Both the position numbers and the translations under genes were made by a program. A model generated the notes under the pieces. It was not told the DNA's origin. It did not search any database and was given only the letters and a program-made list of their open reading frames with translations. A stretch of 64,000 bases of DNA from [Eubacterium] eligens ATCC 27750 (GTDB lineage Bacteria; Bacillota; Clostridia; Lachnospirales; Lachnospiraceae): NCBI RefSeq assembly GCF_000146185.1, contig NC_012778.1:1123001-1187000 (forward strand), given 5' to 3'. Shown piece after piece: positions 1 to 64,000 of the stretch (the stretch's first letter is position 1; each line of letters opens with the position of its first letter).

Positions 1-1050
1 TTTGCCATATACAAGCAGTGGAACATATTCCCTTGTATGGTCAGTTCCCTTATAGGTTGGGTCACAACCATGGTCAGCCGTAATAACAAGCATATCTGTA
101 TCTTTCATAGTGTCTAACACCTGTGACAGTCTCACATCAAATTCTTCAAGACCTCTGGCATACCCTTTATAATCTCTTCTATGTCCCCATGTTGAATCAA
201 ACTCAACCAGATTAGTATATATAATTCCTTTATTATCCTGCTTCATGTAATCAAGTGTTACATCCATTCCATCCTGATTATCATTAGTGTGCTTAGACTC
301 TGTAAGTCCAACTCCAGCAAAAATATCATGAATCTTACCGACTCCGATTACATCAAGCCCTTTATCACAGACTCTGCACAATATATTATCCTCACTTGGC
401 TTTAGTGAGAAATCCCTTCTGTTAGGTGTTCTCTTATAATTGCCATTCTCCCCGACAAAAGGTCGTGCAATAACTCTTGCCACAGCATTCTTTCCTGTAA
501 GGATATGTCTTGCTGTCTCACACATTTCATAAAGTCTTTCTACCGGCACAACATCTTCATGACATGCAATCTGGAAAACTGAATCTCCTGATGTATATAC
601 AATTGGTTTTCCTGTCGCAACATGTTCATCACCAAGTTGAGCAATTATCTGTGTTCCTGAAGCCGGCTTATTGCAAAGTATTCCTGGAATTCCTGTCTTT
701 TTAATAAATTCATCAATAATACAATCTGGAAATCCATCAGGATACACAGGAAACGGATCAGGAGAATATATTCCTGCCATCTCCCAGTGTCCAATTGTCG
801 TGTCTTTTCCTGCAGACACTTCTGCCATTTTTCCAAAACACCCGATGGGATTATCACAACGCTCAAGGTTATGTGCACCGTCTATATTGCCTATTCCAAG
901 CTTTACCATATTAGGAATATTAAGACCTCCATTAGCCTCTGCAGTATGTCCCAATGTATCTGCACCTTCATCTCCAAACTTAGCTGCATCCCTGGCCTCA
1001 CCAATTCCAACACTATCTAAAACTATCCATATAATTCTGTTAATATTCAT
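1..1050 (-). CDS. deoB: Phosphopentomutase (3' part cut by window edge)
   Basis: DeoB interconverts ribose-1-phosphate or deoxyribose-1-phosphate and the 5-phosphates, linking nucleoside salvage to the pentose phosphate pathway in the cytoplasm. The first 350 codons are present and the frame runs off the left edge; the family is usually about 390 residues, so only the C-terminal tail is missing. Visible alkaline-phosphatase-superfamily motifs are the N-terminal metal-binding segment [14 protein letters not shown], the phospho-acceptor threonine segment [11 protein letters not shown], and the late metal ligands in [11 protein letters not shown] and [18 protein letters not shown]. The ATG at 1048-1050 follows a GGGAGG ribosome site about 8 nt upstream. 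An extended -10 (TGGTACAAT, minus strand, hexamer 1079-1084) lies just upstream, divergent from aroF. Confidence 0.96.
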
Positions 1051-1113
1051 AGCCACGCCTCCCGACAATCTTTAATATATTGTACCACAAAGAATACTTT
1101 CTGTATTATTATT

Positions 1114-1141
1114 TTGCATTTTTGAAAACAAATGTTATAAT
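1114..1141 (+). promoter_or_regulatory. Promoter of the DAHP synthase gene
   Basis: TTGCAT (1114-1119) and TATAAT (1136-1141) are 16 bp apart, with an extended -10 TG at 1133-1134. The transcript would have a leader of about 60 nt and an AAGGAG ribosome site at 1195-1200, 8 nt before the ATG. No attenuator or T-box is visible in the leader. Confidence 0.65.
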
Positions 1142-1208
1142 CACATATACATTGTGTTTTTTATGCAAATGTAATTAATTGAATATACATTTTTAAGGAG
1201 AAAATTAT

Positions 1209-2237
1209 ATGAGTTTCGAGTTCGTCACAAAGCTTCCTACACCTACTGAAATCAAAGAACAGTACCCTGTACCAGAAGAAATAAAAACATTAAAAGCTGA
1301 AAGAGATGCTGAAATTGCTGATGTTATCACTGGCAAATCAGACAAACTTCTTGTTATTATCGGACCTTGCTCAGCAGATAATGAAACTGCTGTCCTTGAT
1401 TACACATCAAGACTTGTTAAGGTTCAGGAGAAGATTAAAGACAAAGTTATTATTATTCCAAGAGTTTACACTAACAAACCAAGAACGACAGGCGTAGGTT
1501 ACAAAGGAATGCTTCACCAGCCAGACCCTGAAAAAAAGCCTGATCTTCTTGCCGGTCTTGTTGCAATCAGAAAAATGCATATTGATGTAATGAAAGAGAC
1601 ACATCTTAGTCCTGCTGATGAAATGCTTTATCCTGAAAACTACTGGTATCTTTCAGATGTTCTTTCATATGTTGCCGTTGGTGCAAGATCAGTTGAAAAC
1701 CAGCAGCACAGACTTGTATGTTCAGGAATTGATGTTCCAGCCGGAATGAAGAATCCTACAAGTGGAGATTTTTCAGTTATGTTAAATTCTGTAGTTGCTG
1801 CCCAGTCTAAGCAGACATTTATATACAGAAATTGGGAAGTTAACACACCTGGAAATCCTCTTACACACACAATATTAAGAGGTGCTGTAAACAAACACGG
1901 TCAGACTATTCCTAACTATCACTATGAGGATTTAATAAGACTTTATAACATGTATGCTGCAAGAGATCTTGAGAATCCTGCTGTTATTGTAGATGCTAAC
2001 CACAGCAATTCAGGTAAGCAGTATCTTGAGCAAATCCGTATCGTCAAGGAAGTTCTTCACAGCTGCCATCACTCTGCTGATGTTAAGAAGCTTGTTAAGG
2101 GTGTTATGATTGAAAGTTATATTGAGCCGGGTAACCAGAAGGTTGGCGACGGTGTTTATGGAAAATCAATCACAGACGCATGCCTCGGATGGGCTGAATC
2201 TGAAAAGCTTTTATACGATATTGCAGACCTTGCTTAA
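1209..2237 (+). CDS. aroF: 3-deoxy-7-phosphoheptulonate synthase (DAHP synthase, class I)
   Basis: The enzyme condenses phosphoenolpyruvate and erythrose-4-phosphate, the first step of the shikimate pathway to aromatic amino acids. The 342-residue length and motifs match the AroF/G/H (class Ia) type: GPCSA at residues 52-56, KPRTTGVGYKG at 90-100, GARSVENQQHR, and the C-terminal metal and substrate segments DANHSNSGKQ and ESYIEPGNQ. The start is fixed by AAGGAG 8 nt upstream. Which aromatic amino acid inhibits it cannot be read from the sequence, so the symbol aroF is generic. The last 27 bp overlap, tail to tail, the end of the SpoIIM-like gene on the other strand, with no terminator between them. 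aroB lies about 38 kb away in this window. Confidence 0.95.
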   Translation: MSFEFVTKLPTPTEIKEQYPVPEEIKTLKAERDAEIADVITGKSDKLLVIIGPCSADNETAVLDYTSRLVKVQEKIKDKVIIIPRVYTNKPRTTGVGYKGMLHQPDPEKKPDLLAGLVAIRKMHIDVMKETHLSPADEMLYPENYWYLSDVLSYVAVGARSVENQQHRLVCSGIDVPAGMKNPTSGDFSVMLNSVVAAQSKQTFIYRNWEVNTPGNPLTHTILRGAVNKHGQTIPNYHYEDLIRLYNMYAARDLENPAVIVDANHSNSGKQYLEQIRIVKEVLHSCHHSADVKKLVKGVMIESYIEPGNQKVGDGVYGKSITDACLGWAESEKLLYDIADLA

Positions 2238-2762
2238 AAACATTTTCATTATGTCGGGATTAATATAGCTTTCTGTAAATGTTCCGATTAATGTAAGTAA
2301 CAATGACATACTCACAATAATGACCGTTCTTCTTAAAGTGTCAATTCTGTTTAGAAAATAATGACACATAAAGAGAACGGTCATTATATATAACAGATAA
2401 TGTGGAAACAACCAGATCAAAACCATAACTACTCCCCCTGCACCGTGATACATAACAGCCTTTGTCATACATATTCCAAGACAGAATCCATTGTATAGAC
2501 ACAGCCAGTATACATACATTTTTCTGAATGGGGTAATCATGAATACTACCAATGTTATGAACTTCCTTAATCTGTAAGATAGCACCTCCTGCCATACATT
2601 TGCATATGCAACATTAGAATTAATGTATACAATCAGATATTCAGTTGAAAACACATCACCATAGCGCCACATTTTTATAAAGCATGTACCAAGTATAATT
2701 CCCGCAATAATTAATGCAACAAATCTTACATTCTTAATTACCCACAATAAAAAAGCCTTCAT
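2211..2762 (-). CDS. SpoIIM-family (stage II sporulation protein M-like) membrane protein
   Basis: This is a 183-residue integral membrane protein with about five hydrophobic segments (residues ~10-30, 68-80, 88-108, 112-135, 145-168). Family-defining features are the Gly-rich segment around LYNGFCLGICMTKAV, the LFPHYLLY stretch, and the C-terminal GTFTESYINPDIMK, which matches the ESYINP signature of SpoIIM/DUF95 proteins. In endospore formers SpoIIM works with SpoIID and SpoIIP in septal peptidoglycan hydrolysis during engulfment. A SpoIID-domain protein is encoded at 56806-58536, but whether this organism sporulates is unknown. It is third in a leftward group after proC and nudF, 47 bp behind nudF, with a weak ribosome site. 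It converges on and overlaps aroF. Confidence 0.8.
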   Translation of the reverse strand: MKAFLLWVIKNVRFVALIIAGIILGTCFIKMWRYGDVFSTEYLIVYINSNVAYANVWQEVLSYRLRKFITLVVFMITPFRKMYVYWLCLYNGFCLGICMTKAVMYHGAGGVVMVLIWLFPHYLLYIMTVLFMCHYFLNRIDTLRRTVIIVSMSLLLTLIGTFTESYINPDIMKMFLSKVCNIV

Positions 2763-2809
2763 ATATATCCATCAAAATGTACTTTGAATCAATATATGAA
2801 GACTTTGTC

Positions 2810-3361
2810 TTAATTATTCTTTTTACGGTTAAGTAAGGCATCATAAGCAAGAACTGCTGAAATTGTCTTGGAATCCTGTATCGTTCCTGCAAATATCATA
2901 TCTTTAAGTTCATCCAGTGTGTATTTTTCTACATCTATGAATTCATCTTCATCAAGATGCTGACTTGTTTTTACAAGATCTGTTGCAAGATATACATCTA
3001 CCACTTCATTGCAGAACGCAACCGCAGTAACAACTGATACAAGCTTAGTAAGATTATCTGACCTGTATCCGGTCTCTTCTTCAAGTTCTCTTGCTGCCGC
3101 ATTAATTGTCGGCTCATCCCAGCCATTAAGACCACCTGCAGGAATCTCAATCGTCTCTCTGTCAAGTGCGTCTCTGTACTGTCTTACCATGAGAAGACGT
3201 CCATCATCTAACACCGGAACAACAGCTGCCGCTCCTCTGTGGTCAATATAATCCCATTCTGCCCTATGTCCGTCGGGAGTCTCTATAACATCTGTATATA
3301 TATCAAGTATTGAACCCTTATATTTAAGAATTCTATCCACTCTTTTAATATGTTCTTTCAT
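2810..3361 (-). CDS. nudF: NUDIX hydrolase, ADP-ribose pyrophosphatase type
   Basis: The 183-residue protein hydrolyses nucleoside-diphosphate derivatives, most likely ADP-ribose to AMP and ribose-5-phosphate. The Nudix box lies at residues 77-99, with the catalytic core RELEEETGY and the conserved Gly77 and Glu83. The N-terminal beta region (EWDYIDHRGAAAVVPVLDDGRLLMVRQYR) is typical of the ADP-ribose branch, as is the PAGG preceding the box. An AAAGG ribosome site precedes the ATG. It sits 24 bp behind proC and probably shares its transcript. The exact substrate cannot be decided from sequence alone. Confidence 0.9.
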   Translation of the reverse strand: MKEHIKRVDRILKYKGSILDIYTDVIETPDGHRAEWDYIDHRGAAAVVPVLDDGRLLMVRQYRDALDRETIEIPAGGLNGWDEPTINAAARELEEETGYRSDNLTKLVSVVTAVAFCNEVVDVYLATDLVKTSQHLDEDEFIDVEKYTLDELKDMIFAGTIQDSKTISAVLAYDALLNRKKNN

Positions 3362-3385
3362 ATTCAGCCTTTCTATATAAAAATG

Positions 3386-4183
3386 TTACTTAATGCTTGT
3401 ACATTTGTCATAGCAGGCGTCAGTTGCTTTGATAAGTGCATTTCTGAAACCATTCTCTTCAAGTGCAGAAACAGCCTGAATTGTTGTTCCACCAGGCGAA
3501 CACACTTTATCTTTAAGTACTGCCGGGTGTTCTCCTGACTCAAGTACCATCTTTGCCGAACCAAGGACAGTCTGGGCAACCAGCTTATATGCGTCATCTC
3601 TCTTTATTCCATACTTTACAACGCTATCCGCCATCGCCTCAATGAACATATATACATAGGCAGGCGAGCTGCCACTTGCACACACTATTCCATCCATAAG
3701 CTTTTCATCAACATAAACAACCTTTCCAAATGAATTAAAGAATTTATCAATAACATCTCTTTCGTCAAATGAAAAATCTGTCATATTATATGATACTCCT
3801 GTCATTCCCTCTCCAATAAGTGCAGGTGTATTAGGCATTGCTCTTACAACTCTTATGTTGCTTCCAAGAGCATTCTTTATAGACGCAATAGTAATTCCCG
3901 GTGCAATTGATATAATAACACTTTCTTCTGTTACCACATTGACAATATTCTTAAGTACTGTTGGATACATCTGTGGTTTTACTGCAAGCACAATATACTT
4001 GGCATTATTGCCACACTCTGCATTACTTTCTGCAAATCGTACGCATGTCTCAGATGATATTCTTTCGCATTTTTCTCTGTCTGGTGATGAAAATATAATA
4101 TCTGATGGTGAAAATGCTGCCAAAGCACCTTTAAGCATTGCATATCCCATGTTACCCATTCCAATAAAACCAATCTTAGCCAT
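3386..4183 (-). CDS. proC: Pyrroline-5-carboxylate reductase
   Basis: ProC reduces pyrroline-5-carboxylate to proline with NAD(P)H, the last step of proline synthesis. The 265 residues are full length. The N-terminal Rossmann motif IGFIGMGNMGYAM binds the dinucleotide. The C-terminal dimer and active-site region has the conserved SSPAYVYMFIEAMADSVVKYG and VCSPGGTTIQAVSALEENGFR. The ATG follows GGGAGG by 8 nt. A minus-strand TATAAT-like -10 lies in the spacer to the upstream aminotransferase gene. It heads a short leftward operon with nudF and the SpoIIM-like gene. A proline/Na+ symporter gene (putP) is elsewhere in the window. Confidence 0.95.
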   Translation of the reverse strand: MAKIGFIGMGNMGYAMLKGALAAFSPSDIIFSSPDREKCERISSETCVRFAESNAECGNNAKYIVLAVKPQMYPTVLKNIVNVVTEESVIISIAPGITIASIKNALGSNIRVVRAMPNTPALIGEGMTGVSYNMTDFSFDERDVIDKFFNSFGKVVYVDEKLMDGIVCASGSSPAYVYMFIEAMADSVVKYGIKRDDAYKLVAQTVLGSAKMVLESGEHPAVLKDKVCSPGGTTIQAVSALEENGFRNALIKATDACYDKCTSIK

Positions 4184-4246
4184 ATGTATATCCTCCCAAC
4201 TATATCATGATATATAATATCTGATTATTATATACCCAGTTATTAA

Positions 4247-4275
4247 ATAAGCTTGCTTATAAAAAGCAAGCTTAT
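4247..4275 (-). terminator. Hairpin after the aminotransferase gene
   Basis: A 12-bp perfect inverted repeat (ATAAGCTTGCTT at 4247-4258 and its complement at 4264-4275) has a 5-nt loop and lies 20 bp past the stop codon. The U-tract on the minus strand is short (TTTAATA), so termination may be partial. Confidence 0.55.
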
Positions 4276-4294
4276 ATTAATTATATTCATTTAA

Positions 4295-5578
4295 TTATTT
4301 GTTTTCAAGTAACTTTTCTACACTTACAAGCTTTACACAGAGTACAAAAAGATCAGCAGCCTGCTTCATCTCTTCTGGAGTTGGGAATGATGGGGCAATT
4401 CTTATATTAGAGTCCTTAGGGTCCTTTCCATAAGGGAATGTTGCGCCTGCACCTGTAAGCTTAACACCTGCTTCTTTACATTTTGCAACTATTGCCTTGG
4501 CACATCCATCCATAGCATCAAATGATATAAAATATCCACCCTTAGGCTCTGTCCATGAACCAATTCCAAGTCCGCTAAGTTCTTCTTCAAGAACACTTTC
4601 AACAGCCTCAAACTTAGGTCTTATAAACTCAGCATGCTTTCTCATATGTTCCTTAAGTCCATTGATATCCTTAAAGAATCTCACATGTCTTAACTGATTA
4701 AGCTTATCATGTCCGATTGTCTGGATTGTAAGCTGCTTCTTGATATCTGCAATATTATTAGCAGATGTAGCAAGTGCTGCAATACCTGAACCTGGGAAGC
4801 TCACCTTAGAAGTTGAAGCAAACTCAAATACCATATCAGGGTTACCAGCTTTCTCACATTCACTGATGATATCAGCTATCTCATCCTTATTGTCATCATA
4901 TAAATCATGGATAACATAAGCGTTATCCCAGAAAATTCTGAAATCCTCAGCAGCTGGCTTAAGTGCAGCCATTCTCTTAACTGTTTCTTCAGAATATGTA
5001 TATCCCTGAGGATTAGAATACTTTGGAACGCACCAGATACCCTTTACAGAAGCATCCTTGCTTACATACTCTTCTACCATACCCATATCTGGACCAGACT
5101 CTGACATTGGAATGTTAATCATCTCAATTCCAAATCTTTCTGTGATTGCAAAATGTCTGTCATATCCAGGAACTGGACATAAGAACTTAACCTTATCAAG
5201 CTTGCACCATGGAGTATTACCAAGAATACCATGTGTGTATGCTCTCGAAATCTGGTCATACATAATATTAAGACTTGCGTTTCCATACACAATAACATGA
5301 TCTGGTGTTGTTCCCATCATATCTGCCATAAGCTTCTTTGCTTCTGGAATACCATCTAAAACACCATAGTTTCTGCAATCTGTTCCATCTAAACTCTTAA
5401 GGTCTGATGAACTATTGATTGTATCAAGAAGTCCTAATGAAACATCAAGCTGCTTAGCTGATGGCTTACCTCTTGACATATCTAACGCAAGCCCCTTTGC
5501 CTTAGCTTCTGCATACTCTTTGTTCAAGCTTTCCTTTAAAACTAAAAGCTCTTCTTTACTCATATCATTGTACTGCAT
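4295..5578 (-). CDS. Aspartate aminotransferase, PF12897-type class I aminotransferase
   Basis: This pyridoxal-phosphate enzyme of fold type I most likely interconverts aspartate and oxaloacetate with glutamate/2-oxoglutarate. It belongs to the divergent actinobacterial/clostridial AspAT subgroup rather than AspC. Visible features are LDMSRGKPS near the N-terminus, YGNASLNIMYD, CPVPGYDRHF, the cofactor aspartate region IFWDNAYVIHDL, the Schiff-base lysine in FASTSKVSFPGSG, and the C-terminal arginine in DSNIRIAPSFP. I place the start at the ATG ending at 5578 (427 residues), because AGGAGGAAG sits directly upstream of it. A start seven codons earlier would put that ribosome site inside the gene. 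It is monocistronic, with a hairpin behind it. Confidence 0.88.
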   Translation of the reverse strand: MQYNDMSKEELLVLKESLNKEYAEAKAKGLALDMSRGKPSAKQLDVSLGLLDTINSSSDLKSLDGTDCRNYGVLDGIPEAKKLMADMMGTTPDHVIVYGNASLNIMYDQISRAYTHGILGNTPWCKLDKVKFLCPVPGYDRHFAITERFGIEMINIPMSESGPDMGMVEEYVSKDASVKGIWCVPKYSNPQGYTYSEETVKRMAALKPAAEDFRIFWDNAYVIHDLYDDNKDEIADIISECEKAGNPDMVFEFASTSKVSFPGSGIAALATSANNIADIKKQLTIQTIGHDKLNQLRHVRFFKDINGLKEHMRKHAEFIRPKFEAVESVLEEELSGLGIGSWTEPKGGYFISFDAMDGCAKAIVAKCKEAGVKLTGAGATFPYGKDPKDSNIRIAPSFPTPEEMKQAADLFVLCVKLVSVEKLLENK

Positions 5579-5717
5579 AATCTTCCTCCTAATCAGCATA
5601 TAATCAACATGCTCTATTCTACAATGTATATTTCATAATTGCAAATATTTTTAAAAATAACTTAATATTTTAAAACATCTCTTTAAAATGCTTAATTATA
5701 TTAAGTGTGTTAAAATC

Positions 5718-5762
5718 AAAAAAGGCTGTCACATAACGAATTAACATTATGTAACAGCCTTG
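5718..5762 (-). terminator. Intrinsic terminator of the RNase Y gene
   Basis: Arms AAGGCTGT-ACATAA and their complement (5721-5735 and 5747-5762, with small mismatches) are followed on the minus strand by six U residues (A-run 5718-5723). It lies 12 bp beyond the rny stop codon. Confidence 0.85.
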
Positions 5763-5774
5763 GTTTATGTTAGT

Positions 5775-7322
5775 TTACTTTGCGTAATCTACAGCTCTTG
5801 ATTCTCTGACAATACTAACCTTGATCTGACCAGGATATTCCATCTGATCCTCAATCTGCTTAGAAATGTCACGAGCCATGATTACCATATCTGAATCACT
5901 AACGACTTCAGGAACTACCATAACACGAACCTCTCTACCTGCTTGAATGGCAAAGGATTTCTCAACTCCCTTGAATGAGTTGGTAATATCTTCTAATTGT
6001 TTCAGTCTGTTTGTATAAGTTTCTAACGTTTCTCTTCTTGCACCAGGTCTTGCAGCTGAAATTGTATCAGCAGCCTGTACAAGACAAGCAATTAAGCTTT
6101 CTGGCTCAACGTCTCCATGATGTGCTTCTACTGCATTAATAACAAGAGCTGATTCTTTATATCTTCTACAAAGATCAACACCTAACTGAATATGTGAGCC
6201 TTCCATCTCGTGGTCAACAGCTTTACCAATATCATGTAATAAACCAGCACGCTTAGCCATCTTAACATCAAGTCCTAACTCTCCAGCTAAGAGACCTGTA
6301 AGCTGTGCTACTTCAATAGAATGCTTTAAAACATTCTGTCCATAACTTGTTCTGAATCTTAACTTACCTAAGAGTCTTACAAGCTCTGGATGGATACCAT
6401 GTACACCAACCTCAAGGGTTGCAGCTTCACCTTCTTCTTTAATTAATGTCTCGACTTCTTTCTGAGCTTTCTCAACCATCTCCTCAATTCTTGCCGGATG
6501 AATTCTTCCATCAAGTATGAGCTTCTCAAGAGCGATTCTTGCAACCTCTCTTCTTACCGGATCAAAGCCCGACAAAACTACAGCCTCAGGTGTATCATCA
6601 ATGATAAGTTCAATACCTGTAAGTGTTTCAAGAGTTCTGATATTTCTACCCTCTCTACCAATAATACGGCCTTTCATTTCGTCATTAGGAAGCTGAACTA
6701 CTGATATTGTTGTCTCAGCCACATGGTCTGCGGCGCATCTCTGAATTGCATTAACAACAATTTCCTTAGCCTTCTTGTCTGCTTCCTCTTTCGCTCTGCT
6801 TTCTAATGTCTTAATCATTACAGCAGTATCATGTTTAACTTCGTCTTCAACAGTCTTTAATAGATATTCTTTTGCCTGTTCGGAGGTCAATCCTGAGATT
6901 CGTTCAAGTTCCTGCTGTCTCTTCTTCTCAAGTTCTTCAACCTTTTGCTTCTGTTTACCAAGTTCTTCTTCTTTCCTGGTAATGTTAGAGTCGCGTTTCT
7001 CTACAGCCTCAATCTTTCTGTCAAGTGTCTCTTCTTTTGAAAGAACTCTCTTTTCATACTTGCTTATCTCAGCTCGTCTTTCCTTAGTTTCCTTCTCAAG
7101 TTCGTTCTTAGTCTTTAAAGACTCTTCCTTGACTTCCAAAAGAGCTTCCTTTTTCTTGGTTTCAGCTGTCTTAAGAGCTTCATCTATTATCTCTCTTGCT
7201 TTCTCATTGGCATTACCGATTGTTGCATCGTTACGCTTGTTGATTGCATTAGACGAGATAAACCAAGTAATAGGAGCGACTATCACTAAAGTAGCAATAA
7301 TTGCGATTACTATTGGAATCAA
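5775..7322 (-). CDS. rny: Ribonuclease Y
   Basis: RNase Y is the membrane-anchored endoribonuclease that starts mRNA decay in many Firmicutes. The 515 residues show the full family layout: a membrane anchor at residues ~4-24, a long charged coiled coil (~35-170), a KH RNA-binding domain ([19 protein letters not shown]), and an HD domain with the catalytic LLHDIGKA. The only usable start is TTG (7320-7322), 10 nt after a perfect AGGAGG; no Met codon occurs until far into the coiled coil. The ribosome site is part of a short palindrome (7326-7338), which may dampen initiation. It lies 62 bp behind recX on the same strand and ends at a strong terminator. Confidence 0.95.
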
Positions 7323-7325
7323 CGC

Positions 7326-7338
7326 AGGAGCACCTCCT
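7326..7338 (-). promoter_or_regulatory. Self-complementary ribosome-binding site of rny
   Basis: On the minus strand the SD core AGGAG (7334-7338) is followed after three bases by CTCCT (7326-7330). A five-pair hairpin could therefore hide the SD in front of the TTG start. Confidence 0.5.
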
Positions 7339-7384
7339 TATTTAGTTTTCATTGTACAAAAAATACAACAATCTAATATTATAC

Positions 7385-8038
7385 TCAATTGTCGATTATG
7401 TCAAGGAAAAGCCCCTTAGAATCCAATGTTTTATTAATAATATCCATACTGAATCCTTTGCGATATAATGCAGCTTTGACCTTCTGAAGCTCTTTATAAT
7501 CAGCGTTCTCTATATCTATATGTTTCTTTTCAACAAATGCCTTTGCCTGTTCTAATTCTATATCACTATTATCTTCATAGAATTCATCACAAACCCTGCT
7601 GATAATATCTGCATCAACGCCTTTCTGCTTTAACTTAAGTTCAATCTGTCTTCTTGGCTTATTACCTGCCTTAAAATTAACATAATTCTCTGCAAAGCGC
7701 TCATCATTAATATATCCAAACCTGGTTACATACTCTAATGCATAATCTATACACATATCAGGATAATATCCATCTCTAAGCTTGTCCTCTAAACCTTTTC
7801 TTGTATAATCCTTATTCTTAAGCAATGCCATCGCTCTTACCGTTGCACGCTTAGATAACACATCATCTATCAGAGAATCATATGCTTCTTTCCTGACAGA
7901 CTCTCCATCCTTAATTCCAAACTTTCTTAATTCTGCTGCATATAAAGCAAATGCAGGCTCATAATTAATATATACAAGCCTGCGTTTCTTAGTAAGTTCT
8001 TTAATGGATGTGACAATAAGTTCAATATTATCTTCCAT
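7385..8038 (-). CDS. recX: RecA regulatory protein RecX
   Basis: RecX binds RecA filaments and inhibits or modulates recombinase and coprotease activity. The 217-residue product has the tandem three-helix repeats of the family, recognisable by RATVRAMALLKNKDYTRKGLEDKLRDGYYP, GYINDERFAENYVNFKAGNKPRRQIELKLKQKG and the C-terminal KVKAALYRKGFSMDIINKTL. The start follows AAGGTGG. It lies 14 bp behind recA on the same strand, the classic recA-recX arrangement, so it should share the LexA-controlled recA promoter. Confidence 0.93.
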   Translation of the reverse strand: MEDNIELIVTSIKELTKKRRLVYINYEPAFALYAAELRKFGIKDGESVRKEAYDSLIDDVLSKRATVRAMALLKNKDYTRKGLEDKLRDGYYPDMCIDYALEYVTRFGYINDERFAENYVNFKAGNKPRRQIELKLKQKGVDADIISRVCDEFYEDNSDIELEQAKAFVEKKHIDIENADYKELQKVKAALYRKGFSMDIINKTLDSKGLFLDIIDN

Positions 8039-8052
8039 AACCCACCTTAATA

Positions 8053-9123
8053 TTACTCTTCTGTATCTGCTTTCTTCTTAGCCTTAGTCTGCTTAGCATC
8101 ATCAGATGCTTCTGCCTCCTTAACACCGTCCACAATTCCGTAGTGTTCTCTTACTCTTCTGTCAACTTCTTCTCTTATCTCTGGATTATCAAGAAGGAAC
8201 TGCTTAGCGTTCTCTCGTCCCTGTCCAATCTTATTGCCCTCATATGAGAACCATGCTCCACTCTTCTGGATAATACCTGCATTAGAAGCAAGATCAACAA
8301 GATCTCCTTCTGTAGATATACCTTTTCCAAAAAGAATATCAAACTCTGCTTCTCTGAATGGAGGGGCAACCTTATTCTTAACAATCTTTACTCTGGTTCT
8401 GTTACCAATAACCTCACCATTCTGCTTAAGTGTCTCAATCTTTCTTACATCAAGTCTTACAGAAGAATAGAACTTAAGTGCACGACCACCTGTAGTTGTC
8501 TCCGGATTTCCAAACATAACACCAACCTTTTCACGAAGCTGGTTGATAAATATAACAACGCAGTTATTCTTGCTTACAACAGGTGTAAGCTTTCTTAATG
8601 CCTGTGACATAAGTCTTGCCTGAAGGCCTACATGTGAATCGCCCATATCACCATCAATCTCTGCTTTAGGAACAAGAGCTGCAACTGAATCGACAATTAC
8701 AATATCGACTGCACCGGATCTTACCATAGTCTCTGTAATCTCAAGTGCCTGCTCGCCGCTGTCAGGCTGCGAAATATATAAATTATCAATATCAACACCA
8801 ATATTCTTAGCATATACAGGATCCAGAGCATGCTCTGCATCAATAAAACCTGCAATACCGCCTCTCTTCTGTACTTCAGCAACCATATGAAGTGCAACTG
8901 TTGTCTTACCACTTGATTCAGGTCCATATATCTCTACAACTCTTCCTTTAGGAACTCCACCGATTCCCAAAGCGATATCTAGACTTAAAGAACCTGTAGG
9001 AATACATTCAACATTAAGATTAGCTGTTGATTCCCCAAGCTTCATTACAGAGCCCTTACCAAACTGTTTCTCAATATTAGAAATTGCCGCATCAAGGGCT
9101 TTCATCTTATCTTCATTAACCAT
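8053..9123 (-). CDS. recA: Recombinase RecA
   Basis: RecA forms ATP-dependent filaments on single-stranded DNA for homologous recombination and triggers LexA self-cleavage. The 356 residues include the Walker A motif GPESSGKTT, the Walker B region [17 protein letters not shown], the L1/L2 DNA-binding loops ([21 protein letters not shown]) and the acidic, lysine-rich C-terminal tail. The ATG at 9121-9123 is preceded by AAGGAG. The promoter is near consensus and flanked by two LexA boxes. recX follows in the same transcript. Confidence 0.98.
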
Positions 9124-9140
9124 ACCTTAAACTCTCCTTT

Positions 9141-9213
9141 TGAACATGTGTTCGTTTTCTAAATAATATCTTATTATGTCTGCATTGTCAAGAACCTTTC
9201 GAACATTTATTCG
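9141..9213 (-). promoter_or_regulatory. recA promoter flanked by two LexA (SOS) boxes
   Basis: On the minus strand TTGACA (9186-9191) and TATTAT (9163-9168) are 17 bp apart. A LexA box fitting the Gram-positive pattern CGAAC-N4-GTTCG lies just downstream of the expected start point (CGAACACATGTTCA, 9141-9154). A second one (CGAATAAATGTTCG, 9200-9213) lies just upstream of the -35. LexA bound at either or both would block RNA polymerase, so recA-recX should be SOS-inducible. Confidence 0.85.
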
Positions 9214-9402
9214 TTATGTTTGTTTGTATACTGGAATAGTAAAAATATATCATATTATATATATTTTGTAAACGCCTATTTTATATTATTGTATCTTAAT
9301 ATAATATTTTATGCATAAATTTAACAAAATCTTTTTTACTTGCACAACCTCTCGAATGATACCTGTATCAATTCATTGTAATATTGAATCCGATGTCGTT
9401 AT

Positions 9403-9760
9403 AAAACTCACTAAAAGCAATATTCTCTTTGTTTTGTAGGTCTTTTTTTACATTTTAAACAATGTGTCTATGCTTGATGACCCACTAAATCTTTGGAATT
9501 GCATGATGTAGTAGGTCTTTTTTTATATTTCTGCTTGGTAAAAGATAATTCTGAAGGATAAAGACCTACTCAATGCCCACTTCTTTCTCATCTAGTAGGT
9601 CTTCTCGCATATTCACGCCTCCTATACGGCTCTAAAAACCTACTCAACACTCACATCTCACTCACTTAGTAGGTCTTCACATTCCAGCTCGCTCCAGCCC
9701 ACTCTAATCCCAGCAAAAAAGACCTACTCAAGCCATCTTTCAAGCTTAATAGTAGGTCTT
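9403..9760. repeat. Five-unit inverted-repeat array in the recA-pncC gap
   Basis: Each unit is a left arm like AAGACCTACT, a 22-23 nt loop, and a right arm AGTAGGTCTT. Arms are at 9403-9412/9435-9444 (degenerate), 9477-9486/9510-9519 (left arm has two changes), 9561-9570/9594-9603, 9635-9644/9668-9677 (one change) and 9719-9728/9751-9760. Unit starts are 74, 84, 74 and 84 bp apart. Loops and inter-unit spacers differ in sequence. The right arms of units 1 and 2 run into T7 on the plus strand. Units 4 and 5 are preceded by A-runs, so on the minus strand they resemble intrinsic terminators; unit 5 lies 60 bp past the pncC stop. The rest of the 9214-9402 gap is AT-rich and I see nothing else in it. 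Confidence 0.85.
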
Positions 9761-9819
9761 CAACGCCATAGCAAATAATATAGTAAATAATATAATAAAA
9801 CTAATAATTACAATAATCT

Positions 9820-10308
9820 CTACCTGTTAGTCTTAATTATATCAAGAACAAACTTAAGTGCTTCCTTCGTAGACTGACACCTTATCGTGTGCCTGTCGCC
9901 TGACAAATCACATTCTTTAACATGTGTCTCACCCTTATAGCAGCATCCAATATACACAAGTCCAACAGGCTTGTCATCTTCTCTTGAAGGTCCTGCAACA
10001 CCTGTTACAGAAACACTGATATCTGCCTTAGATATTCTTACTGCTCCTTCTGCCATCTGGGCAGCAGTTTCAGCACTTACAGCTTTATACTTCTCAAGAG
10101 TCTCATGCTTAACTCCAAGAATACGTTCCTTCGCCTCATTACTATATGTAATATAGCCCTCTTTAAAAATGTCTGAAGCACCGCTTATATTAACTATAGA
10201 CGAAGCAACCATGCCGCCTGTGCATGACTCAGCTGTAGTTATAGTCAGGGATTTGTTCTTTAATGTCTCAACAAGAGCCTTATCAAGACAGCCGAGATAA
10301 TCAACCAT
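9820..10308 (-). CDS. pncC: Nicotinamide-nucleotide amidase (CinA C-terminal domain protein)
   Basis: The 162-residue protein is the stand-alone CinA C-terminal domain. It deamidates nicotinamide mononucleotide to nicotinic acid mononucleotide for NAD recycling. Conserved blocks are the N-terminal LTITTAESCTGGMVAS with the catalytic serine region, ITYSNEAKERILGV, and KPVGLVYIG. The usual TGxAGPGGG loop reads TGVAGPSREDD here, a small departure. No molybdopterin-like CinA N-domain is attached. It starts 2 bp after the pgsA stop, so it is translated from the rimO-pgsA transcript. Its 3' side carries the inverted-repeat array. Confidence 0.88.
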   Translation of the reverse strand: MVDYLGCLDKALVETLKNKSLTITTAESCTGGMVASSIVNISGASDIFKEGYITYSNEAKERILGVKHETLEKYKAVSAETAAQMAEGAVRISKADISVSVTGVAGPSREDDKPVGLVYIGCCYKGETHVKECDLSGDRHTIRCQSTKEALKFVLDIIKTNR

Positions 10309-10310
10309 TA

Positions 10311-10853
10311 TTATTTACCCGAACCTTCCAGAAAAACTTTATAATTCTTTGCAATATAATCAATAAGAGAAATCACTGTCAATCCTAATGATATATATAT
10401 GAGAACAGTATTAATAATATTCATAAATGGTACACTAAGATTAAGAACAAGCATAATAATTGTAATCATCTGAAATGCTGTCTTGAACTTGCCCCAGTAG
10501 CTTGCTGCTATAACAACACCATTATCTGATGCAACAAGTCTGAATCCGCTAATAATAAATTCTCTTGCAATTATAATAATAACAATCCATGCTGCAATTC
10601 TTTCAAGGTCAACAAGTGCAATAAGTGCAGAGCATACTAAAAGCTTATCTGCAAGTGGATCCATAAATTTTCCGAAGTTAGTAACAAGATTATACTTTCT
10701 TGCAATCTTACCATCTAAAAGGTCTGTTAAACTTGCAAGAATAAATATTCCTACTGCAATATATTTGCCACATCCAATGTTAAGATACAGACATATCAGA
10801 AACAAAGGAATCATAATAACTCTTGCAATTGTAAGTTTGTTAGGTAAATTCAT
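10311..10853 (-). CDS. pgsA: CDP-diacylglycerol-glycerol-3-phosphate 3-phosphatidyltransferase
   Basis: PgsA makes phosphatidylglycerol phosphate from CDP-diacylglycerol and glycerol-3-phosphate in the membrane, the committed step to phosphatidylglycerol and cardiolipin. The 180-residue protein has the CDP-alcohol phosphatidyltransferase signature with its four aspartates in DLLDGKIARKYN and FGKFMDPLADK, plus about five or six membrane helices. GGAGGAAAATG in the end of rimO serves as its ribosome site, and the ATG abuts the rimO stop codon. pncC follows after 2 bp, giving a tight three-gene operon. Confidence 0.94.
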   Translation of the reverse strand: MNLPNKLTIARVIMIPLFLICLYLNIGCGKYIAVGIFILASLTDLLDGKIARKYNLVTNFGKFMDPLADKLLVCSALIALVDLERIAAWIVIIIIAREFIISGFRLVASDNGVVIAASYWGKFKTAFQMITIIMLVLNLSVPFMNIINTVLIYISLGLTVISLIDYIAKNYKVFLEGSGK

Positions 10854-12185
10854 TTAAACATTTTCCTCCATTATTCCCATTAAATCATATTCAGTTGAAC
10901 TGGTAATCTTTACAGATACAAAATCTCCTGACATAAGTTCCCTGTCACATTCAAAGAACACCATTCCATCAACATTAGGTGCATCCTTGTACGAACGTCC
11001 GACATAAGTATTGTCCTCTGCAATATAGCCTTCAACCATAACATCAATAGTCTTTCCAACCATTTGTGCTGACTTGTCAATAGATATTTCCTGTTGCAGA
11101 GCCATAAGCTCGTCTCTCCATGTATCCATTATATCCTGGTCAATCTGGTCCGGCATTGTTGCAGCAGGAGTATCCTCTTCTCTTGAATAAGTAAATACAC
11201 CAAGTCTGTCAAACTCAATTTCATCAATAAATTCCATAACCTCTTCATGGTCAGCCTGTGTCTCTCCCGGGAAGCCGGCAATAAGAGTTGTTCTTAATGC
11301 AATGTCCGGAATCTCTTTTCTCAGCTTCGCAACAATATCAAGAAGCTCCTGCTTATCTGTCTTTCTTCCCATGCGCTTTAATACATTATCACTTGCATGC
11401 TGGATTGGCATATCAAGATAATGACAGACTTTAGGCTCATTCTTAATAGCCTCGATAAGCTCATCATTAATCTCTTCCGGATAACAGTACTGAATTCTTA
11501 TCCATTTGAGGTCTTCAATCTTGGCAAGCTCATGTATAAGCATTGGAAGTGATTTCTTTCCGTAAAGGTCTGTTCCATAAAGAGTTGTCTCCTGTGCTAC
11601 AAGTATAAGCTCTTTTGCTCCATTGTGTACAAGGTGCTTTGCCTGCTCCACAAGATACTCAACAGGATAACTTCTGAAATTGCCACGAACCTTAGGAATT
11701 ATACAGTATGTACAATGCTTATCGCATCCTTCCGCTATCTTAAGGTACTCAAAATATCCCGGCGTAGTAATAATTCTCTTTTCTTTAACAATAGGAAGTC
11801 TGTTGGCATCATCAACGACATTAAAGCCCTTACCTTCAAGCACTGAAGTAACAACCTCCGCAATCTTGTCATAAGAAGTTGTTCCTAAAAATGCATCAAC
11901 CTCCGGAATCTCTTTGATAATCTCATCCTTATATCTGTGAGCAAGGCATCCTGTAACAATAAGTGCCTTACACACAGCATCTTCCTTGTGCTGTGCCATC
12001 TCAAGTATCGTGTTGATACTCTCCTGCTTGGCATCACCAATAAAACAGCATGTATTGACAACAATAACATCTGCCTGTGTTTCATCATCTGTAAACTCAA
12101 AGCCCTTATCGTTAAGGATTCCAAGCATATTCTCTGTATCTACAAGGTTTTTATCACAACCTAAAGATGCAAACATAATCTTCAT
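10854..12185 (-). CDS. rimO: Ribosomal protein S12 (aspartate-C3)-methylthiotransferase
   Basis: RimO is a radical-SAM enzyme with two iron-sulfur clusters that methylthiolates an aspartate of ribosomal protein S12. The N-terminal UPF0004 cysteines are in SLGCDKNLVDTEN, NTCCFIGDAKQES and TGCLAHRY. The radical-SAM CxxxCxxC motif is CDKHCTYC, and a TRAM RNA-binding domain ends the protein. I choose the ATG ending at 12185 (443 residues, usual for the family). The frame opens 33 codons earlier, but that extension is non-homologous and the GGAGG site lies between the two. It is first in a rimO-pgsA-pncC operon. A second methylthiotransferase (mtaB) is encoded at 47145-48485. Confidence 0.94.
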   Translation of the reverse strand: MKIMFASLGCDKNLVDTENMLGILNDKGFEFTDDETQADVIVVNTCCFIGDAKQESINTILEMAQHKEDAVCKALIVTGCLAHRYKDEIIKEIPEVDAFLGTTSYDKIAEVVTSVLEGKGFNVVDDANRLPIVKEKRIITTPGYFEYLKIAEGCDKHCTYCIIPKVRGNFRSYPVEYLVEQAKHLVHNGAKELILVAQETTLYGTDLYGKKSLPMLIHELAKIEDLKWIRIQYCYPEEINDELIEAIKNEPKVCHYLDMPIQHASDNVLKRMGRKTDKQELLDIVAKLRKEIPDIALRTTLIAGFPGETQADHEEVMEFIDEIEFDRLGVFTYSREEDTPAATMPDQIDQDIMDTWRDELMALQQEISIDKSAQMVGKTIDVMVEGYIAEDNTYVGRSYKDAPNVDGMVFFECDRELMSGDFVSVKITSSTEYDLMGIMEENV

Positions 12186-12358
12186 ATACTGCATTACCTC
12201 CTGCATAGTACTCCTCATTGTAACACATTTTTTGCAAATGTAAACATATCCCTTACATAATCTGACCATATAAAACATTATCAAACTGGCACTTTTAATA
12301 AGCCCTGAATTGTACTATTCTTTGCTGAAAATATGAATCAAAGGAGAAAAAGATAATT

Positions 12359-13126
12359 ATGAAAGACAAAAAAACAGGTTTAATCCAGACATTAATTGGT
12401 GCTATTATTCTTGTTATCGGTATTGTGTTATGTGTCAACACATACATAGTAAAAGGTAATAAAGCATACGCATTTTCACTTCTTGTAACAATCCTTGGCA
12501 TTGTTATTCTTATTGCCGGATTATACAGAACATTTTCAAAGAAAGAGAGAAAGCCTGTAGACGCAAAGGTTATTGCACAGGCTGCTTTGTGTGCCGCACT
12601 CTGCTATGTTGGTGCAACATTTATAAAGATAGACATTCCTGTTGGAACAGAAAGAACCATGTTCCACTTTGGTAATGTATTCTGCGTTCTTGCAGCTTTA
12701 CTTATCGGTGGCGAATGGGGTGGTCTTTCCGGAGCAATCGGCATGACAATAAGTGATTTGTCAACAGCCTATGTAACAAGCGCTCCTAAGACATTTATTC
12801 TTAAGTTATGTATCGGTCTTATCGTTGGTTTTGTAGCACATAAGCTCTTCCACCTTTCTAAGGAACATTCTGCAAAATATGTTACTGTTGCTACTGTTGT
12901 ATCAAGCATATGCGGTATGGCATTCAATATTGTTGCTGACCCTGTAGTCGGATATTTCTATAAGACATACCTTCTTGGTGTGCCTCAGGACCTTGCCAAA
13001 ACACTTGCTAAAATAGGTGCGATAACCACATCTGTTAATGCAGTTATCGCTGTTATAGTTGCTTCAATCATATATCTTGCATTAAGACCAGCTATGAAAA
13101 AGCTGAATATGTTGAGAGATTTATAA
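12359..13126 (+). CDS. ECF transporter S-component-like membrane protein
   Basis: This 255-residue integral membrane protein has two N-terminal helices (residues ~10-28 and 40-58), a basic linker, and a five- to six-helix domain. That domain resembles ECF-type substrate-binding (S) components: ALCAALCYVGATFIKI, the FHFGNVFCVLAALLIGGEWGGLSGAIGM block and SDLSTAYVTSAPKTF. S-components capture a vitamin or other micronutrient and dock onto a shared EcfAA'T energising module, which is not encoded in this window. The substrate cannot be assigned and no riboswitch is visible upstream. AAGGAG at 12341-12346 fixes the start. The two extra N-terminal helices are unusual for a plain S-component. A GC-rich hairpin follows the gene. 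Confidence 0.75.
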   Translation: MKDKKTGLIQTLIGAIILVIGIVLCVNTYIVKGNKAYAFSLLVTILGIVILIAGLYRTFSKKERKPVDAKVIAQAALCAALCYVGATFIKIDIPVGTERTMFHFGNVFCVLAALLIGGEWGGLSGAIGMTISDLSTAYVTSAPKTFILKLCIGLIVGFVAHKLFHLSKEHSAKYVTVATVVSSICGMAFNIVADPVVGYFYKTYLLGVPQDLAKTLAKIGAITTSVNAVIAVIVASIIYLALRPAMKKLNMLRDL

Positions 13127-13135
13127 AATATTTTT

Positions 13136-13164
13136 CGCCGCTTTGCTTTTCCTGCAGGGCGGCG
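13136..13164 (+). terminator. GC-rich hairpin after the ECF S-component gene
   Basis: CGCCGC (13136-13141) pairs with GCGGCG (13159-13164) just past the stop codon. The downstream T-tract (TTAAATTTC) is weak, so termination is only likely. Confidence 0.45.
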
Positions 13165-13303
13165 GTTAAATTTCTATATTTGCATTTATATTTTAAATTT
13201 CAATTGACTTTTATCTATGATTATAGTATTTTTATAAAATAAATGGTTTTTCACTGGGTAGGGATTATTCCTGACAGGACTTGCTCGTTTCTTTTTTTAT
13301 TTC

Positions 13304-13331
13304 TAAAAAAACAGGTATATTTCAACCTGTT
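13304..13331 (-). terminator. Intrinsic terminator of the RlmCD-type gene
   Basis: AACAGGT (13310-13316) and its complement (13325-13331) form a hairpin followed on the minus strand by seven U residues, about 58 bp beyond the stop codon. Confidence 0.75.
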
Positions 13332-13389
13332 CTTTCCATACTTATTATATTAAATTGCTATATATCCAATCTTACCTTAATTTCATAAC

Positions 13390-14559
13390 CTAAGCTTTTC
13401 GAGACAATAAAATCACATTTTCAACATGCTCCGTATGCGGAAACAAATCAAATGGCTGACATGCCGTAACCTTATATCCACCCTTAATCAGCACCTTTAT
13501 ATCCCTTGCCTGTGTATCAGGTCCGCATGAAATGTACACAATCCTGTCTGGCTTAATCTTAAGAAGAGAATTAAGAAATTCCGGTGTGCTTCCGCTTCTT
13601 GGCGGATCCATGATAACAACATCTGCCTTTGCATTTTTTGCATACTCAACAAGGAAATCTCCTGCGTCAGCATTAACAAATGTGACATTCTTTATATTGT
13701 TAATTGAAGCATTTATCTTAGCATCTGATACAGCTTCTGAATTAAGCTCAACTCCTATAACTTTGCCAGCCTTTTTTGAGGCGACTATTCCAATAGTACC
13801 AATTCCGCAATATGCATCAATTACAGTGTCATTTTTTGATATATCAGCAAGCTGGATTGCCTTTTTGTACAGCTTTTCAGTCTGCTGGTGGTTAATCTGA
13901 TAGAATGATGTCGGGCTTATTCTGAACCTGCAGCCACACAGCACATCCTCAATATAACCTTTTCCCTTAAGAACAATATTTCTATTTCCAAGCACCATGC
14001 TTGTGCGTCTGTCGTTAATATTCTGCACAATCGTAGTAATTTTCGGATGCTTTTCACATAACACCTTGAGAAAATTATTCTTTGATGGAAATGCGACTCC
14101 TGCTGTAACAATAACAAGCATAATCTCCTTTGTCGAAAATCCTTTTCTTAAAAGAATGTGTCGGATCATTCCCTTTCCCGCATCTTCGTCATATGGCTGA
14201 TATTTAAATGAAGCTATTAGTTCTTTAATATCCTTAATAATGTCTGTACACTGTGAATCTTCAATCATACAGTCCGATGTATCAACTATTCTGTGGCTGT
14301 TTTCCTCGTAGGTTCCTGCTATTACATTTCTGGAATCATCAAGTCCTACAACTGCATGAACTTTATTGCGGTAATGTATTGGTCTGTACATTCCTACAAT
14401 ATCATCAACTTTTACATATTCGCCAAAAAGTTCTTCAATGTACTTCTGCTTAACTGCAAGTTCATTGTCATATTTCATCCCGGCATAATCACAGCCACCG
14501 CATTTTTCTGAAAATGCACAGTGAATCCGTCTTTCTTTCTCATCATATCTATTCGTCAT
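13390..14559 (-). CDS. 23S rRNA (uracil-5-)-methyltransferase, RlmCD/RumA-TrmA family
   Basis: This SAM-dependent enzyme makes 5-methyluridine in RNA, most likely at one or two 23S rRNA uridines. The 389 residues lack the N-terminal TRAM domain found in longer relatives. The iron-sulfur cysteines are in HCAFSEKCGGCDY, with a fourth in TSDCMIED. The SAM site is VIDAYCGIGTIGI. The catalytic nucleophile is the cysteine in IVYISCGPDTQARD, and the general-base region is QPFDLFPHTEHVE. The exact target uridine cannot be told from sequence. AGGAG lies about 12 nt before the ATG. Its upstream region holds copy A of a terminator-linked repeat. Confidence 0.87.
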   Translation of the reverse strand: MTNRYDEKERRIHCAFSEKCGGCDYAGMKYDNELAVKQKYIEELFGEYVKVDDIVGMYRPIHYRNKVHAVVGLDDSRNVIAGTYEENSHRIVDTSDCMIEDSQCTDIIKDIKELIASFKYQPYDEDAGKGMIRHILLRKGFSTKEIMLVIVTAGVAFPSKNNFLKVLCEKHPKITTIVQNINDRRTSMVLGNRNIVLKGKGYIEDVLCGCRFRISPTSFYQINHQQTEKLYKKAIQLADISKNDTVIDAYCGIGTIGIVASKKAGKVIGVELNSEAVSDAKINASINNIKNVTFVNADAGDFLVEYAKNAKADVVIMDPPRSGSTPEFLNSLLKIKPDRIVYISCGPDTQARDIKVLIKGGYKVTACQPFDLFPHTEHVENVILLSRKA

Positions 14560-14592
14560 AAAATATTTAACTCCTCATCTCTCCTCATGCTT

Positions 14593-14645
14593 GTAGCTCA
14601 TACTCAAGATTATCGTTATGTCTTGCCTTAGCTACTCGCACAAAA
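14593..14645 (-). repeat. Dispersed terminator-linked element, short copy A
   Basis: On the minus strand this begins directly after the U-tract of the rpoZ terminator with TTTTGTGCGAGTAGC and ends in GAGTATGAGCT. It matches both ends of copy B (21091-21220) but lacks the central palindrome. It lies between the rpoZ terminator and the RlmCD-type gene. Confidence 0.6.
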
Positions 14646-14675
14646 GGGCAACCGCCCATACAAGCAGTTGCCCTT
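14644..14675 (-). terminator. Terminator of the gmk-rpoZ operon
   Basis: AAGGGCAAC (14644-14652) pairs with GTTGCCCTT (14667-14675), followed by a short U-tract on the minus strand, 18 bp past the rpoZ stop. Confidence 0.8.
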
Positions 14676-14693
14676 AACATCAGTCTTTGTTAA

Positions 14694-15074
14694 TTATAAT
14701 GAAGTATTCTCGTCTGTACTTCCAAGAATCTTAACCTTACCTTCGCAGAATTCTTTAACTGCGATTGATAATGGCTTGTCTTTCTCTGAACATCTTACAA
14801 GAGGAGTTCCAACCTGAAGCTTTCTCTCATCTTCCTTAGAGATTCTCTTCTCCTCAACCTTATCCTTGTCCTTTTCTTTCTCTTTTTCCTTGTTGCTTGC
14901 TTCAATTCTTGCCTTGGCAATCTTCTCCTCAACGCTTCTTGCATCGATGATTTCCTTAGCTCTGTTAGCAGTTGCCTTAACAATTGAATATCTGCTCTGT
15001 ACTAAAGGCTGCTCGCCCTCTTCAACCTCACTGTTAATTACAGCCATTAATTCAGTATACGATGGATGTATCAT
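14694..15074 (-). CDS. rpoZ: RNA polymerase omega subunit with charged insert
   Basis: Omega supports assembly and stability of RNA polymerase. The N-terminal half carries the family core (INSEVEEGEQPLVQSRYSIVKATANRAKEII). A strongly charged Lys/Glu/Asp run at residues ~60-87 follows, and then a C-terminal conserved region (PLSIAVKEFCEGKVKIL). At 126 residues it is longer than the usual 60-90, and the extra length is mainly the charged run. AAGGAG precedes the ATG. It lies 4 bp behind gmk, the normal gmk-rpoZ pairing, and ends at a good terminator. Confidence 0.9.
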   Translation of the reverse strand: MIHPSYTELMAVINSEVEEGEQPLVQSRYSIVKATANRAKEIIDARSVEEKIAKARIEASNKEKEKEKDKDKVEEKRISKEDERKLQVGTPLVRCSEKDKPLSIAVKEFCEGKVKILGSTDENTSL

Positions 15075-15078
15075 TATA

Positions 15079-15708
15079 TTATTCTCCTTTCGAATAAACC
15101 TTTAATTCTTCTTTAATATTATTAATCAGTCCAAGATTATACTTAGCTTTCATCTTCTCAGATAACACAATATCATGAATACGGCCGACACATAAATCGA
15201 CTTCATCATTGATAACTATGTAATCATAATCCTCAACACCTTCTGCTTCCTCTGCTGCTCTTGAAAGACGGGCTTTAATTGTCGCCTCATCTTCTGTTCC
15301 TCTGCCACGGAGTCTCTTTTCAAGTTCTGCCGCTGACGGTGGTGTTATAAACATAAGCACTGCATCCGGGAACATTCTCTTGATATTCATGGCACCCTGT
15401 ATCTCAATCTCAAGAATAACATTGTTACCCTTATCAAGCTGTTCTTCAACATATGCCTTTGGTGTTCCGTAATAATTGCCAACATACTGTGCATGCTCTA
15501 TTAAAGCATCTTCAGCAATCATCTTCTCGAATTCTTCTACAGTCTTAAAGAAATATTCTCTTCCATCAGCTTCGCCTTCTCTTGGCTTTCTTGTTGTAGC
15601 TGATATAGAAAGTGAATACTCGTCATGAAGCTCTAAAAGTCGCTTCATAACAGTTCCTTTTCCTGCACCAGAAAATCCTGAAATAACTAATAATAGTCCT
15701 TTGCTCAT
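15079..15708 (-). CDS. gmk: Guanylate kinase
   Basis: Gmk phosphorylates GMP to GDP with ATP. The 209 residues include the P-loop SGFSGAGKGT, the GMP-binding block SISATTRKPREGEADGREYFF, and the lid arginines in KRLRGRGTEDEATIKARLSRA. The start follows a GAGG ribosome site. rpoZ follows after 4 bp. In many Firmicutes the order is yicC-remA-gmk-rpoZ; here the 104 bp between yicC and gmk contain no remA-like frame. Confidence 0.96.
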   Translation of the reverse strand: MSKGLLLVISGFSGAGKGTVMKRLLELHDEYSLSISATTRKPREGEADGREYFFKTVEEFEKMIAEDALIEHAQYVGNYYGTPKAYVEEQLDKGNNVILEIEIQGAMNIKRMFPDAVLMFITPPSAAELEKRLRGRGTEDEATIKARLSRAAEEAEGVEDYDYIVINDEVDLCVGRIHDIVLSEKMKAKYNLGLINNIKEELKVYSKGE

Positions 15709-15812
15709 ATAATTACCTCATTCTGCACATAAAGTGCACAAGTTATTATACCTAACAAGCCCGAAACAATCAAGTAAATTTAATCAAAACCAATTAAAAA
15801 TATATTGAAAGC

Positions 15813-16691
15813 CTACTCAATGTTCTGAATCTGCTCTCTTACCTTCTCAATCTCAGTCTTTAAGTCAATAGCTGCATTAGATATCTCAATGTCATTAGCC
15901 TTAGATAGAGTTGTGTTAGCCTCTCTGTTCATCTCCTGTGCAATGAAATCCATCTTTCTTCCAATGCCGCCATCCTCGTTAAGACATTTTCTTGCATGCT
16001 CGATATGGCTTCTTAATCTTACAGTTTCTTCGTCAACACATATCTTGTCTGCGTATATAATAACCTCTGTTGCGATTCTGCTCTCATCAATAGTTGTATC
16101 GCCAAGAAGTTCTTTAACCTTACTCTCTAACTTGCTGCGGTATTCCTTCATAATTTCAGGACTTCTCTTTTCAACAAATGCAACAAGCTCCTCCATGTGG
16201 TCTAACTTTCCTAAAAGATCTTTCTTAAGATTCTCACCTTCAAGAATTCTTGTATTAACAAACTGTTCTAAGGCTGCCTTCATGGCTTCCTCTATAAAAT
16301 GCCACAGCTCCTCTTCGTCTTCCTGCACTTCATCCATTGTGATAACCTCTGGAAATCTGGCAAGACCTCCAACAGTCATATCATTTTTAAGATTGTATTT
16401 TTCGGACATATTATTAAATATAGCCATATATTCATCAGCTATATTCTGGTTGAACTTAAGATTAACCTGACTTTCTGAATCATCCTCATAATTAATAAAT
16501 ATATCAATCTTGCCTCTTGTTGCATACTTCTTAAGTAAGTCTCTCATTCTGCTCTCGAATACATTAAGCTTCTTAGGCATCTTGATACCTGCTTCAAGAT
16601 ATCTGTGATTAACTGACTTAATCTCAACTGAAATTTTTCTGTTACCTTTAACTATTTCACTCCGGCCAAAGCCTGTCATACTTTTAATCAT
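15813..16691 (-). CDS. YicC-family endoribonuclease
   Basis: The 292-residue protein is full length for the YicC/YloC family, shown elsewhere to act as an endoribonuclease. Family hallmarks are the N-terminal MIKSMTGFGR, KSVNHRYLE, and the C-terminal block GGIGRKMDFIAQEMNREANTTLSKAND with the conserved acidic and basic residues thought to be catalytic (PF03755 and DUF1732 parts). GAAGGA precedes the ATG. It is divergent from rqcH and lies 104 bp upstream of gmk on the same strand, probably in one operon. Confidence 0.92.
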   Translation of the reverse strand: MIKSMTGFGRSEIVKGNRKISVEIKSVNHRYLEAGIKMPKKLNVFESRMRDLLKKYATRGKIDIFINYEDDSESQVNLKFNQNIADEYMAIFNNMSEKYNLKNDMTVGGLARFPEVITMDEVQEDEEELWHFIEEAMKAALEQFVNTRILEGENLKKDLLGKLDHMEELVAFVEKRSPEIMKEYRSKLESKVKELLGDTTIDESRIATEVIIYADKICVDEETVRLRSHIEHARKCLNEDGGIGRKMDFIAQEMNREANTTLSKANDIEISNAAIDLKTEIEKVREQIQNIE

Positions 16692-16824
16692 TGTTTCTAT
16701 CCTTCCATTCGCATATAATGCTTAGGAAAGTATACCAATTTTTGTGAAAGATAACAAGACTTACAGCAATAAGTATGTTAATATAATGCAATAAGATTAA
16801 TGAATATTAATTAAAGGAGACATT

Positions 16825-18552
16825 ATGGCATTCGATGGAATTACAATATCCAGTATTGTTAATGAATTAAACAACACAATTAACGGCGGAAGACTTTACA
16901 AGATATCACAGCCTGAAGCCGATGAAATAATGCTTACAATAAAGACACAATCTGGTCAGTACAGACTTGTTTTATCTGCAAATGCATCGCTTCCTCTTGC
17001 ATATCTTACAGACGATAACAAGCCATCCCCTGCTACTGCACCGAATTTCTGCATGCTTCTTAGAAAACATTTGAATAATGGAAGAATAATATCTATAACA
17101 CAGCCAAAATTTGAGCGTGTAATTGATATTGAGGCAGAACATTTAAATGAACTTGGCGACCTGTGCAGAAAGCACATAATCGCAGAATTCATGGGAAAGC
17201 ACAGCAATATAATATTATGTGACGACAATAATACTATATTAGACAGTATCAAGCATATATCAGCACAGACAAGCTCAGTCAGGGAAGTTTTACCTGGTAG
17301 ACCTTATTTCATTCCTAATACTTCTGACAAGATTAATCCGCTTGAAGCTGACAGAAAGCATTTTGACGAAACAGTATTTTCAAAGCCTGTACCTGTTGTC
17401 AAGGCGCTGCTTTCAAGCTATACAGGAATAAGCACATGTATAGCAGAAGAGCTTGCATACCGTGCCGGAGTTGATGGCGGACACCCTGCCAACTGTCTTG
17501 ATGAGCCTATGAAAGATGCATTATACAACGTATTTGACGCACTTATGTCCGATGTAAGAAATGGTATCTACCACCCCGATATGGTAACTGACAACGGTGT
17601 GCCTGCAGAATTTGCCGCTGTGAAGCTTTCTATGTATGACAACCACACAGAATATGATTCTATAAGCAGATTGATTATCGATTATTACAGACAGAAAGAG
17701 ATTGCAACACGAATCCACCAGAAGTCTGTTGATATAAGAAGAATTGTAACAACACATCTTGAAAGAGCATACAAGAAGCTTGACATTCAGGAAAAGCAGA
17801 TAAAGGACACTGAAAAAAAAGACAAATACCGTATCTACGGCGAGCTTCTTACAACCTATGCTTACAGTATTCCTGCAGGTTCTAAGGAATATGAAGCACT
17901 TAATTACTACGATAATACTACAATTAAGATTCCGCTTGATAACACTCTCACACCAATTGAGAATGCCAACAAATATTTTGCAAGATATAACAAGCTTAAA
18001 AGAACCTATGAAGCCGGAATCCGTCTTATTCAAGAGATTACTGAAGAAATAAGTTACCTTGAATCTATTATCAATGCAATTGAGATTTCAGTAACAGAGG
18101 CTGATCTTGCTAACATTAAGGAAGAGCTTATTGAAACTGGATATATTAAAAGGACTGTTAAAGGAAAGCACAAAATCACAGCCAACAAGCCGATGCATTT
18201 TGTATCAAGCGATGGATTTGACATATATGTTGGAAAGAATAACATACAGAATGACGAACTTACCTTCAAGACAGGCAACGGCAATGACTGGTGGTTTCAC
18301 GCCAAGCAGATGCCAGGCTCTCATGTACTTCTCAAAACAGATGGAAAGGAAGTTCCTGACAGGACATTTGAAGAAGCAGCAAGCCTTGCCGCCTATTACT
18401 CTAAAGGCCGTGAGCAGGAAAAAGTTGAAGTCGATTATGTATTAAAGAAGGAAGTTAAAAAGCCTGCCGGTGCCAAACCGGGATTCGTTGTGTATTACAC
18501 CAACTACTCAATGGTTGCAGACACGGACATCAGCAAAATAAAACAGTTATAA
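16825..18552 (+). CDS. rqcH: Ribosome-associated quality-control protein RqcH (NFACT family)
   Basis: RqcH binds peptidyl-tRNA-obstructed 50S subunits and recruits Ala-tRNA to add C-terminal alanine tails that mark stalled chains for degradation. The 575 residues contain the NFACT-N domain (starting MAFDGITISSIVNEL), a middle helical/coiled-coil region (~300-430) and the C-terminal NFACT-R domain (NDWWFHAKQMPGSHVLL). At residues 97-98 the usual Asp-Arg pair of NFACT-N reads Glu-Arg. The family has also been annotated as fibronectin-binding protein A. AAGGAG precedes the ATG. It is divergent from yicC and ends at a strong two-way hairpin. Confidence 0.93.
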   Translation: MAFDGITISSIVNELNNTINGGRLYKISQPEADEIMLTIKTQSGQYRLVLSANASLPLAYLTDDNKPSPATAPNFCMLLRKHLNNGRIISITQPKFERVIDIEAEHLNELGDLCRKHIIAEFMGKHSNIILCDDNNTILDSIKHISAQTSSVREVLPGRPYFIPNTSDKINPLEADRKHFDETVFSKPVPVVKALLSSYTGISTCIAEELAYRAGVDGGHPANCLDEPMKDALYNVFDALMSDVRNGIYHPDMVTDNGVPAEFAAVKLSMYDNHTEYDSISRLIIDYYRQKEIATRIHQKSVDIRRIVTTHLERAYKKLDIQEKQIKDTEKKDKYRIYGELLTTYAYSIPAGSKEYEALNYYDNTTIKIPLDNTLTPIENANKYFARYNKLKRTYEAGIRLIQEITEEISYLESIINAIEISVTEADLANIKEELIETGYIKRTVKGKHKITANKPMHFVSSDGFDIYVGKNNIQNDELTFKTGNGNDWWFHAKQMPGSHVLLKTDGKEVPDRTFEEAASLAAYYSKGREQEKVEVDYVLKKEVKKPAGAKPGFVVYYTNYSMVADTDISKIKQL

Positions 18553-18557
18553 AAAAT

Positions 18558-18601
18558 TGGCTGAATCAGAATCTGAGGTGTCACCTCATCTGACTCAGCC
18601 A
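18558..18601. terminator. Bidirectional terminator between rqcH and the membrane-protein gene
   Basis: TGGCTGA-TCAGA pairs with TCTGA-TCAGCCA, with an inner GAGG/CCTC stem. A T-rich tract follows on the plus strand and six U residues on the minus strand, so it serves two convergent genes. Confidence 0.85.
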
Positions 18602-18607
18602 TTATTT

Positions 18608-19798
18608 TTATTTATTCACTGGTTTTAATGCAATACTTACAACTGCCAGTATAACTGACGCACAATCTGCCACTATCCACGGCATATACTGGATTGCAAG
18701 TGAAGATTTGCCCGAAACAATAATCATAAGAATTACACTTATAACAACATTTATAACAAATATACCTGCCAGCTTTCTCATATCCAGAAGCCCGCTTATC
18801 ACAAGATATATCAGTATGTATGCAGCCGTCATGCACACGCAGAAAGTTACAAGATACATGTAAAATGCGTTATCAGTCATGTCACATAATGATATATCAA
18901 GTGTAAGATATCCAAACAGTGCCGGTGGATTAAATGCATATATAACAGATGGTATTATCGTTACAAGTGCCGGAATACCTATACCTGCCAACATTCCTGC
19001 CCTGCAGCTTAATCCCTTGATAACGCCTGATTGTATAATTATACAAATAATGGTTGCTATTAAAAGCATTATCATCCATGACCAGTTAAAGAATATTTTA
19101 TTGCCAATATAATATGCCGTAAGATATTCATTAATTGTCATTCTTTGTGAATCACCATTTCTTATAATCACAGACAATATATCCTGTCTTATAAAACCAG
19201 CCCACGCATAAATTATAAGCGCCGGAACAAGGTAATTTACAGCATTTGTTTTCTTATTCTTAGCGAACATCTTTATGCGCATAATTCCAGAACTTTTCAC
19301 CATTAATAATTCAAGAATTCCAAGAACTATTAAAAGGATATACAGAACAGGAACTTTATCAAGTAACTGGGTTGTCTCAATCTGTTCTTTCACTACTCCG
19401 TCAAGATACACTGAATCAATCATTGCATGCATGGATACTGATGACTCCCATATTCTTGCAAACAACAGCAGCATACCTGTCAATAAATTCAATATTGCAG
19501 ATACAAATGCAGCAATTCCTGTATTACCGATTCTTAAAAGGATTCCTGCCACAGACATTGCCGTAAAAAGGATTGTAAGTGAAAAGAACAACTGATAAAC
19601 AACATTAAAACCTGTATAATAATACAGATTATATACTGAATTCTGGCTTTCCGGAATGTTGAGTGCATTATTATTCATTTTACTGATTATCTGAGCAAAT
19701 TCATTACTTCCTACAGGAACAAGAAGAATAAACAGACTCAGAGCCATAAGAACGGCGAGGCTTAAAAGCCTCACCCTTGTAATCTCATCTTTTTTCAT
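18608..19798 (-). CDS. Unknown ten-helix membrane protein
   Basis: I do not recognise this 396-residue protein. It has about ten hydrophobic segments, near residues 10-32, 62-88, 93-115, 150-168, 188-206, 238-262, 272-293, 308-332, 340-360 and 366-388. The charged N-terminus MKKDEITRVR suggests the N-terminus is inside. No catalytic motif, lipobox or ATPase partner is apparent. AAGGAAGG precedes the ATG. It starts 24 bp after the tyrS stop on the same strand with no terminator between, so it should be cotranscribed with tyrS and come under the tyrosyl T-box. That does not by itself prove a tyrosine-linked role. Confidence 0.6.
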   Translation of the reverse strand: MKKDEITRVRLLSLAVLMALSLFILLVPVGSNEFAQIISKMNNNALNIPESQNSVYNLYYYTGFNVVYQLFFSLTILFTAMSVAGILLRIGNTGIAAFVSAILNLLTGMLLLFARIWESSVSMHAMIDSVYLDGVVKEQIETTQLLDKVPVLYILLIVLGILELLMVKSSGIMRIKMFAKNKKTNAVNYLVPALIIYAWAGFIRQDILSVIIRNGDSQRMTINEYLTAYYIGNKIFFNWSWMIMLLIATIICIIIQSGVIKGLSCRAGMLAGIGIPALVTIIPSVIYAFNPPALFGYLTLDISLCDMTDNAFYMYLVTFCVCMTAAYILIYLVISGLLDMRKLAGIFVINVVISVILMIIVSGKSSLAIQYMPWIVADCASVILAVVSIALKPVNK

Positions 19799-19822
19799 AA
19801 TCCTTCCTTTTCAGGGAAACAA

Positions 19823-21046
19823 TTAATTAACAGATACTTTAACGAAAGATTTCTTACCCTTCTTAACAACTACTCCGTCTCCTTCGAACATACTCTTAGG
19901 GAACTTAGCTGCTATATCTGCTACCTTCTCTCCATCTACAGAAACACCACCCTGCTGGATAGTTCTTCTGGCCTCTGACTTAGTTGTTGCCAGTCCTGCT
20001 CCAAACACAAGATTAATTGCATCAATTTCATCATCTGTAAAGCTGTCTGCTTCAAGCTTTGCTGTAGGCATGTTAGCTGCATCCCCACCAGTAAAGATTG
20101 CCTTTGCTGTAGCTTCTGCTTTCTTAGCTTCTTCCTCACCATGAACAAGCTTTGTAAGCTCATAAGCAAGAATCTCCTTAGCCTTGTTAAGCTGAGCACC
20201 TTCCCAGCTATCCATCTTGTCAATCTCTTCAAGTGGAAGGAATGTGAGCATACGGATGCATTTAAGAACATCTGCATCATCAACATTTCTCCAGTACTGG
20301 TAGAAATCGTAAGGACTTGTCTTATCCGGATCAAGCCATACAGCACCTGAAGCTGTCTTACCCATCTTCTTACCCTCTGAGTTAAGAAGAAGTGTGATTG
20401 TCATAGCTGAAGCATCCTTATCAAGCTTTCTTCTGATAAGCTCTGTTCCACCTAACATGTTGCTCCACTGGTCATTACCGCCAAACTGTAAATTACAGCC
20501 GTATTTCTGGTATAACATATAGAAATCGTATGACTGCATAATCATGTAGTTAAACTCAAGGAAGCTTAATCCCTTTTCCATTCTCTGCTTGTAGCATTCA
20601 GCTCTTAACATGTTATTAACTGAGAAGCATGCTCCAACCTCTCTTAAAAGTTCTACATAGTTAAGATTAAGAAGCCAGTCAGCATTATTAACAAGTAATG
20701 CCTTGTCATCTGAGAAATCAATGAATCTTGCCATCTGCTTCTTGAAGCAGTCAACATTGTGCTGAATCTGCTCTGGTGTAAGCATTTTTCTCATATCTGT
20801 ACGTCCTGATGGATCACCAATCATAGCTGTTCCACCGCCAATAAGTGCGATTGGCTTATTTCCTGCCATCTGGAGTCTCTTCATAAGGCAGAGTGCCATA
20901 AAGTGTCCTACATGAAGGCTGTCTGCTGTTGGATCAAATCCAATGTAAAATGTAGCCTTTCCATTGTTAATAAGGTCTTTGATAAGTGCTTCATCTGTTA
21001 CCTGTGCAATAAGACCTCTTGCAACCAATTCGTCATAAAGTGTCAT
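19823..21046 (-). CDS. tyrS: Tyrosyl-tRNA synthetase
   Basis: TyrS charges tRNA-Tyr. The class I motifs are the HIGH-type sequence PTADSLHVGHFMAL and the KMSKS-type KMGKT. The tyrosine-binding region includes NYMIMQSYDFYMLYQKYGCNLQFGGNDQ, and a C-terminal S4-like RNA-binding domain follows. I set the start at the ATG ending at 21046 (407 residues, family-typical). It has AGAGGA upstream and begins MTLYDELVARG, the usual N-terminus. The frame stays open 40 codons further back, but that stretch reads through a dispersed repeat and is not tyrS sequence. Expression is controlled by the T-box upstream. An unknown membrane protein gene follows. Confidence 0.96.
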   Translation of the reverse strand: MTLYDELVARGLIAQVTDEALIKDLINNGKATFYIGFDPTADSLHVGHFMALCLMKRLQMAGNKPIALIGGGTAMIGDPSGRTDMRKMLTPEQIQHNVDCFKKQMARFIDFSDDKALLVNNADWLLNLNYVELLREVGACFSVNNMLRAECYKQRMEKGLSFLEFNYMIMQSYDFYMLYQKYGCNLQFGGNDQWSNMLGGTELIRRKLDKDASAMTITLLLNSEGKKMGKTASGAVWLDPDKTSPYDFYQYWRNVDDADVLKCIRMLTFLPLEEIDKMDSWEGAQLNKAKEILAYELTKLVHGEEEAKKAEATAKAIFTGGDAANMPTAKLEADSFTDDEIDAINLVFGAGLATTKSEARRTIQQGGVSVDGEKVADIAAKFPKSMFEGDGVVVKKGKKSFVKVSVN

Positions 21047-21090
21047 TTTTGTTTCCTCTCTTTTCATTTTTCTTATTGCTGCTCGCTCTC

Positions 21091-21220
21091 TCAGCTCATA
21101 CTCCAGAACTTCGTTCTGTCGTTGTCGCGGTGCTCCTCGAATGCAAGCGATAATCTCACAATTCATGCAAGCATGATTGTGAGATTTCCGCTTGTATTCT
21201 CATCGCTACTCGCGCAAAAA
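21091..21220 (-). repeat. Dispersed terminator-linked palindromic element, copy B
   Basis: On the minus strand it starts in the U-tract of the T-box terminator with TTTTTTGCGCGAGTAGCGAT. It then has a long hairpin (arms 11 bp perfect at 21152-21162 and 21176-21186, apex ATGCTTGCAT), followed by TTCGAGGAGCACCGCGAC. A second small hairpin (CAGAAC/GTTCTG at 21104-21118) and GAGTATGAGCT close the element. It lies inside the tyrS leader, between the T-box and the ribosome site. Confidence 0.75.
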
Positions 21221-21506
21221 ACGAAAGGCTTCCGCCCTTCTTTAAAAGGACGAAAGCCTGAACTTACGTGTTACCACCTTTATTCATGACAGACTCGCAT
21301 CTGCCACCTCATTAAGTCCACCAGCATGGACTTATGCACTATAACGTGTGCTACTCCGGCTGCCCCTACTTACAAATATGCTTTCAGTTCGCCGCTCCGG
21401 AATGTATTCAGTTACCCTTACCCTTGCGCCTCTCATCAACCGGCTGCTTTCTGTAAGTTCAGTAATAACCTACTTGTTTCCATCAACGCTTTGTAATATT
21501 AATTGT
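21216..21506 (-). promoter_or_regulatory. Tyrosyl T-box riboswitch
   Basis: T-boxes sense uncharged tRNA and let transcription continue. On the minus strand the leader contains the T-box sequence GGTGGTAACACG, the antiterminator region, and then a terminator hairpin (AGGCTTTCGTCC pairing with GGGCGGAAGCCT) ending in six U residues. The candidate specifier is the tyrosine codon TAC at 21404-21406, in GAATACA, followed by the usual purine. The next gene is tyrS, which agrees with the codon. Stem I extends to about 21490. Confidence 0.92.
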
Positions 21507-21512
21507 GTATTA

Positions 21513-21541
21513 CTTATAACATAATAGAATATTAAAATCAA
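21513..21541 (-). promoter_or_regulatory. tyrS T-box promoter
   Basis: On the minus strand TTGATT (21536-21541) and TATAAG (21513-21518) are 17 bp apart, with an extended -10 TG. The start would be near 21506, at the beginning of the T-box leader. Confidence 0.7.
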
Positions 21542-21574
21542 GCCTCATTCCGAAACAAATGTATCAAATTAACA

Positions 21575-23002
21575 CTAGATTGTAACTACTCTCATTGTGT
21601 TAGTAAGTCCTCTCTTAGATGAAGGATCAGAAGATGTAGCAATACCAGCAGAAACAATTGCTGTATCTCCTTCTTCTACGAATCCAGCATGTTCAGAAAC
21701 TACTAATGCATGCTCAATAATCTTATCAGTAGAAGCTTCTGTAGCAGTCTTAAGAGGTCTTACACCCCAGTAAATCTGCATCTTTCTAAGAACGTTATCG
21801 TATGGAGAGCATCCGATAATCTCAGCTTCTGGCTTTAACTTAGATGTAAGTCTTGCTGTAAATCCTGAAATTGTAGGACAGATAATAGCCTTAGCTCCAA
21901 GGTTATCTGCTGTCTGAACTGCAGCATTACATACAGCGCTTGAAATGCTTCTCTTGCTGTGAAGATTAGAATATTCTACTGAATGTCCTTTAATCTCCCG
22001 CTCTGTTCTTTCTGCAATCTTAACCATCATCTTAACAGCCTCTAATGGGTACTTTCCATTAGCAGTCTCACCACTAAGCATAACAACATCTGTTCCGTCG
22101 TAGATAGCGTTAGCAACATCAGTAACCTCAGCTCTTGTAGGTCTTGGATTTCTGATCATAGAATCAAGCATCTGTGTAGCTGTGATAACTGGCTTATACT
22201 TAGCATTACACTTCTTGATGATTTCCTTCTGAACATGTGGAACTTCCTCAGCAGGAATCTCAACACCCATATCGCCACGGGCTACCATGATACCATCAGC
22301 AACTCTGATGATATCATCTATATTAGCAATACCTTCGGCATTCTCAATCTTAGCAATAACTGGGATATCTGAACCATGCTCCCAGAGAAGGTGCTTAATT
22401 TCCTCGATACATGCTGCATTTCTTACAAATGAAGCTGCGATAAAATCAAATCCCTGCTCAACACCAAAGATGATATCTTCCTTATCTTTCTCTGTGATGC
22501 CTGGAAGTCTGATGCTTACGTTAGGAACATTAACACCCTTCTTAGAACCAAGCTCACCACCATTAATTACTGTACATTCAATCTCTGTACCTTCAACCTT
22601 ATCAACCTTAAGCTCGATAAGACCATCATCGATAAGAATAATATTACCTGTAGTAACATCTTCTGGAAGACCTGCATAAGTTACCATATTAATCTTATCA
22701 TCTGCTGGCACCTGTCTTGTTGTTAATGTATATTTCTGTCCCTCAACAAGTGTAACCTTCTTGTCATCCTTAACAGCACCTGTTCTAATCTCAGGTCCCT
22801 TAGTATCAAGAAGAGTTGCAATAGGGATATTAAGTTCTTCTCTTACACTTTTAATTAAGGCAAATCTTCCTGCCTGCTCCTCATGGTCACCATGAGAAAA
22901 ATTAAATCTTGCAATATCCATTCCTGCTAACGCAAGATCCTTAATAAGGTTTCTGTCGTTAGTATTAGGACCCATTGTGCAAATAATCTTAGTCTTTTTC
23001 AT
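21575..23002 (-). CDS. pyk: Pyruvate kinase
   Basis: Pyk converts phosphoenolpyruvate and ADP to pyruvate and ATP at the end of glycolysis. The 475 residues cover the catalytic barrel and C-terminal allosteric domain without the extra PEP-utiliser-like tail seen in some Bacilli. Motifs are KTKIICTMGPNTND, FSHGDHEEQ, DTKGPEIRTG, the catalytic lysine region IPVIAKIENAEG and VARGDMGVEIP, and VMLSGETANGKYP. The start is the ATG ending at 23002, preceded by GGAGGAAACA; 19 upstream open codons are not homologous. No clear terminator lies between pyk and the tyrS promoter. Confidence 0.97.
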   Translation of the reverse strand: MKKTKIICTMGPNTNDRNLIKDLALAGMDIARFNFSHGDHEEQAGRFALIKSVREELNIPIATLLDTKGPEIRTGAVKDDKKVTLVEGQKYTLTTRQVPADDKINMVTYAGLPEDVTTGNIILIDDGLIELKVDKVEGTEIECTVINGGELGSKKGVNVPNVSIRLPGITEKDKEDIIFGVEQGFDFIAASFVRNAACIEEIKHLLWEHGSDIPVIAKIENAEGIANIDDIIRVADGIMVARGDMGVEIPAEEVPHVQKEIIKKCNAKYKPVITATQMLDSMIRNPRPTRAEVTDVANAIYDGTDVVMLSGETANGKYPLEAVKMMVKIAERTEREIKGHSVEYSNLHSKRSISSAVCNAAVQTADNLGAKAIICPTISGFTARLTSKLKPEAEIIGCSPYDNVLRKMQIYWGVRPLKTATEASTDKIIEHALVVSEHAGFVEEGDTAIVSAGIATSSDPSSKRGLTNTMRVVTI

Positions 23003-23105
23003 TGTTTCCTCCAAAATAATTAAAATCTTTTCAAACACATACCTACAATATAATAACATATTTGCGTGTCAAATCAACTAAGTTTTTTATTTAACAAGCT
23101 TTACC

Positions 23106-24128
23106 TTATTTATCACCAGTTACATGGATGTGGGTATATAAGTGGTCGGAACAGTATTCGTAGTTGCCGACGCATTTTGAGCAGAATCTGAATGTGAGGT
23201 TTTCGTCGTCAAGTTCTGTCCTTCCGCATACTGCACATCTGTGCTTCGGCACGCCGCGCTTCGCGTGTTGTGCCTGACTTTGTTGTGCCTGACTATCCTT
23301 AGACTTATCTCCATATAATGGCTGACCACCATTGCCCTGAGTGTTGCCACTATTCTGCTGCCAATAGTCTTTTCTGGCGTTCTGCTGTGCTTTCTTTGCT
23401 GTTCTCATTGCTTTGTCGAAGTTTCTCTGTGTACTGCTCTTTGCAGGGCCTTTCTTGTACAGGAAGAAGAATATTATGAAATTCAGCATTGACACAAGCG
23501 CCGCCGTTGCATTGGCATAACACATAATTGCTGATGGTGCAAGAAAACCTGCTGCATACAGGCTGTACCATACATTTCTTGGAAGAAAAGGCACAAGATA
23601 TCCGAATACTATAGTAATTCCGAATATTACAGCATCAAGTATTGCCATCCATTTAATCTTGATTGGGATAATGAAGAATAATAAAACCTCCATATCCGGC
23701 TGCTCCATAGCGAATGCCATGAACAAGGCAAGATTAATATAATTCGTACTTAATTTAAAGCTTAATCCCCATATAAGATAGATAATAAGTGATGCAAGTA
23801 TATTAAGGATAACTCCTGTAAAGAAGTATACATTAAATCTGAACGAGCCCCATATTCTTTCAAGTACCGAACCAATCAGATAGTAGAAATACAGCACAAA
23901 TACCACAAATATTATGCTGTTAGAAGGAGGTTGTAATATAAATGTGATGAGTCTCCATACCTGTCCTTTAAAAATCATAGCAAAATCAAGTGAAAAATAT
24001 GCGTCATATAATCCATTAAAAAATGTATTCATCACAAATCCTATTGCATAAAGGACAATGATATAAAACATAAGATTTTTAATCGCATACTTAGAGAATT
24101 TTTTCTCAAATTTAGCAAACCAGTTCAT
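23106..24128 (-). CDS. Rhomboid-like membrane protein without the catalytic serine, with C-terminal zinc-binding tail
   Basis: The 340-residue protein has about six membrane helices (residues ~18-215), an Ala/Gln-rich linker (~225-290), and a cysteine-rich tail. The helical region resembles rhomboid/Der1 folds (GQVWRLITFILQPPSNS, YYLIGSVLERIWGSFRFNVYFFTGV). The GxSG active-site motif expected in helix 4 is absent, reading NYINLALFMAFAM instead, and no conserved histidine partner is apparent. The tail has CAVCG, CSKC and a later CSDHLYTH, suggesting one or two zinc sites. AAAGGA precedes the ATG and a good promoter lies upstream. It is likely a non-proteolytic pseudo-rhomboid, with function unknown. 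Confidence 0.7.
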   Translation of the reverse strand: MNWFAKFEKKFSKYAIKNLMFYIIVLYAIGFVMNTFFNGLYDAYFSLDFAMIFKGQVWRLITFILQPPSNSIIFVVFVLYFYYLIGSVLERIWGSFRFNVYFFTGVILNILASLIIYLIWGLSFKLSTNYINLALFMAFAMEQPDMEVLLFFIIPIKIKWMAILDAVIFGITIVFGYLVPFLPRNVWYSLYAAGFLAPSAIMCYANATAALVSMLNFIIFFFLYKKGPAKSSTQRNFDKAMRTAKKAQQNARKDYWQQNSGNTQGNGGQPLYGDKSKDSQAQQSQAQHAKRGVPKHRCAVCGRTELDDENLTFRFCSKCVGNYEYCSDHLYTHIHVTGDK

Positions 24129-24189
24129 AAAATGTTCCTTTCAGTCTTACACATGTTACAGACTAATAATTCATAATCATATACAAGAA

Positions 24190-24219
24190 ATTATAATAAA
24201 CAAAACAATATGATGTCAA
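24190..24219 (-). promoter_or_regulatory. Promoter of the rhomboid-like gene
   Basis: On the minus strand TTGACA (24214-24219) and TATAAT (24190-24195) are 18 bp apart, about 60 bp before the start codon. The remaining bases up to the divergent promoter at 24303 are AT-rich and hold nothing else that I can see. Confidence 0.7.
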
Positions 24220-24302
24220 TTAAACTTACTCTTAAGTTCTTAAATTTTAATAAAAATATCCACCATAAATAATTAAAGCTATTTTATTATTTCCTATTAA
24301 TA

Positions 24303-24331
24303 TTGAAATTTATTCCATTTTACTCTATAAT
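24303..24331 (+). promoter_or_regulatory. Promoter of the giant activase gene
   Basis: TTGAAA (24303-24308) and TATAAT (24326-24331) are exactly 17 bp apart. The start point near 24338 gives a leader of about 106 nt with two hairpins. Confidence 0.75.
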
Positions 24332-24338
24332 GCATAAG

Positions 24339-24389
24339 TTGCATAGAAAATGACATATTCTGCGTTTTTTCGCCAAAGTCACTATGCAA
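24339..24389 (+). promoter_or_regulatory. 5'-end stem-loop in the activase leader
   Basis: TTGCATAG (24339-24346) pairs perfectly with CTATGCAA (24382-24389), and TGAC/GTCA extends the stem after an AAAA bulge. The loop contains a small GCG-T6-CGC hairpin. It would sit at the very 5' end of the mRNA. No known riboswitch class is recognised. Confidence 0.55.
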
Positions 24390-24414
24390 TGGGTAACTTT
24401 TGTATATTTATTTT

Positions 24415-24443
24415 AAGGAGGACAGCTACAGCTGTATTAGGTT
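24415..24443 (+). promoter_or_regulatory. SD sequence separated from the ATG by a hairpin
   Basis: A perfect AAGGAGG (24415-24421) is 22 nt from the ATG at 24444, too far for normal initiation. The 14 nt directly after it (24422-24435) form ACAGC/GCTGT with a 4-nt loop. Folding this leaves an effective spacing of 8 nt. An in-frame TAG at 24438 rules out an earlier start. Confidence 0.6.
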
Positions 24444-27400
24444 ATGAACAAATTCAAATTAGGTATTGATATTGGATCAACAACTGTAAAAATCGCTGTT
24501 TTAGATGATAATAATAATATTTTATTTTCTGATTATGAAAGGCATTTTGCGAATATCCAGGAAACACTCCAGTCACTTCTTGAAAAGGCAGTGGCTGAGC
24601 TTGGCGAATTTGAAGTATATCCTGTTATCACAGGTTCAGGCGGACTTACTCTTGCCAAACATTTAGAAGTACCATTCACACAGGAGGTAGTAGCCGTGTC
24701 TACTGCCCTTCAGGATTATGCTCCACAGTGTGATGTTGCAATCGAGCTTGGTGGTGAGGATGCTAAGATTATCTACTTTACTAACGGTATTGACCAGAGA
24801 ATGAACGGAATATGTGCCGGCGGTACAGGTTCTTTCATTGACCAGATGGCAACTCTGTTACAGACAGACGCAATGGGACTTAATGAATATGCCAAGAACT
24901 ATAAGTCAATATACCCTATTGCCGCAAGATGTGGTGTATTTGCCAAGACTGATATCCAGCCTCTTATCAATGAAGGTGCAACTAAGGAAGACCTTTCTGC
25001 ATCTATATTCCAGGCTGTTGTAAACCAGACAATCAGTGGTCTTGCATGTGGTAAACCAATCCGTGGTAATGTTGCATTCTTAGGCGGACCACTTCATTTC
25101 TTATCAGAGTTAAGACAGGCATTTATCCGTACATTAAGCTTAGGTCCGGATGAAATCATTGCTCCTGACCATTCACACTTATTTGCTGCTGTTGGTTCAG
25201 CAATGAATTACAGTGAAGATGTATGTGTTCCTGTAGAAGACATTATCGCAAGACTCAAAGGAAAGATTAAGCTTGAATTCGAGGTTGAACGTATGGAACC
25301 TCTTTTTGAGAACCAGTTTGCATATGATGAATTCACAAAGCGTCACAGCTCTCATCATGTTAAAACTGCTGATATCGCATCTTACAAGGGCAACTGCTAT
25401 CTCGGAATCGATGCGGGTTCAACAACAACCAAGGTTGCTTTAGTTGATGAAGACGGTAATCTTCTTTACTCATTCTACTCAAGCAATAACGGTTCACCAC
25501 TTGCTACAACAATTAAAGCTATTAAAGAGATATATACACTGCTTCCACCAGAAGCCAAGATTGTGCAGTCATGCTCAACAGGTTATGGCGAAGCACTTAT
25601 CAAGTCGGCTCTTATGTTAGATGAGGGAGAAGTTGAGACAGTGTCACATTTTTACGCTGCTGCTTTCTTTGACCCGGATGTAGACTGTATCATCGATATC
25701 GGTGGACAGGATATGAAATGTATCAAGATTAAGAATCAGACTGTAGATTCAGTACAGCTTAACGAAGCATGTTCATCAGGATGTGGTTCATTCATAGAAA
25801 CATTTGCAAAATCCCTCAACTTCACAGTTCAGGACTTTGCCAAGGCTGCTTTATTTGCGAACCATCCTATTGACTTGGGAACACGTTGTACAGTATTCAT
25901 GAATTCCAAGGTTAAGCAGGCTCAGAAGGAAGGTGCTGAAGTTGCAGATATCTCTGCCGGACTTGCTTATTCTGTTATTAAAAATGCTTTATACAAGGTT
26001 ATCAAGATTTCTGACCCTGATGATTTAGGTAAGCATATCGTTGTTCAGGGTGGTACATTCTACAACGATGCAGTTCTTAGAAGTTTTGAGAAGATTACAG
26101 GCGTTCAGGCAATCAGACCTGATATCGCAGGTATAATGGGCGCTTTTGGTGCTGCCCTTATTGCAAGAGAAAGATATGACGGTATATCAGAATCATCTAT
26201 GCTTTCTATAGATAAGATTAACTCTCTTACATATGAAACAAAGCTTACAAGATGTAAGGGATGTACTAACAGTTGTCACCTTACAATCAATAAATTCTCT
26301 GGCGGCAGACAGTTTATCACAGGTAACAGATGTGAACGTGGACTTGGTAAAGAGAAGAACAAAGAAAAGCTTCCTAACCTTTTCGATTATAAGTTCCACA
26401 GACTCTTTGACTATGAGCCTCTTTCAGAAGAAAAGGCTGTAAGAGGTACTGTAGGTATTCCAAGAGTTCTTAATATGTATGAAAACTATCCGTTCTGGTA
26501 TACATTTTTCACAAAACTCGGATACAGGGTTGTACTCTCACCTCAGTCAAGTCACAAGCTTTACGAATTAGGTATTGAGTCAATTCCATCAGAGTCAGAG
26601 TGTTATCCTGCAAAGCTTGCACATGGTCATATCATGTGGCTTATTAAGCAGGGAGTTAAATTTATCTTCTATCCATGTGTACCTTATGAGCATAACGAAT
26701 ATGAAGGCACTAACAACCATTATAACTGCCCTATCGTTACTTCTTATGCCGAGAACATCAAGAATAATGTAGAAGAACTTAAGTCAGAAAATATAGATTT
26801 CAGAAATCCTTTCATGTCATTTGAAAGTGAGGAGAAGATATCAAAAAGACTCGTTGAGGAATTCTCATCATACATTCCTGCCGCAGAGATTAAGTCTGCT
26901 GTCAAAGCCGGATGGGATGAAATGATGGCTTGCAGACAGGATGTCAGAAATAAAGGTGAAGAAGTAATTGCTTACCTTAACGAAACCGGAAAGCGCGGTA
27001 TTGTACTTGCCGGCCGTCCTTACCATGTTGACCCTGAAGTAAACCACGGTATTCCTGAACTTATTAATTCATACGGACTTGCAGTACTTACAGAGGACAG
27101 TGTTGCACATTTAGGAACAGTTGAAAGACCTCTTATCATTCTTGACCAGTGGATGTATCATTCAAGACTTTACGCTGCTGCTAACTATGTAAAGACTGTA
27201 GATAATCTCGACCTTATCCAGCTCAATTCATTTGGATGCGGTCTTGATGCCGTTACTACTGACGCTGTCAACGACATACTTACTAAGTCTGGAAAGATAT
27301 ATACAGTACTTAAGATTGATGAGGTTAATAACCTTGGTGCTGCAAGAATCAGAGTACGTTCTCTTATCGCAGCATTAAGAGTCCGTGAACAGAAGAATTA

Positions 27401-28694
27401 CCAGAGAAAGATTCAGTCATCTGCCTACCACAGAGTACAGTTTACTGAAGATATGAGAAAGAATTACACAATTCTCTGCCCTCAGATGTCACCAATACAT
27501 TTTGACATATTAGGTCCTGCCCTTAATTCATGTGGCTACAATATTGAAGTCCTTGAGAACGACAACAAGTCATCAGTAGATGTAGGTCTTAAATATGTTA
27601 ATAACGACGCATGCTACCCTTCACTTATGGTAGTCGGACAGATTATGAACGCCCTTCTTTCAGGCAAATACGACCTTTCAAGAACTGCTGTGATTATGTC
27701 ACAGACAGGTGGTGGATGCCGTGCTTCCAACTATATCGGATTCATCAGAAGAGCACTCATAAAGGCTGGTATTCCAGATGTTCCTGTAATCTCACTGAGT
27801 GCACAGGGACTTGAATCTAATCCAGGCTTCAGCTATGACATACCAATGCTTAAGAAAGCTATGATGGCTGTTGAATATGGTGATATATTCATGAATGTTG
27901 TATACCGTACAAGACCTTACGAGGCAGTTCCTGGTTCAGTTAATGCACTTCATGAAAAATGGAAGAAGGTCTGCATTGAGCAGCTTACTAAAAATAAGGT
28001 TCATATGAAAGAGTTCAATAAGAACCTCCGTGCAATTGTTAAGGACTTTGATAATATCCCGCTTAAGGATATCAAGAAGCCTAGAGTTGGTGTTGTTGGA
28101 GAGATTCTTGTTAAGTTCATGCCTGCTGCTAACAACCACATTATTGAGTTACTTGAGGCAGAAGGTGCTGAGGCTGTTATGCCTGACCTTATGGGATTCC
28201 TTCTCTACTGTATGCAGAATTCAACATATAAGCATGAATTATTAAAGACACCTAAGAAAGGGGCTATTCTTTCAAGTACACTTATAAAGATACTTGAAAC
28301 CTTCAGAAAGGCTGGAACCAAGGCACTTGCAGAAAGCAAGAGATTCGATGCTCCATCTAAGATTAGTGAGACAGCCAATTACGCTAAAGACTTCGTATCA
28401 CTTGGCAATCAGACTGGTGAAGGCTGGCTTCTTACCGGTGAAATGATTGAGCTTATCCATCATGGTGTAGGCAATATCGTATGCTGTCAGCCATTTGCAT
28501 GTCTGCCTAACCACATTGTAGGAAAGGGAGTTATCAAAGAGCTTCGTGCAGCATATCCTGAAGCTAACATAATTGCTGTAGATTATGATCCTGGTGCTTC
28601 CGAAGTTAACCAGTTAAACAGAATCAAGCTTATGCTTTCTACTGCTAACAAAAACCTTGCTAAAGAAGAAAAAGAATCTAAAAAAGACGCTTAA
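24444..28694 (+). CDS. Fused 2-hydroxyacyl-CoA dehydratase activase/DUF2229-type iron-sulfur protein
   Basis: This 1416-residue protein joins two ATP-binding activase modules of the BcrAD/BadFG/HgdC (ASKHA) family to a long C-terminal region. Module 1 begins [16 protein letters not shown] and has [15 protein letters not shown]. Module 2 begins near residue 320 with [19 protein letters not shown] and has [15 protein letters not shown] cysteine cluster ([20 protein letters not shown]) follows near 595-635. The DUF2229/HgdB-like part includes [50 protein letters not shown] and [11 protein letters not shown]. Activases couple ATP hydrolysis to low-potential electron transfer, and the C-terminal part resembles double-cubane-cluster reductases. 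The cysteines suggest oxygen-sensitive clusters in the cytoplasm. The physiological substrate is unknown. Confidence 0.88.
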
Positions 28695-28698
28695 TTGC

Positions 28699-28727
28699 TT
28701 GTACATATTATAATTCCGATATATAAT
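28699..28727 (+). promoter_or_regulatory. Promoter of the 40-residue membrane peptide gene
   Basis: TTGTAC (28699-28704) and TATAAT (28722-28727) are 17 bp apart, just past the activase stop, so the small gene can be expressed on its own. Confidence 0.6.
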
Positions 28728-28762
28728 GGATATAATAAATATGTTCGAAGAGGTGTGATATT

Positions 28763-28885
28763 ATGAGTTTTATGTTATTCATCGGACCAATTATAGGTGT
28801 TGCAGTTGCTATTATATCTGCTGTGGTTATCATATCAGTTGTAGCTGCTGCTGTTTCACAGAAAGATATTAACGACGAAGATTAA
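28763..28885 (+). CDS. Small single-span membrane peptide (40 residues)
   Basis: The frame starts MSFMLFIGPIIGVAVAIISA and is almost wholly hydrophobic to residue ~31, then ends in the polar tail SQKDINDED. That is one membrane helix with an acidic C-terminus. Support for a real gene: GAGGTG at 28749-28754, its own 17-bp-spaced promoter, and a perfect terminator 2 bp after the stop. I do not recognise a family. Size and hydrophobicity would fit a small regulatory membrane protein or a type I toxin-like peptide, but no antisense RNA is evident. It lies between the activase gene and the end of the ABC exporter operon. Confidence 0.7.
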   Translation: MSFMLFIGPIIGVAVAIISAVVIISVVAAAVSQKDINDED

Positions 28886-28886
28886 G

Positions 28887-28927
28887 AAAAAGGCTTTAAC
28901 CAGTATTTTCCGGTTAAAGCCTTTTTT
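28887..28927. terminator. Bidirectional terminator after the small peptide gene
   Basis: AAAGGCTTTAACC pairs with GGTTAAAGCCTTT, with a T6 tract on the plus strand and a T5 tract on the minus strand. It serves the small peptide and the leftward exporter operon, whose last stop codon is at 28939. Confidence 0.92.
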
Positions 28928-28938
28928 AATTCTGTCAA

Positions 28939-29718
28939 TTACAGAATATCTTTCCTATACACTCTGAATAAAACAATTCCTGAAACTGCAAGAATCAATA
29001 CTATCATCAATGGAACTATAACATTATCCTTAAGCACAATTCCATACGCATATGCATATGAGCGCTCAATAATCATTTTAGAATACACACCAGAAAATGA
29101 TATTCCCATTATTTTAATTTTAGACAAAATCCCTACCGCCAGTACATTTATATATACCAGAATATATGTAAAAACAGTTGATCTGGTAAGCCAGTATACA
29201 ATACATATTATAAGCAATGTTGCCTGCATTCTGAGAACATCTGCAAGAACTGATGCTAAAATAACTGTCACTGTACTTACTTTAGCAAAATCACAATATG
29301 GCAGCATATATTTTGAAACACTTCCTTCTGCTCCCCAGTTGCATGCCCATACTGCATGATTACTAAGTGATACCACCATAGTAATAACCGCATTAAAGAG
29401 CGGAACCAAATATGTTAAAGCAATACATTTTTTTATGCAGCTGCAAAACAGCTTAATCCTTGAATTATATAAAACAATCCTGTTTGGCAATAATTCTGTT
29501 TTGATTATTGTAACCATAAAAAAACTAAACAGAACTATTTCATACATACATATGAACCCATTCGACTTCCAGTCAAAAAAGAACAGAAAGTAATCAGCCA
29601 CACATGCATCAAGTCCTTTCAGATAACCAGACATGAATGGAACCGTTTTCATTATCAGCATGACTGGTATCCCATACGCCAGCATAACGCTTAAATACTT
29701 TTTCACTCTTTCATTCAT
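28939..29718 (-). CDS. ABC-type exporter membrane subunit (third permease)
   Basis: This 259-residue membrane protein has about six helices and ends with a basic RVYRKDIL. It has no recognisable enzymatic motif. Its position as last gene of an operon with an ABC ATPase and two similar membrane proteins makes an ABC-2-type permease or accessory membrane subunit likely. The start is the ATG ending at 29718: AAGGGG lies 7 nt upstream and the site falls just behind the previous stop. An open extension of 31 codons overlaps the preceding gene. It lies 17 bp behind 29736-30563. Confidence 0.6.
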   Translation of the reverse strand: MNERVKKYLSVMLAYGIPVMLIMKTVPFMSGYLKGLDACVADYFLFFFDWKSNGFICMYEIVLFSFFMVTIIKTELLPNRIVLYNSRIKLFCSCIKKCIALTYLVPLFNAVITMVVSLSNHAVWACNWGAEGSVSKYMLPYCDFAKVSTVTVILASVLADVLRMQATLLIICIVYWLTRSTVFTYILVYINVLAVGILSKIKIMGISFSGVYSKMIIERSYAYAYGIVLKDNVIVPLMIVLILAVSGIVLFRVYRKDIL

Positions 29719-29735
29719 AGGTAAACCCCTTAACT

Positions 29736-30563
29736 TTACAGGAAATCCCTTTTTCGTGAATATATAATTCCTGCCGTTATAATGCCAGCACATACACACA
29801 GCATCATACACAAGCCATATTTCCAGTAATTATATACCTCAGATATCCTATACATCATCATATAATTAATAAAGCAAAACCACTTCATGTAACATATTGA
29901 TACAACATAATACACTATGCTGACAATAAAACCATATACCGCATTTGAAATATATGTAATAAAAAGCTGAACAATTGCAACTGTAATAAAACATACCAAA
30001 CACATTAATAACATTATTGCCATATTAGTATTCTGTGGGATATCCCCACTTCCAAGAAAAATCCTGATAGTATTCTCGGAGGTTAATGAAATACCAGAAT
30101 AAAATCTGCTATTTACTATGGCCATTCCCATCAGAAAATGTGTCGCACATATTATAATCATATATACACATGCAGCAATAACAACAATTAAGCATTTACT
30201 AATCCACCAGTATACAGGTGACCTTGACGCTACTATTATACTTTTGCCAAGCGCATTCTTATCAGAATTAATATATAATGCAATTATCAGCAGCAGATAC
30301 AACACAACAAGCATGCCAAAAATAGGTATATCCATAGGTGTATTGCCACGAATTATGAATTTTTTTGCTCCTTTAAAGAAATACAGCATGGAATCTCCAA
30401 AAGATACACCATCAATGATTCCTTTATGTATGAACTTAACTGCACCTGTATAAAAAATCACCGCCTGCAATATACAATATACTATAAATGCTGCAAAAAA
30501 CTTCCAGCTTGCATTACAAAACCGCCTGATATCTGCCTTGAAAACATTTTTAAAACATTTCAT
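29736..30563 (-). CDS. ABC-type exporter membrane subunit (second permease)
   Basis: The 275-residue protein has about six membrane helices (near residues 20-42, 82-100, 125-148, 182-205, 210-235 and 250-268) and ends in a basic SRKRDFL, resembling ABC-2 family permeases. The ATG abuts the stop codon of the preceding anchored protein and has a poor ribosome site, so translation is probably coupled. It would form a channel with one or both other membrane subunits and the ATPase at 31930-32592. The substrate is unknown. Confidence 0.65.
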   Translation of the reverse strand: MKCFKNVFKADIRRFCNASWKFFAAFIVYCILQAVIFYTGAVKFIHKGIIDGVSFGDSMLYFFKGAKKFIIRGNTPMDIPIFGMLVVLYLLLIIALYINSDKNALGKSIIVASRSPVYWWISKCLIVVIAACVYMIIICATHFLMGMAIVNSRFYSGISLTSENTIRIFLGSGDIPQNTNMAIMLLMCLVCFITVAIVQLFITYISNAVYGFIVSIVYYVVSICYMKWFCFINYMMMYRISEVYNYWKYGLCMMLCVCAGIITAGIIYSRKRDFL

Positions 30564-31097
30564 TTAAAACACCAGCTTTTTCTTTAATGGATAATAAGAA
30601 TACACTAAAGTTATCGTAGAAGACTCTAGCTTTGAAAATTTCTTAGGATTCAGCTGATTAGGTCCCATATATGCCTGAAATCTTACTTCCTGAGTCTGTC
30701 CCGGATCTAATGTGATTCTCCTCATCGAATTACTAACCGGCTGTACACCATTGCTTCCGTTAAGCTCCTCAACAACGCATATAAAGCTTGGTACATAATT
30801 AATAACCTGATCAGTTGTATTTCTTAATCTTACAGTCATAACAATAATTCTTACATTTTTAGCTTTTTCTTCGCTTACATTCTTATACTGATCTGAAATC
30901 TTAGAATAATCCTCAAGAGTATATACTTTAGCATTAACAGGAGTTATCTCCAGCCCGTCTAAATCTGCCGGATTATCTTTGGTATAACTAACCTCCTCTG
31001 CATTTGGAAATGCTCTATTAACTCTTACTATCAATGCAATACATACTGCTGCTATGGCAATGCAAGCTGCCGTAATCAAAAATTTATAAAACTTCAT
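30564..31097 (-). CDS. Membrane-anchored extracellular beta-domain protein
   Basis: This is a 177-residue protein with one N-terminal membrane anchor or signal (residues ~7-25, no lipobox cysteine) and an extracellular domain. The domain looks like an immunoglobulin-like beta sandwich (VRIIVMTVRLRNTTDQVINY followed by TLDPGQTQEVRFQAYMG), as in DUF4352/DUF5028-type proteins. Its start overlaps the preceding permease by 14 bp and has GGAG upstream. It lies between permease genes, so it may be an exported accessory part of the transporter or an immunity-like protein. I cannot name the family with certainty. Confidence 0.6.
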   Translation of the reverse strand: MKFYKFLITAACIAIAAVCIALIVRVNRAFPNAEEVSYTKDNPADLDGLEITPVNAKVYTLEDYSKISDQYKNVSEEKAKNVRIIVMTVRLRNTTDQVINYVPSFICVVEELNGSNGVQPVSNSMRRITLDPGQTQEVRFQAYMGPNQLNPKKFSKLESSTITLVYSYYPLKKKLVF

Positions 31098-31929
31098 TCG
31101 CTGCTCCTTTCCAAAAGAATATTACACCACTTACCAGTATAATAATTAACGGTTCCAGAATAAAACCTATAAGTCCATTATCCATAAGAACATTTGATGG
31201 ACTAATATAAGACATAGGATTAAATGTATACAGTCCAAAAATATTTTTACCGACTGTAGATAACACACCTACACCATAATAAGCGATGAATGGTGAAATC
31301 ATAACAAGAAATGCATTATCAAATAAAAATGCAACAGCTAATGAAACTACAGAAAAAGCTCCACCATATACAAAAAACTGAACAAGATAAATAATTATGT
31401 ATACAAATGTATGATTATAAAACAGACATCCCATAAAAGACTTTCCTGAACCGATAAATAATCCATTTTCAACAGGAGAAAGTGCCGGAACACACATCAT
31501 GGTTGCTATAAGATTCATTAATACAGGCAGAAGGACAAGCATTCCTCCCGAAACAAATGTTGTAATGAATCTGGCTGCATGCACCTTATTCCTCGATGCT
31601 CTGCTATAATACTGCAATATGTACTGGTTGTGATTATCCCTTGAAAAATTACCACAGTATGGCAATGCACAGAATAACATACACACATATACATATGCTG
31701 TTGCAAATGGATCAAAACCAATAAAAATTCCCATCCATGAATTAAAAACAGAAAAAGGATATGAGGCAACACTTCCATCAAATCCATTAAGAATATCCAT
31801 ATGTGGAATTACTTTATTAATAAAGGAACCTGTTGCAAGCACAACTCCTATAAATAATGAAATATAAAATAATTTATTTTTAAATAATCTTTTAAATTCT
31901 ATCTTTAATAACACATTTAATTCATGCAT
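31084..31929 (-). CDS. ABC-2-type permease
   Basis: The 281-residue integral membrane protein starts MHELNVLLKIEFKRLFKNKLFYISL. This cytoplasmic amphipathic lead-in followed by a first helix is typical of ABC-2 permeases. Five or six helices follow, ending IIILVSGVIFFWKGA. AAGGAGG lies 8 nt before the ATG. It begins directly after the ATPase stop codon, so it is the most probable core partner of that ATPase. Direction of transport is inferred as export from the family. Confidence 0.78.
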   Translation of the reverse strand: MHELNVLLKIEFKRLFKNKLFYISLFIGVVLATGSFINKVIPHMDILNGFDGSVASYPFSVFNSWMGIFIGFDPFATAYVYVCMLFCALPYCGNFSRDNHNQYILQYYSRASRNKVHAARFITTFVSGGMLVLLPVLMNLIATMMCVPALSPVENGLFIGSGKSFMGCLFYNHTFVYIIIYLVQFFVYGGAFSVVSLAVAFLFDNAFLVMISPFIAYYGVGVLSTVGKNIFGLYTFNPMSYISPSNVLMDNGLIGFILEPLIIILVSGVIFFWKGAANEVL

Positions 31930-32592
31930 TTAATTAGTTCCTCCTTTGTCAGCTTTATTATTTTTGATTCTTCCCTCTGCAATTTCTATTATATCGTCTG
32001 ATAAATAATCAAGTTCTTCTGCATCATGACATGCAATAATAATAAGTGCTCCCCGTTCTTTATGTTTCATAAGAAGCTTGCTTACCTGCTCTGTTCCTGA
32101 ATCATCCAAAGCATTAATCGGCTCGTCCAATATTATAATATCAGGATTTTCCATTATTGCTGCTGCTATGCCTAATCTCTGTTTCATACCTAACGAATAC
32201 TTACGAAAAGTTCTTTTATCATATGGTTCAAGACCGACCTCACTAAGAGTCTCTCTTATTCTTTCATCATCAATTCTTTCTCTTATAGATGCAAGAGTTT
32301 TAAGATTCTCAAATCCTGTATAATTGTTAATAAATGCAGGGTTCTCTATAAGAATTCCTATACTGTCTGGAAACATCATATCTTTACCCATTATTTTCCC
32401 ATTAATATCAACAATTCCATCAACTCTTATAAGTCCTGCAACTGCTCTCATAAGCATAGTCTTACCACTTCCATTTTTACCTTTGAAGCCATATATATTT
32501 CCAGACTCCATACGAAGACTCACATTGTCAAGAACTGTTACACCTCTTATTTTCTTTGTTACATTTTTCAACTCAATATACATATTATTCAC
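31930..32592 (-). CDS. ABC transporter ATP-binding protein
   Basis: The 220-residue nucleotide-binding subunit has all motifs: Walker A GKNGSGKTM, Q-loop region IGILIENPAF, signature YSLGMKQRLG, Walker B DIIILDEPINALDDSG and the switch histidine in CHDAEEL. The short length and the IENPAF Q-loop are usual in exporters of the bacitracin/lantibiotic-immunity type. Its ATG overlaps the stop of the preceding lipoprotein gene by 4 bp, and the permease gene follows with no gap. It belongs to the LytTR-linked operon starting near 33400. Confidence 0.92.
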   Translation of the reverse strand: MNNMYIELKNVTKKIRGVTVLDNVSLRMESGNIYGFKGKNGSGKTMLMRAVAGLIRVDGIVDINGKIMGKDMMFPDSIGILIENPAFINNYTGFENLKTLASIRERIDDERIRETLSEVGLEPYDKRTFRKYSLGMKQRLGIAAAIMENPDIIILDEPINALDDSGTEQVSKLLMKHKERGALIIIACHDAEELDYLSDDIIEIAEGRIKNNKADKGGTN

Positions 32593-33377
32593 CTCTCTGT
32601 TTTATCCTCAATTTTTAACTCTATAAGATTCCCACTATAATTTTTAATACTATTTGTATCACACGCAGTTCCTAATGTTCCACCCATATATAATTCATTA
32701 ATCTGCGGATTATATTTATATACGCTGAACAGAAACCAATAGTCTCTCTCTTCTCCTGCTTTTAATATTACATCTTTTGTTTTGTAACTTTCTTTTGGAT
32801 ATAATAATGTAGCCTCATCCTGTACAAGACACATAATTCCACTATCCCATAAATGACCATCATCCCTTTTTATTAAAAAAGTCTGCATGCTTGTTTTAAA
32901 ATCCTTATCTCCATCATATTTCACATGAACCTTAATCCACAGAAAATCCTCTCTTTCTCCTCTCACTCTTCCCGTTGTATATGATTTCAATTCTTTCCCC
33001 AAAATCAAGTCTGCTGAATCTTTATTCATTATCTCATATGCATAATTTAAATCCTTTGTTATTACTGCCTCTGTAACCGAATATTCATATGCTCCCATTG
33101 AGAATTCTTCATTCATGCTTTTGTATTTTACTGTTCCTTCTTTATAATCAACTGCCGGATCTGTTATTCCCGTTACTGTCTCCCAGTCTGTGAATGTCGG
33201 CTTTTCTTCGCTGTATGCCTGTGTCTCGGTCTTTCCGTCTGTATCTGTTTCATATTCATACTTGCTTACATATGTTTTACTCTCTTCTATCTGCTTTGCA
33301 TCCTCTACAGTCTGCGTTGTGCAGCCACACAACGCCACTGTAAGGAACAAGCAAGGTACTATCTTTTTTCTTCTCAT
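32589..33377 (-). CDS. Lipoprotein, first gene of the exporter operon
   Basis: The 262-residue protein has a lipoprotein signal (MRRKKIVPCLFLTVALCGC) with the lipobox ending in Cys19. The mature part is acidic and Thr-rich at first (residues ~20-75), then a beta-rich domain (FLWIKVHVKYDGDKDFK, LKAGEERDYWFLFSVYKY). That domain resembles the extracellular one at 30564-31097, and both may be DUF4352/DUF5028-like. A GGGG ribosome site precedes the ATG. It follows the direct-repeat operator and promoter, so it is the first product made on induction. Roles as a substrate-binding or immunity lipoprotein are both possible. Confidence 0.65.
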   Translation of the reverse strand: MRRKKIVPCLFLTVALCGCTTQTVEDAKQIEESKTYVSKYEYETDTDGKTETQAYSEEKPTFTDWETVTGITDPAVDYKEGTVKYKSMNEEFSMGAYEYSVTEAVITKDLNYAYEIMNKDSADLILGKELKSYTTGRVRGEREDFLWIKVHVKYDGDKDFKTSMQTFLIKRDDGHLWDSGIMCLVQDEATLLYPKESYKTKDVILKAGEERDYWFLFSVYKYNPQINELYMGGTLGTACDTNSIKNYSGNLIELKIEDKTER

Positions 33378-33476
33378 TACTTATACCCCGCATTTTCTTT
33401 ACTCTTTTTATGTGTAATATCTTACAGACCTGATTATATAATAACCACACCTGTAAACCACTTTCAACCGCAATGT

Positions 33477-33507
33477 CGTAAACGACAAATATATGGCGTG
33501 AACGACA
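33477..33507 (-). promoter_or_regulatory. LytTR-type direct-repeat operator of the exporter operon
   Basis: Two copies of TGTCGTTYACG (minus strand, at 33497-33507 and 33477-33487) are exactly 20 bp apart in the same orientation. This is the geometry used by AgrA-class LytTR regulators (about 9-bp repeats two helical turns apart). They lie 30-60 bp upstream of a likely promoter (TTGAAA, 18 bp, TATTAT, minus strand) for the lipoprotein gene. They also follow the terminator of the LytTR/kinase operon, making the neighbouring regulator the obvious ligand. Confidence 0.7.
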
Positions 33508-33527
33508 TATTTTTTTAGTATAGTATT

Positions 33528-33555
33528 AAAAAAAGACCGCATTGCGGTCTTTTTT
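33528..33555 (-). terminator. Terminator of the LytTR-kinase operon
   Basis: AAAGACCGC (33532-33540), a 3-nt loop, and GCGGTCTTT (33544-33552) are followed by seven U residues on the minus strand, 8 bp past the kinase stop codon. Confidence 0.9.
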
Positions 33556-33562
33556 GCTATTA

Positions 33563-34675
33563 CTACCACCTGATTGTGCAATAAAACATTTCACCCTCTT
33601 CGTAGTAATCACATATTCCTTTATTCTTTTTCATTAGATTTCTTATAATCTGCGTTCCTAAACCATGTGAAGCTTTATCAGCTTTAACAGTCTGAAGCTC
33701 CTCATTATTATCAAGAACTGACTTCGACACAAAGTTTCCTATACGGAATACACATTCTTCTCCATTCCAGAATGAACTTATCTCAATCTCTCTGTATTCA
33801 TTCTCTCTTAGCTCCGCTTCTATGGCATTATCGATTAAATTACCTATTACTGTACATAAATCATTATCCTTCATCTGCTTAATTTTTTTATTAATGCTGG
33901 AAGATACGATGATTTTTTCTGACTTTGCATACTGAATTTTATTATTAATAATTGTATTAAAAAGCAGATTGTCTGTATGTATATAATCCTGTGTACTCTC
34001 AAGATTCATTCCGTACATCTTCAAGAATTGTTCAGCTTCATCATATTTTTTTGACTTTATCAGTTCTGTAAGTGTCTGTAACTGATTCTTCATATCATGC
34101 TTAATCACTCTGATCTGCTTATCCATAGCCTGGACATTCTTCAGGTAATCTTCTCCAAGATTGATTTTATTACGAAGACGGTCTGCCTCTTTCTCATTAT
34201 AATTTTCTTCATAGAGCCTTACTGATATGCTATAAAATATGTAAGCCAGCATCAGCTGTAACAATCCTGCCAGAAGCAGATATTTTTTATATTCCTGACC
34301 AATATAACCTGACAGCCATACAAGCATTGCATATACTGCTATCGTAATAATAATATACAGAAATACTTTCATCCTGTCTGCTGCTGTAAAACATCCTCTT
34401 CTTATAGATAAAAATGTCTCAAGTACAACCATTGTGACAATATATACAAGCATTAGAATAATAACATCTGACTGTGATGGTATATTTGTATAAGCTTTCA
34501 CAACCGTATAATATATAGCTGTAATACTTATAGTAACTATAACCGCAATAACGTATGCTGTAATTCTGTTAATCCTTTTAGCCAGTAATTCTGATACTTT
34601 TTTTAAAAATATGACACCTATTATAACAAGTATAAAATACTGCAGAATGGTTATAGAATTATATATATTTAACAT
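33563..34675 (-). CDS. Sensor histidine kinase, GHKL type (AgrC-like)
   Basis: The 370-residue kinase has about six membrane helices in its first 165 residues, a coiled segment, and a cytoplasmic kinase domain. The phospho-acceptor histidine is in RVIKHDMKNQLQTL. The N-box is VIGNLIDNAIEAE and the GHKL G-box is SHGLGTQIIRNLMKKN. This layout is that of AgrC-type peptide sensors (HPK10 class). It starts 2 bp after the response regulator stop codon. No AgrB peptidase or AgrD-like propeptide gene is found nearby, so the signal may be external, such as an antimicrobial peptide. Confidence 0.88.
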   Translation of the reverse strand: MLNIYNSITILQYFILVIIGVIFLKKVSELLAKRINRITAYVIAVIVTISITAIYYTVVKAYTNIPSQSDVIILMLVYIVTMVVLETFLSIRRGCFTAADRMKVFLYIIITIAVYAMLVWLSGYIGQEYKKYLLLAGLLQLMLAYIFYSISVRLYEENYNEKEADRLRNKINLGEDYLKNVQAMDKQIRVIKHDMKNQLQTLTELIKSKKYDEAEQFLKMYGMNLESTQDYIHTDNLLFNTIINNKIQYAKSEKIIVSSSINKKIKQMKDNDLCTVIGNLIDNAIEAELRENEYREIEISSFWNGEECVFRIGNFVSKSVLDNNEELQTVKADKASHGLGTQIIRNLMKKNKGICDYYEEGEMFYCTIRW

Positions 34676-34677
34676 GA

Positions 34678-35397
34678 TTATAATGTACGATAATACAGTA
34701 CTAACCCTTTCTCAAATATATCTTTATAATTGCGTCCAAGCCTGATAGTCTCACCTGTAACAAGTAACACCTCACCTGTAGAACTATTAATCTTTTTTAC
34801 AAAACGATAATTAACAAGATACTTTTTGTGTGCACGGTTAATGAAATAATTCTTTAATTCATTTTCCAGTTCTGTCATACTTTTTCTTATAACATAATTA
34901 TCATCGGTTGTGAATATTGTAATATAATGATCCTGACTTACAGCATATATTATATTAGCTGTATCTATAGCCACCAGACCATCCTTACTTTCAACCATTA
35001 TTTTCTTTTCATGATTTTCCCTGTCAATAATTTTATTAACAACTCTTTTTACAGATATCTCATATCGTGACTTTCTGATAAAATAAAAAGGCATATAATC
35101 AAAAGAATCATATACTGTTTCTTCATGTGAAGTCACAAAAACTATAAGAATTTTCGAATTACTTTTTGCTATCTGCTCTGCAATCTGAAATCCGTCCATA
35201 GGCTCCATATTGATATCCAATAAAACCACCCTGTATGAATTATCCGCTTCAATGCTTGATAACAGCCTGACACCATCTTCATAATAATCAATAGTAACAT
35301 CCTGCCATCCTTTGTTACTAAATTCATGTAACATTGAATTTTTAATATTCTGAGCCATTAAATTATCATCATCACATATTGCTATATTATATCCCAT
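34678..35397 (-). CDS. LytTR-family response regulator
   Basis: The 239-residue regulator has a receiver domain (acidic pair IAICDDDN, phospho-acceptor aspartate in VVLLDINMEPMDGF, conserved lysine in YFIRKSRYE). A C-terminal LytTR DNA-binding domain follows from about residue 135 (KIMVESKDGLVAIDTANIIY, FINRAHKKYLVNYRFVKKI, LGRNYKDIFEKG). It is followed by its kinase gene. Its likely target is the direct repeat at 33477-33507 controlling the exporter operon. Confidence 0.9.
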   Translation of the reverse strand: MGYNIAICDDDNLMAQNIKNSMLHEFSNKGWQDVTIDYYEDGVRLLSSIEADNSYRVVLLDINMEPMDGFQIAEQIAKSNSKILIVFVTSHEETVYDSFDYMPFYFIRKSRYEISVKRVVNKIIDRENHEKKIMVESKDGLVAIDTANIIYAVSQDHYITIFTTDDNYVIRKSMTELENELKNYFINRAHKKYLVNYRFVKKINSSTGEVLLVTGETIRLGRNYKDIFEKGLVLYYRTL

Positions 35398-35441
35398 ATT
35401 ATATAAAACTCTCTTCTACATATTACATTAAGAGACATGAA

Positions 35442-36971
35442 TTATTTGCTCATATTCTTAACTTCTTCAAACTTATCCATAACTTCCTTAGATGGCTTTC
35501 CTGTAGCAAGACTTACAACAATAATAACTAATGTTGCGAAGATAAATGCTGGTAAAAGCTCATATACAGCAAATATTCCTCCAAGCTTTGCAATTCCGAA
35601 TTTCCATATAAATATCATTGCTCCACCTGCAATCATGCCCGATATAATTCCATACTTATTGGCTCTCTTCCAGAAAAGTGAGCATAGAACTACAGGACCG
35701 AATGCTGCACCGAAACCTGCCCATGCAAATGAAACAATCTTAAATACTGAGCTTGTAGGATCAAGTGCAAAGAATATTGATATAACTGATATAACAACAA
35801 CTGTAAGTCTTGCAACAAGCATTGATGTCTTCTTAGACATATTAATATGTAACACCTCAACCGCAAGGTTCTGTGATATAGCAGATGAAGCTGCAAGAAG
35901 CTGTGAATCTGCTGTTGACATGGTTGCTGCAAGAATACCTGCAAGGATAATTCCTGCTATAAATGCTGCTACAGGGTTAAATGTTGAAAGATAATGTGAT
36001 ATCTTAACAATAATTGTCTCTGATTCTGAACCTGTAAGGGTATCAATAATACCATTCTTTGAAAGTGTAAGTCCTATTACACCGATTCCAGTTGCAACAA
36101 TAAGTGATATGAATACCCATACAGTAGCAATTCTTCTTGAAATCTTTAACTTGTTCTCATCTTCAATAGCCATGAATCTTAAAAGGATATGTGGCATACC
36201 GAAGTATCCGAGTCCCCATGCAAGTGTTGAAACAATCTTAAAGAATCCATAGTCTCCAGATGTATTAGTCTCTGCAATATGTGTATGGAACATATCAAGA
36301 TATCCAGGAAGTGCCTTGGCATTATCAAGTACAGCTCCCATTCCTCCAGCCTGCACAATTCCGAATATTACAACGACAGCAAGTGCGAATGTCATAATAA
36401 TACTCTGTACAAGATCTGATGTACTTGCTGCAAGGAATCCACCCATTGTGCAGTAAAGTACAATAACAACAGCACTGACAATCATTGCTGCATGATAATC
36501 AAAACCTAAAAGACTGTTAAACAGCTTTCCGCAGGCAGCAAAGCCTGATGCTGTGTATGGTATAAAGAATATTACAATAAGTGCTGCTGATATTAATGTA
36601 ATTACATGCTTGTCATCCCCGAATCTCTTAGAAAAATAATCAGGAAGTGTTATTGCCTGATAACCATGTGAATATAATCTTATCTTCTTGGCAACAATAA
36701 GCCAGTTAAGGTATGTACCAAGTGCAAGACCAATTGCTGTCCATGTTGCGTCAGCAAGACCTGTAAGGTATGCCAGTCCCGGAACACCCATAAGCAGGTA
36801 ACTGCTCATGTCTGACGCTTCTGCACTCATTGCAGTAACAACAGGTCCTAACTTTCTTCCACCAAGATAGAAGTCTCCTACATCACTGTTCTTCTTAGAA
36901 CAGATTACTCCTATCCATACCACCATTCCGAGGTAAAGTATAATTGCTGCTAAAATAATAATGTTTGACAT
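35442..36971 (-). CDS. putP: Sodium/proline symporter
   Basis: PutP takes up proline with sodium. The 509-residue membrane protein has the 12-13 helices of the solute:sodium symporter family. The family sequence GGRKLGPVVTAMSAEASDMSSYLLMGVPG lies near residues 37-65, and ILAAIMSTADSQLL-type residues appear as AGILAATMSTADSQLLAASS. AAAGGAAAAGGG precedes the ATG. The promoter has an extended -10 inside a perfect inverted repeat (37001-37028). It converges with no neighbour; the LytTR regulator lies 44 bp downstream on the same strand. Substrate could be another solute, but similarity to PutP is strong. Confidence 0.9.
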   Translation of the reverse strand: MSNIIILAAIILYLGMVVWIGVICSKKNSDVGDFYLGGRKLGPVVTAMSAEASDMSSYLLMGVPGLAYLTGLADATWTAIGLALGTYLNWLIVAKKIRLYSHGYQAITLPDYFSKRFGDDKHVITLISAALIVIFFIPYTASGFAACGKLFNSLLGFDYHAAMIVSAVVIVLYCTMGGFLAASTSDLVQSIIMTFALAVVVIFGIVQAGGMGAVLDNAKALPGYLDMFHTHIAETNTSGDYGFFKIVSTLAWGLGYFGMPHILLRFMAIEDENKLKISRRIATVWVFISLIVATGIGVIGLTLSKNGIIDTLTGSESETIIVKISHYLSTFNPVAAFIAGIILAGILAATMSTADSQLLAASSAISQNLAVEVLHINMSKKTSMLVARLTVVVISVISIFFALDPTSSVFKIVSFAWAGFGAAFGPVVLCSLFWKRANKYGIISGMIAGGAMIFIWKFGIAKLGGIFAVYELLPAFIFATLVIIVVSLATGKPSKEVMDKFEEVKNMSK

Positions 36972-37000
36972 AAAAAATCCCTTTTCCTTTCATAAATACG

Positions 37001-37028
37001 CGAATGTACCTATTATAGCATACATTCG
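37001..37028 (-). promoter_or_regulatory. putP promoter with palindromic operator
   Basis: The extended -10 TGCTATAAT (hexamer 37012-37017, minus strand) sits between CGAATGTA (37001-37008) and TACATTCG (37021-37028), a perfect inverted repeat with a 12-bp spacer. A dimeric repressor bound here would cover the -10. The regulator is unknown. Confidence 0.6.
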
Positions 37029-37069
37029 GCTTTATAAAAAGCGAAAAGGGATTAAATTATTGCATATAA

Positions 37070-37978
37070 CTACTGTGTTGTGCTCTGACTTGCTGCACTA
37101 TGAACCTCTGATTGTGTTGTTTGTTGCATTGAAGACTGTTGTGTTGCAGACTGTGTTACAGTTTCTGTAACCCGCTGTGTCTCCTCATGTCTTGAAACTG
37201 TCTCTGCCTGTGTTTCCGTCGGCTTAGTGGTTTCACTTATACTCTGCTGGATAGGACTGCTATCTTTTAAATCATCTGTAGGATCTCTATATGCGTTATC
37301 AGCTATTCTGTTTATTTCTTCAACATTAATAGCTGAACTGATATCAAAATCCTCAACTATCTCAACAGTTGTCTTAGCACCACAGTTTTCATATATCCAC
37401 TTGGCATTGGCACATGTCATAAGAATAGAACCGTCTGATACATTCTGTCCAATAGCATTGTATGACTTTGGATTAAGATTATTATCACTCTGACTGTAAT
37501 AAGTTGCCGTACTAAGATACTCAGCATTATCAAGTCTTGAAGAGTATCTGACATAATATATATCTGTAATCTTACGCCATAGAGATTTCTCTGATATAGC
37601 CGTCTTGGCAGGGGCTACTTTAGGTCCGAGAGCCACCTTGAATGCCTTGACCGGAATTGTAAATTCATTATTGTCATCAAGCTGATAGACAACAAGTGTA
37701 TGCTTAGCTATGCTTATTCTGATATAATATGACTGGTTCTTTGCAATTGTCTGTGTCTGTGTATCCGTCTCTGATGAATCAGTTTCACCAGTGGTCTCTT
37801 CCTGTGATACATTATCAGCATTCTTATTGCTGTTATGCATACTTATAACAGTTCTTAACACAAACAGCAGTCCAAGAACCATTACAACAAGTATAACAAG
37901 GTATACGATTGAATTAGTTCCCTTAAACCATCTCTTAATATCAAACTTCTTTGTTCTCTTATAGCCATTAAAATTCAT
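37070..37978 (-). CDS. Membrane-anchored YkuD-like protein lacking the catalytic residues
   Basis: The 302-residue protein has one membrane helix (residues ~24-46), a Thr/Ser/Glu-rich linker, a YkuD-like (L,D-transpeptidase) domain (~80-215) and a Gln/Ser/Thr-rich tail (~240-302). Alignment by eye to the usual SHGCIRM active-site loop gives SDGSILM, so the His, the nucleophilic Cys and the Arg are all replaced. The following NAKWIYENC is well kept. It is therefore probably not a transpeptidase, and may bind cell-wall peptide. It lies 32 bp behind a cytidylate-kinase-like gene and upstream of putP. Confidence 0.72.
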   Translation of the reverse strand: MNFNGYKRTKKFDIKRWFKGTNSIVYLVILVVMVLGLLFVLRTVISMHNSNKNADNVSQEETTGETDSSETDTQTQTIAKNQSYYIRISIAKHTLVVYQLDDNNEFTIPVKAFKVALGPKVAPAKTAISEKSLWRKITDIYYVRYSSRLDNAEYLSTATYYSQSDNNLNPKSYNAIGQNVSDGSILMTCANAKWIYENCGAKTTVEIVEDFDISSAINVEEINRIADNAYRDPTDDLKDSSPIQQSISETTKPTETQAETVSRHEETQRVTETVTQSATQQSSMQQTTQSEVHSAASQSTTQ

Positions 37979-38010
37979 AACTTACCAACCGTGTATATAT
38001 TAAAAGTGAA

Positions 38011-38649
38011 TTAAATATCTTTGCCCATGTTCTTCTCTTTTAATTCAATAAACTTAAGTATCATATCAATTGCACCATCTATTCCTACAAGTCCACTGTC
38101 TATACAGAGATTGTAGCTCTTAGCTTCTCCCCACTTCTTGCTTGAGTAGTAATTGTAATAGCTTGCTCTTCTCTTATCCGTCTTCTGAATAAGATCTGCA
38201 GCCTTAGAATCATTAAGTTCATAGATTCTCTTAATTCTCTGTACTCTCTCATCAAGACTTGCCTTGATAAATACACTTACTGCATATGGATTATCTTCCA
38301 ATGCATAATCAGCACATCTTCCTACAATAACACATGATTCTCTCTCTGCAAGTTTCTTGATAGCATCAAACTGTGCAAGGAAAACCTTGTGATTAATAGG
38401 CATATCCACATATGAATTAGTATATCCCAGTGAATATGTATCCATTACAAGAGAATAAAGGAAACTGTTAGTAGGCTTCTCGTCCTGAGATGCGAAAAGT
38501 TCTTCACAAAGTCCACTCTCCTTAGCTGCAAGTTCAAGCAGTTCCTTGTCGTAGCACTTTATTCCCAGCTTCTCTGCCAGTTTCATGCCTATCTCATGTC
38601 CACCGCTTCCAAATTCTCGTCCGATAGTAATAACTGTTCTCTCATCCAT
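38011..38649 (-). CDS. Cytidylate kinase-like protein
   Basis: The 212-residue P-loop protein belongs to the cytidylate_kin2 family common in Clostridia and is distinct from Cmk. The N-terminal TIGREFGSGGHEIGMKLAEKLG is the ATP-binding loop, CVIVGRCADY lies mid-protein, and KTDKRRASYYNYYSSKKWGEAKSYNLCIDSG holds the basic lid residues. These proteins are presumed nucleotide or small-molecule kinases, but the true substrate is unproven. AGGAGG precedes the ATG. The YkuD-like gene follows after 32 bp. Confidence 0.85.
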   Translation of the reverse strand: MDERTVITIGREFGSGGHEIGMKLAEKLGIKCYDKELLELAAKESGLCEELFASQDEKPTNSFLYSLVMDTYSLGYTNSYVDMPINHKVFLAQFDAIKKLAERESCVIVGRCADYALEDNPYAVSVFIKASLDERVQRIKRIYELNDSKAADLIQKTDKRRASYYNYYSSKKWGEAKSYNLCIDSGLVGIDGAIDMILKFIELKEKNMGKDI

Positions 38650-38764
38650 AGTTCCTACCTCCTGGTTTCAATTGTATACGAAATACTTTAGATATATTAT
38701 ACATTATTTCTGTGGTAAAATCTACATATTAAGCATAATTAAATTAATCTTTAATAATTATTAA

Positions 38765-39307
38765 TTACTCTTCATAATGGTCTATATGCAAGAGTATCTC
38801 TGTAAGAAATTCTGCTATCTTAGTTCCAGCCTTATTAGATATCACACTGTATCTGCTCGGGGTAACACAAGCCAGTCTGATATTAGAAAAACCTCTTGCA
38901 CCAAACATATAATTCTTACTAAAATTCTTAGATTTAAGTGCCTTCTCAACATCAGGAAGCACCTGGTTTCTTGTGATTATTATAAATGATATATGTGTAT
39001 ACATATGATTCTTAGCCGGCAGCTTTCCGTCACCTCTTACAAAATGCGGTTCAATCTTATTGACAGCAAAATCATATAAATCATCAAGCTCTTTCATGCC
39101 AAGCGTATCACAATTAATGAAAAACAGATGCTCATAGCATTTTGAGTCCCATAACTTGGCATCATCTGTTGTAGAAAATCTGTCTTTCTTATTATAGCTG
39201 TAAGCATATATAACAAACTTTCTACCTTCAAACCAGTAATTATGGTATATATCAAATGTATCTGAAATACTGTTCAATATTATATCTATAAATTCCCTGC
39301 GTCTCAA
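38765..39307 (-). CDS. Conserved-looking hypothetical protein (180 residues)
   Basis: I do not recognise this soluble, mixed alpha/beta protein. It has no signal, membrane helix or known catalytic motif. A start at TTG (39305-39307) is supported by GGAGG 6 nt upstream; this TTG overlaps the rluD stop codon, so translation is probably coupled to rluD. Aromatic and basic residues are frequent (FEGRKFVIYAYSYNKKDRF, NYMFGARGFSNIRLACVTP). It is last in the aroB-lspA-rluD group; the next gene starts 115 bp away. Confidence 0.65.
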   Translation of the reverse strand: MRRREFIDIILNSISDTFDIYHNYWFEGRKFVIYAYSYNKKDRFSTTDDAKLWDSKCYEHLFFINCDTLGMKELDDLYDFAVNKIEPHFVRGDGKLPAKNHMYTHISFIIITRNQVLPDVEKALKSKNFSKNYMFGARGFSNIRLACVTPSRYSVISNKAGTKIAEFLTEILLHIDHYEE

Positions 39308-40236
39308 TTGCTACCTCCATTTCTTAAATCCTTAAGCAGCTTCTCAAAATATCCGGGCAATGGTGCTTTGAACTCCATATATTCACCTGTTGACGGGTGT
39401 ATAAATCCAAGAACACCCGCATGTAATGTCTGTCCCTGCAGTTTATATCCACTCCTGGCATGACAATACACATCATCTCCAAGTATTGGATGTCCTATAC
39501 TTGCCATATGTACTCTTATCTGATGAGTTCTGCCTGTCTCTAACTGACACTCTATAAAACTGTATTTGTCAAAATTCTCAAGTACACGGTAATGTGTAAC
39601 AGCATGTTTCCCATTCTTTCTATCAACCGCCATCATCTTGCGGTCCTTTGGATTACGCCCTATAGGCGCATCCACCGTGCCTTCTTCCTCTTTAAAGCGG
39701 TTATGTACAATGCAATAATACTTTCTTGTTATTGAATGGACAGCAAGCTGTGCAGCAATATCATTATGTGCCTTGTCATTCTTACATGCAACAATAACAC
39801 CCGTGGTATTCATATCTATTCTGTGTACTATTCCAGGACGCATAACGCCGTTAATTCCTGACAGATTATCCCTGCAGTGATACATAAGTGCATTGACAAC
39901 TGTTCCTGTGTAATGTCCTGCAGCCGGATGTACAACCATTCCCTTCGGTTTATCTATCAGTATTACATCATCATCTTCATATATTATATTCAGAGGTATG
40001 TTTTCCGGAAGTATCTGTGGCACAATAAGTTCAGGAATTGTTATTGTGATATGTTCCGTTCCATTAAGCTTATAATTGGACTTGACACATTTGTCATCAA
40101 CCGTAATATCTCCATCATCTAACAGCTTCTGTATGCGTGACCTTGACACATCTTCTAACTCCTGCGACAGATATTTATCTATTCTTGTCCCCTTATCCTC
40201 TGGTTCAGCAATTAAATTCTGCACTGAATCACTCAT
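39304..40236 (-). CDS. rluD: RluA/RluD-family pseudouridine synthase
   Basis: The enzyme isomerises uridine to pseudouridine in RNA; RluD-like members act on helix 69 of 23S rRNA. An N-terminal S4 domain (TRIDKYLSQELEDVSRSRIQ) precedes the catalytic domain with the aspartate in HRIDMNTTGVIV, plus ETGRTHQIRVHMASIGHPILGD. I take the ATG ending at 40236 (310 residues), with AAGGG 8 nt upstream; a GTG three codons earlier is possible. It overlaps the end of lspA by 8 bp, the usual lspA-rluD pairing in Firmicutes. Confidence 0.9.
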   Translation of the reverse strand: MSDSVQNLIAEPEDKGTRIDKYLSQELEDVSRSRIQKLLDDGDITVDDKCVKSNYKLNGTEHITITIPELIVPQILPENIPLNIIYEDDDVILIDKPKGMVVHPAAGHYTGTVVNALMYHCRDNLSGINGVMRPGIVHRIDMNTTGVIVACKNDKAHNDIAAQLAVHSITRKYYCIVHNRFKEEEGTVDAPIGRNPKDRKMMAVDRKNGKHAVTHYRVLENFDKYSFIECQLETGRTHQIRVHMASIGHPILGDDVYCHARSGYKLQGQTLHAGVLGFIHPSTGEYMEFKAPLPGYFEKLLKDLRNGGSN

Positions 40237-40756
40237 TATTATCACCCTTCTTCGATAACTTTAAGAATCCGAAATCATCTTCTTTGTAGACAAAAAGAAT
40301 AAGAATTATAAGCAGAGCAACTGAAACAGTAACATAGCAGTCTGCCACATTGAATACCGGAAAATTAATAAGCTTGAAATATATAAAATCCCTTACGTAT
40401 CCGAATCTTACCCTGTCAATAAAGTTTCCTACTGCACCAGATACAAGTAATGTACATGTTATAAGAAGTGGCATATACTTTCTTGTTGCAGGAAGATTAA
40501 TAATTACATAAGTTACTATAATCATAACTATAACTGTAAACACAAGAAACAGATTAATCTTACCGCTTAACATGCCCCATGCTGCACCTGAATTTCTAAG
40601 ATAAGAAAAAACAAAAGCATCGCCTATTATCTTAAAATCCGGTTTTCCTAAAAGACTCGCTTCTGCAAGTGCTTTGGTAATCTGGTCTAATTCAGTCAGA
40701 ACAACAATTCCTATAATATAAAATAACAAATTAAATATTTTCTTTTTATTATTCAC
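40229..40756 (-). CDS. lspA: Lipoprotein signal peptidase (signal peptidase II)
   Basis: LspA removes signal peptides from prolipoproteins in the membrane. The 175-residue protein has four helices. The two catalytic aspartates are in SGAVGNFIDRVRFGYVRDFI and FNVADCYVTV, and the N-terminal aspartate region is ELDQITKALAE. It starts with GTG (40754-40756), preceded by GGAGGTCGAAA. It lies 23 bp behind aroB and overlaps rluD. A likely client in this window is the lipoprotein at 32589-33377. Confidence 0.95.
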   Translation of the reverse strand: MNNKKKIFNLLFYIIGIVVLTELDQITKALAEASLLGKPDFKIIGDAFVFSYLRNSGAAWGMLSGKINLFLVFTVIVMIIVTYVIINLPATRKYMPLLITCTLLVSGAVGNFIDRVRFGYVRDFIYFKLINFPVFNVADCYVTVSVALLIILILFVYKEDDFGFLKLSKKGDNNE

Positions 40757-40779
40757 TTTCGACCTCCGTTATTAAACAT

Positions 40780-41865
40780 TTATCTTATAACACCTTCAAG
40801 TGCTCTTCTCATCTGGTCATCAGTTATATCTCTGTCAATATAAGCATCTCCGACTGACTTAAGAAGAATGAACTTAACCTTGCCGGCATCCATCTTCTTG
40901 TCATTCTTAGATACCGCAACAACATCATCAATCTTAATTCCTGTGACATGGTCAGGGAATTCATATAATGCAAATGTTTTAAGAGCATCATCTCTTTCCT
41001 CTGCAGTTATAGTTCCAAGCTCGACACATATATTGAGTGCTGCTATCATTCCAAGCACAACACACTCTCCATGATAAAGTGAGAAGTTCATCTCTTTTTC
41101 AATGGCATGTCCTAATGTATGTCCAAAATTAAGCAGTGCTCTTTCACCCTTTTCCCTAGGGTCATTCTCAACAACCTCTCTCTTGATGTTACAGCTCACA
41201 TATATCATATGTTCAAGTGCATCTGAATCTAGTGCCTTAATTCTGTCTGCATTGTCCTTAAGCCAGTTGTAATATTCCCTGTCTTTAATAAGACCATGCT
41301 TAATAATCTCACCAAATCCAGAATTAAAAAGTCTCTTACTGAGTGACTTAAGCACAGACATGTTCATATATACAAGCTTTGGCTGATGGAATGCTCCAAC
41401 CATATTCTTATATGCCCTGAAATCAACGCCTGTCTTGCCGCCAATACTTGAATCAACCTGTGCAAGAAGTGACGTAGGAACCTGTATGAATTTAATTCCT
41501 CTAAGATATGTTGCCGCAGAAAATCCTGTAAGGTCGCCAACAACTCCTCCGCCAAGTGCTACAAGGCAGTCATTCCTGTCAAAATGATTCTCTATAAGAT
41601 ATTCATATACATCCTGTACTGTGTCAAGAGTCTTATTCTCTTCTCCTGCTGCAAATGTATACACATATACTGCATTGCCTGTTTTTTCAAGTTCATTCTT
41701 TACCTGTTCTGCATATAAAGGACCTACATTGCTGTCTGTCACAATACATAACTTTCTCCCTGTTATTTCAAGCTTATTAAAGGCTTCTGAAAGTCCCCCG
41801 AATCCACTTTCAATCACAATATCGTATGCTGGTTTTCCTTCGCACTTTACATTAATACACTTCAT
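40780..41865 (-). CDS. aroB: 3-dehydroquinate synthase
   Basis: AroB turns DAHP into 3-dehydroquinate, the second shikimate step and the one after the DAHP synthase encoded at 1209-2237. Motifs are GGGVVGDLTGFSAATYLRG, VPTSLLAQVDSSIGGKTGVD, the metal-binding glutamate in FGEIIKHGLI, and the histidines in FGHTLGHAIE and YHGECVVLGM. The start is the ATG ending at 41865 (361 residues), with AAGGGAGA upstream; 13 earlier open codons pass through a hairpin. It leads aroB-lspA-rluD. Confidence 0.95.
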   Translation of the reverse strand: MKCINVKCEGKPAYDIVIESGFGGLSEAFNKLEITGRKLCIVTDSNVGPLYAEQVKNELEKTGNAVYVYTFAAGEENKTLDTVQDVYEYLIENHFDRNDCLVALGGGVVGDLTGFSAATYLRGIKFIQVPTSLLAQVDSSIGGKTGVDFRAYKNMVGAFHQPKLVYMNMSVLKSLSKRLFNSGFGEIIKHGLIKDREYYNWLKDNADRIKALDSDALEHMIYVSCNIKREVVENDPREKGERALLNFGHTLGHAIEKEMNFSLYHGECVVLGMIAALNICVELGTITAEERDDALKTFALYEFPDHVTGIKIDDVVAVSKNDKKMDAGKVKFILLKSVGDAYIDRDITDDQMRRALEGVIR

Positions 41866-41892
41866 AACATTCTCCCTTATTCTTATACTTAA

Positions 41893-41921
41893 ACAGCCAC
41901 CCATTATATGTGGGTGGCTGT
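41893..41921 (-). terminator. Hairpin between sepF and aroB
   Basis: ACAGCCACCCA (41893-41903) pairs perfectly with TGGGTGGCTGT (41911-41921). The U-tract after it on the minus strand is only UUUAAG, so it may be a partial terminator for the sepF operon. Confidence 0.6.
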
Positions 41922-41930
41922 GAAGATCAA

Positions 41931-42482
41931 TTAAAATCTGTTTTCATTCTTGTTAAATGATGAAAGATCAATTCCTCCTGTTACTATCTCAGGAATATCA
42001 CCCGAAATATCTACATTAGGTGGAGTCACCAGGAAAATATAATTAGTTATCTTCTGAAGGTTACCCCTTATTGCATATGTAGAACCAGCAGAATAATCTA
42101 TTATTCTCTGTGCTATCTCAACATGGATTCCTTCAAGGTTAAGCACAACTGCCTTACCTGTAAGAAGTGTATCAGTTATCTCCTTAGCATCTTCCATAGA
42201 TTCTGGTCTTATTACAACAACTTCAAGTCCTCTTGCAGACTGTGTCTTCATAGGAACAACCTTAGACTTCGAAGCGAATCTTGGCTTCTCTGCTGTATAT
42301 GAAACTTCTTCATCAGCTACTGAATCTTTCTTGGATGAACCAGTAAAAAGTCTCTTTCTTGCAGAAGGCTTATCATCTTCATAATCTTCATCAAAATCAT
42401 CATCATAATCTTCGTAATCATCATCAAAATCGTCATCATCATGCATCTTAAACATATTAGTTAAACCATCTAACATTCCCAT
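41931..42482 (-). CDS. sepF: Cell division protein SepF
   Basis: SepF binds FtsZ, bundles its filaments and tethers them to the membrane. The product is 183 residues: an N-terminal amphipathic membrane-targeting helix (MGMLDGLTNMFKMH), a very acidic Asp/Glu/Tyr-rich linker (~14-45), and the C-terminal SepF core (VVVIRPESMEDAKEITDTLLTGKAVVLNLEG ending in FLVTPPNVDI). The start is the ATG ending at 42482, with GGAGAG 8 nt upstream; a GTG three codons earlier is possible. It is downstream of yggS, the conserved ylm-cluster order. Confidence 0.94.
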   Translation of the reverse strand: MGMLDGLTNMFKMHDDDDFDDDYEDYDDDFDEDYEDDKPSARKRLFTGSSKKDSVADEEVSYTAEKPRFASKSKVVPMKTQSARGLEVVVIRPESMEDAKEITDTLLTGKAVVLNLEGIHVEIAQRIIDYSAGSTYAIRGNLQKITNYIFLVTPPNVDISGDIPEIVTGGIDLSSFNKNENRF

Positions 42483-42538
42483 TATAAACACTCTCCTATA
42501 TCTGATAATCTGACTTTCTTTAGTATCCCCAAAACATA

Positions 42539-43231
42539 TTAATGTGAATAGTCCCTGGCTCCAAATATTGCTGTTCCCACTCTGACATGAGTTGCTCCTT
42601 CTTCCACCGCAACTGTATAGTCGTTAGTCATGCCCATGGACAAAACATTCATGTATACATTATCTATGTTTTTGTTATTTATGTCAACCAGTAATTGCTT
42701 TAATTCTCTAAAATACTTTCTGTTATCTTCTGGATTTTCAACGAATGGTGCACTTGTCATGAATCCTCTTATCCTGATTCCCGGAAGCACTGCTATTTTC
42801 TTTACAAATTCTTCCGCTTCATCACATGTTACACCGAACTTGTTCTCTTCTCCTGCAACATTTACTTCAATAAGAATATCCTGTACAAGGCCTTTCTTTA
42901 CTGCATCATCACTTATTGCAACAGCAAGTCTTTCTGAATCAACTGAATGAATCAATGCAGCTCGTCCTACAACATATTTTACCTTGTTTCTCTGCAGATG
43001 TCCTATCATATGCCATGTTATATCCTTAGGAAGTGTATCTGTCTTGTCCACCATCTCCTGAACATAATTCTCTCCAAACTGTCTTATTCCACAGTCATAT
43101 ACTTCCATAAGCATCTCCTTGGGCTTAGTCTTGCTTACTGCAACAAGACACACATCTTCTGGATTTCTTCCTGATTTCTCACATGCTTTCTTAATATGCT
43201 CTTCTACTTCAATAAGATTATCCTTTAACAT
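42539..43231 (-). CDS. PLP homeostasis protein (YggS/YlmE family)
   Basis: The 230-residue protein is the single-domain alanine-racemase-like barrel that binds pyridoxal phosphate and buffers its level without known catalysis. The PLP lysine is in CLVAVSKTKP, and other family segments are FGENYVQEM, WHMIGHLQRNKVKY, and the C-terminal LSMGMTNDYTVAVEEGATHVRVGTAIFG. AGGAGG precedes the ATG. It lies upstream of sepF, as in the division-associated ylm cluster, and behind the HlyD-like gene. Confidence 0.94.
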   Translation of the reverse strand: MLKDNLIEVEEHIKKACEKSGRNPEDVCLVAVSKTKPKEMLMEVYDCGIRQFGENYVQEMVDKTDTLPKDITWHMIGHLQRNKVKYVVGRAALIHSVDSERLAVAISDDAVKKGLVQDILIEVNVAGEENKFGVTCDEAEEFVKKIAVLPGIRIRGFMTSAPFVENPEDNRKYFRELKQLLVDINNKNIDNVYMNVLSMGMTNDYTVAVEEGATHVRVGTAIFGARDYSH

Positions 43232-43271
43232 AATGCCTCCTGAATGTAATTAATCTGATATACATAAGCAT

Positions 43272-44660
43272 TTAATATATCATCTCATTCTCTGAATACT
43301 TGTCTGCATCTAGAATTATTCTGTCATATATTGACACACCATGGCTAAGTGACTGTTTAACAATATAGTATTCATTATTACCATCAATTATTTCTACAAG
43401 CTTAAAGACCGTATATCCTGTATTAACACAATAAATACCTTTAAGTTTTTCTACAGGGCCAACTACAAATCTGTCATTAGAATCCATTTTTATAATGGCT
43501 GTTCCCGCCGAAAGCTCTGTCTTTTTAATATATATTGATTCATCATTTGATTTATAGATATCAACTGACTTAAATACCTGATTCCGCTTTCCTTCTGAGT
43601 CACTTTCCTCTACAAGAAATCCATAATTGCCCTTTTCTCCATTAGTTATAAGATATTCCTTTGGTATCTTATAAAACTCATTCTCTGTAACTGCAGACAC
43701 AGGAACCTTTATTCCTGATTTTCCTGACACAATTATTTCAATGTCAAGAAATCTTTCTGTTGCATATCTAATCATGTACTTTGATAAAGTAATCTCACCA
43801 TATGAATTCTTTCCATCATTAACTATCTTAAAAGGAAATGTTCCCATAACATTGTCTTTTGTAAATTTGATTGATATTGTATCTTTACCGGATAACGAAT
43901 ACTTATCAATATCCGACTGTGTAACCGGAAACATAAGTGTCCAGTTCTCACTCGTAATAAGCTTATACGCCGGGTCCGACGCTGCAATCAATTTTTCAGC
44001 TTTAAGATTCTGCTTATCATATGCAGTTTTTTTAAAATCTACATTTCCAATTGTATCTTCTGTTATTCCCTCGTATCCATCAATTGAATACACAACTATT
44101 CCCGGTTTATCTGATTTCACAGTCTTGAAAAGATCCTGGCTTCCTGTACTTGAAACAATCGAATCAAGATTAGCCATGATATTCTCATTAATAGACTGAA
44201 GAACTGTTGCATTAAGATCAGACTTAAGATCATATACTGCACTGAAATCATTATCACCATATTCCGTCTTATAATTAGTAAGTGTATTCTTTATAACTGT
44301 CAGATTCTCATCAGACAGTTTATTACCATCTCCGGAAGTATACTGAGCAAGAATCTCTGACACTCTTCCTGTCTCATCAACCGTATACACTGTATCATCG
44401 GTCATAACCCTTGTTCCCTCTCGCTGATAATAGTTAATATCACCGGAATATGAAGAATTATAGACTTCTTCCTTTCTTAAGGCAACCGCTGTAAATGAAG
44501 CATTATTCATTAGTGAACCCACTTCAACTTCATATGTCTGTACCTTTGCTTTTGAAACATATATAACTATAAAGCACACAATATATACCAGCACTATTCC
44601 AAATATAATTGCTGCTGCTTTCGGCTTTCTTCTGTATCTGACTACTTTCTTTCCCGCCAT
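43272..44660 (-). CDS. HlyD-like membrane-anchored protein of the ylm cluster
   Basis: The product is 462 residues with a basic N-terminus (MAGKKVVRYRRKPK), one membrane helix (~15-38) and a long extracellular part. The fold appears beta-barrel/lipoyl-like at both ends (YEVEVGSLMNNASFTAVALRKEEV and the late KGIYCVNTGYTVFKLVEII), flanking a helical middle, as in HlyD-type adaptor proteins. No ABC or RND partner is adjacent. Proteins of this type recur beside yggS-sepF in Lachnospiraceae, so a role at the septum or cell envelope is plausible but unproven. The start is the ATG ending at 44660 with GAGG 7 nt upstream. Confidence 0.7.
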   Translation of the reverse strand: MAGKKVVRYRRKPKAAAIIFGIVLVYIVCFIVIYVSKAKVQTYEVEVGSLMNNASFTAVALRKEEVYNSSYSGDINYYQREGTRVMTDDTVYTVDETGRVSEILAQYTSGDGNKLSDENLTVIKNTLTNYKTEYGDNDFSAVYDLKSDLNATVLQSINENIMANLDSIVSSTGSQDLFKTVKSDKPGIVVYSIDGYEGITEDTIGNVDFKKTAYDKQNLKAEKLIAASDPAYKLITSENWTLMFPVTQSDIDKYSLSGKDTISIKFTKDNVMGTFPFKIVNDGKNSYGEITLSKYMIRYATERFLDIEIIVSGKSGIKVPVSAVTENEFYKIPKEYLITNGEKGNYGFLVEESDSEGKRNQVFKSVDIYKSNDESIYIKKTELSAGTAIIKMDSNDRFVVGPVEKLKGIYCVNTGYTVFKLVEIIDGNNEYYIVKQSLSHGVSIYDRIILDADKYSENEMIY

Positions 44661-44712
44661 GATAAACCTCATTATTTCCGCACTTTATCTGTGCTGATTC
44701 ACAAACACTGTA

Positions 44713-44741
44713 ATTGTAGCATTTTAGACAGTCTGATACAA
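44713..44741 (-). promoter_or_regulatory. Promoter of the HlyD-like/yggS/sepF operon
   Basis: On the minus strand TTGTAT (44736-44741) and TACAAT (44713-44718) are 17 bp apart, with an extended -10 TG, about 50 bp before the start codon. Confidence 0.65.
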
Positions 44742-44861
44742 GGTTTAAAGTCGTCAAGTTTACACTTTTTCTCAATAAAATCCATATTTTACCAGTATGA
44801 TTTATCTTACATTTTCCATACTAATTTCAAAACCAAATCCGCTATTTTAAGGAGGCATTTT

Positions 44862-45074
44862 ATGAATTCTAAACCTATAGACTACATTGCTCTTACAATT
44901 GCCATTGTAGGAACTCTTAACTGGGGACTTATCGGTTTCCTCAACTTTAATCTTGTGCATTTTATCTTCAGATCAGTTATGATTGACCGTATAATCTACG
45001 CACTTGTAGGTCTTTCCGGCTTATATCTTTTAAGTACTTACGGAAGAATCAAGGCACTTGGCGAAGATATGTAG
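44862..45074 (+). CDS. DUF378 family small membrane protein
   Basis: The 70-residue protein has two or three helices and the DUF378 signature IVGTLNWGLIGFLNFNLV near residues 15-32, then a C-terminal YALVGLSGLYLL. No function is known for the family. The start is set by AAGGAGG 8 nt upstream (44849-44855); an open frame further upstream lacks a ribosome site. It stands alone between two leftward operons and ends at a shared hairpin. Confidence 0.88.
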   Translation: MNSKPIDYIALTIAIVGTLNWGLIGFLNFNLVHFIFRSVMIDRIIYALVGLSGLYLLSTYGRIKALGEDM

Positions 45075-45077
45075 CAA

Positions 45078-45107
45078 AACAGGCTGCCAGTTAACCGGCA
45101 GCCTGTT
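45078..45107. terminator. Bidirectional terminator between DUF378 gene and coaBC
   Basis: AACAGGCTGCC (45078-45088) pairs with GGCAGCCTGTT (45097-45107), followed by T5 on the plus strand and a weaker U-tract on the minus strand. It serves both convergent genes. Confidence 0.88.
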
Positions 45108-45114
45108 TTTATTA

Positions 45115-46308
45115 TTATTGTCTTGCTTTCATTATTCTGTCAAGAAGTGCGTCAGCAACCTCTTCCTTACTCATCATAGGAAGCTCCTCGACTGCATCTT
45201 TAGTAATAACAGTAACCACATTGGTATCTGTTCCAAATCCGGCTCCTGCCACTTTGACATTATTAGCCACTATCATATCAAGATTCTTCTTTGTAAGCTT
45301 CACCTTGGAATTGTCAAGCATATGCTCTGTTTCCATTGAGAATCCGCACAGGAACAATCCATCTCTTTTACTGCTTCCAAGTGTGCCGATTATATCTTTA
45401 GTCCGCTCAAGAGGAATTGACATATCACCATCTTTTTTCTTAATCTTTTCATCGCTTACATCAGACGGTCTGTAATCTGCAACTGCTGCTGCCTTGATTA
45501 TTATATCTGCGTCTTTAGCACTCTTAATTACTGCATTATACATATCCTCTGCTGAAACAATATCCACCATCTTAACAAATGGCACCGGCTCAAGGCTTAC
45601 TTTTCCTGATATAAGTGTTACATCCGCTCCACGAAGCATTGCCATCTTAGCAATTGCATATCCCATTTTTCCAGTGGAATTATTAGATAAGAATCTTACA
45701 GGGTCTAACTTCTCTCTTGTAGGTCCTGCAGTAACTGTAAGCTTAATTCCGGTCATATCCTTATCTTTAGCTATTGTCCTTAAGATGTAATTAAGAAGAA
45801 CCTGCTCCGACGGCATCTTTCCCGCACCTGTATCTCCACACGCAAGATATCCGCTGTCAGGCTGGATAATTTCATATCCATAATGCTCTAATTTCTTAAG
45901 ATTATCCTGTACTATAGGATTAGTAAACATATTAGTGTTCATCGCAGGTGATATAAGCTTTGGACATTTGCATGCCATAATTGTTGTAGTCAGCATATCG
46001 TCTGCTATCCCATTTGCAATCTTTCCTATTACATCTGCCGAAGCAGGTGCTACAAGGAATATATCAGCCAGCTTTGCAAGGCTGACATGCTCAACATTAA
46101 ACTGGAAGTTTCTGTCAAATGTATCAACTAAGCACTTATTTCCTGTAAGTGTCTCAAATGTTATCGGATTAATAAAATTGCATGCATTCTCAGTCATTAT
46201 AACATGCACATTGGCATGCTTCTTTACAAGCATACTTGCAAGATTAGCAATCTTATATGCTGCTATACTGCCTGTTACTCCAAGAACAACTGTCTTTCCC
46301 TTAAGCAT
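45115..46308 (-). CDS. coaBC: Bifunctional phosphopantothenoylcysteine decarboxylase/phosphopantothenate-cysteine ligase
   Basis: CoaBC carries out two consecutive steps of coenzyme A synthesis: joining cysteine to 4'-phosphopantothenate, then decarboxylating the product. The FMN-dependent CoaC half (residues ~1-180) has VLGVTGSIAAYKIANLAS, the PAMNTNM motif and the catalytic-cysteine loop ACGDTGAGKMPSEQ. The CTP-dependent CoaB half has VTAGPTREKLDPVRFLSNNSTGKMG and AAAVADYRP. AGGAGGAG... precedes the ATG. It lies 30 bp behind coaX, which makes the pathway's preceding intermediate. Confidence 0.96.
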   Translation of the reverse strand: MLKGKTVVLGVTGSIAAYKIANLASMLVKKHANVHVIMTENACNFINPITFETLTGNKCLVDTFDRNFQFNVEHVSLAKLADIFLVAPASADVIGKIANGIADDMLTTTIMACKCPKLISPAMNTNMFTNPIVQDNLKKLEHYGYEIIQPDSGYLACGDTGAGKMPSEQVLLNYILRTIAKDKDMTGIKLTVTAGPTREKLDPVRFLSNNSTGKMGYAIAKMAMLRGADVTLISGKVSLEPVPFVKMVDIVSAEDMYNAVIKSAKDADIIIKAAAVADYRPSDVSDEKIKKKDGDMSIPLERTKDIIGTLGSSKRDGLFLCGFSMETEHMLDNSKVKLTKKNLDMIVANNVKVAGAGFGTDTNVVTVITKDAVEELPMMSKEEVADALLDRIMKARQ

Positions 46309-46338
46309 ATTATCTCCTCCCGCCTATTCAGCCACTTT

Positions 46339-47145
46339 CTAGACATTTTTATCATAAATGTATTTCAGACCTCTTATAAGAAGTGCAGGGTCAGTCTCAA
46401 TTCTATTCCTGCAGAATGGAATTATAACCTTGCTAAGCCCCCCTGTTGCCACAAGCTTTGCAGCAGGCTTTCCGTTCTTTCCGAATCCGCAGCAATCTAT
46501 TATTCTGTCTATAATTCCGTCTATACTTCCTGCATGTCCGTATATAAGACCACTCTTCATACAGTCAACCGTGTTCTTTCCAACCGGTCCTTTTGGTGCA
46601 TCAAAGCTGATTCTTGGAAGCTGCGCAGTTCTTGATGAAAGTGAATTCATTGAAACGCCTGCTCCCGGAAGGATTGCACCACCTATATAATTACCATTCT
46701 CATCAACTGTGCTTATAGTAGTAGCTGTGCCTATATCAACTATAATAACAGGTGCACCATAATCATGTGTCGCTGCAACTGCATCAACTATTAAGTCACT
46801 TCCCACCTGCTTCGGCTGGTCCATAAGAATGTTAAGTCCAGTCTTTACTCCGGGTCCTACAACCAGAGGCTCTATATCTACAACCTTTTCAACAGCAGCT
46901 TTAATAACATTAACAAGCTGTGGAACAACTGACGATATAATTGCACCATTGATATCCTCTGATTTTATATTATAAATTTCAAGAACATTCTTAAAGCTGA
47001 TGGCATACTCCAGCTCTGTCTTTGAAAGGTCTGTACTCAGCCTTTCCTCAAATATTACTTTATCATCATCAACACAGCCAATAACTATATTAGTATTGCC
47101 CATATCTATAGCTAATATTGTTCCTTTAGTATTCTTTCTTGACAT
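46339..47145 (-). CDS. coaX: Type III pantothenate kinase
   Basis: CoaX phosphorylates pantothenate, the first committed step to coenzyme A. The 268-residue ASKHA-fold protein has the phosphate-1 motif LAIDMGNTNIVIG, the pantothenate and dimer segment DQPKQVGSDLIVDAVAA, the phosphate-2 motif VIIVDIGTATTISTVDENG, and GGAILPGAGVSMNSL. The type III kinase is insensitive to CoA feedback. Its ATG overlaps the mtaB stop by one base. coaBC follows after 30 bp, so one transcript supplies two successive CoA enzymes. Confidence 0.96.
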   Translation of the reverse strand: MSRKNTKGTILAIDMGNTNIVIGCVDDDKVIFEERLSTDLSKTELEYAISFKNVLEIYNIKSEDINGAIISSVVPQLVNVIKAAVEKVVDIEPLVVGPGVKTGLNILMDQPKQVGSDLIVDAVAATHDYGAPVIIVDIGTATTISTVDENGNYIGGAILPGAGVSMNSLSSRTAQLPRISFDAPKGPVGKNTVDCMKSGLIYGHAGSIDGIIDRIIDCCGFGKNGKPAAKLVATGGLSKVIIPFCRNRIETDPALLIRGLKYIYDKNV

Positions 47146-48485
47146 TAATTACACCTCGCTAATATAGTAACCCCGTCACAGATAAGCTTATCAGCCATAC
47201 ATTCATATATGTCATTAACAGGATTATCCTTAAACTCATCAGCGGCTATTGCCACTCTTATATAGTTCTTTGTATATCCTGTATAATATGACCTGCCATC
47301 TATTTCTGTCAATTCTTCTATAAGAACTTCTAGCCTTTTTCCGATATACATCTTTCTGTATTCAAGTGACTGTGCCTTCTCTAACGCAAGCAGAACTGCA
47401 CTTCTTTCTGACTTAACAGTGTCTGCTACCTGTTCCTTCATCTTGTCAGCAACAGTACCCTTTCTTCTTGAATATTTGAATATATGCATTTCATAAAAAT
47501 GTACTTTCTCAAGGAACTTGCGTGTCTCAAGGAAATCTTCCTCTGTCTCGCCCGGAAATCCCACGATTACGTCAGTAGTTATTGCCGGATTCTCAAACAC
47601 TTCTCTTAACTTTACGCAGCCCTCATAATACTCTTCTGTATTATATTTTCTGTTCATTGCCTTTAATGTCTTGTCGCATCCACTCTGTAATGATAAGTGA
47701 AAATGTGGACATATCTTTTCTAAGCCGGCAATCCTTTTTGCAAATTCTTCTGTAATTATTCTTGGTTCAAGTGACCCTAAACGTATTCTTTTAATTCCTT
47801 CAATCTCATGGATTGCCTCTATAAGTTCTATAAGACTTATATTCTCAAGGTCTGTTCCATAAGATGATATATGAATTCCTGTAAGAACAACCTCCTTAAC
47901 ACCTGTAGCTGCAAGCGTCTTAACCTCATTTACTATATCTTCAGGCTTACGGCTTCTTACCCTGCCTCTTACGTATGGTATTATGCAGTAAGAACAGAAC
48001 TGGTTGCATCCGTCCTGAATCTTGATATACGCTCTTGTATGTTCCCCTGTCTGGTTAATCTTAAGCGATTCATACTCCTGATACTTGTCATTAATATCAA
48101 CAAGATAGCTTGTTTTATCCGCACCGCCAAAATAATCATTTAATGCTTCAACAATACTTATCTTCATATTATTACCAAGAATGATATCAACACATTCATC
48201 CTTTTTAACTCCGTCAGGGTCTGCCTGCACATAACAGCCAGCAGCAACAACAACCGCCTCCGGATTCATCTTCTTTGCCTTATGCAGCATCTGTCTTGAT
48301 TTTCTGTCAGCAATATTAGTTACTGAACATGTATTAATTATATATATATCAGCCTGAACATCTTCACTGAAAGGCACTATCTCATACCCCTCATCCCTAA
48401 GCATTATCTCCATTGATTCTGCCTCATAGGAATTAACCTTACAGCCCAGACTGTGTATAGCAACTTTTTTCAATTTAATCCTCAT
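47145..48485 (-). CDS. mtaB: tRNA (N6-threonylcarbamoyladenosine-37) methylthiotransferase
   Basis: MtaB is a radical-SAM methylthiotransferase converting t6A37 to ms2t6A37 in ANN-decoding tRNAs. The N-terminal cluster cysteines are in SLGCKVNSYEAE, NTCSVTNIADRKSRQ and GCYVQADP. The radical-SAM motif is CNQFCSYC, and a TRAM domain ends the 446-residue protein. The KVNSYE and ADRKSR signatures separate it from MiaB and RimO. The ATG at 48485 has CAGGAA close upstream. A TTG four codons later (48471-48473) has a better-spaced GAGGA and may be the true start. It leads mtaB-coaX-coaBC. Confidence 0.93.
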   Translation of the reverse strand: MRIKLKKVAIHSLGCKVNSYEAESMEIMLRDEGYEIVPFSEDVQADIYIINTCSVTNIADRKSRQMLHKAKKMNPEAVVVAAGCYVQADPDGVKKDECVDIILGNNMKISIVEALNDYFGGADKTSYLVDINDKYQEYESLKINQTGEHTRAYIKIQDGCNQFCSYCIIPYVRGRVRSRKPEDIVNEVKTLAATGVKEVVLTGIHISSYGTDLENISLIELIEAIHEIEGIKRIRLGSLEPRIITEEFAKRIAGLEKICPHFHLSLQSGCDKTLKAMNRKYNTEEYYEGCVKLREVFENPAITTDVIVGFPGETEEDFLETRKFLEKVHFYEMHIFKYSRRKGTVADKMKEQVADTVKSERSAVLLALEKAQSLEYRKMYIGKRLEVLIEELTEIDGRSYYTGYTKNYIRVAIAADEFKDNPVNDIYECMADKLICDGVTILARCN

Positions 48486-48514
48486 TTCCTGTTAATTTTT
48501 GTTACATTTCTTTA

Positions 48515-48543
48515 TTGACATAGGTTTAACAAATAGATATTAT
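48515..48543 (+). promoter_or_regulatory. Promoter of the HPr-like gene
   Basis: A consensus TTGACA (48515-48520) and TATTAT (48538-48543) are 17 bp apart, only 33 bp before the ATG. Confidence 0.8.
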
Positions 48544-48576
48544 AGTTTATAGAAAAACATTTAAGGAGGTATTCTA

Positions 48577-48810
48577 ATGAAAACTGTAAAGATTTCATTA
48601 AATTCAATCGACAAAGTAAAATCTTTTGTCAACGATATCACTAAATTCGATGTTGACTTTGATCTTGTTTCTGGCAGATATGTAATTGATGCCAAGTCTA
48701 TAATGGGTATATTCAGTCTTGATCTTTCTAAGCCAATTGACTTGAACATTCATGCAGACAATGATATTGATACAATCCTTGCCGTATTAAAGCCATACAT
48801 CGTTGAGTAA
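48577..48810 (+). CDS. HPr-like protein lacking the phospho-accepting histidine
   Basis: The 77-residue protein aligns by eye with the PTS phosphocarrier HPr in its second half: AKSIMGIFSL keeps the Ser46 region phosphorylated by HPr kinase in Firmicutes. The GIHARPA active-site loop is replaced by NSIDKVK, and no histidine occurs before residue ~59. It therefore cannot carry phosphate to EIIA components, and resembles the regulatory paralogue idea of Bacillus Crh. AAGGAGG and a consensus promoter suggest strong expression. It stands alone and ends at a terminator shared with thiI. Confidence 0.8.
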   Translation: MKTVKISLNSIDKVKSFVNDITKFDVDFDLVSGRYVIDAKSIMGIFSLDLSKPIDLNIHADNDIDTILAVLKPYIVE

Positions 48811-48828
48811 TGATGTGTAAGCACATAT

Positions 48829-48861
48829 AAACCGCTTTATCTGTTACAGATAAAGCGGTTT
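48829..48861. terminator. Terminator after the HPr-like gene
   Basis: AAACCGCTTTATCTG and its complement (48829-48843 and 48846-48861) form a long hairpin with TTTTATTTTA following on the plus strand. It also lies just past the thiI stop on the other strand. Confidence 0.85.
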
Positions 48862-48865
48862 TATT

Positions 48866-50047
48866 TTATTCAATTACGATTTTTTCTGTTGTCTCAATTG
48901 CTGTCTTGTAAAGCTCCTCAATAACTCCGTCAAGGTTAGTCTCATGCTGCTTGATAATATTAAGATTAGGCTTGGTTACAGGGTGCTTTGCAACGAATAT
49001 TGTACAGCAGTCCTCAAATGGCTGTATTGATGTCTCATATGAGCCAATCTTTTCTGATATATCAATAATCTCCTGCTTGTCAAAACCGATAACCGGTCTG
49101 AATACAGGCATTGTACACACTTCGTTAGTACAGTAAAGACTTGCCATTGTCTGGCTTGCAACCTGTCCGATACTCTCTCCTGTAACAAGTCCCTGACATC
49201 CGCTTGATTTTCCTAAATCTTCAGCAATCTTCATCATATATCTTCTCATAATGATTGTAAGCTCATCATGTGGACATTTCTCATATATAGCCATCTGGAT
49301 ATCTGTGAAATTAACAACATTAAGTGTAATAGGGCCTGAATACTTAGATACAATCTTTGCAAGGTCAATTACCTTCTGCTTTGCTCTTTCACTTGTATAT
49401 GGAGGAGCATGGAAGTATGTTGCTTCAATCTGTACACCTCTTTTGGCAACCATATATCCTGCAACAGGGCTGTCAATACCACCTGATAATAAAAGCATAG
49501 CCTTTCCTGCTGTTCCGATTGGCATTCCGCCAGGACCCGGAACCTCGATAGAGTAAATATTGATTACATCTCCTCTGATTTCTACCTGTAAAAGAACCTC
49601 AGGCTTATGCACGTCAACCTTCATCTCTGGGAATGCATCAAGAATTCTTCCACCAAGTTCCATATTAATCTCCATTGAGTTCATTGGATAATTCTTTCTT
49701 GTTCTTCTTGCATTAACCTTGAATGTAAGATTCTTATTCTTATATGCCTTATCAAGATAATTGATAACCTGATTAGCAAGGTCATCAAAACCGTTATCTT
49801 CAATCTGAACTACAGGACAGATTCCAACTATACCAAATACTCTTGTAAGGCTCTCAATTACCTCATCATAATCATAGTCCGCAAGTGCATTAACATAGAT
49901 TCTTCCATCTGCTCTTCTTACATCAAATTCTCCCTCAACATCTTTAAGTGAGAACTTAATCTGTCTTACAAGGGCGTCCTCAAAGATGAATCTGTTCTTT
50001 CCTTTAACGCCTATTTCTCCATACTTTATCAAAAATGCTTTATACAT
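48866..50047 (-). CDS. thiI: tRNA 4-thiouridine synthase ThiI
   Basis: ThiI adenylates U8 of tRNA and inserts sulfur to give 4-thiouridine; it can also serve thiamine thiazole synthesis. The 393 residues comprise an N-terminal ferredoxin-like region, a THUMP domain (~60-165) and the PP-loop domain with SGGIDSPVAGYMVAKRG. No C-terminal rhodanese domain is present, so sulfur must come directly from a desulfurase, and the cysteine desulfurase encoded just upstream is the natural donor. AAAGGCGG precedes the ATG. Two tandem hairpins fill the 77-bp gap to that gene. Confidence 0.95.
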   Translation of the reverse strand: MYKAFLIKYGEIGVKGKNRFIFEDALVRQIKFSLKDVEGEFDVRRADGRIYVNALADYDYDEVIESLTRVFGIVGICPVVQIEDNGFDDLANQVINYLDKAYKNKNLTFKVNARRTRKNYPMNSMEINMELGGRILDAFPEMKVDVHKPEVLLQVEIRGDVINIYSIEVPGPGGMPIGTAGKAMLLLSGGIDSPVAGYMVAKRGVQIEATYFHAPPYTSERAKQKVIDLAKIVSKYSGPITLNVVNFTDIQMAIYEKCPHDELTIIMRRYMMKIAEDLGKSSGCQGLVTGESIGQVASQTMASLYCTNEVCTMPVFRPVIGFDKQEIIDISEKIGSYETSIQPFEDCCTIFVAKHPVTKPNLNIIKQHETNLDGVIEELYKTAIETTEKIVIE

Positions 50048-50072
50048 CGTTTTCCGCCTTTCCTTTGCATAT

Positions 50073-50122
50073 CAAGATTTGTGCAAAGCACAAATCTTGT
50101 GTGTGAAAATCTATTTTCACAC
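50073..50122 (-). repeat. Two tandem perfect hairpins between nifS and thiI
   Basis: Hairpin 1: CAAGATTTGTGC at 50073-50084 pairs with 50088-50099 (12 bp, 3-nt loop). Hairpin 2: GTGTGAAAAT at 50101-50110 pairs with 50113-50122 (10 bp, 2-nt centre) and abuts the nifS stop codon. Neither has a U-tract, so they are unlikely to be terminators; mRNA processing or stabilisation is possible. Confidence 0.7.
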
Positions 50123-50124
50123 AA

Positions 50125-51282
50125 TTATCGTCTTGTGTACTTCCTAAGCATTGGAAGCAGCTGTTTAAGTGTTTCTATTGTGTATTCAAGTTCTTCCTTT
50201 GTTGTCTCATAGCAGAAGCTGAACCGAAGTGTAGAATCAAGCAGCTCCTTATCAAGTCCGATTGCAACAAGTGTGTTGCTCAGTCCCGGCTTGTTAGATG
50301 AGCATGCTGAACCTGATGATACATAGATTCCTTTATCTTCAAGTGAATGAAGAAGCACTTCTGCCCTTACTCCCTTAAAGCTTGCACTTACAATCTGTGG
50401 TGCTGAATCCGTACCCTTCTTGCTGTTTACCTGCACATCAGGAAGCTTTTCAAGCTCATCTATGAAGTAATCCTTTAACTCATACAAATGTGCTATCTTG
50501 CTTTCAAAGTCATTATTATATATAAGCTTTACGGCAGTTGCAAGTCCTGCTATAGCCGGAACATTTTCAGTTCCTGAACGCATGCCCTTCTGCTGTCCTC
50601 CACCATATATAATAGGCTTGATTCTTGTCTTATCATTAATGAATAAGAATCCGCTCCCCTTAGGTCCGTGAATCTTATGTCCACTGACTGATAACAGATC
50701 AATTCCAAGCTTCTTAGGATATATCTTATATTTACCATAAGCCTGAATCGCATCAACATGATATACAATATCAGGATTATAATCTTTAATTATATGTCCG
50801 ATTTCTTCAATCGGTTCAACTGCACCAATTTCATTATTAACATACATTACTGAAACAAGTATTGTCTCATCATCAAGTGCATCCTTTAGAGCCTCTATAT
50901 CAACTATTCCGTCTTTATCAACTGGAAGATATGTTATTCTGAAGCCTTCTTTTTCAAGGAAATTGAATGGCTCTTTAACTGATGAATGTTCTACAGATGA
51001 TACTATGCAGTGCATTCCTTTTCTTTTATTAGCCATTGCTGTTCCGATTATTGCCATGTTATTAGATTCTGTTCCACCAGAAGTAAAGAGTATCTCCTTA
51101 TCCTGACACTTAAGAGTCTTTGCTATTACCTCTTTAGCTTCACGGATATATTTCTCTGCATCAACGCCCTTCATATGCTTTGATGATGGATTACCATAAT
51201 CTTCTGACATAACCTTTACTGCTGTTTCTACTACCTCTGCTGCACATTTCGTTGTAGCAGAATTATCAAGATATGCTTCCAT
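50125..51282 (-). CDS. Cysteine desulfurase (NifS/IscS family)
   Basis: This PLP enzyme takes sulfur from cysteine as a protein persulfide. The 385 residues include the PLP-binding lysine in VSGHKIHGPKGSG, the cofactor histidine in TSGGTESNNMAI-SSVEHSS, and the persulfide cysteine in SSGSACSSNKPGLSN, an IscS-type long loop. Its position directly before thiI suggests it is the dedicated sulfur donor for 4-thiouridine (a NifZ-like role) rather than the general iron-sulfur desulfurase. AGAGG precedes the ATG. It lies 16 bp behind rsmE. Confidence 0.92.
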   Translation of the reverse strand: MEAYLDNSATTKCAAEVVETAVKVMSEDYGNPSSKHMKGVDAEKYIREAKEVIAKTLKCQDKEILFTSGGTESNNMAIIGTAMANKRKGMHCIVSSVEHSSVKEPFNFLEKEGFRITYLPVDKDGIVDIEALKDALDDETILVSVMYVNNEIGAVEPIEEIGHIIKDYNPDIVYHVDAIQAYGKYKIYPKKLGIDLLSVSGHKIHGPKGSGFLFINDKTRIKPIIYGGGQQKGMRSGTENVPAIAGLATAVKLIYNNDFESKIAHLYELKDYFIDELEKLPDVQVNSKKGTDSAPQIVSASFKGVRAEVLLHSLEDKGIYVSSGSACSSNKPGLSNTLVAIGLDKELLDSTLRFSFCYETTKEELEYTIETLKQLLPMLRKYTRR

Positions 51283-51298
51283 ATTGCCTCTTTTCCGC

Positions 51299-52036
51299 TT
51301 ATTCTTCCATATTATACATAAGCACTGACAACAGCATCATTCCCGCTGTCTCAGTTCTTAATATTCTCTTACCTAGTGTGATTATCTCACAGCCTGCATT
51401 TACAGCTTCGTCAAGCTCTGACCTGTCGAATCCGCCCTCAGGGCCTATGAATATACCAACAGATTCTCCATGTCCGATTTCTTCAATCACTTTTCTGGTC
51501 TTTTCCATGCCTTCTGCGCACTCATATGGCAGTAAAAGCTTATCTAGCTTTCCCGCATACTCAAGTGCCTGCTTAAATGTCATAACTTCTGTCACTTCAG
51601 GCTGGATACTTCTCTTGCTTTGCTTGGCTGCACTTAATGCAATACCATTCCAGCGTTCAACCTTAGCTTTAGCTTTCTTCGCATCTAGTTTTACAACGCT
51701 TCTCTTCATTGCTACAGGAACAACACTGTATGCTCCGAGTTCTACAGCCTTCTGTATTATAAGCTCCATTTTGTCAGCCTTAGGCAGTCCCTGAAACAGG
51801 ATTATTCTTGAAGGCAGTTCTTTTCCCTGCTCGTCCTTGCTTAGTATATCTGCCCTTATATATTCATCTGACATAGAAGCAATGCTGCATTCATAATCAA
51901 CATTATCTCCGCTGCTTATAAGAAGCTTGTCGCCTTCTTTGAATCTTAATACATTCTTAATATGATTAACATCACTTCCAACTATATCTATATATGAATC
52001 ATGGATATTCTCATGCTCTGCAAAAAAATGATACAT
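51299..52036 (-). CDS. rsmE: 16S rRNA (uracil-1498-N3)-methyltransferase
   Basis: RsmE methylates U1498 of 16S rRNA. The 245-residue SPOUT-class protein has an N-terminal PUA-like part (MYHFFAEHE, NHIKNVLRFKEGDKLLI). A C-terminal knotted SAM domain follows, with LFQGLPKADKMELIIQKAVELG, VGIFIGPEGGFDRSELDEA and LGKRILRTETAGM. It lies 3 bp behind prmA, the widespread prmA-rsmE pair, and AGAAGGAAG precedes the ATG. Confidence 0.95.
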   Translation of the reverse strand: MYHFFAEHENIHDSYIDIVGSDVNHIKNVLRFKEGDKLLISSGDNVDYECSIASMSDEYIRADILSKDEQGKELPSRIILFQGLPKADKMELIIQKAVELGAYSVVPVAMKRSVVKLDAKKAKAKVERWNGIALSAAKQSKRSIQPEVTEVMTFKQALEYAGKLDKLLLPYECAEGMEKTRKVIEEIGHGESVGIFIGPEGGFDRSELDEAVNAGCEIITLGKRILRTETAGMMLLSVLMYNMEE

Positions 52037-52039
52037 ACA

Positions 52040-52996
52040 CTACTTCCTTCTTGCTGTGATATTAACCCACTCGCCATCATGGTTAATCTCAACTATCTCT
52101 AACTCAGGATTCTTCTTAAATGCCTCTGCCACCTCATTTTCCTTAGTATCTATAATACCGGAAGTAATAAAGTAAGCGCCGTGCTTCATATGCTCATGTA
52201 TGCATGTAGAAAGCGGCTCTAATACGTCTGCAAGGATATTGGCACACACAATGTCGTAGCACTCATAGCCACAGGCATCTTTAACAGCTTTATCATCAAT
52301 GATATTACCCTCAATAACCTCAAGCTGCTTCTTATCTATATTGTTCTGCTCTGCATTTTCCTCTGATGCAATAATTGCATTAGGGTCGAGGTCTGTACCA
52401 AATGCATGCTTTGCACCATATTTTAATGCAACTACTGAAAGTATACCGCTTCCACAGCCGACATCTAACACCTCATCACCATCTTTAACATACTTCTGAA
52501 GCTGCTTTATAACCATTCTTGTAGTCTCATGCGAACCTGTTCCGAAAGCTGTTCCCGGGTCAATGCTAAGTACAGCATGCCCCTTCATCTCCTCTGTCTC
52601 CGGCTCCCATGTAGGCTTAATGAATAAGTCTCCTATTGTAAATGTATGCCAGTACTGCTTCCAGTTATTAATCCAGTCCTTATCCTCTGTCTCTGATTCT
52701 GTGATTGTACCCTCACCAATATCAATAAACATTCTTAAATCTTCAAGTTCTGCCTTAACCTTTTCAAGCATTGAGCCATCATCTTCTTCACTGTCAATGT
52801 AGAAATTAACCTTAGCTCTGCCATCATCAGGTGGAAGGTCAGGAATGAAATCTACAAACATTGACTTAGCCTCTTCCTTAGTAAGCTGTACATTATCCTC
52901 AATTTCGATACCTTCAATTCCTATATCATTAAGCGCGCTGCTTATCATATCAACTGCATCTGTAGTTGTCTGGATTGAATATTTATTCCACTTCAT
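52040..52996 (-). CDS. prmA: Ribosomal protein L11 methyltransferase
   Basis: PrmA trimethylates ribosomal protein L11. The 318 residues have an N-terminal substrate-recognition domain (MKWNKYSIQTTTDAVDMISS) and a class I SAM domain (ALSIDPGTAFGTGSHETTRM, VLDVGCGSGILSVVALKYGA, DIVCANILADVL). AAAGGA precedes the ATG. It lies 29 bp behind the M18 aminopeptidase gene and is followed closely by rsmE. Confidence 0.95.
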   Translation of the reverse strand: MKWNKYSIQTTTDAVDMISSALNDIGIEGIEIEDNVQLTKEEAKSMFVDFIPDLPPDDGRAKVNFYIDSEEDDGSMLEKVKAELEDLRMFIDIGEGTITESETEDKDWINNWKQYWHTFTIGDLFIKPTWEPETEEMKGHAVLSIDPGTAFGTGSHETTRMVIKQLQKYVKDGDEVLDVGCGSGILSVVALKYGAKHAFGTDLDPNAIIASEENAEQNNIDKKQLEVIEGNIIDDKAVKDACGYECYDIVCANILADVLEPLSTCIHEHMKHGAYFITSGIIDTKENEVAEAFKKNPELEIVEINHDGEWVNITARRK

Positions 52997-53025
52997 ATTA
53001 TTGTCCTTTCGTTAACACAAACATT

Positions 53026-54429
53026 TTACATCTGTAAAAATGCTTCATACCCCTTTAATGTCTCATATAGGTCAGCCTTGCTTATTACCTCGTATGGTGC
53101 ATGCATATTCTGTACAGCAATTCCACTGTCGATTACATTCATATCAAGATTAGCCAAGATATATGCAATTGTTCCGCCACCGCCTGCATCTACCTTTCCA
53201 AGCTCTGCCATCTGGAAGTACACAGCTGCATCATCCATAACTTTTCTTAACTTTCCAATGAACTCAGCAGAAGCATCATTAGAACCGCTCTTACCTCTTG
53301 AACCTGTGTACTTGTTAAATACCATACCTTTTCCAAAGAATGCTGAATTCTTCTTTTCAAACACTGATGCATAATTAGGGTCATATGCTGCACTTACATC
53401 TGATGATAACATATAAGAATTAGCAAGCGCTCTTCTTAATTTAAGCTCTGAATAATCACCACATCTGTCCATAACCTCTGCGACCATATTTTCAAAGAAT
53501 CTTGAATGCATACCTGTTGCGCCGACGCTTCCTATCTCCTCTTTATCCACAAGTATGCACACACCTGTTCTGTTAACCTGTGGTGTATTAAGAAGTGCAA
53601 TAAGCGACGGATAAGCACACACTCTGTCATCATGGCCATATCCCATAATCATGCTTCTGTCCAGACCATAATCTCTTGCAGGTCCTGCCGGAACAGCCTC
53701 AAGCTCTGCTGATAAGAAATCTTCCTCTTCAATCCCATATTTTTCTTTAAGAATTGCAAGAATATTCTTCTTAACTGCTTCCTTTTCTTCCTTATCCTCA
53801 TCTGTATTATCACTGTCTGATGCTGCCGGCATGCTTCCTATAAGGATATCAAGGTCCTCGCCCTCAACCACCGAGCTTCCTTTCTTTTCCATCTGTTTAG
53901 CAGCCAGGTGTATAAGAAGGTCTGATACTCCGACAACCGCATCGTCAGCATCTTCTCCGATTACAACTTCAACACATTCGCCATTCTTTAATGCAACAAC
54001 ACCATGAAGTGCAAGAGGAATTGCTACCCACTGGTATTTCTTGATTCCTCCATAATAATGTGTATCAAGAAGTACCAGGTCTGAATCTTCATACATAGGA
54101 TTCTGCTTGATATCAAGTCTTGGTGAATCAATATGTGCCCCAAGTATATTCATGCCGGTACTTATCGGTTCACTTCCAATATTAAAAAGCACTATTGCCT
54201 TCTTCATATTAACGGCATATACCTTATCGCCTGCTTTAAGTGTCTCATTGGCTGCTATTATCTCCTGTAAATCTCTGTATCCGGCTTTCTTTGCCAATTC
54301 TACAGCCTTTTTTACACATTCTCTTTCTGTCTTACACTCAGATATAAAAGTCTTATATTCATCTGCAAATGTGAATACATTGTTCTTATCTTCGTCTGAA
54401 TATTTCTTCCATGCATTCTTTCTTTCCAT
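53026..54429 (-). CDS. M18 family aminopeptidase
   Basis: The 467-residue zinc metallopeptidase removes N-terminal residues from peptides in the cytoplasm. M18 ligands are visible in LGAHIDSPRLDIKQNP, VDKEEIGSVGATGMHSRFFE, YGHDDRVCAYPSL and the late GGGTIAYILANLDMNVIDSGIAVQNMHAPYE. The length suits the aspartyl/general M18 group; substrate preference is uncertain. AAAGGAAG precedes the ATG. It lies 16 bp behind scpB in a long leftward operon. Confidence 0.92.
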   Translation of the reverse strand: MERKNAWKKYSDEDKNNVFTFADEYKTFISECKTERECVKKAVELAKKAGYRDLQEIIAANETLKAGDKVYAVNMKKAIVLFNIGSEPISTGMNILGAHIDSPRLDIKQNPMYEDSDLVLLDTHYYGGIKKYQWVAIPLALHGVVALKNGECVEVVIGEDADDAVVGVSDLLIHLAAKQMEKKGSSVVEGEDLDILIGSMPAASDSDNTDEDKEEKEAVKKNILAILKEKYGIEEEDFLSAELEAVPAGPARDYGLDRSMIMGYGHDDRVCAYPSLIALLNTPQVNRTGVCILVDKEEIGSVGATGMHSRFFENMVAEVMDRCGDYSELKLRRALANSYMLSSDVSAAYDPNYASVFEKKNSAFFGKGMVFNKYTGSRGKSGSNDASAEFIGKLRKVMDDAAVYFQMAELGKVDAGGGGTIAYILANLDMNVIDSGIAVQNMHAPYEVISKADLYETLKGYEAFLQM

Positions 54430-54445
54430 AATGTCAACTTCCTTT

Positions 54446-55063
54446 CTATATTCCTAATGTTATCTGACCATCAGAATCTTCCTGATTATCTGCATCAAAG
54501 CTTTCGCTTGCAAGCTCTAACTCTGCCTCTTCCTTATATTGTTCAACCATATCTTCACTGATTGTTGGAAGCTCATCTATAGACTGTACTCCAAATGACC
54601 TTAAAAAATCCTCTGTTGTTCCAAAAAGCATTGGTCTTCCCGGTGCATCAAGTCTTCCAACTTCCTTCACAAGACCAAGTTCAACAAGCTTGCTTACTGC
54701 TCTGTCTGAATTAACACCTCTGATATTCTCTATCTCAATCTTAGTTACAGGCTGCTTATATGCTATTATCGACAACGTCTCTAATGCCGCATCTGTCAGT
54801 GTGTATCTTCTTGGCTGGCTGCAAACTCTTATTAGTGCATCATAATATTCCTGCTTGGTACACAGCTGGAAGCTGTTCTCAAGCTCAATGATTCTTATTC
54901 CCCTGTTCTCTGATTCATATTTATCCATAAGATTGTGTACTATCTTAACAGTTGTATCCACATCCTGTTCTATAGCATCTGCAAGCTTACCTGCTTCCAC
55001 AGAATCACCCATAGTAAAAAGCACAGCCTCAATTATGCCTTCCATCTGTTCTAAACTCATCAT
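54446..55063 (-). CDS. scpB: Segregation and condensation protein B
   Basis: ScpB is a kite subunit of the SMC-ScpAB condensin that organises and segregates chromosomes. The 205 residues have two winged-helix domains (EGIIEAVLFTMGDSVEAGKLADAI and LTDAALETLSIIAYKQPVTKIEIENIRGVNSD). An acidic tail (EEAELELASESFDADNQED) ends the protein. GGAG lies close before the first of two adjacent ATGs. It begins 1 bp after the scpA stop, so the two are coupled. Confidence 0.95.
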   Translation of the reverse strand: MMSLEQMEGIIEAVLFTMGDSVEAGKLADAIEQDVDTTVKIVHNLMDKYESENRGIRIIELENSFQLCTKQEYYDALIRVCSQPRRYTLTDAALETLSIIAYKQPVTKIEIENIRGVNSDRAVSKLVELGLVKEVGRLDAPGRPMLFGTTEDFLRSFGVQSIDELPTISEDMVEQYKEEAELELASESFDADNQEDSDGQITLGI

Positions 55064-55064
55064 T

Positions 55065-55841
55065 CTACTCCTCTGTTATATCTTCAATAAGCTCAGGATC
55101 CCTGACCACCCTTATGAATATATCATCCTCCGGGCATTCCTGCTTAACCTCAACAAATCCAGTCTTAATAAGCTCTAACACAACTAAAAATGTTACTATA
55201 ACAGCAACCTTTGACGGATTATTCCACAAAAGCTCCCTAAAACTAAAAGCTTCATGCTCCATCATAAATGCTTTAATATCCACAAGCTTTTCACTCATGG
55301 TAACTTCTTCTTTCTCAATCTTTCCAAACTTGCTTCGTACAGGATCTATCTTATCTTCCTTACGTTTACAAACATCAGCAAATATTCTGTTAAGACGCAT
55401 AAGTGTTGTATCACCAATAACCTCTGTAAGATCAACCGGCGGTGTATATGCTGCAACCGCCTCCGGAATACTCTGCTTCTTATAATAGGTTCTCTCTGCA
55501 TCTGTATGCTTGTCCTTTAATTCCTGTGCCATAGCCTTATACAGCTTGTACTCTAACAGCTTTTCAACAAGCTCTGCTCTTGGATCTTCCTCATTGCCTT
55601 CCTCATCCACTTCCTTAGGAAGTAACATTCTTGACTTAATATCAAGAAGAGTTGCCGCCATTACAAGGAACTCACTTACCACATTAAGATCTTCCTTCTT
55701 TAGCTGCTCAACATATTCCATATACTGTTCTGTAATCATTGCAATCGGAATATCATATATATTAACTTTATTCTTATCTATCAAATGTAAAAGAAGATCT
55801 AAAGGTCCTTCAAACACCTGAAGCTTAACACTTATTCCCAT
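55065..55841 (-). CDS. scpA: Segregation and condensation protein A
   Basis: ScpA is the kleisin that bridges the SMC heads in condensin. The 258-residue product begins MGISVKLQVFEGPLDLLLHLIDKNKVNIYDIPIAMI, the near-invariant family N-terminus. It ends in the winged helix that contacts the SMC head (FLVVLELIKTGFVEVKQE). I use the ATG ending at 55841 with GAGG 6 nt upstream; 14 open codons before it are not homologous. It heads a long leftward operon: scpA, scpB, M18 peptidase, prmA, rsmE, nifS, thiI. Confidence 0.95.
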   Translation of the reverse strand: MGISVKLQVFEGPLDLLLHLIDKNKVNIYDIPIAMITEQYMEYVEQLKKEDLNVVSEFLVMAATLLDIKSRMLLPKEVDEEGNEEDPRAELVEKLLEYKLYKAMAQELKDKHTDAERTYYKKQSIPEAVAAYTPPVDLTEVIGDTTLMRLNRIFADVCKRKEDKIDPVRSKFGKIEKEEVTMSEKLVDIKAFMMEHEAFSFRELLWNNPSKVAVIVTFLVVLELIKTGFVEVKQECPEDDIFIRVVRDPELIEDITEE

Positions 55842-55916
55842 ATCTGCCTCGCTATATTTACTGTGCATAATTACACGTATCACATTTTACATAAAATAAC
55901 TGCTGTTTGCAAGTAA

Positions 55917-55945
55917 TTGCTAAATTCTATAAAATAACATATAAT
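55917..55945 (+). promoter_or_regulatory. Promoter of the BrkB-family gene
   Basis: TTGCTA (55917-55922) and TATAAT (55940-55945) are 17 bp apart, 37 bp before the ATG at 55983. Confidence 0.65.
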
Positions 55946-55982
55946 ATCTTGAAAACATTCAATTAAGGATTAAGGTATAAGA

Positions 55983-56837
55983 ATGCTCAATTTAATATTA
56001 TTAATTAAAAGAATTGTCACTAAAATATCTGAAGACCGCATCGGCGACTACGCATCCTCAGCATGTTACTATCTTATGCTGAGCTTTTTCCCGTTCTTTA
56101 TTGGTCTTTTAAGCCTTATAAAGTTTCTGCCAGTTTCCAAAGCAGACCTTCTAAAGGTTATTTATGGCGTTCTTCCAACTCAGCTGCAGCCTATTGTCCA
56201 GGCAATGCTCACTGATATATATGACAATTCAACAACTGCATTAACCCTCATTACTGCAATTGCTATCATATGGGCTGCCGGTAAAGGTTTCATGGCTATA
56301 GTCCGTGGATTAAAACAGATATACAGAAAAGATAACCAGAAGAACTGGCTTTTCCAGAGAATAAGAGCAAGTATCTATGCCCTTATATTTATGATTCTTA
56401 TTATTGCCAGCCTTATACTTATGGTATTTGGTAACAATATTATGAACTTCACTATGAAATATATACCACAGCTTACTAATGTAGTCGTGATATTCAGAGG
56501 TATATTTAACAGTAAACATTTTCTCTTTCCAAGTATATTCACACTCTTCTTTACTATAGCATTCTCACTTGTATCAAGAAGAGGAAAAAAGTTCTATAAA
56601 GAGATTCCAGGAGCTTTCTTTTCTGCTTTAGGATGGTATCTTTTTACAGCACTGTATTCTCTTTATGTTGGCCACTCACCGAACTTTTCATACATGTACG
56701 GAAGTCTTGCTACTATCATCATAGCACTTATATGGATGTATGCCTGTATGATTATAATATTCATCGGTGCAGAGATTAACTACTTCATCAATGATGAAAA
56801 AATATTCAGTCATTATCTTGGGAAGAAATCAGAGTAA
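55983..56837 (+). CDS. YihY/BrkB family inner-membrane protein
   Basis: The 284-residue membrane protein has six helices and the family features: the N-terminal RIGDYASSACYYLMLSFFPFFIGL, AIIWAAGKGFMAIVRGL, and the late IALIWMYACMIIIFIGAEINYFI. The name ribonuclease BN was a past misassignment; some relatives are linked to envelope or transport functions, and none is established here. An AAGG ribosome site and a 17-bp-spaced promoter lie upstream. Its last 32 bp overlap the end of the convergent spoIID-like gene, with no terminator between. Confidence 0.88.
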   Translation: MLNLILLIKRIVTKISEDRIGDYASSACYYLMLSFFPFFIGLLSLIKFLPVSKADLLKVIYGVLPTQLQPIVQAMLTDIYDNSTTALTLITAIAIIWAAGKGFMAIVRGLKQIYRKDNQKNWLFQRIRASIYALIFMILIIASLILMVFGNNIMNFTMKYIPQLTNVVVIFRGIFNSKHFLFPSIFTLFFTIAFSLVSRRGKKFYKEIPGAFFSALGWYLFTALYSLYVGHSPNFSYMYGSLATIIIALIWMYACMIIIFIGAEINYFINDEKIFSHYLGKKSE

Positions 56838-58536
56838 GCGTAGTACCTCTGTAGAAGAATTCCAGAATCTGCGCGTAAGTCATGGATTCTGCCATTTTAT
56901 TGGCAGCATTCTGACTCATGCCAATTCCATGTCCGTAGCCACCTCCTGTTATCTTAAAGCCTGTAAGCTTCTTTCCCTCCGTCACTTTCTCAAACACACA
57001 GAATGTGCTTGGGAGATTAGCATATCTTGTCGTTCCTGACTTAGTGTTCATATCCACATTTGCATTGCCAAATGCTGCCCTAATCGCTGATTCACTGTCT
57101 ATCACTGTCTCGCCTTTATCACCTGTAACTTTAACTTTTACTGCAGCTCCTCCATTAACACGCTCAAGGACTTCAATATCTGTTATGTTTCCTACATTCT
57201 TCCCTGTAGAACGTGCAAATCCTTCACTTATCTCTTTAACAGATTCCTCCATGCTCCATCTGTACAATGTGCAGTCGTAATCATAATCAGCTTCATTTTC
57301 ACCTTTTATAAATGTATTAAACTCCGATTCTACTGTCAGTGTAAGTCCTCTGTCCACTCCGCCCACACACTCCGCAACAAAATACGGATAGTTTTCTGTT
57401 GTATTGCCCCAGAGTGTAACGTCTGTTGTGCTTCCACATGAGGTTGAATAGTAATATGTCTTAACAACTTCTCCGTTATATGATAGCACCTGTCCCGCTG
57501 TCTCATCTACTGCAGTATCTGTTGATTCTGCCCGCTGTGAGTTATTATATACCTGAAACTGTATTGAGTCATCAATATGTGCTCCATAAGCACTATAATA
57601 GTTATTAGAAAGTTCCGTATAAGCATAGCTTCTTGCACATACAGCCTGACATTTCAGTGCTTCAAGATTAAACCCTGACGGCATCTCGCTAGGGACAACT
57701 TTTTTAAGATAATCTTCTATCCCCACTTCATTTACAATAACAATTCCTTCATCATACAGTGAAACTTCAATAGTTCCACCATATGAAGGTGTTCCTACGC
57801 CTCTGTTTACTGATTGGAACTGTATCTCACCTGATTTAGGAATTAGTTTTATTCTGCCCTCATTAAAGTCTTCTGTATCCGGATTAAACACAACCATCTC
57901 CCCGGGTGCTGTCTCATAAGATTCTTCACCAGTCTCAACTATCATTCCTGAATCAGCACAAAAAACTGCTTCATTAAAAAATATATCTCTGAATCCGCTT
58001 GTCTTGATAATTACTCTTATATTGTCAGCCTGCAAAGGTTTATTCTTAATAGCACCACAGACTTCTCCATCCGCCACAATAAAATCCTGTAATGCATAAC
58101 CGACAATTATACTGCTGTAATTACTTATCAATGAGTTTTCTTTTTCATACATAATAAAGTCCTCATCCAGCTTAACAGAGCCATAACCTTCAATTTCAAC
58201 GCTGTCTTGTGAAACTGACAGCACCTTTCCACTTACAACATCCGTCTTTGTATTAACTCCAACAATCTTTCCATTCTCAACGATAATATCACATAAACAC
58301 CCGGTTACATCTTCTGCTATCTTTCCAGTATTGAATTTCTTTATATTACCATACATATTGGCAGTTATTGTATTGTCTTCTATATTAGTTACATATACAT
58401 TTTTATAAAGATTGATTTCTGACGATGTGTCCTGATATCTTGATTTAATCATACATGACATATATATACATGCTGATGACATAAAAATCACCAGTGCAGA
58501 ATAGGCTAAGAATATTATTTTTGTTCTCTGTTTCAT
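56806..58536 (-). CDS. SpoIID/LytB-domain protein
   Basis: The 576-residue protein has an N-terminal signal or anchor (residues ~7-30) and a long beta-rich extracellular region (~40-250). A SpoIID domain follows with GIEDYLKKVVPSEMP, EALKCQAVCARSYAYTE, STSCGSTTDVTLWGN and GGGYGHGIGMSQNAANKMA. SpoIID is a lytic transglycosylase acting on stripped peptidoglycan during engulfment, and other family members act in vegetative cell-wall turnover. It is much longer than canonical SpoIID (~340 residues) because of the N-terminal region, so a non-sporulation role is possible. GGAGA precedes the ATG. It overlaps the BrkB gene tail to tail by 32 bp. Confidence 0.85.
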   Translation of the reverse strand: MKQRTKIIFLAYSALVIFMSSACIYMSCMIKSRYQDTSSEINLYKNVYVTNIEDNTITANMYGNIKKFNTGKIAEDVTGCLCDIIVENGKIVGVNTKTDVVSGKVLSVSQDSVEIEGYGSVKLDEDFIMYEKENSLISNYSSIIVGYALQDFIVADGEVCGAIKNKPLQADNIRVIIKTSGFRDIFFNEAVFCADSGMIVETGEESYETAPGEMVVFNPDTEDFNEGRIKLIPKSGEIQFQSVNRGVGTPSYGGTIEVSLYDEGIVIVNEVGIEDYLKKVVPSEMPSGFNLEALKCQAVCARSYAYTELSNNYYSAYGAHIDDSIQFQVYNNSQRAESTDTAVDETAGQVLSYNGEVVKTYYYSTSCGSTTDVTLWGNTTENYPYFVAECVGGVDRGLTLTVESEFNTFIKGENEADYDYDCTLYRWSMEESVKEISEGFARSTGKNVGNITDIEVLERVNGGAAVKVKVTGDKGETVIDSESAIRAAFGNANVDMNTKSGTTRYANLPSTFCVFEKVTEGKKLTGFKITGGGYGHGIGMSQNAANKMAESMTYAQILEFFYRGTTLTLISSQDND

Positions 58537-58619
58537 ATACTATTCTCCATACTAAATTAAGTGTCCTTGTTCAGACAAGCTCTTGATAGTATATGCTGAA
58601 AATTGAAGTTTTAGAACTA

Positions 58620-58649
58620 GGTATGCTCATCACTTTTCACGCAAAAAGC
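58620..58649 (-). repeat. Partial copy D of the terminator-linked element
   Basis: On the minus strand GCTTTTTGCGTGAAAAGTGA (and on to GAGCATAC) closely matches the left end of copy C (TTTTTTGCGCGAAAAGCGAT), directly behind copy C. It looks like a truncated tandem copy. The remaining bases to the spoIID-like start hold nothing else I recognise. Confidence 0.5.
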
Positions 58650-58654
58650 TTATA

Positions 58655-58772
58655 TGCCAGAACTAAGTTCTGGCATTGTCGCGTTGCTCCTCGAATATAA
58701 AATCATAAAAAGCGACGCATGCAAGCATGGCCGCTTTTATAATTTTATATTCTCATCGCTTTTCGCGCAAAA
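58655..58772 (-). repeat. Dispersed terminator-linked palindromic element, copy C
   Basis: It begins in the U-tract of the 6S terminator (minus strand GCGCGAAAAGCGATGAGAAT). A long hairpin follows (GAATATAAAAT arms at 58693-58703 and 58742-58752, apex GCATGCAAGCATG at 58717-58729), then TTCGAGGAGCAACGCGAC and a 9-bp hairpin TGCCAGAAC/GTTCTGGCA (58655-58675). Ends and apex match copy B, while the stem sequence differs with pairing kept. Confidence 0.75.
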
Positions 58773-58802
58773 AACAGGCTGTCACATATGTGACAGCCTG
58801 TT
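58769..58802 (-). terminator. Terminator of 6S RNA
   Basis: A perfect 30-bp palindrome (58773-58802, arms AACAGGCTGTCACAT) is followed on the minus strand by six U residues. Confidence 0.92.
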
Positions 58803-58807
58803 AATAA

Positions 58808-58982
58808 TATCCCAAAACGCCGCTCCCCACGCTTTCGACTCCTAGCGAAGCTAGGTGGGCAACCGCATCCAGACCGCTGCCTTCCACTGACTAAGGAGGC
58901 TTGACATTGGAATGGAGATATAGGAATCCCGTCGATGAAATGTAGGATCAAAATAATGTGGTTTTGCGAACGTCCCAGGAAA
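58808..58982 (-). ncRNA. ssrS: 6S RNA
   Basis: 6S RNA mimics an open promoter and sequesters housekeeping RNA polymerase holoenzyme. On the minus strand the ~175-nt region begins TTTCCTGGGACGTTCGC and ends GAGCGGCGTTTTGGGA. These ends pair (CCTGGGACGTT with GGCGTTTTGGG, with G-U pairs) to form the long closing stem. The UUCGC near the 5' strand and GCGGC near the 3' strand are the conserved 6S elements seen also in Escherichia coli. The middle is largely self-complementary with an open bubble. A promoter and perfect terminator flank it. An open frame through it is not a gene. Confidence 0.8.
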
Positions 58983-59017
58983 TATTCTATTGATACGTAA
59001 TCTGTACCGATGTATTG

Positions 59018-59046
59018 ATTATACATCTTCTTTACTGATTACACAA
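59018..59046 (-). promoter_or_regulatory. Candidate 6S RNA promoter
   Basis: On the minus strand TTGTGT (59041-59046) and TATAAT (59018-59023) are 17 bp apart. The start would be near 59011, about 30 nt before the mature 5' end inferred from pairing, which would require 5' trimming. Confidence 0.5.
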
Positions 59047-59140
59047 TATTATATGTCAAAAAAATTCAAATATACCTGCGAATGAATTCAATTCAGACGC
59101 AGGTATATAATCATAATTCAAACTCTGTAATGATTGAAAA

Positions 59141-60745
59141 TTAAAGCTGTGGACCAGCAGCAACTAAAGCCTTACCAGCTTCGTTACCTGTGTACTTAAC
59201 AAAGTTCTTATTGAATCTTGCAGCAAGATCCTTAGCCTTAGTCTCCCACTCAGAAGCATCAGCATATGTATCTCTTGGATCAAGGATTGCTGGATCTACT
59301 CCAGGAAGCTCTGTAGGAACTTCAAAGTTGAACATAGGAATCTTCTTTGTTGGAGCTGTATTAATAGCACCTGAAAGGATAGCATCAATGATACCACGAG
59401 TATCCTTAATAGAGATTCTCTTACCTGTTCCATTCCATCCTGTGTTAACTAAGTAAGCCTTAGCTCCACTCTTTTCCATCTTCTTAACAAGCTCTGCTGC
59501 ATACTTTGTAGGATGAAGCTCAAGGAATGCCTGTCCGAAGCAAGCTGAGAATGTAGGTGTAGGCTCTGTGATTCCTCTCTCTGTACCAGCAAGCTTAGCA
59601 GTAAATCCTGAAAGGAAGTAGTACTGTGTCTGCTCTGGTGTAAGAATAGATACTGGAGGAAGTACTCCGAAAGCATCTGCTGAAAGGAAGATTACATTCT
59701 TAGCTGCTGGAGCTGAAGAAATTGGTCTTACTATATTCTCAATATGATTGATTGGGTAAGATACACGAGTATTCTCTGTTACGCTCTTATCTGCAAAATC
59801 AATCTTTCCATTCTCATCAAGTGTAACGTTCTCAAGAAGAGCGTTTCTCTTAATTGCATTGTAGATATCTGGCTCTGAGTCCTTATCAAGGTTGATAACC
59901 TTAGCGTAGCATCCACCTTCGAAGTTGAATACGCCATTGTCATCCCAACCATGCTCATCATCACCGATAAGGAGTCTCTTAGGATCTGTTGAAAGTGTTG
60001 TCTTACCTGTTCCTGAAAGACCAAAGAAGATTGCTGTATTCTCTCCGTTCTTATCTGTGTTAGCTGAGCAGTGCATTGAAGCAATACCCTTTAATGGAAG
60101 GTAGTAGTTCATCATAGAGAACATACCCTTCTTCATCTCTCCACCATACCATGTATTAATGATTACCTGCTCATGGCTTGTAATGTTGAATGCAACACAT
60201 GTCTCTGAGTTAAGGCCTAATTCAGCATAGTTCTCAACCTTAGCCTTAGAAGCATTATATACAACGAAATCTGGCTCGAAGTTCTCAAGTTCTTCTGCTG
60301 TTGGCTTAATGAACATATTAGTTACAAAATGTGCCTGCCAAGCAACTTCAACGATGAAACGAACTGCCATTCTTGTGTCCTTGTTAGCTCCACAAAATGC
60401 ATCAACTACGAAAAGTTTCTTATTAGAAAGCTCTGCCTTAGCGATGTCCTTAACCTTAGCCCATACATCTTCTGACATTGGGTGGTTATCGTTCTTATAC
60501 TCATCTGATGTCCACCATACAGTGTCCTTAGAGTTCTCATCAACAACAATGTACTTGTCTTTAGGAGAACGACCTGTATAGATACCTGTCATAACATCAA
60601 CAGCTCCAAGTTCGCTTTCCTTACCAACTTCATAACCTTCGTTAGTAGACTTAGTCTCTTCCTCGAATAATAATTCATAAGAAGGATTGTAGACGATCTC
60701 TGTAGCACCTGTGATGCCATACTTGCTTAAATCGATTTTTGCCAT
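59141..60745 (-). CDS. pckA: Phosphoenolpyruvate carboxykinase (ATP)
   Basis: PckA interconverts oxaloacetate plus ATP with PEP, CO2 and ADP; in anaerobes it often runs toward oxaloacetate. The 534 residues have the kinase-1a P-loop [11 protein letters not shown], the oxaloacetate/PEP arginine region [11 protein letters not shown], the metal-binding lysine and histidine region [21 protein letters not shown], and the kinase-2 segment [28 protein letters not shown] precedes the ATG with 9-10 nt spacing. A TTGATT/TAGAAT pair 17 bp apart lies upstream in the 140-bp gap. It is monocistronic, between the 6S RNA and the sigma-like gene. Confidence 0.97.
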
Positions 60746-60885
60746 CTTACATAAACCTCTTTTCTTATAATTTCTTGTAAATTATTACAAAATTCTTTTT
60801 AATTCTATACCATGCCCTAATTAAAATCAATAAAAAATTGTTAAATTTTTCTCGAAATCGTGTATATATTAATTTTATTAATCAG

Positions 60886-61824
60886 TTATTCTTTAGGAAC
60901 CGTCTTTTCGTACTTGATATCTTCAATTGTTTCACTTGAAAGCCTGATAGCCTCAAGTACCACATTTTCTGCAACTCCCATGTTCTTGGCTACTTCTTCC
61001 ACCGTAGGTTTTCTTCCTAATTCTTCTTTAAGTCTTGTTCCCCAGTCATTTACAAGATTGACTTTATTGAGAATTTTTCCCGAAACCATATTAACATCCG
61101 TCTGTTCATCTATAAGCATATTAAGACTGCCTTCAATAAGCTCCTTAACTGCTTCGTCAATTCCTTTAAGCACATTAAGAAGGTCTTCCTGTCCACCTTC
61201 TTTAATCTTATCCTTCCACTCATAATTATTAAGCCATTCCTGCTGTCCTATATATGCTGTCATAGCCAGATTGGCCTCCTGTACAAGGTCACATGCAAGA
61301 ACTCCCTTTCCTCTGAATGGTTCTATCCATGACGCAATCTTTTCAAGATAACTTTCTGTAAACAGTTTTAGTGATTCTTTATCATTGTCCTCAACTATGT
61401 TCATAAGAAGATATGACCTTGTAACATCTGTCATAGGCTGTATTCCTGATATATCCTGAAGATATATTTTCAGATACTTCTCATCCTCTTCGTAATCAAG
61501 ATGACTTACAATATCATCCGCAACCTTCTTATCTTCCTGCTCTTCCTTAGAAATATGTTGTCCTGACTCATCAATATTATCATCTGAGGCACTTTCCATC
61601 AGCTTTAGGAATTCATTATCTACGCTGTCTTCACCCTGTATCTTAATTCCATTAGCCATCAGATATCCTGAAATCATCTGGAATTTGGCATCATCTAATG
61701 CCATATCTTTAAAAAAGCTGTGTACATCCTCTCTTGTAACAATATTGCCATTAACCTTGGCATATTCTTTAATGCTTCCGACAGCCTCCATAAATGCTGC
61801 CTGGGAATCTTTATTTTCAGCCAT
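60886..61824 (-). CDS. Sigma-70-like protein lacking regions 2.3-2.4 and 4
   Basis: The 312-residue protein carries pieces of a housekeeping sigma factor. YLQDISGIQPMT resembles region 1.2, FRGKGVLACDLVQEANLAMTAYI resembles region 2.1-2.2 (core binding), and LKEELGRKPTVEEVAKNMGV with flanking helices resembles region 3. Between them the aromatic-rich -10 melting and recognition part is replaced by a charged segment (NNYEWKDKIKEGGQEDLL), and the protein ends before any region 4. The acidic N-terminal ~110 residues resemble a region 1.1-like domain. It may bind RNA polymerase core without directing promoters. AGAGG precedes the ATG. It is monocistronic. Confidence 0.72.
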   Translation of the reverse strand: MAENKDSQAAFMEAVGSIKEYAKVNGNIVTREDVHSFFKDMALDDAKFQMISGYLMANGIKIQGEDSVDNEFLKLMESASDDNIDESGQHISKEEQEDKKVADDIVSHLDYEEDEKYLKIYLQDISGIQPMTDVTRSYLLMNIVEDNDKESLKLFTESYLEKIASWIEPFRGKGVLACDLVQEANLAMTAYIGQQEWLNNYEWKDKIKEGGQEDLLNVLKGIDEAVKELIEGSLNMLIDEQTDVNMVSGKILNKVNLVNDWGTRLKEELGRKPTVEEVAKNMGVAENVVLEAIRLSSETIEDIKYEKTVPKE

Positions 61825-61912
61825 ATTATCTAACCTCTTTCAACTTAATTCGTTCTGTATAATATAACACATAAGTACGCATTTGGTAAATGTATTATTT
61901 CAGTATACACAT

Positions 61913-61941
61913 TTGACAAAAGCAGACCCACAGCTTATAGT
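61913..61941 (+). promoter_or_regulatory. Promoter of the RpiB-family isomerase gene
   Basis: A consensus TTGACA (61913-61918) and TATAGT (61936-61941) are 17 bp apart, 34 bp before the ATG. Confidence 0.75.
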
Positions 61942-61975
61942 TTATATAGAATATAAGAAAAGAGGAGATTTCATA

Positions 61976-62614
61976 ATGAGAATCGCATTAATTAATGAAA
62001 ACAGCCAGGCTGCAAAGAACGAGATGATTTATGCATCACTTAAGAAGGTTGCAGAAAGCAAGGGACATACAGTTGATAATTATGGTATGTACTCAGCTGA
62101 TGATAAAGCACAGCTTACATACGTACAGAACGGTATCCTTGCTGCTATTCTTTTAAACAGCGGTGCTGCTGACTTTGTGGTAACAGGTTGCGGTACTGGT
62201 GAAGGTGCTATGTTAGCACTTAACTCTTTCCCTGGAGTTCTCTGTGGACATGTTGTTGATCCTTCAGACGCTTATATGTTCATGCAGATTAACGACGGTA
62301 ACGCTATTGCTCTTCCATTTGCAAAGGGCTTCGGATGGGGTGCAGAGCTTAACCTCACATACATCTTTGAAAAGCTTTTCGAGGGTGAACCAGGTGGCGG
62401 ATATCCTAAAGAAAGAGTTGTTCCTGAACAGAGAAACAAGAAGATTCTTGATGGCGTAAGAGCTGTTACTCTTAAGCAGGATCTCGTAGAAGTTCTTAAG
62501 GAGCTTGATCAGGATCTCGTTAAGGGTGCTGTTGCAGGTGAGAAGTTTGAAGAGCTTTTCTTTGCTAACTGCAAGGATGAGAAGATTGCTGAGTATGTTA
62601 AGACTCTCAGATAA
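61976..62614 (+). CDS. RpiB/LacA/LacB family sugar isomerase (DhuI-like)
   Basis: The 212-residue protein belongs to the RpiB/LacAB family: N-terminal MRIALINENSQAAKN, mid-protein ADFVVTGCGTGEGAMLALN with the family cysteine, and VVDPSDAYMFMQINDGNAIALP. RpiB is about 150 residues; the extra C-terminal 60 residues match the longer subgroup that includes 4-deoxy-5-hexosulose-uronate isomerases of uronate breakdown. With a pectinesterase gene 1.3 kb downstream, pectin-derived uronate is a reasonable substrate, but this is inference. The start is the ATG at 61976 with AGAGGAG 8-10 nt upstream; an open extension upstream passes through the promoter. A two-way terminator follows. Confidence 0.82.
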   Translation: MRIALINENSQAAKNEMIYASLKKVAESKGHTVDNYGMYSADDKAQLTYVQNGILAAILLNSGAADFVVTGCGTGEGAMLALNSFPGVLCGHVVDPSDAYMFMQINDGNAIALPFAKGFGWGAELNLTYIFEKLFEGEPGGGYPKERVVPEQRNKKILDGVRAVTLKQDLVEVLKELDQDLVKGAVAGEKFEELFFANCKDEKIAEYVKTLR

Positions 62615-62633
62615 TTAATTCTGCATTGTACTT

Positions 62634-62669
62634 AAAAAGGTGTCTCCGTTAATCCGGAGACACCTTTTT
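62634..62669. terminator. Bidirectional terminator between the isomerase gene and bioY
   Basis: AAAAAGGTGTCTCCG (62634-62648) pairs perfectly with 62655-62669, giving T5 tracts on both strands for the two convergent genes. Confidence 0.92.
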
Positions 62670-62679
62670 CTTTTACTTA

Positions 62680-63237
62680 TTATGCTGCTTTCTGTATAAA
62701 ACCAGCTTTAGTTATTGCATATCTTACTGTCTTTCCAAGAAGTGTTGCAATAACTATCTTAACAATATCAAATCCGATAAATGGATATACACATACTGTA
62801 AGTGCATATGTGACTGAACATTTCATAAGGTATACAAACCATACCGTACCAAATGCGTATGCAACAGCAGTTCCAACTACCCAGCCAAGCATTGTAAGAA
62901 AAATATTTCTGTGTGAAAGCTCAATCACAGCTCCTCCAATAAGTGCCATGAATATGAAACCTATAAGATATCCTCCTGTTGGTCCAAGAAGCTTTCCTAA
63001 TCCACCAGCAAATCCTGAAAATACAGGAAGTCCTACAGCACCAAGCAGCAGATATATTCCATAGCTTCCTGTTCCTGCCCATATGCCCAGTACAAATACT
63101 GTGAAATAAATCACAAGATTAGTAAGAGATATTGGAATCTGACCAATTGGAACTGAAAGTGGTCCAAGAATACATGTAACTGCTGCCATCATAGCCATAA
63201 ATGTCAGCTGATAAATAGTAACCTTTTTACTTTTCAT
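62680..63237 (-). CDS. bioY: Biotin transporter BioY
   Basis: BioY is the biotin-binding S-component of an ECF transporter. The 185-residue, six-helix membrane protein has FMAMMAAVTCILGPLSVPIGQIPISLTNL, GAVGLPVFSGFAGGLGKLLGPTGGYLIGFI and a helix-rich C-terminus. The start is the ATG ending at 63237, with AGAGGA about 9 nt upstream; 19 open codons before it lie in the leader. A BirA-type operator overlaps the -35, so it should be repressed when biotin is plentiful. The energising EcfAA'T genes are not in the window. Confidence 0.93.
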   Translation of the reverse strand: MKSKKVTIYQLTFMAMMAAVTCILGPLSVPIGQIPISLTNLVIYFTVFVLGIWAGTGSYGIYLLLGAVGLPVFSGFAGGLGKLLGPTGGYLIGFIFMALIGGAVIELSHRNIFLTMLGWVVGTAVAYAFGTVWFVYLMKCSVTYALTVCVYPFIGFDIVKIVIATLLGKTVRYAITKAGFIQKAA

Positions 63238-63279
63238 AATTAAAGTCCTCTTTTCAAATGTAGTAATACAACATTTGTT

Positions 63280-63331
63280 ATTGTACACACTCAAAAAGCT
63301 ATTGTCAACCTATTATTAATTCAAGTTGACA
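63280..63331 (-). promoter_or_regulatory. bioY promoter with BirA-type operator
   Basis: On the minus strand TTGACA (63303-63308) and TACAAT (63280-63285) are 17 bp apart. TGTCAAC (63303-63309) and GTTGACA (63325-63331) form an inverted repeat with a 15-bp spacer, the geometry of BirA (biotin repressor) operators. The proximal half-site covers the -35 element. Confidence 0.75.
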
Positions 63332-63357
63332 TTCAGTTAACATTACATTTTACAATG

Positions 63358-63777
63358 CTATTGTAATATATACTGTATCATTCCCGGTCCAAGCTCTGGT
63401 GTCGGCCTTGCGATAAATCCATGCTTTTCATAGAATATCTCTCTTCCCTTGGCACACATCAGACAAAGCATCATTCTTGTGCCATCCTGAGTAATTCCTT
63501 TGACATAATCTATTATATGTTCTATAAGCATGCTTCCTATGTGCTTACTCTGATATTCCGGTATTATTATTAAATCCTGGATATAGCTGATTACAGACAT
63601 ATCTCCAACCACTCTGCCCATTCCTATAGGCTTGCCATCATCATATACTGTGAATACTTTCACGCTGTTATCCAATGCTCTCTGAGCCTGATTTTCATCC
63701 AACTTAATCCAGCCAACCTGTTTTCTTAATGAAAGATATATATTAACATCTCTCATATCTTCTACTATTCTTATCAT
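63358..63777 (-). CDS. GNAT family N-acetyltransferase
   Basis: The 139-residue protein has the GNAT fold. The acetyl-CoA-binding segment is IPEYQSKHIGSMLIEHI, a variant of the usual Q/RxxGxG/A loop, and the C-terminal IFYEKHGFIARPTPELGPGMIQYIL is typical of small acetyltransferases. The acceptor is unknown. GGAAAT is a weak ribosome site before the ATG. It lies between bioY's operator and the divergent pectinesterase gene and appears monocistronic. Confidence 0.85.
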   Translation of the reverse strand: MIRIVEDMRDVNIYLSLRKQVGWIKLDENQAQRALDNSVKVFTVYDDGKPIGMGRVVGDMSVISYIQDLIIIPEYQSKHIGSMLIEHIIDYVKGITQDGTRMMLCLMCAKGREIFYEKHGFIARPTPELGPGMIQYILQ

Positions 63778-63847
63778 AATCTCTATTTCCTACAAATTTT
63801 TTAACGAATCGAATTATACTCGCTTTATTTATTAATGTCCAGTGTGC

Positions 63848-63872
63848 TATAATAGCAAAAAAATATCGGAGG
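63848..63872 (+). promoter_or_regulatory. Extended -10 and ribosome site of the pectinesterase gene
   Basis: TGCTATAAT (hexamer 63848-63853) is an extended -10 with only a weak -35 (TTTATT, 63824-63829). GGAGG at 63868-63872 lies 7 nt before the ATG. The leader is short, with no visible operator. Confidence 0.6.
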
Positions 63873-63879
63873 TACTCAC

Positions 63880-64000
63880 ATGATTACTGTAGCTAAAGAT
63901 AATTCCGGAGATTTTAATTCTATCCAGCAGGCTGTTGATTCAATTCCAGCCGGAACCCCTGAAACTATCTATATCAAAAAAGGAATATATAAAGAACGCG
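63880..64000 (+). CDS. Pectinesterase, N-terminal part (cut by window edge)
   Basis: The first 40 codons (MITVAKDNSGDFNSIQQAVD onward, then AGTPETIYIKKGIYKER) match the start of the carbohydrate esterase family 8 pectin methylesterases. Their right-handed beta-helix begins with the VAxDGSGDFxTIQxAVD-type pattern. The enzyme removes methyl groups from pectin so lyases and polygalacturonases can act. There is no signal peptide in the visible part, so the enzyme may be intracellular and act on oligogalacturonides. The rest lies beyond the window. Confidence 0.85.
   Translation, partial: MITVAKDNSGDFNSIQQAVDSIPAGTPETIYIKKGIYKER

Follow-up and report, generated by a model that had tools for sequence, protein, structure and literature searches.

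The array at the recA–pncC locus

The window analysed here (64,000 nucleotides, C1:1123001–1187000, of the [Eubacterium] eligens ATCC 27750 genome, which has 2,831,389 bases in three contigs) holds an array of five inverted-repeat units, located in the gap between two minus-strand genes which we take from their sequences to be recA and a pncC/cinA-like gene (Table 1). The units, their left-arm starts and the spacings of 74, 84, 74 and 84 bp were reproduced as first described, as were the CAA directly 3′ of the left arm in units 3–5, the T7 on the plus strand after units 1 and 2, and the T-tracts on the minus strand, which are T5 after unit 4 and T6 after unit 5. The original prediction also had identical arms in all units; both arms are exact in units 3 and 5 only, whilst the left arms of unit 1 (AAAACTCACT; its right arm begins TG), unit 2 (ATGACCCACT) and unit 4 (AAAACCTACT) carry three, two and one mismatches, respectively. 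That the loops and linkers have no sequence in common proved true, but they are not random, since they carry a phased A/T rhythm (see below).

Allowing one mismatch at most, the window has 12 occurrences of AAGACCTACT where 3.8 are expected (none of 100 shuffles has as many), eight of them lying in the array, and the two-arm pattern is found at three exact places in the genome, with none for the reversed control. Given this excess over shuffles and the empty reversed control, the array is not a chance assembly. Upstream of recA, at 9142–9154, lies GAACATGTGTTCG, which by its motif we take to be a LexA-like SOS box.

Table 1. Coordinates of the features discussed, given as window positions unless a contig is named
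Feature	Coordinates	Strand	Description
recA	8053–9123	−	name assumed from the sequence
Segment without match in G013	9322–9826		505 bp; ends slightly different for G007 and G016
Modelled curved-DNA array, entire	9398–9765		368 bp, wedge model
Five-unit array	9403–9760		gap between recA and pncC
Unit 1	9403–9444		degenerate left arm; core ACTCACTA, loop 20, TTGTAGGT
Unit 2	9477–9519		core ACCCACTA, loop 21, TAGTAGGT
Unit 3	9561–9603		left and right arm exact
Unit 4	9635–9677		left arm with one mismatch
Unit 5	9719–9760		left and right arm exact; minus-strand end runs into T6
pncC/cinA-like gene	9820–10308	−	name assumed from the sequence
TTGGACTT arrays (L193–L197, L162)	G000:C1:215641, 485386, 1373648, 1735536; C2:230673, 345158		

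A dispersed, lineage-restricted family of arrays

Sequence comparison places the window array in a dispersed family of mostly intergenic elements that is restricted to certain lineages; further copies lie on the chromosome of the same genome and on its 627-kb replicon. The family core is ACCTACTA/TAGTAGGT; there is also a variant arm pair, ACCTATAA/TTATAGGT, and the G/C cores stand about 31 bp apart. Exact 14-base core pairs were found in 6 of the 22 genomes of the genus, the reversed control giving one place each in G002 and G007. A sequence-only unit model built from 60 units (up to 150 candidates scored per genome) matches, on both strands together, at least 52 times in G000, at least 42 in G007, at least 20 in G012, at least 56 in G013, at least 91 in G016 and at least 90 in G017; in the remaining 16 genomes it has 0 to 3 matches, with a best E of 0.02. 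In 800 kb of two array-free genomes there is a single unit-like match. A de novo scan for pairs of any arm sequence, over 400 kb each, returned six pairs at four places in the own genome, one pair in the array-free G001 and none in the array-free G019.

Among 397 genomes of the family, the 16-base core pair occurs in four, the own genome included, and its reversed control in 13. Lone matches in G171 and G404 were rejected as family members, since with 13 genomes matching the reversed control they look like chance; G412, from another genus, is the sole other genome of the 397 with true arrays, which have a 63-bp period. One unit of G412 (L203, 5422) has both arms altered together, ACCGCCTG/CAGGCGGT, a contrast to the genus, where arms mostly change on one side only. 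Viral contigs were dismissed as carriers: 43 have the 16-base pattern, approximately as many as expected by chance on a rough estimate, and two units within 130 bp occur in 4 of the 43, every one with a degenerate partner. Identity with a CRISPR array was likewise rejected, there being no near-identical repeats and half-sites alone being conserved.

The original prediction proposed a search of the genome and its relatives for the arm pair, and would have read a lack of conservation and of further copies as the mark of a chance local duplication; the outcome was the opposite, with copies present and both arms and spacing conserved in relatives. As far as titles, abstract openings and passages of the literature show, the array family has no published description. 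At pyrE (L158 and L173), unit 1 is strongly divergent between species, whilst the preceding flank is nearly identical by eye, so that the difference forms a very local patch of divergence.

Dyads are spaced by whole helical turns

Neighbouring dyads are separated by about 63.5, 74, 84.5, 95 or 106 bp, and short spacings mostly alternate with long ones. In the first set, 50 spacings (66 minus those of orthologous arrays, with the tandem array L164 cut to two) are phased with R = 0.95 at 10.4–10.5 bp, the maximum of 20,000 uniform draws being 0.45. Weak units were retained in this set only where a neighbour lay 60–100 bp away; no such rule was applied to a held-out set, in which all 30 spacings are within 1.5 bp of the fixed rule 74 + 10.5n, one of them at 115.5 bp. 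Of the 20 loci fetched for the held-out set, L317, L318 and L328 were taken out as orthologues or head arrays, and three have one unit each; gaps beyond the 135-bp limit, of which there were two (169 and 169.5 bp), were left out. Six held-out loci are similar to others (L320, L321, L322, L323 and L324 resemble first-set loci, and L309 resembles L327 over 561 bp); when they are dropped, 19 of 19 spacings fit the rule within 1.5 bp, as do 16 of 16 if L315, which has a 108-bp match to L157, is also removed. With the variant arm, 18 of 20 spacings obey it; a value near a half turn occurs nowhere among the 100 spacings (50 first-set, 30 held-out and 20 variant-arm).

Orthologous linkers, aligned in single MAFFT runs, differ by one turn at polC (85 versus 95 bp, and 74 versus 64 bp) and between ksgA and tatD (74 versus 84 bp). 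As read from these spacings, the dyads stand a whole number of B-DNA turns apart. The option of a helically phased binding array, one of those originally put forward, is strongly supported and extended by the analysis, as the spacing rule covers two arm types and six genomes. DNA whose dyads are spaced in this way should bend steadily in one direction.

Predicted curvature and A/T rhythm

Curvature was estimated as the ratio of contour to end-to-end length, using the Bolshoy wedge parameters, which belong to an old model. The ratio for the window array is 1.83, compared with a mean of 1.16 when 5 bp are added per linker. The 19 first-set arrays average 1.83, versus 1.15 in 36 intergenic stretches from 400 kb of the own genome (stretches cut at 280 bp, arrays measuring 179–533 bp; shuffles were length-matched), and the two most curved of these stretches are arrays themselves. 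Lengthening the linkers of the 19 arrays by 5 bp lowers the mean to 1.18 and by 10/11 bp leaves it at 1.85; with the half-sites kept and the rest shuffled it is 1.45, and with the half-sites shuffled 1.19. Arrays of fewer than three units, L153 and three orthologues were excluded from this first curvature set.

Among first-set arrays, 17 of 19 have a wedge ratio above at least 95% of their own shuffles, and among held-out arrays 8 of 11, the latter set retaining four of the six loci dropped from the spacing test for similarity; L167 and L174 (first set) and L319 and L325 (held-out) look straight, and L321 is marginal. An A/T-tract vector, which needs no wedge parameters, puts 15 of the 19 arrays above 95% of their shuffles; it fails in L149, L158, L164 and L167, of which L164 is strongly curved by the wedge model yet has no tract resultant (p 0.835). 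A strong planar bend over several hundred base pairs is predicted by the model; phased protein sites might produce such curvature incidentally.

The A/T content outside the half-sites has a 10.5-bp period, with maxima at 0, ±10.5, ±21 bp and so on from the dyad. Within ±62 bp of the dyad, half-sites left out, its amplitude is 0.105 for 63 first-set units (null maximum 0.034) and 0.102 for 38 held-out units (null maximum 0.046, and no random genomic set above 0.044). Because these flanks reached into neighbouring half-sites, every detected half-site was masked in a later test limited to positions within 50 bp (1000 permutations each), which gave 0.104 for the 63 first-set units and 0.094 for 39 held-out units, against null maxima of 0.040 and 0.057. 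Linkers alone gave 0.091 (null maximum 0.047) in the first set and 0.089 (0.068) in the held-out set, where the value at 12 bp is 0.096, so the tuning is not to 10.5 bp only; the loop is too short to reveal a period. All A/T tests used units with a 21-bp loop, and those of the first set omitted five orthologous loci and cut L164 to three units. About 1.5 turns separate the dyad from the C/G core of the half-site, and at that distance G/C is what the rhythm requires. In base composition, then, loops and linkers without conserved sequence follow a 10.5-bp A/T rhythm in register with the dyads.

The recA–pncC gap in relatives

A comparison of recA–pncC gaps, whose alignment the original prediction had suggested, covered three relatives that have arrays elsewhere in the genome and none at this place: the matched-flank gap is 72 bp in G013 versus 505 bp here, 82 versus 519 bp for G007 and 64 versus 560 bp for G016. 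The two aligned gaps, of G013 and G007, seem the same as those of MAG S34M_St_44 (L012) and Eubacterium sp. AF22-9 (L015); they contain a short hairpin, which in our reading is an ordinary terminator. The new segment starts inside the last codons of pncC, which by eye differ from those of G007 and G013, and the alignment with these two genomes displays a replacement, with no clean insertion and no definable target duplication. The array may have replaced a region that holds the pncC terminator in the two relatives. Since its minus-strand end runs into T6, unit 5 may now terminate pncC as a side role.

Gene neighbours, candidate partners and a one-sided head

The flanking genes of 24 arrays, their strands read by eye and orthologues included, are convergent in 10 cases, codirectional in 13 and divergent in one. 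Besides orthologous loci, the recurring neighbours (at most two genes per side compared) are HTH-Uma2, seen twice, and weak ABC-ATPase and other matches; the gene in an array–gene–array arrangement (L153) matches no Pfam family above the cut-off. The three-unit array at L159 (4912–5129; G000:C1:1467208) has an HTH-Uma2 gene on one side and on the other a CRISPR array, the repeat of which resembles those of Cas12a systems.

HTH-Uma2 (E 1e-10 or better) is present in 8 of 22 genomes, including five of the six with arrays; it is absent from the array-bearing G012 and present in the array-free G004, G010 and G019, and an array lies within about 1.5 kb at 2 of the 12 loci examined (of 14 matches). 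As it only partly tracks the arrays, it was rejected as trans factor. So was a Y1/RAYT-type transposase: PF01797, a model that is not RAYT-specific, matches in 13 of 22 genomes, among them some array-free ones, and has no match in the array-bearing G013.

Many variant-arm arrays begin with a conserved one-sided 25-bp head, RTGATACCTATARGTAGTCGYATTT. With up to three mismatches there are 12 copies in G000, 10 in G007, 8 in G013, 2 in G016, 1 in G017 and none in the other 17 genomes; the head is thus present in five of the six array-bearing genomes and in none of the 16 array-free ones, and head arrays are also found in divergent gaps. By eye, 30 head loci (L277–L306) have no matching second end and no enclosed transposase gene, and no head was seen at the window copy. 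A MITE or transposon would have two inverted ends and a target-site duplication; what was seen is a one-sided head, and the two aligned relatives differ by replacement. In several of the 30 loci another motif, resembling GWCTAYAATG, lies some 50 bp further in, and L291 and L299 share the sequence downstream of the head and differ upstream.

Comparison with known systems and proposed mechanism

PMC2817692 and PMC6379681 describe BIME-2 as interspersed mosaic elements of E. coli that are made of REP units and bind gyrase, and also describe hybrids of two element types among Stenotrophomonas BIMEs; the arrays resemble BIME-2 in being intergenic, dispersed and inverted, with alternating orientation, regular spacing and a variable number of units. 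REP palindromes, according to PMC3733652, are 20–40 bp long and mostly have a GTAG or CGTC tag at one end. The right arm of the arrays does contain GTAG, but the arms are 8–10 bp without an internal palindrome, and the conserved core ends at about +9. Unlike BIME-2, the array family conserves half-sites of 8–10 bp only and spaces them in whole helical turns. The array works like BIME-2 in place and architecture, yet it is no member of the BIMEs, because it has no REP unit and does not track Y1/RAYT transposases.

Strong gyrase sites (phage Mu SGS and the E. coli motif) appear in PMC6379681 as symmetric over about 130 bp, with a G/C–A/T rhythm near 10.5–10.75 bp outside the centre. The amplitude in the arrays likewise peaks at 10.5 bp over the dyad ±62 bp, and also over ±50 bp when all half-sites are masked; unlike in a strong gyrase site, whose centre gyrase cleaves with a 4-bp stagger, the rhythm continues through several dyads with a conserved half-site. 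Among wrapping proteins, RemA has been proposed to wrap DNA and LrpC-class octamers to bind DNA in a nucleosome-like manner (PMC8481266), and bacterial histones and others are oligomers around which DNA is wrapped (PMC8481266, PMC12701072). Wrapping by an oligomer, which we infer for the arrays, would be the feature shared with the sites of these proteins. LrpC prefers curved DNA, and no dispersed family built on a conserved half-site is known to us for LrpC, RemA or the bacterial histones. REPINs, as outlined in PMC8049555, are like the arrays in pairing two short inverted elements with a spacer of high diversity between them. Unlike the arrays, they are built of REP sequences and duplicated by RAYTs. 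To our knowledge no phasing rule exists for REPINs.

We consider it probable (roughly 0.6) that the arrays are curved DNA modules at gene ends which wrap around a candidate protein and work like BIME-2 or a strong gyrase site, although they are built differently. The selected property would be the continuous planar bend: the DNA would wrap around the protein with its A/T minor grooves inwards, the half-sites would supply register or specific contacts, and at gene ends, which are often convergent, the wrap would hold or absorb supercoils, or act as an anchor. DNA gyrase may be the wrapper, as at BIME-2 and at the strong gyrase site of phage Mu, or else the role may fall to a dedicated protein resembling LrpC, RemA or the bacterial histones; since gyrase is presumably found in array-free species too, the distribution of the arrays points to no wrapper. 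More tentative, with the odds somewhat against it, is the wider claim that they form a new class of bacterial chromosomal element, namely lineage-restricted, nucleosome-positioning-like modules in which phase and curvature rather than sequence are selected, and which, bound by gyrase or an oligomeric wrapper, serve as topological anchors at gene ends.

If the proposal is true, a gut Clostridium would possess naturally evolved modules of phased, curved DNA, and orthologous copies would reveal selection on the helical turn itself, 10-bp linker indels being kept and half-turn spacing absent. The arrays would also offer a handle on how bacterial supercoil anchors or wrapping proteins are placed beyond the enteric BIME/gyrase case, and in the window copy such an element would be taking over the 3′ end of a gene.

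Alternative readings

Our order of preference is gyrase or some other wrapper, then a site-specific protein with curvature as an incidental feature, then the end of a mobile element. The second of these would be a phased operator array, in which a dedicated sequence-specific protein binds as one dimer per palindrome, neighbours touch on one face, and the curvature is a by-product of A/T-flanked half-sites. The nearly invariant half-site core, arms that vary independently as binding sites do, the sharp presence or absence among species (6 of 22) and the occurrence of HTH-Uma2 in most array genomes, with two loci adjoining arrays, are consistent with it; the A/T rhythm that linkers keep when all half-sites are masked, and the mismatched distribution of HTH-Uma2, argue against it, and we regard it as unlikely. 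Improbable in our view is a non-autonomous mobile element whose array provides transposase-binding sites, as do the ends of phage Mu or Tn7. Dispersed copies, presence or absence at one orthologous site, the gain and loss of units and the restriction of the head to array genomes would suit such an element, but the head loci offer neither a second end nor a transposase gene, the headless window copy arose by replacement, and the presence of Y1, the only transposase family searched, does not track the arrays. Chance or simple local duplication, for which one may cite the near-identical tandem 160-bp modules inside L164-type arrays, has next to no probability, as the phase rule also holds, in all 19 spacings, for arrays in which no similarity to the first set was detected.

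A multi-hairpin RNA or a two-way terminator array, both options of the original prediction, would account for the A-tract before and T-tract after many units, the low folding energy of the window array (z −4.5 and −4.1) and the purine-rich sense-strand loops in 35 of 42 codirectional units. The stem as a whole also beats shuffles (covariation score 0.156 versus 0.122; 1 of 500 shuffles as high), but changes in the arms of 60 units are almost all one-sided, as expected of independent half-sites, position +9 is unpaired in 33 of the 60, and significant covariation is confined to −1 and +10, where both sides are changed in 17 of 60 units each, and, weakly, +11. The T-tracts have no strand bias (in the 42 codirectional units the sense mean is 3.24 versus 3.60 T in 8 nt, and 3 of 42 have at least six T on the sense strand versus 3 of 42 on the other), so the combination of compensatory stem changes and a T-tract on the transcribed strand that marks intrinsic terminators is not seen in the family, and phasing by DNA turns has no reason in RNA. 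Rfam has no match at gathering score in window positions 9123–9830 (the best, sn2524, reaches 19.2 bits against 44) and none to an array in 11 array loci, the three matches there being read by coordinates as the neighbouring RNase P, FMN riboswitch and L10 leader. We regard a multi-hairpin RNA or terminator array as very doubtful; the multi-hairpin option is not supported, and two-way termination would be a side role at best, although the array stands where two relatives have a putative terminator hairpin, and individual units, unit 5 for one, may yet act as terminators. In alignment A1, the column pairs 6–44 and 17–33, which correspond to −1 and +10 and lie about one turn apart, match between the arms above chance, whereas +9 does not.

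A second array family

Arrays of a second family, TTGGACTT-N23-AAGTCCAA, with a 62-bp period, were kept apart from the main family; they also occur in G007 and G013. Their sense strand is purine-rich in 42 of 46 units, and upstream of thiG a type A array in G007 has its counterpart in a TTGGACTT array in G000. These 62-bp arrays are not clearly curved (ratios 1.06–1.29; three of nine exceed 95% of shuffles, at 1.24–1.29). Two arrays of G412 are curved, with ratios of 3.86 and 2.20.
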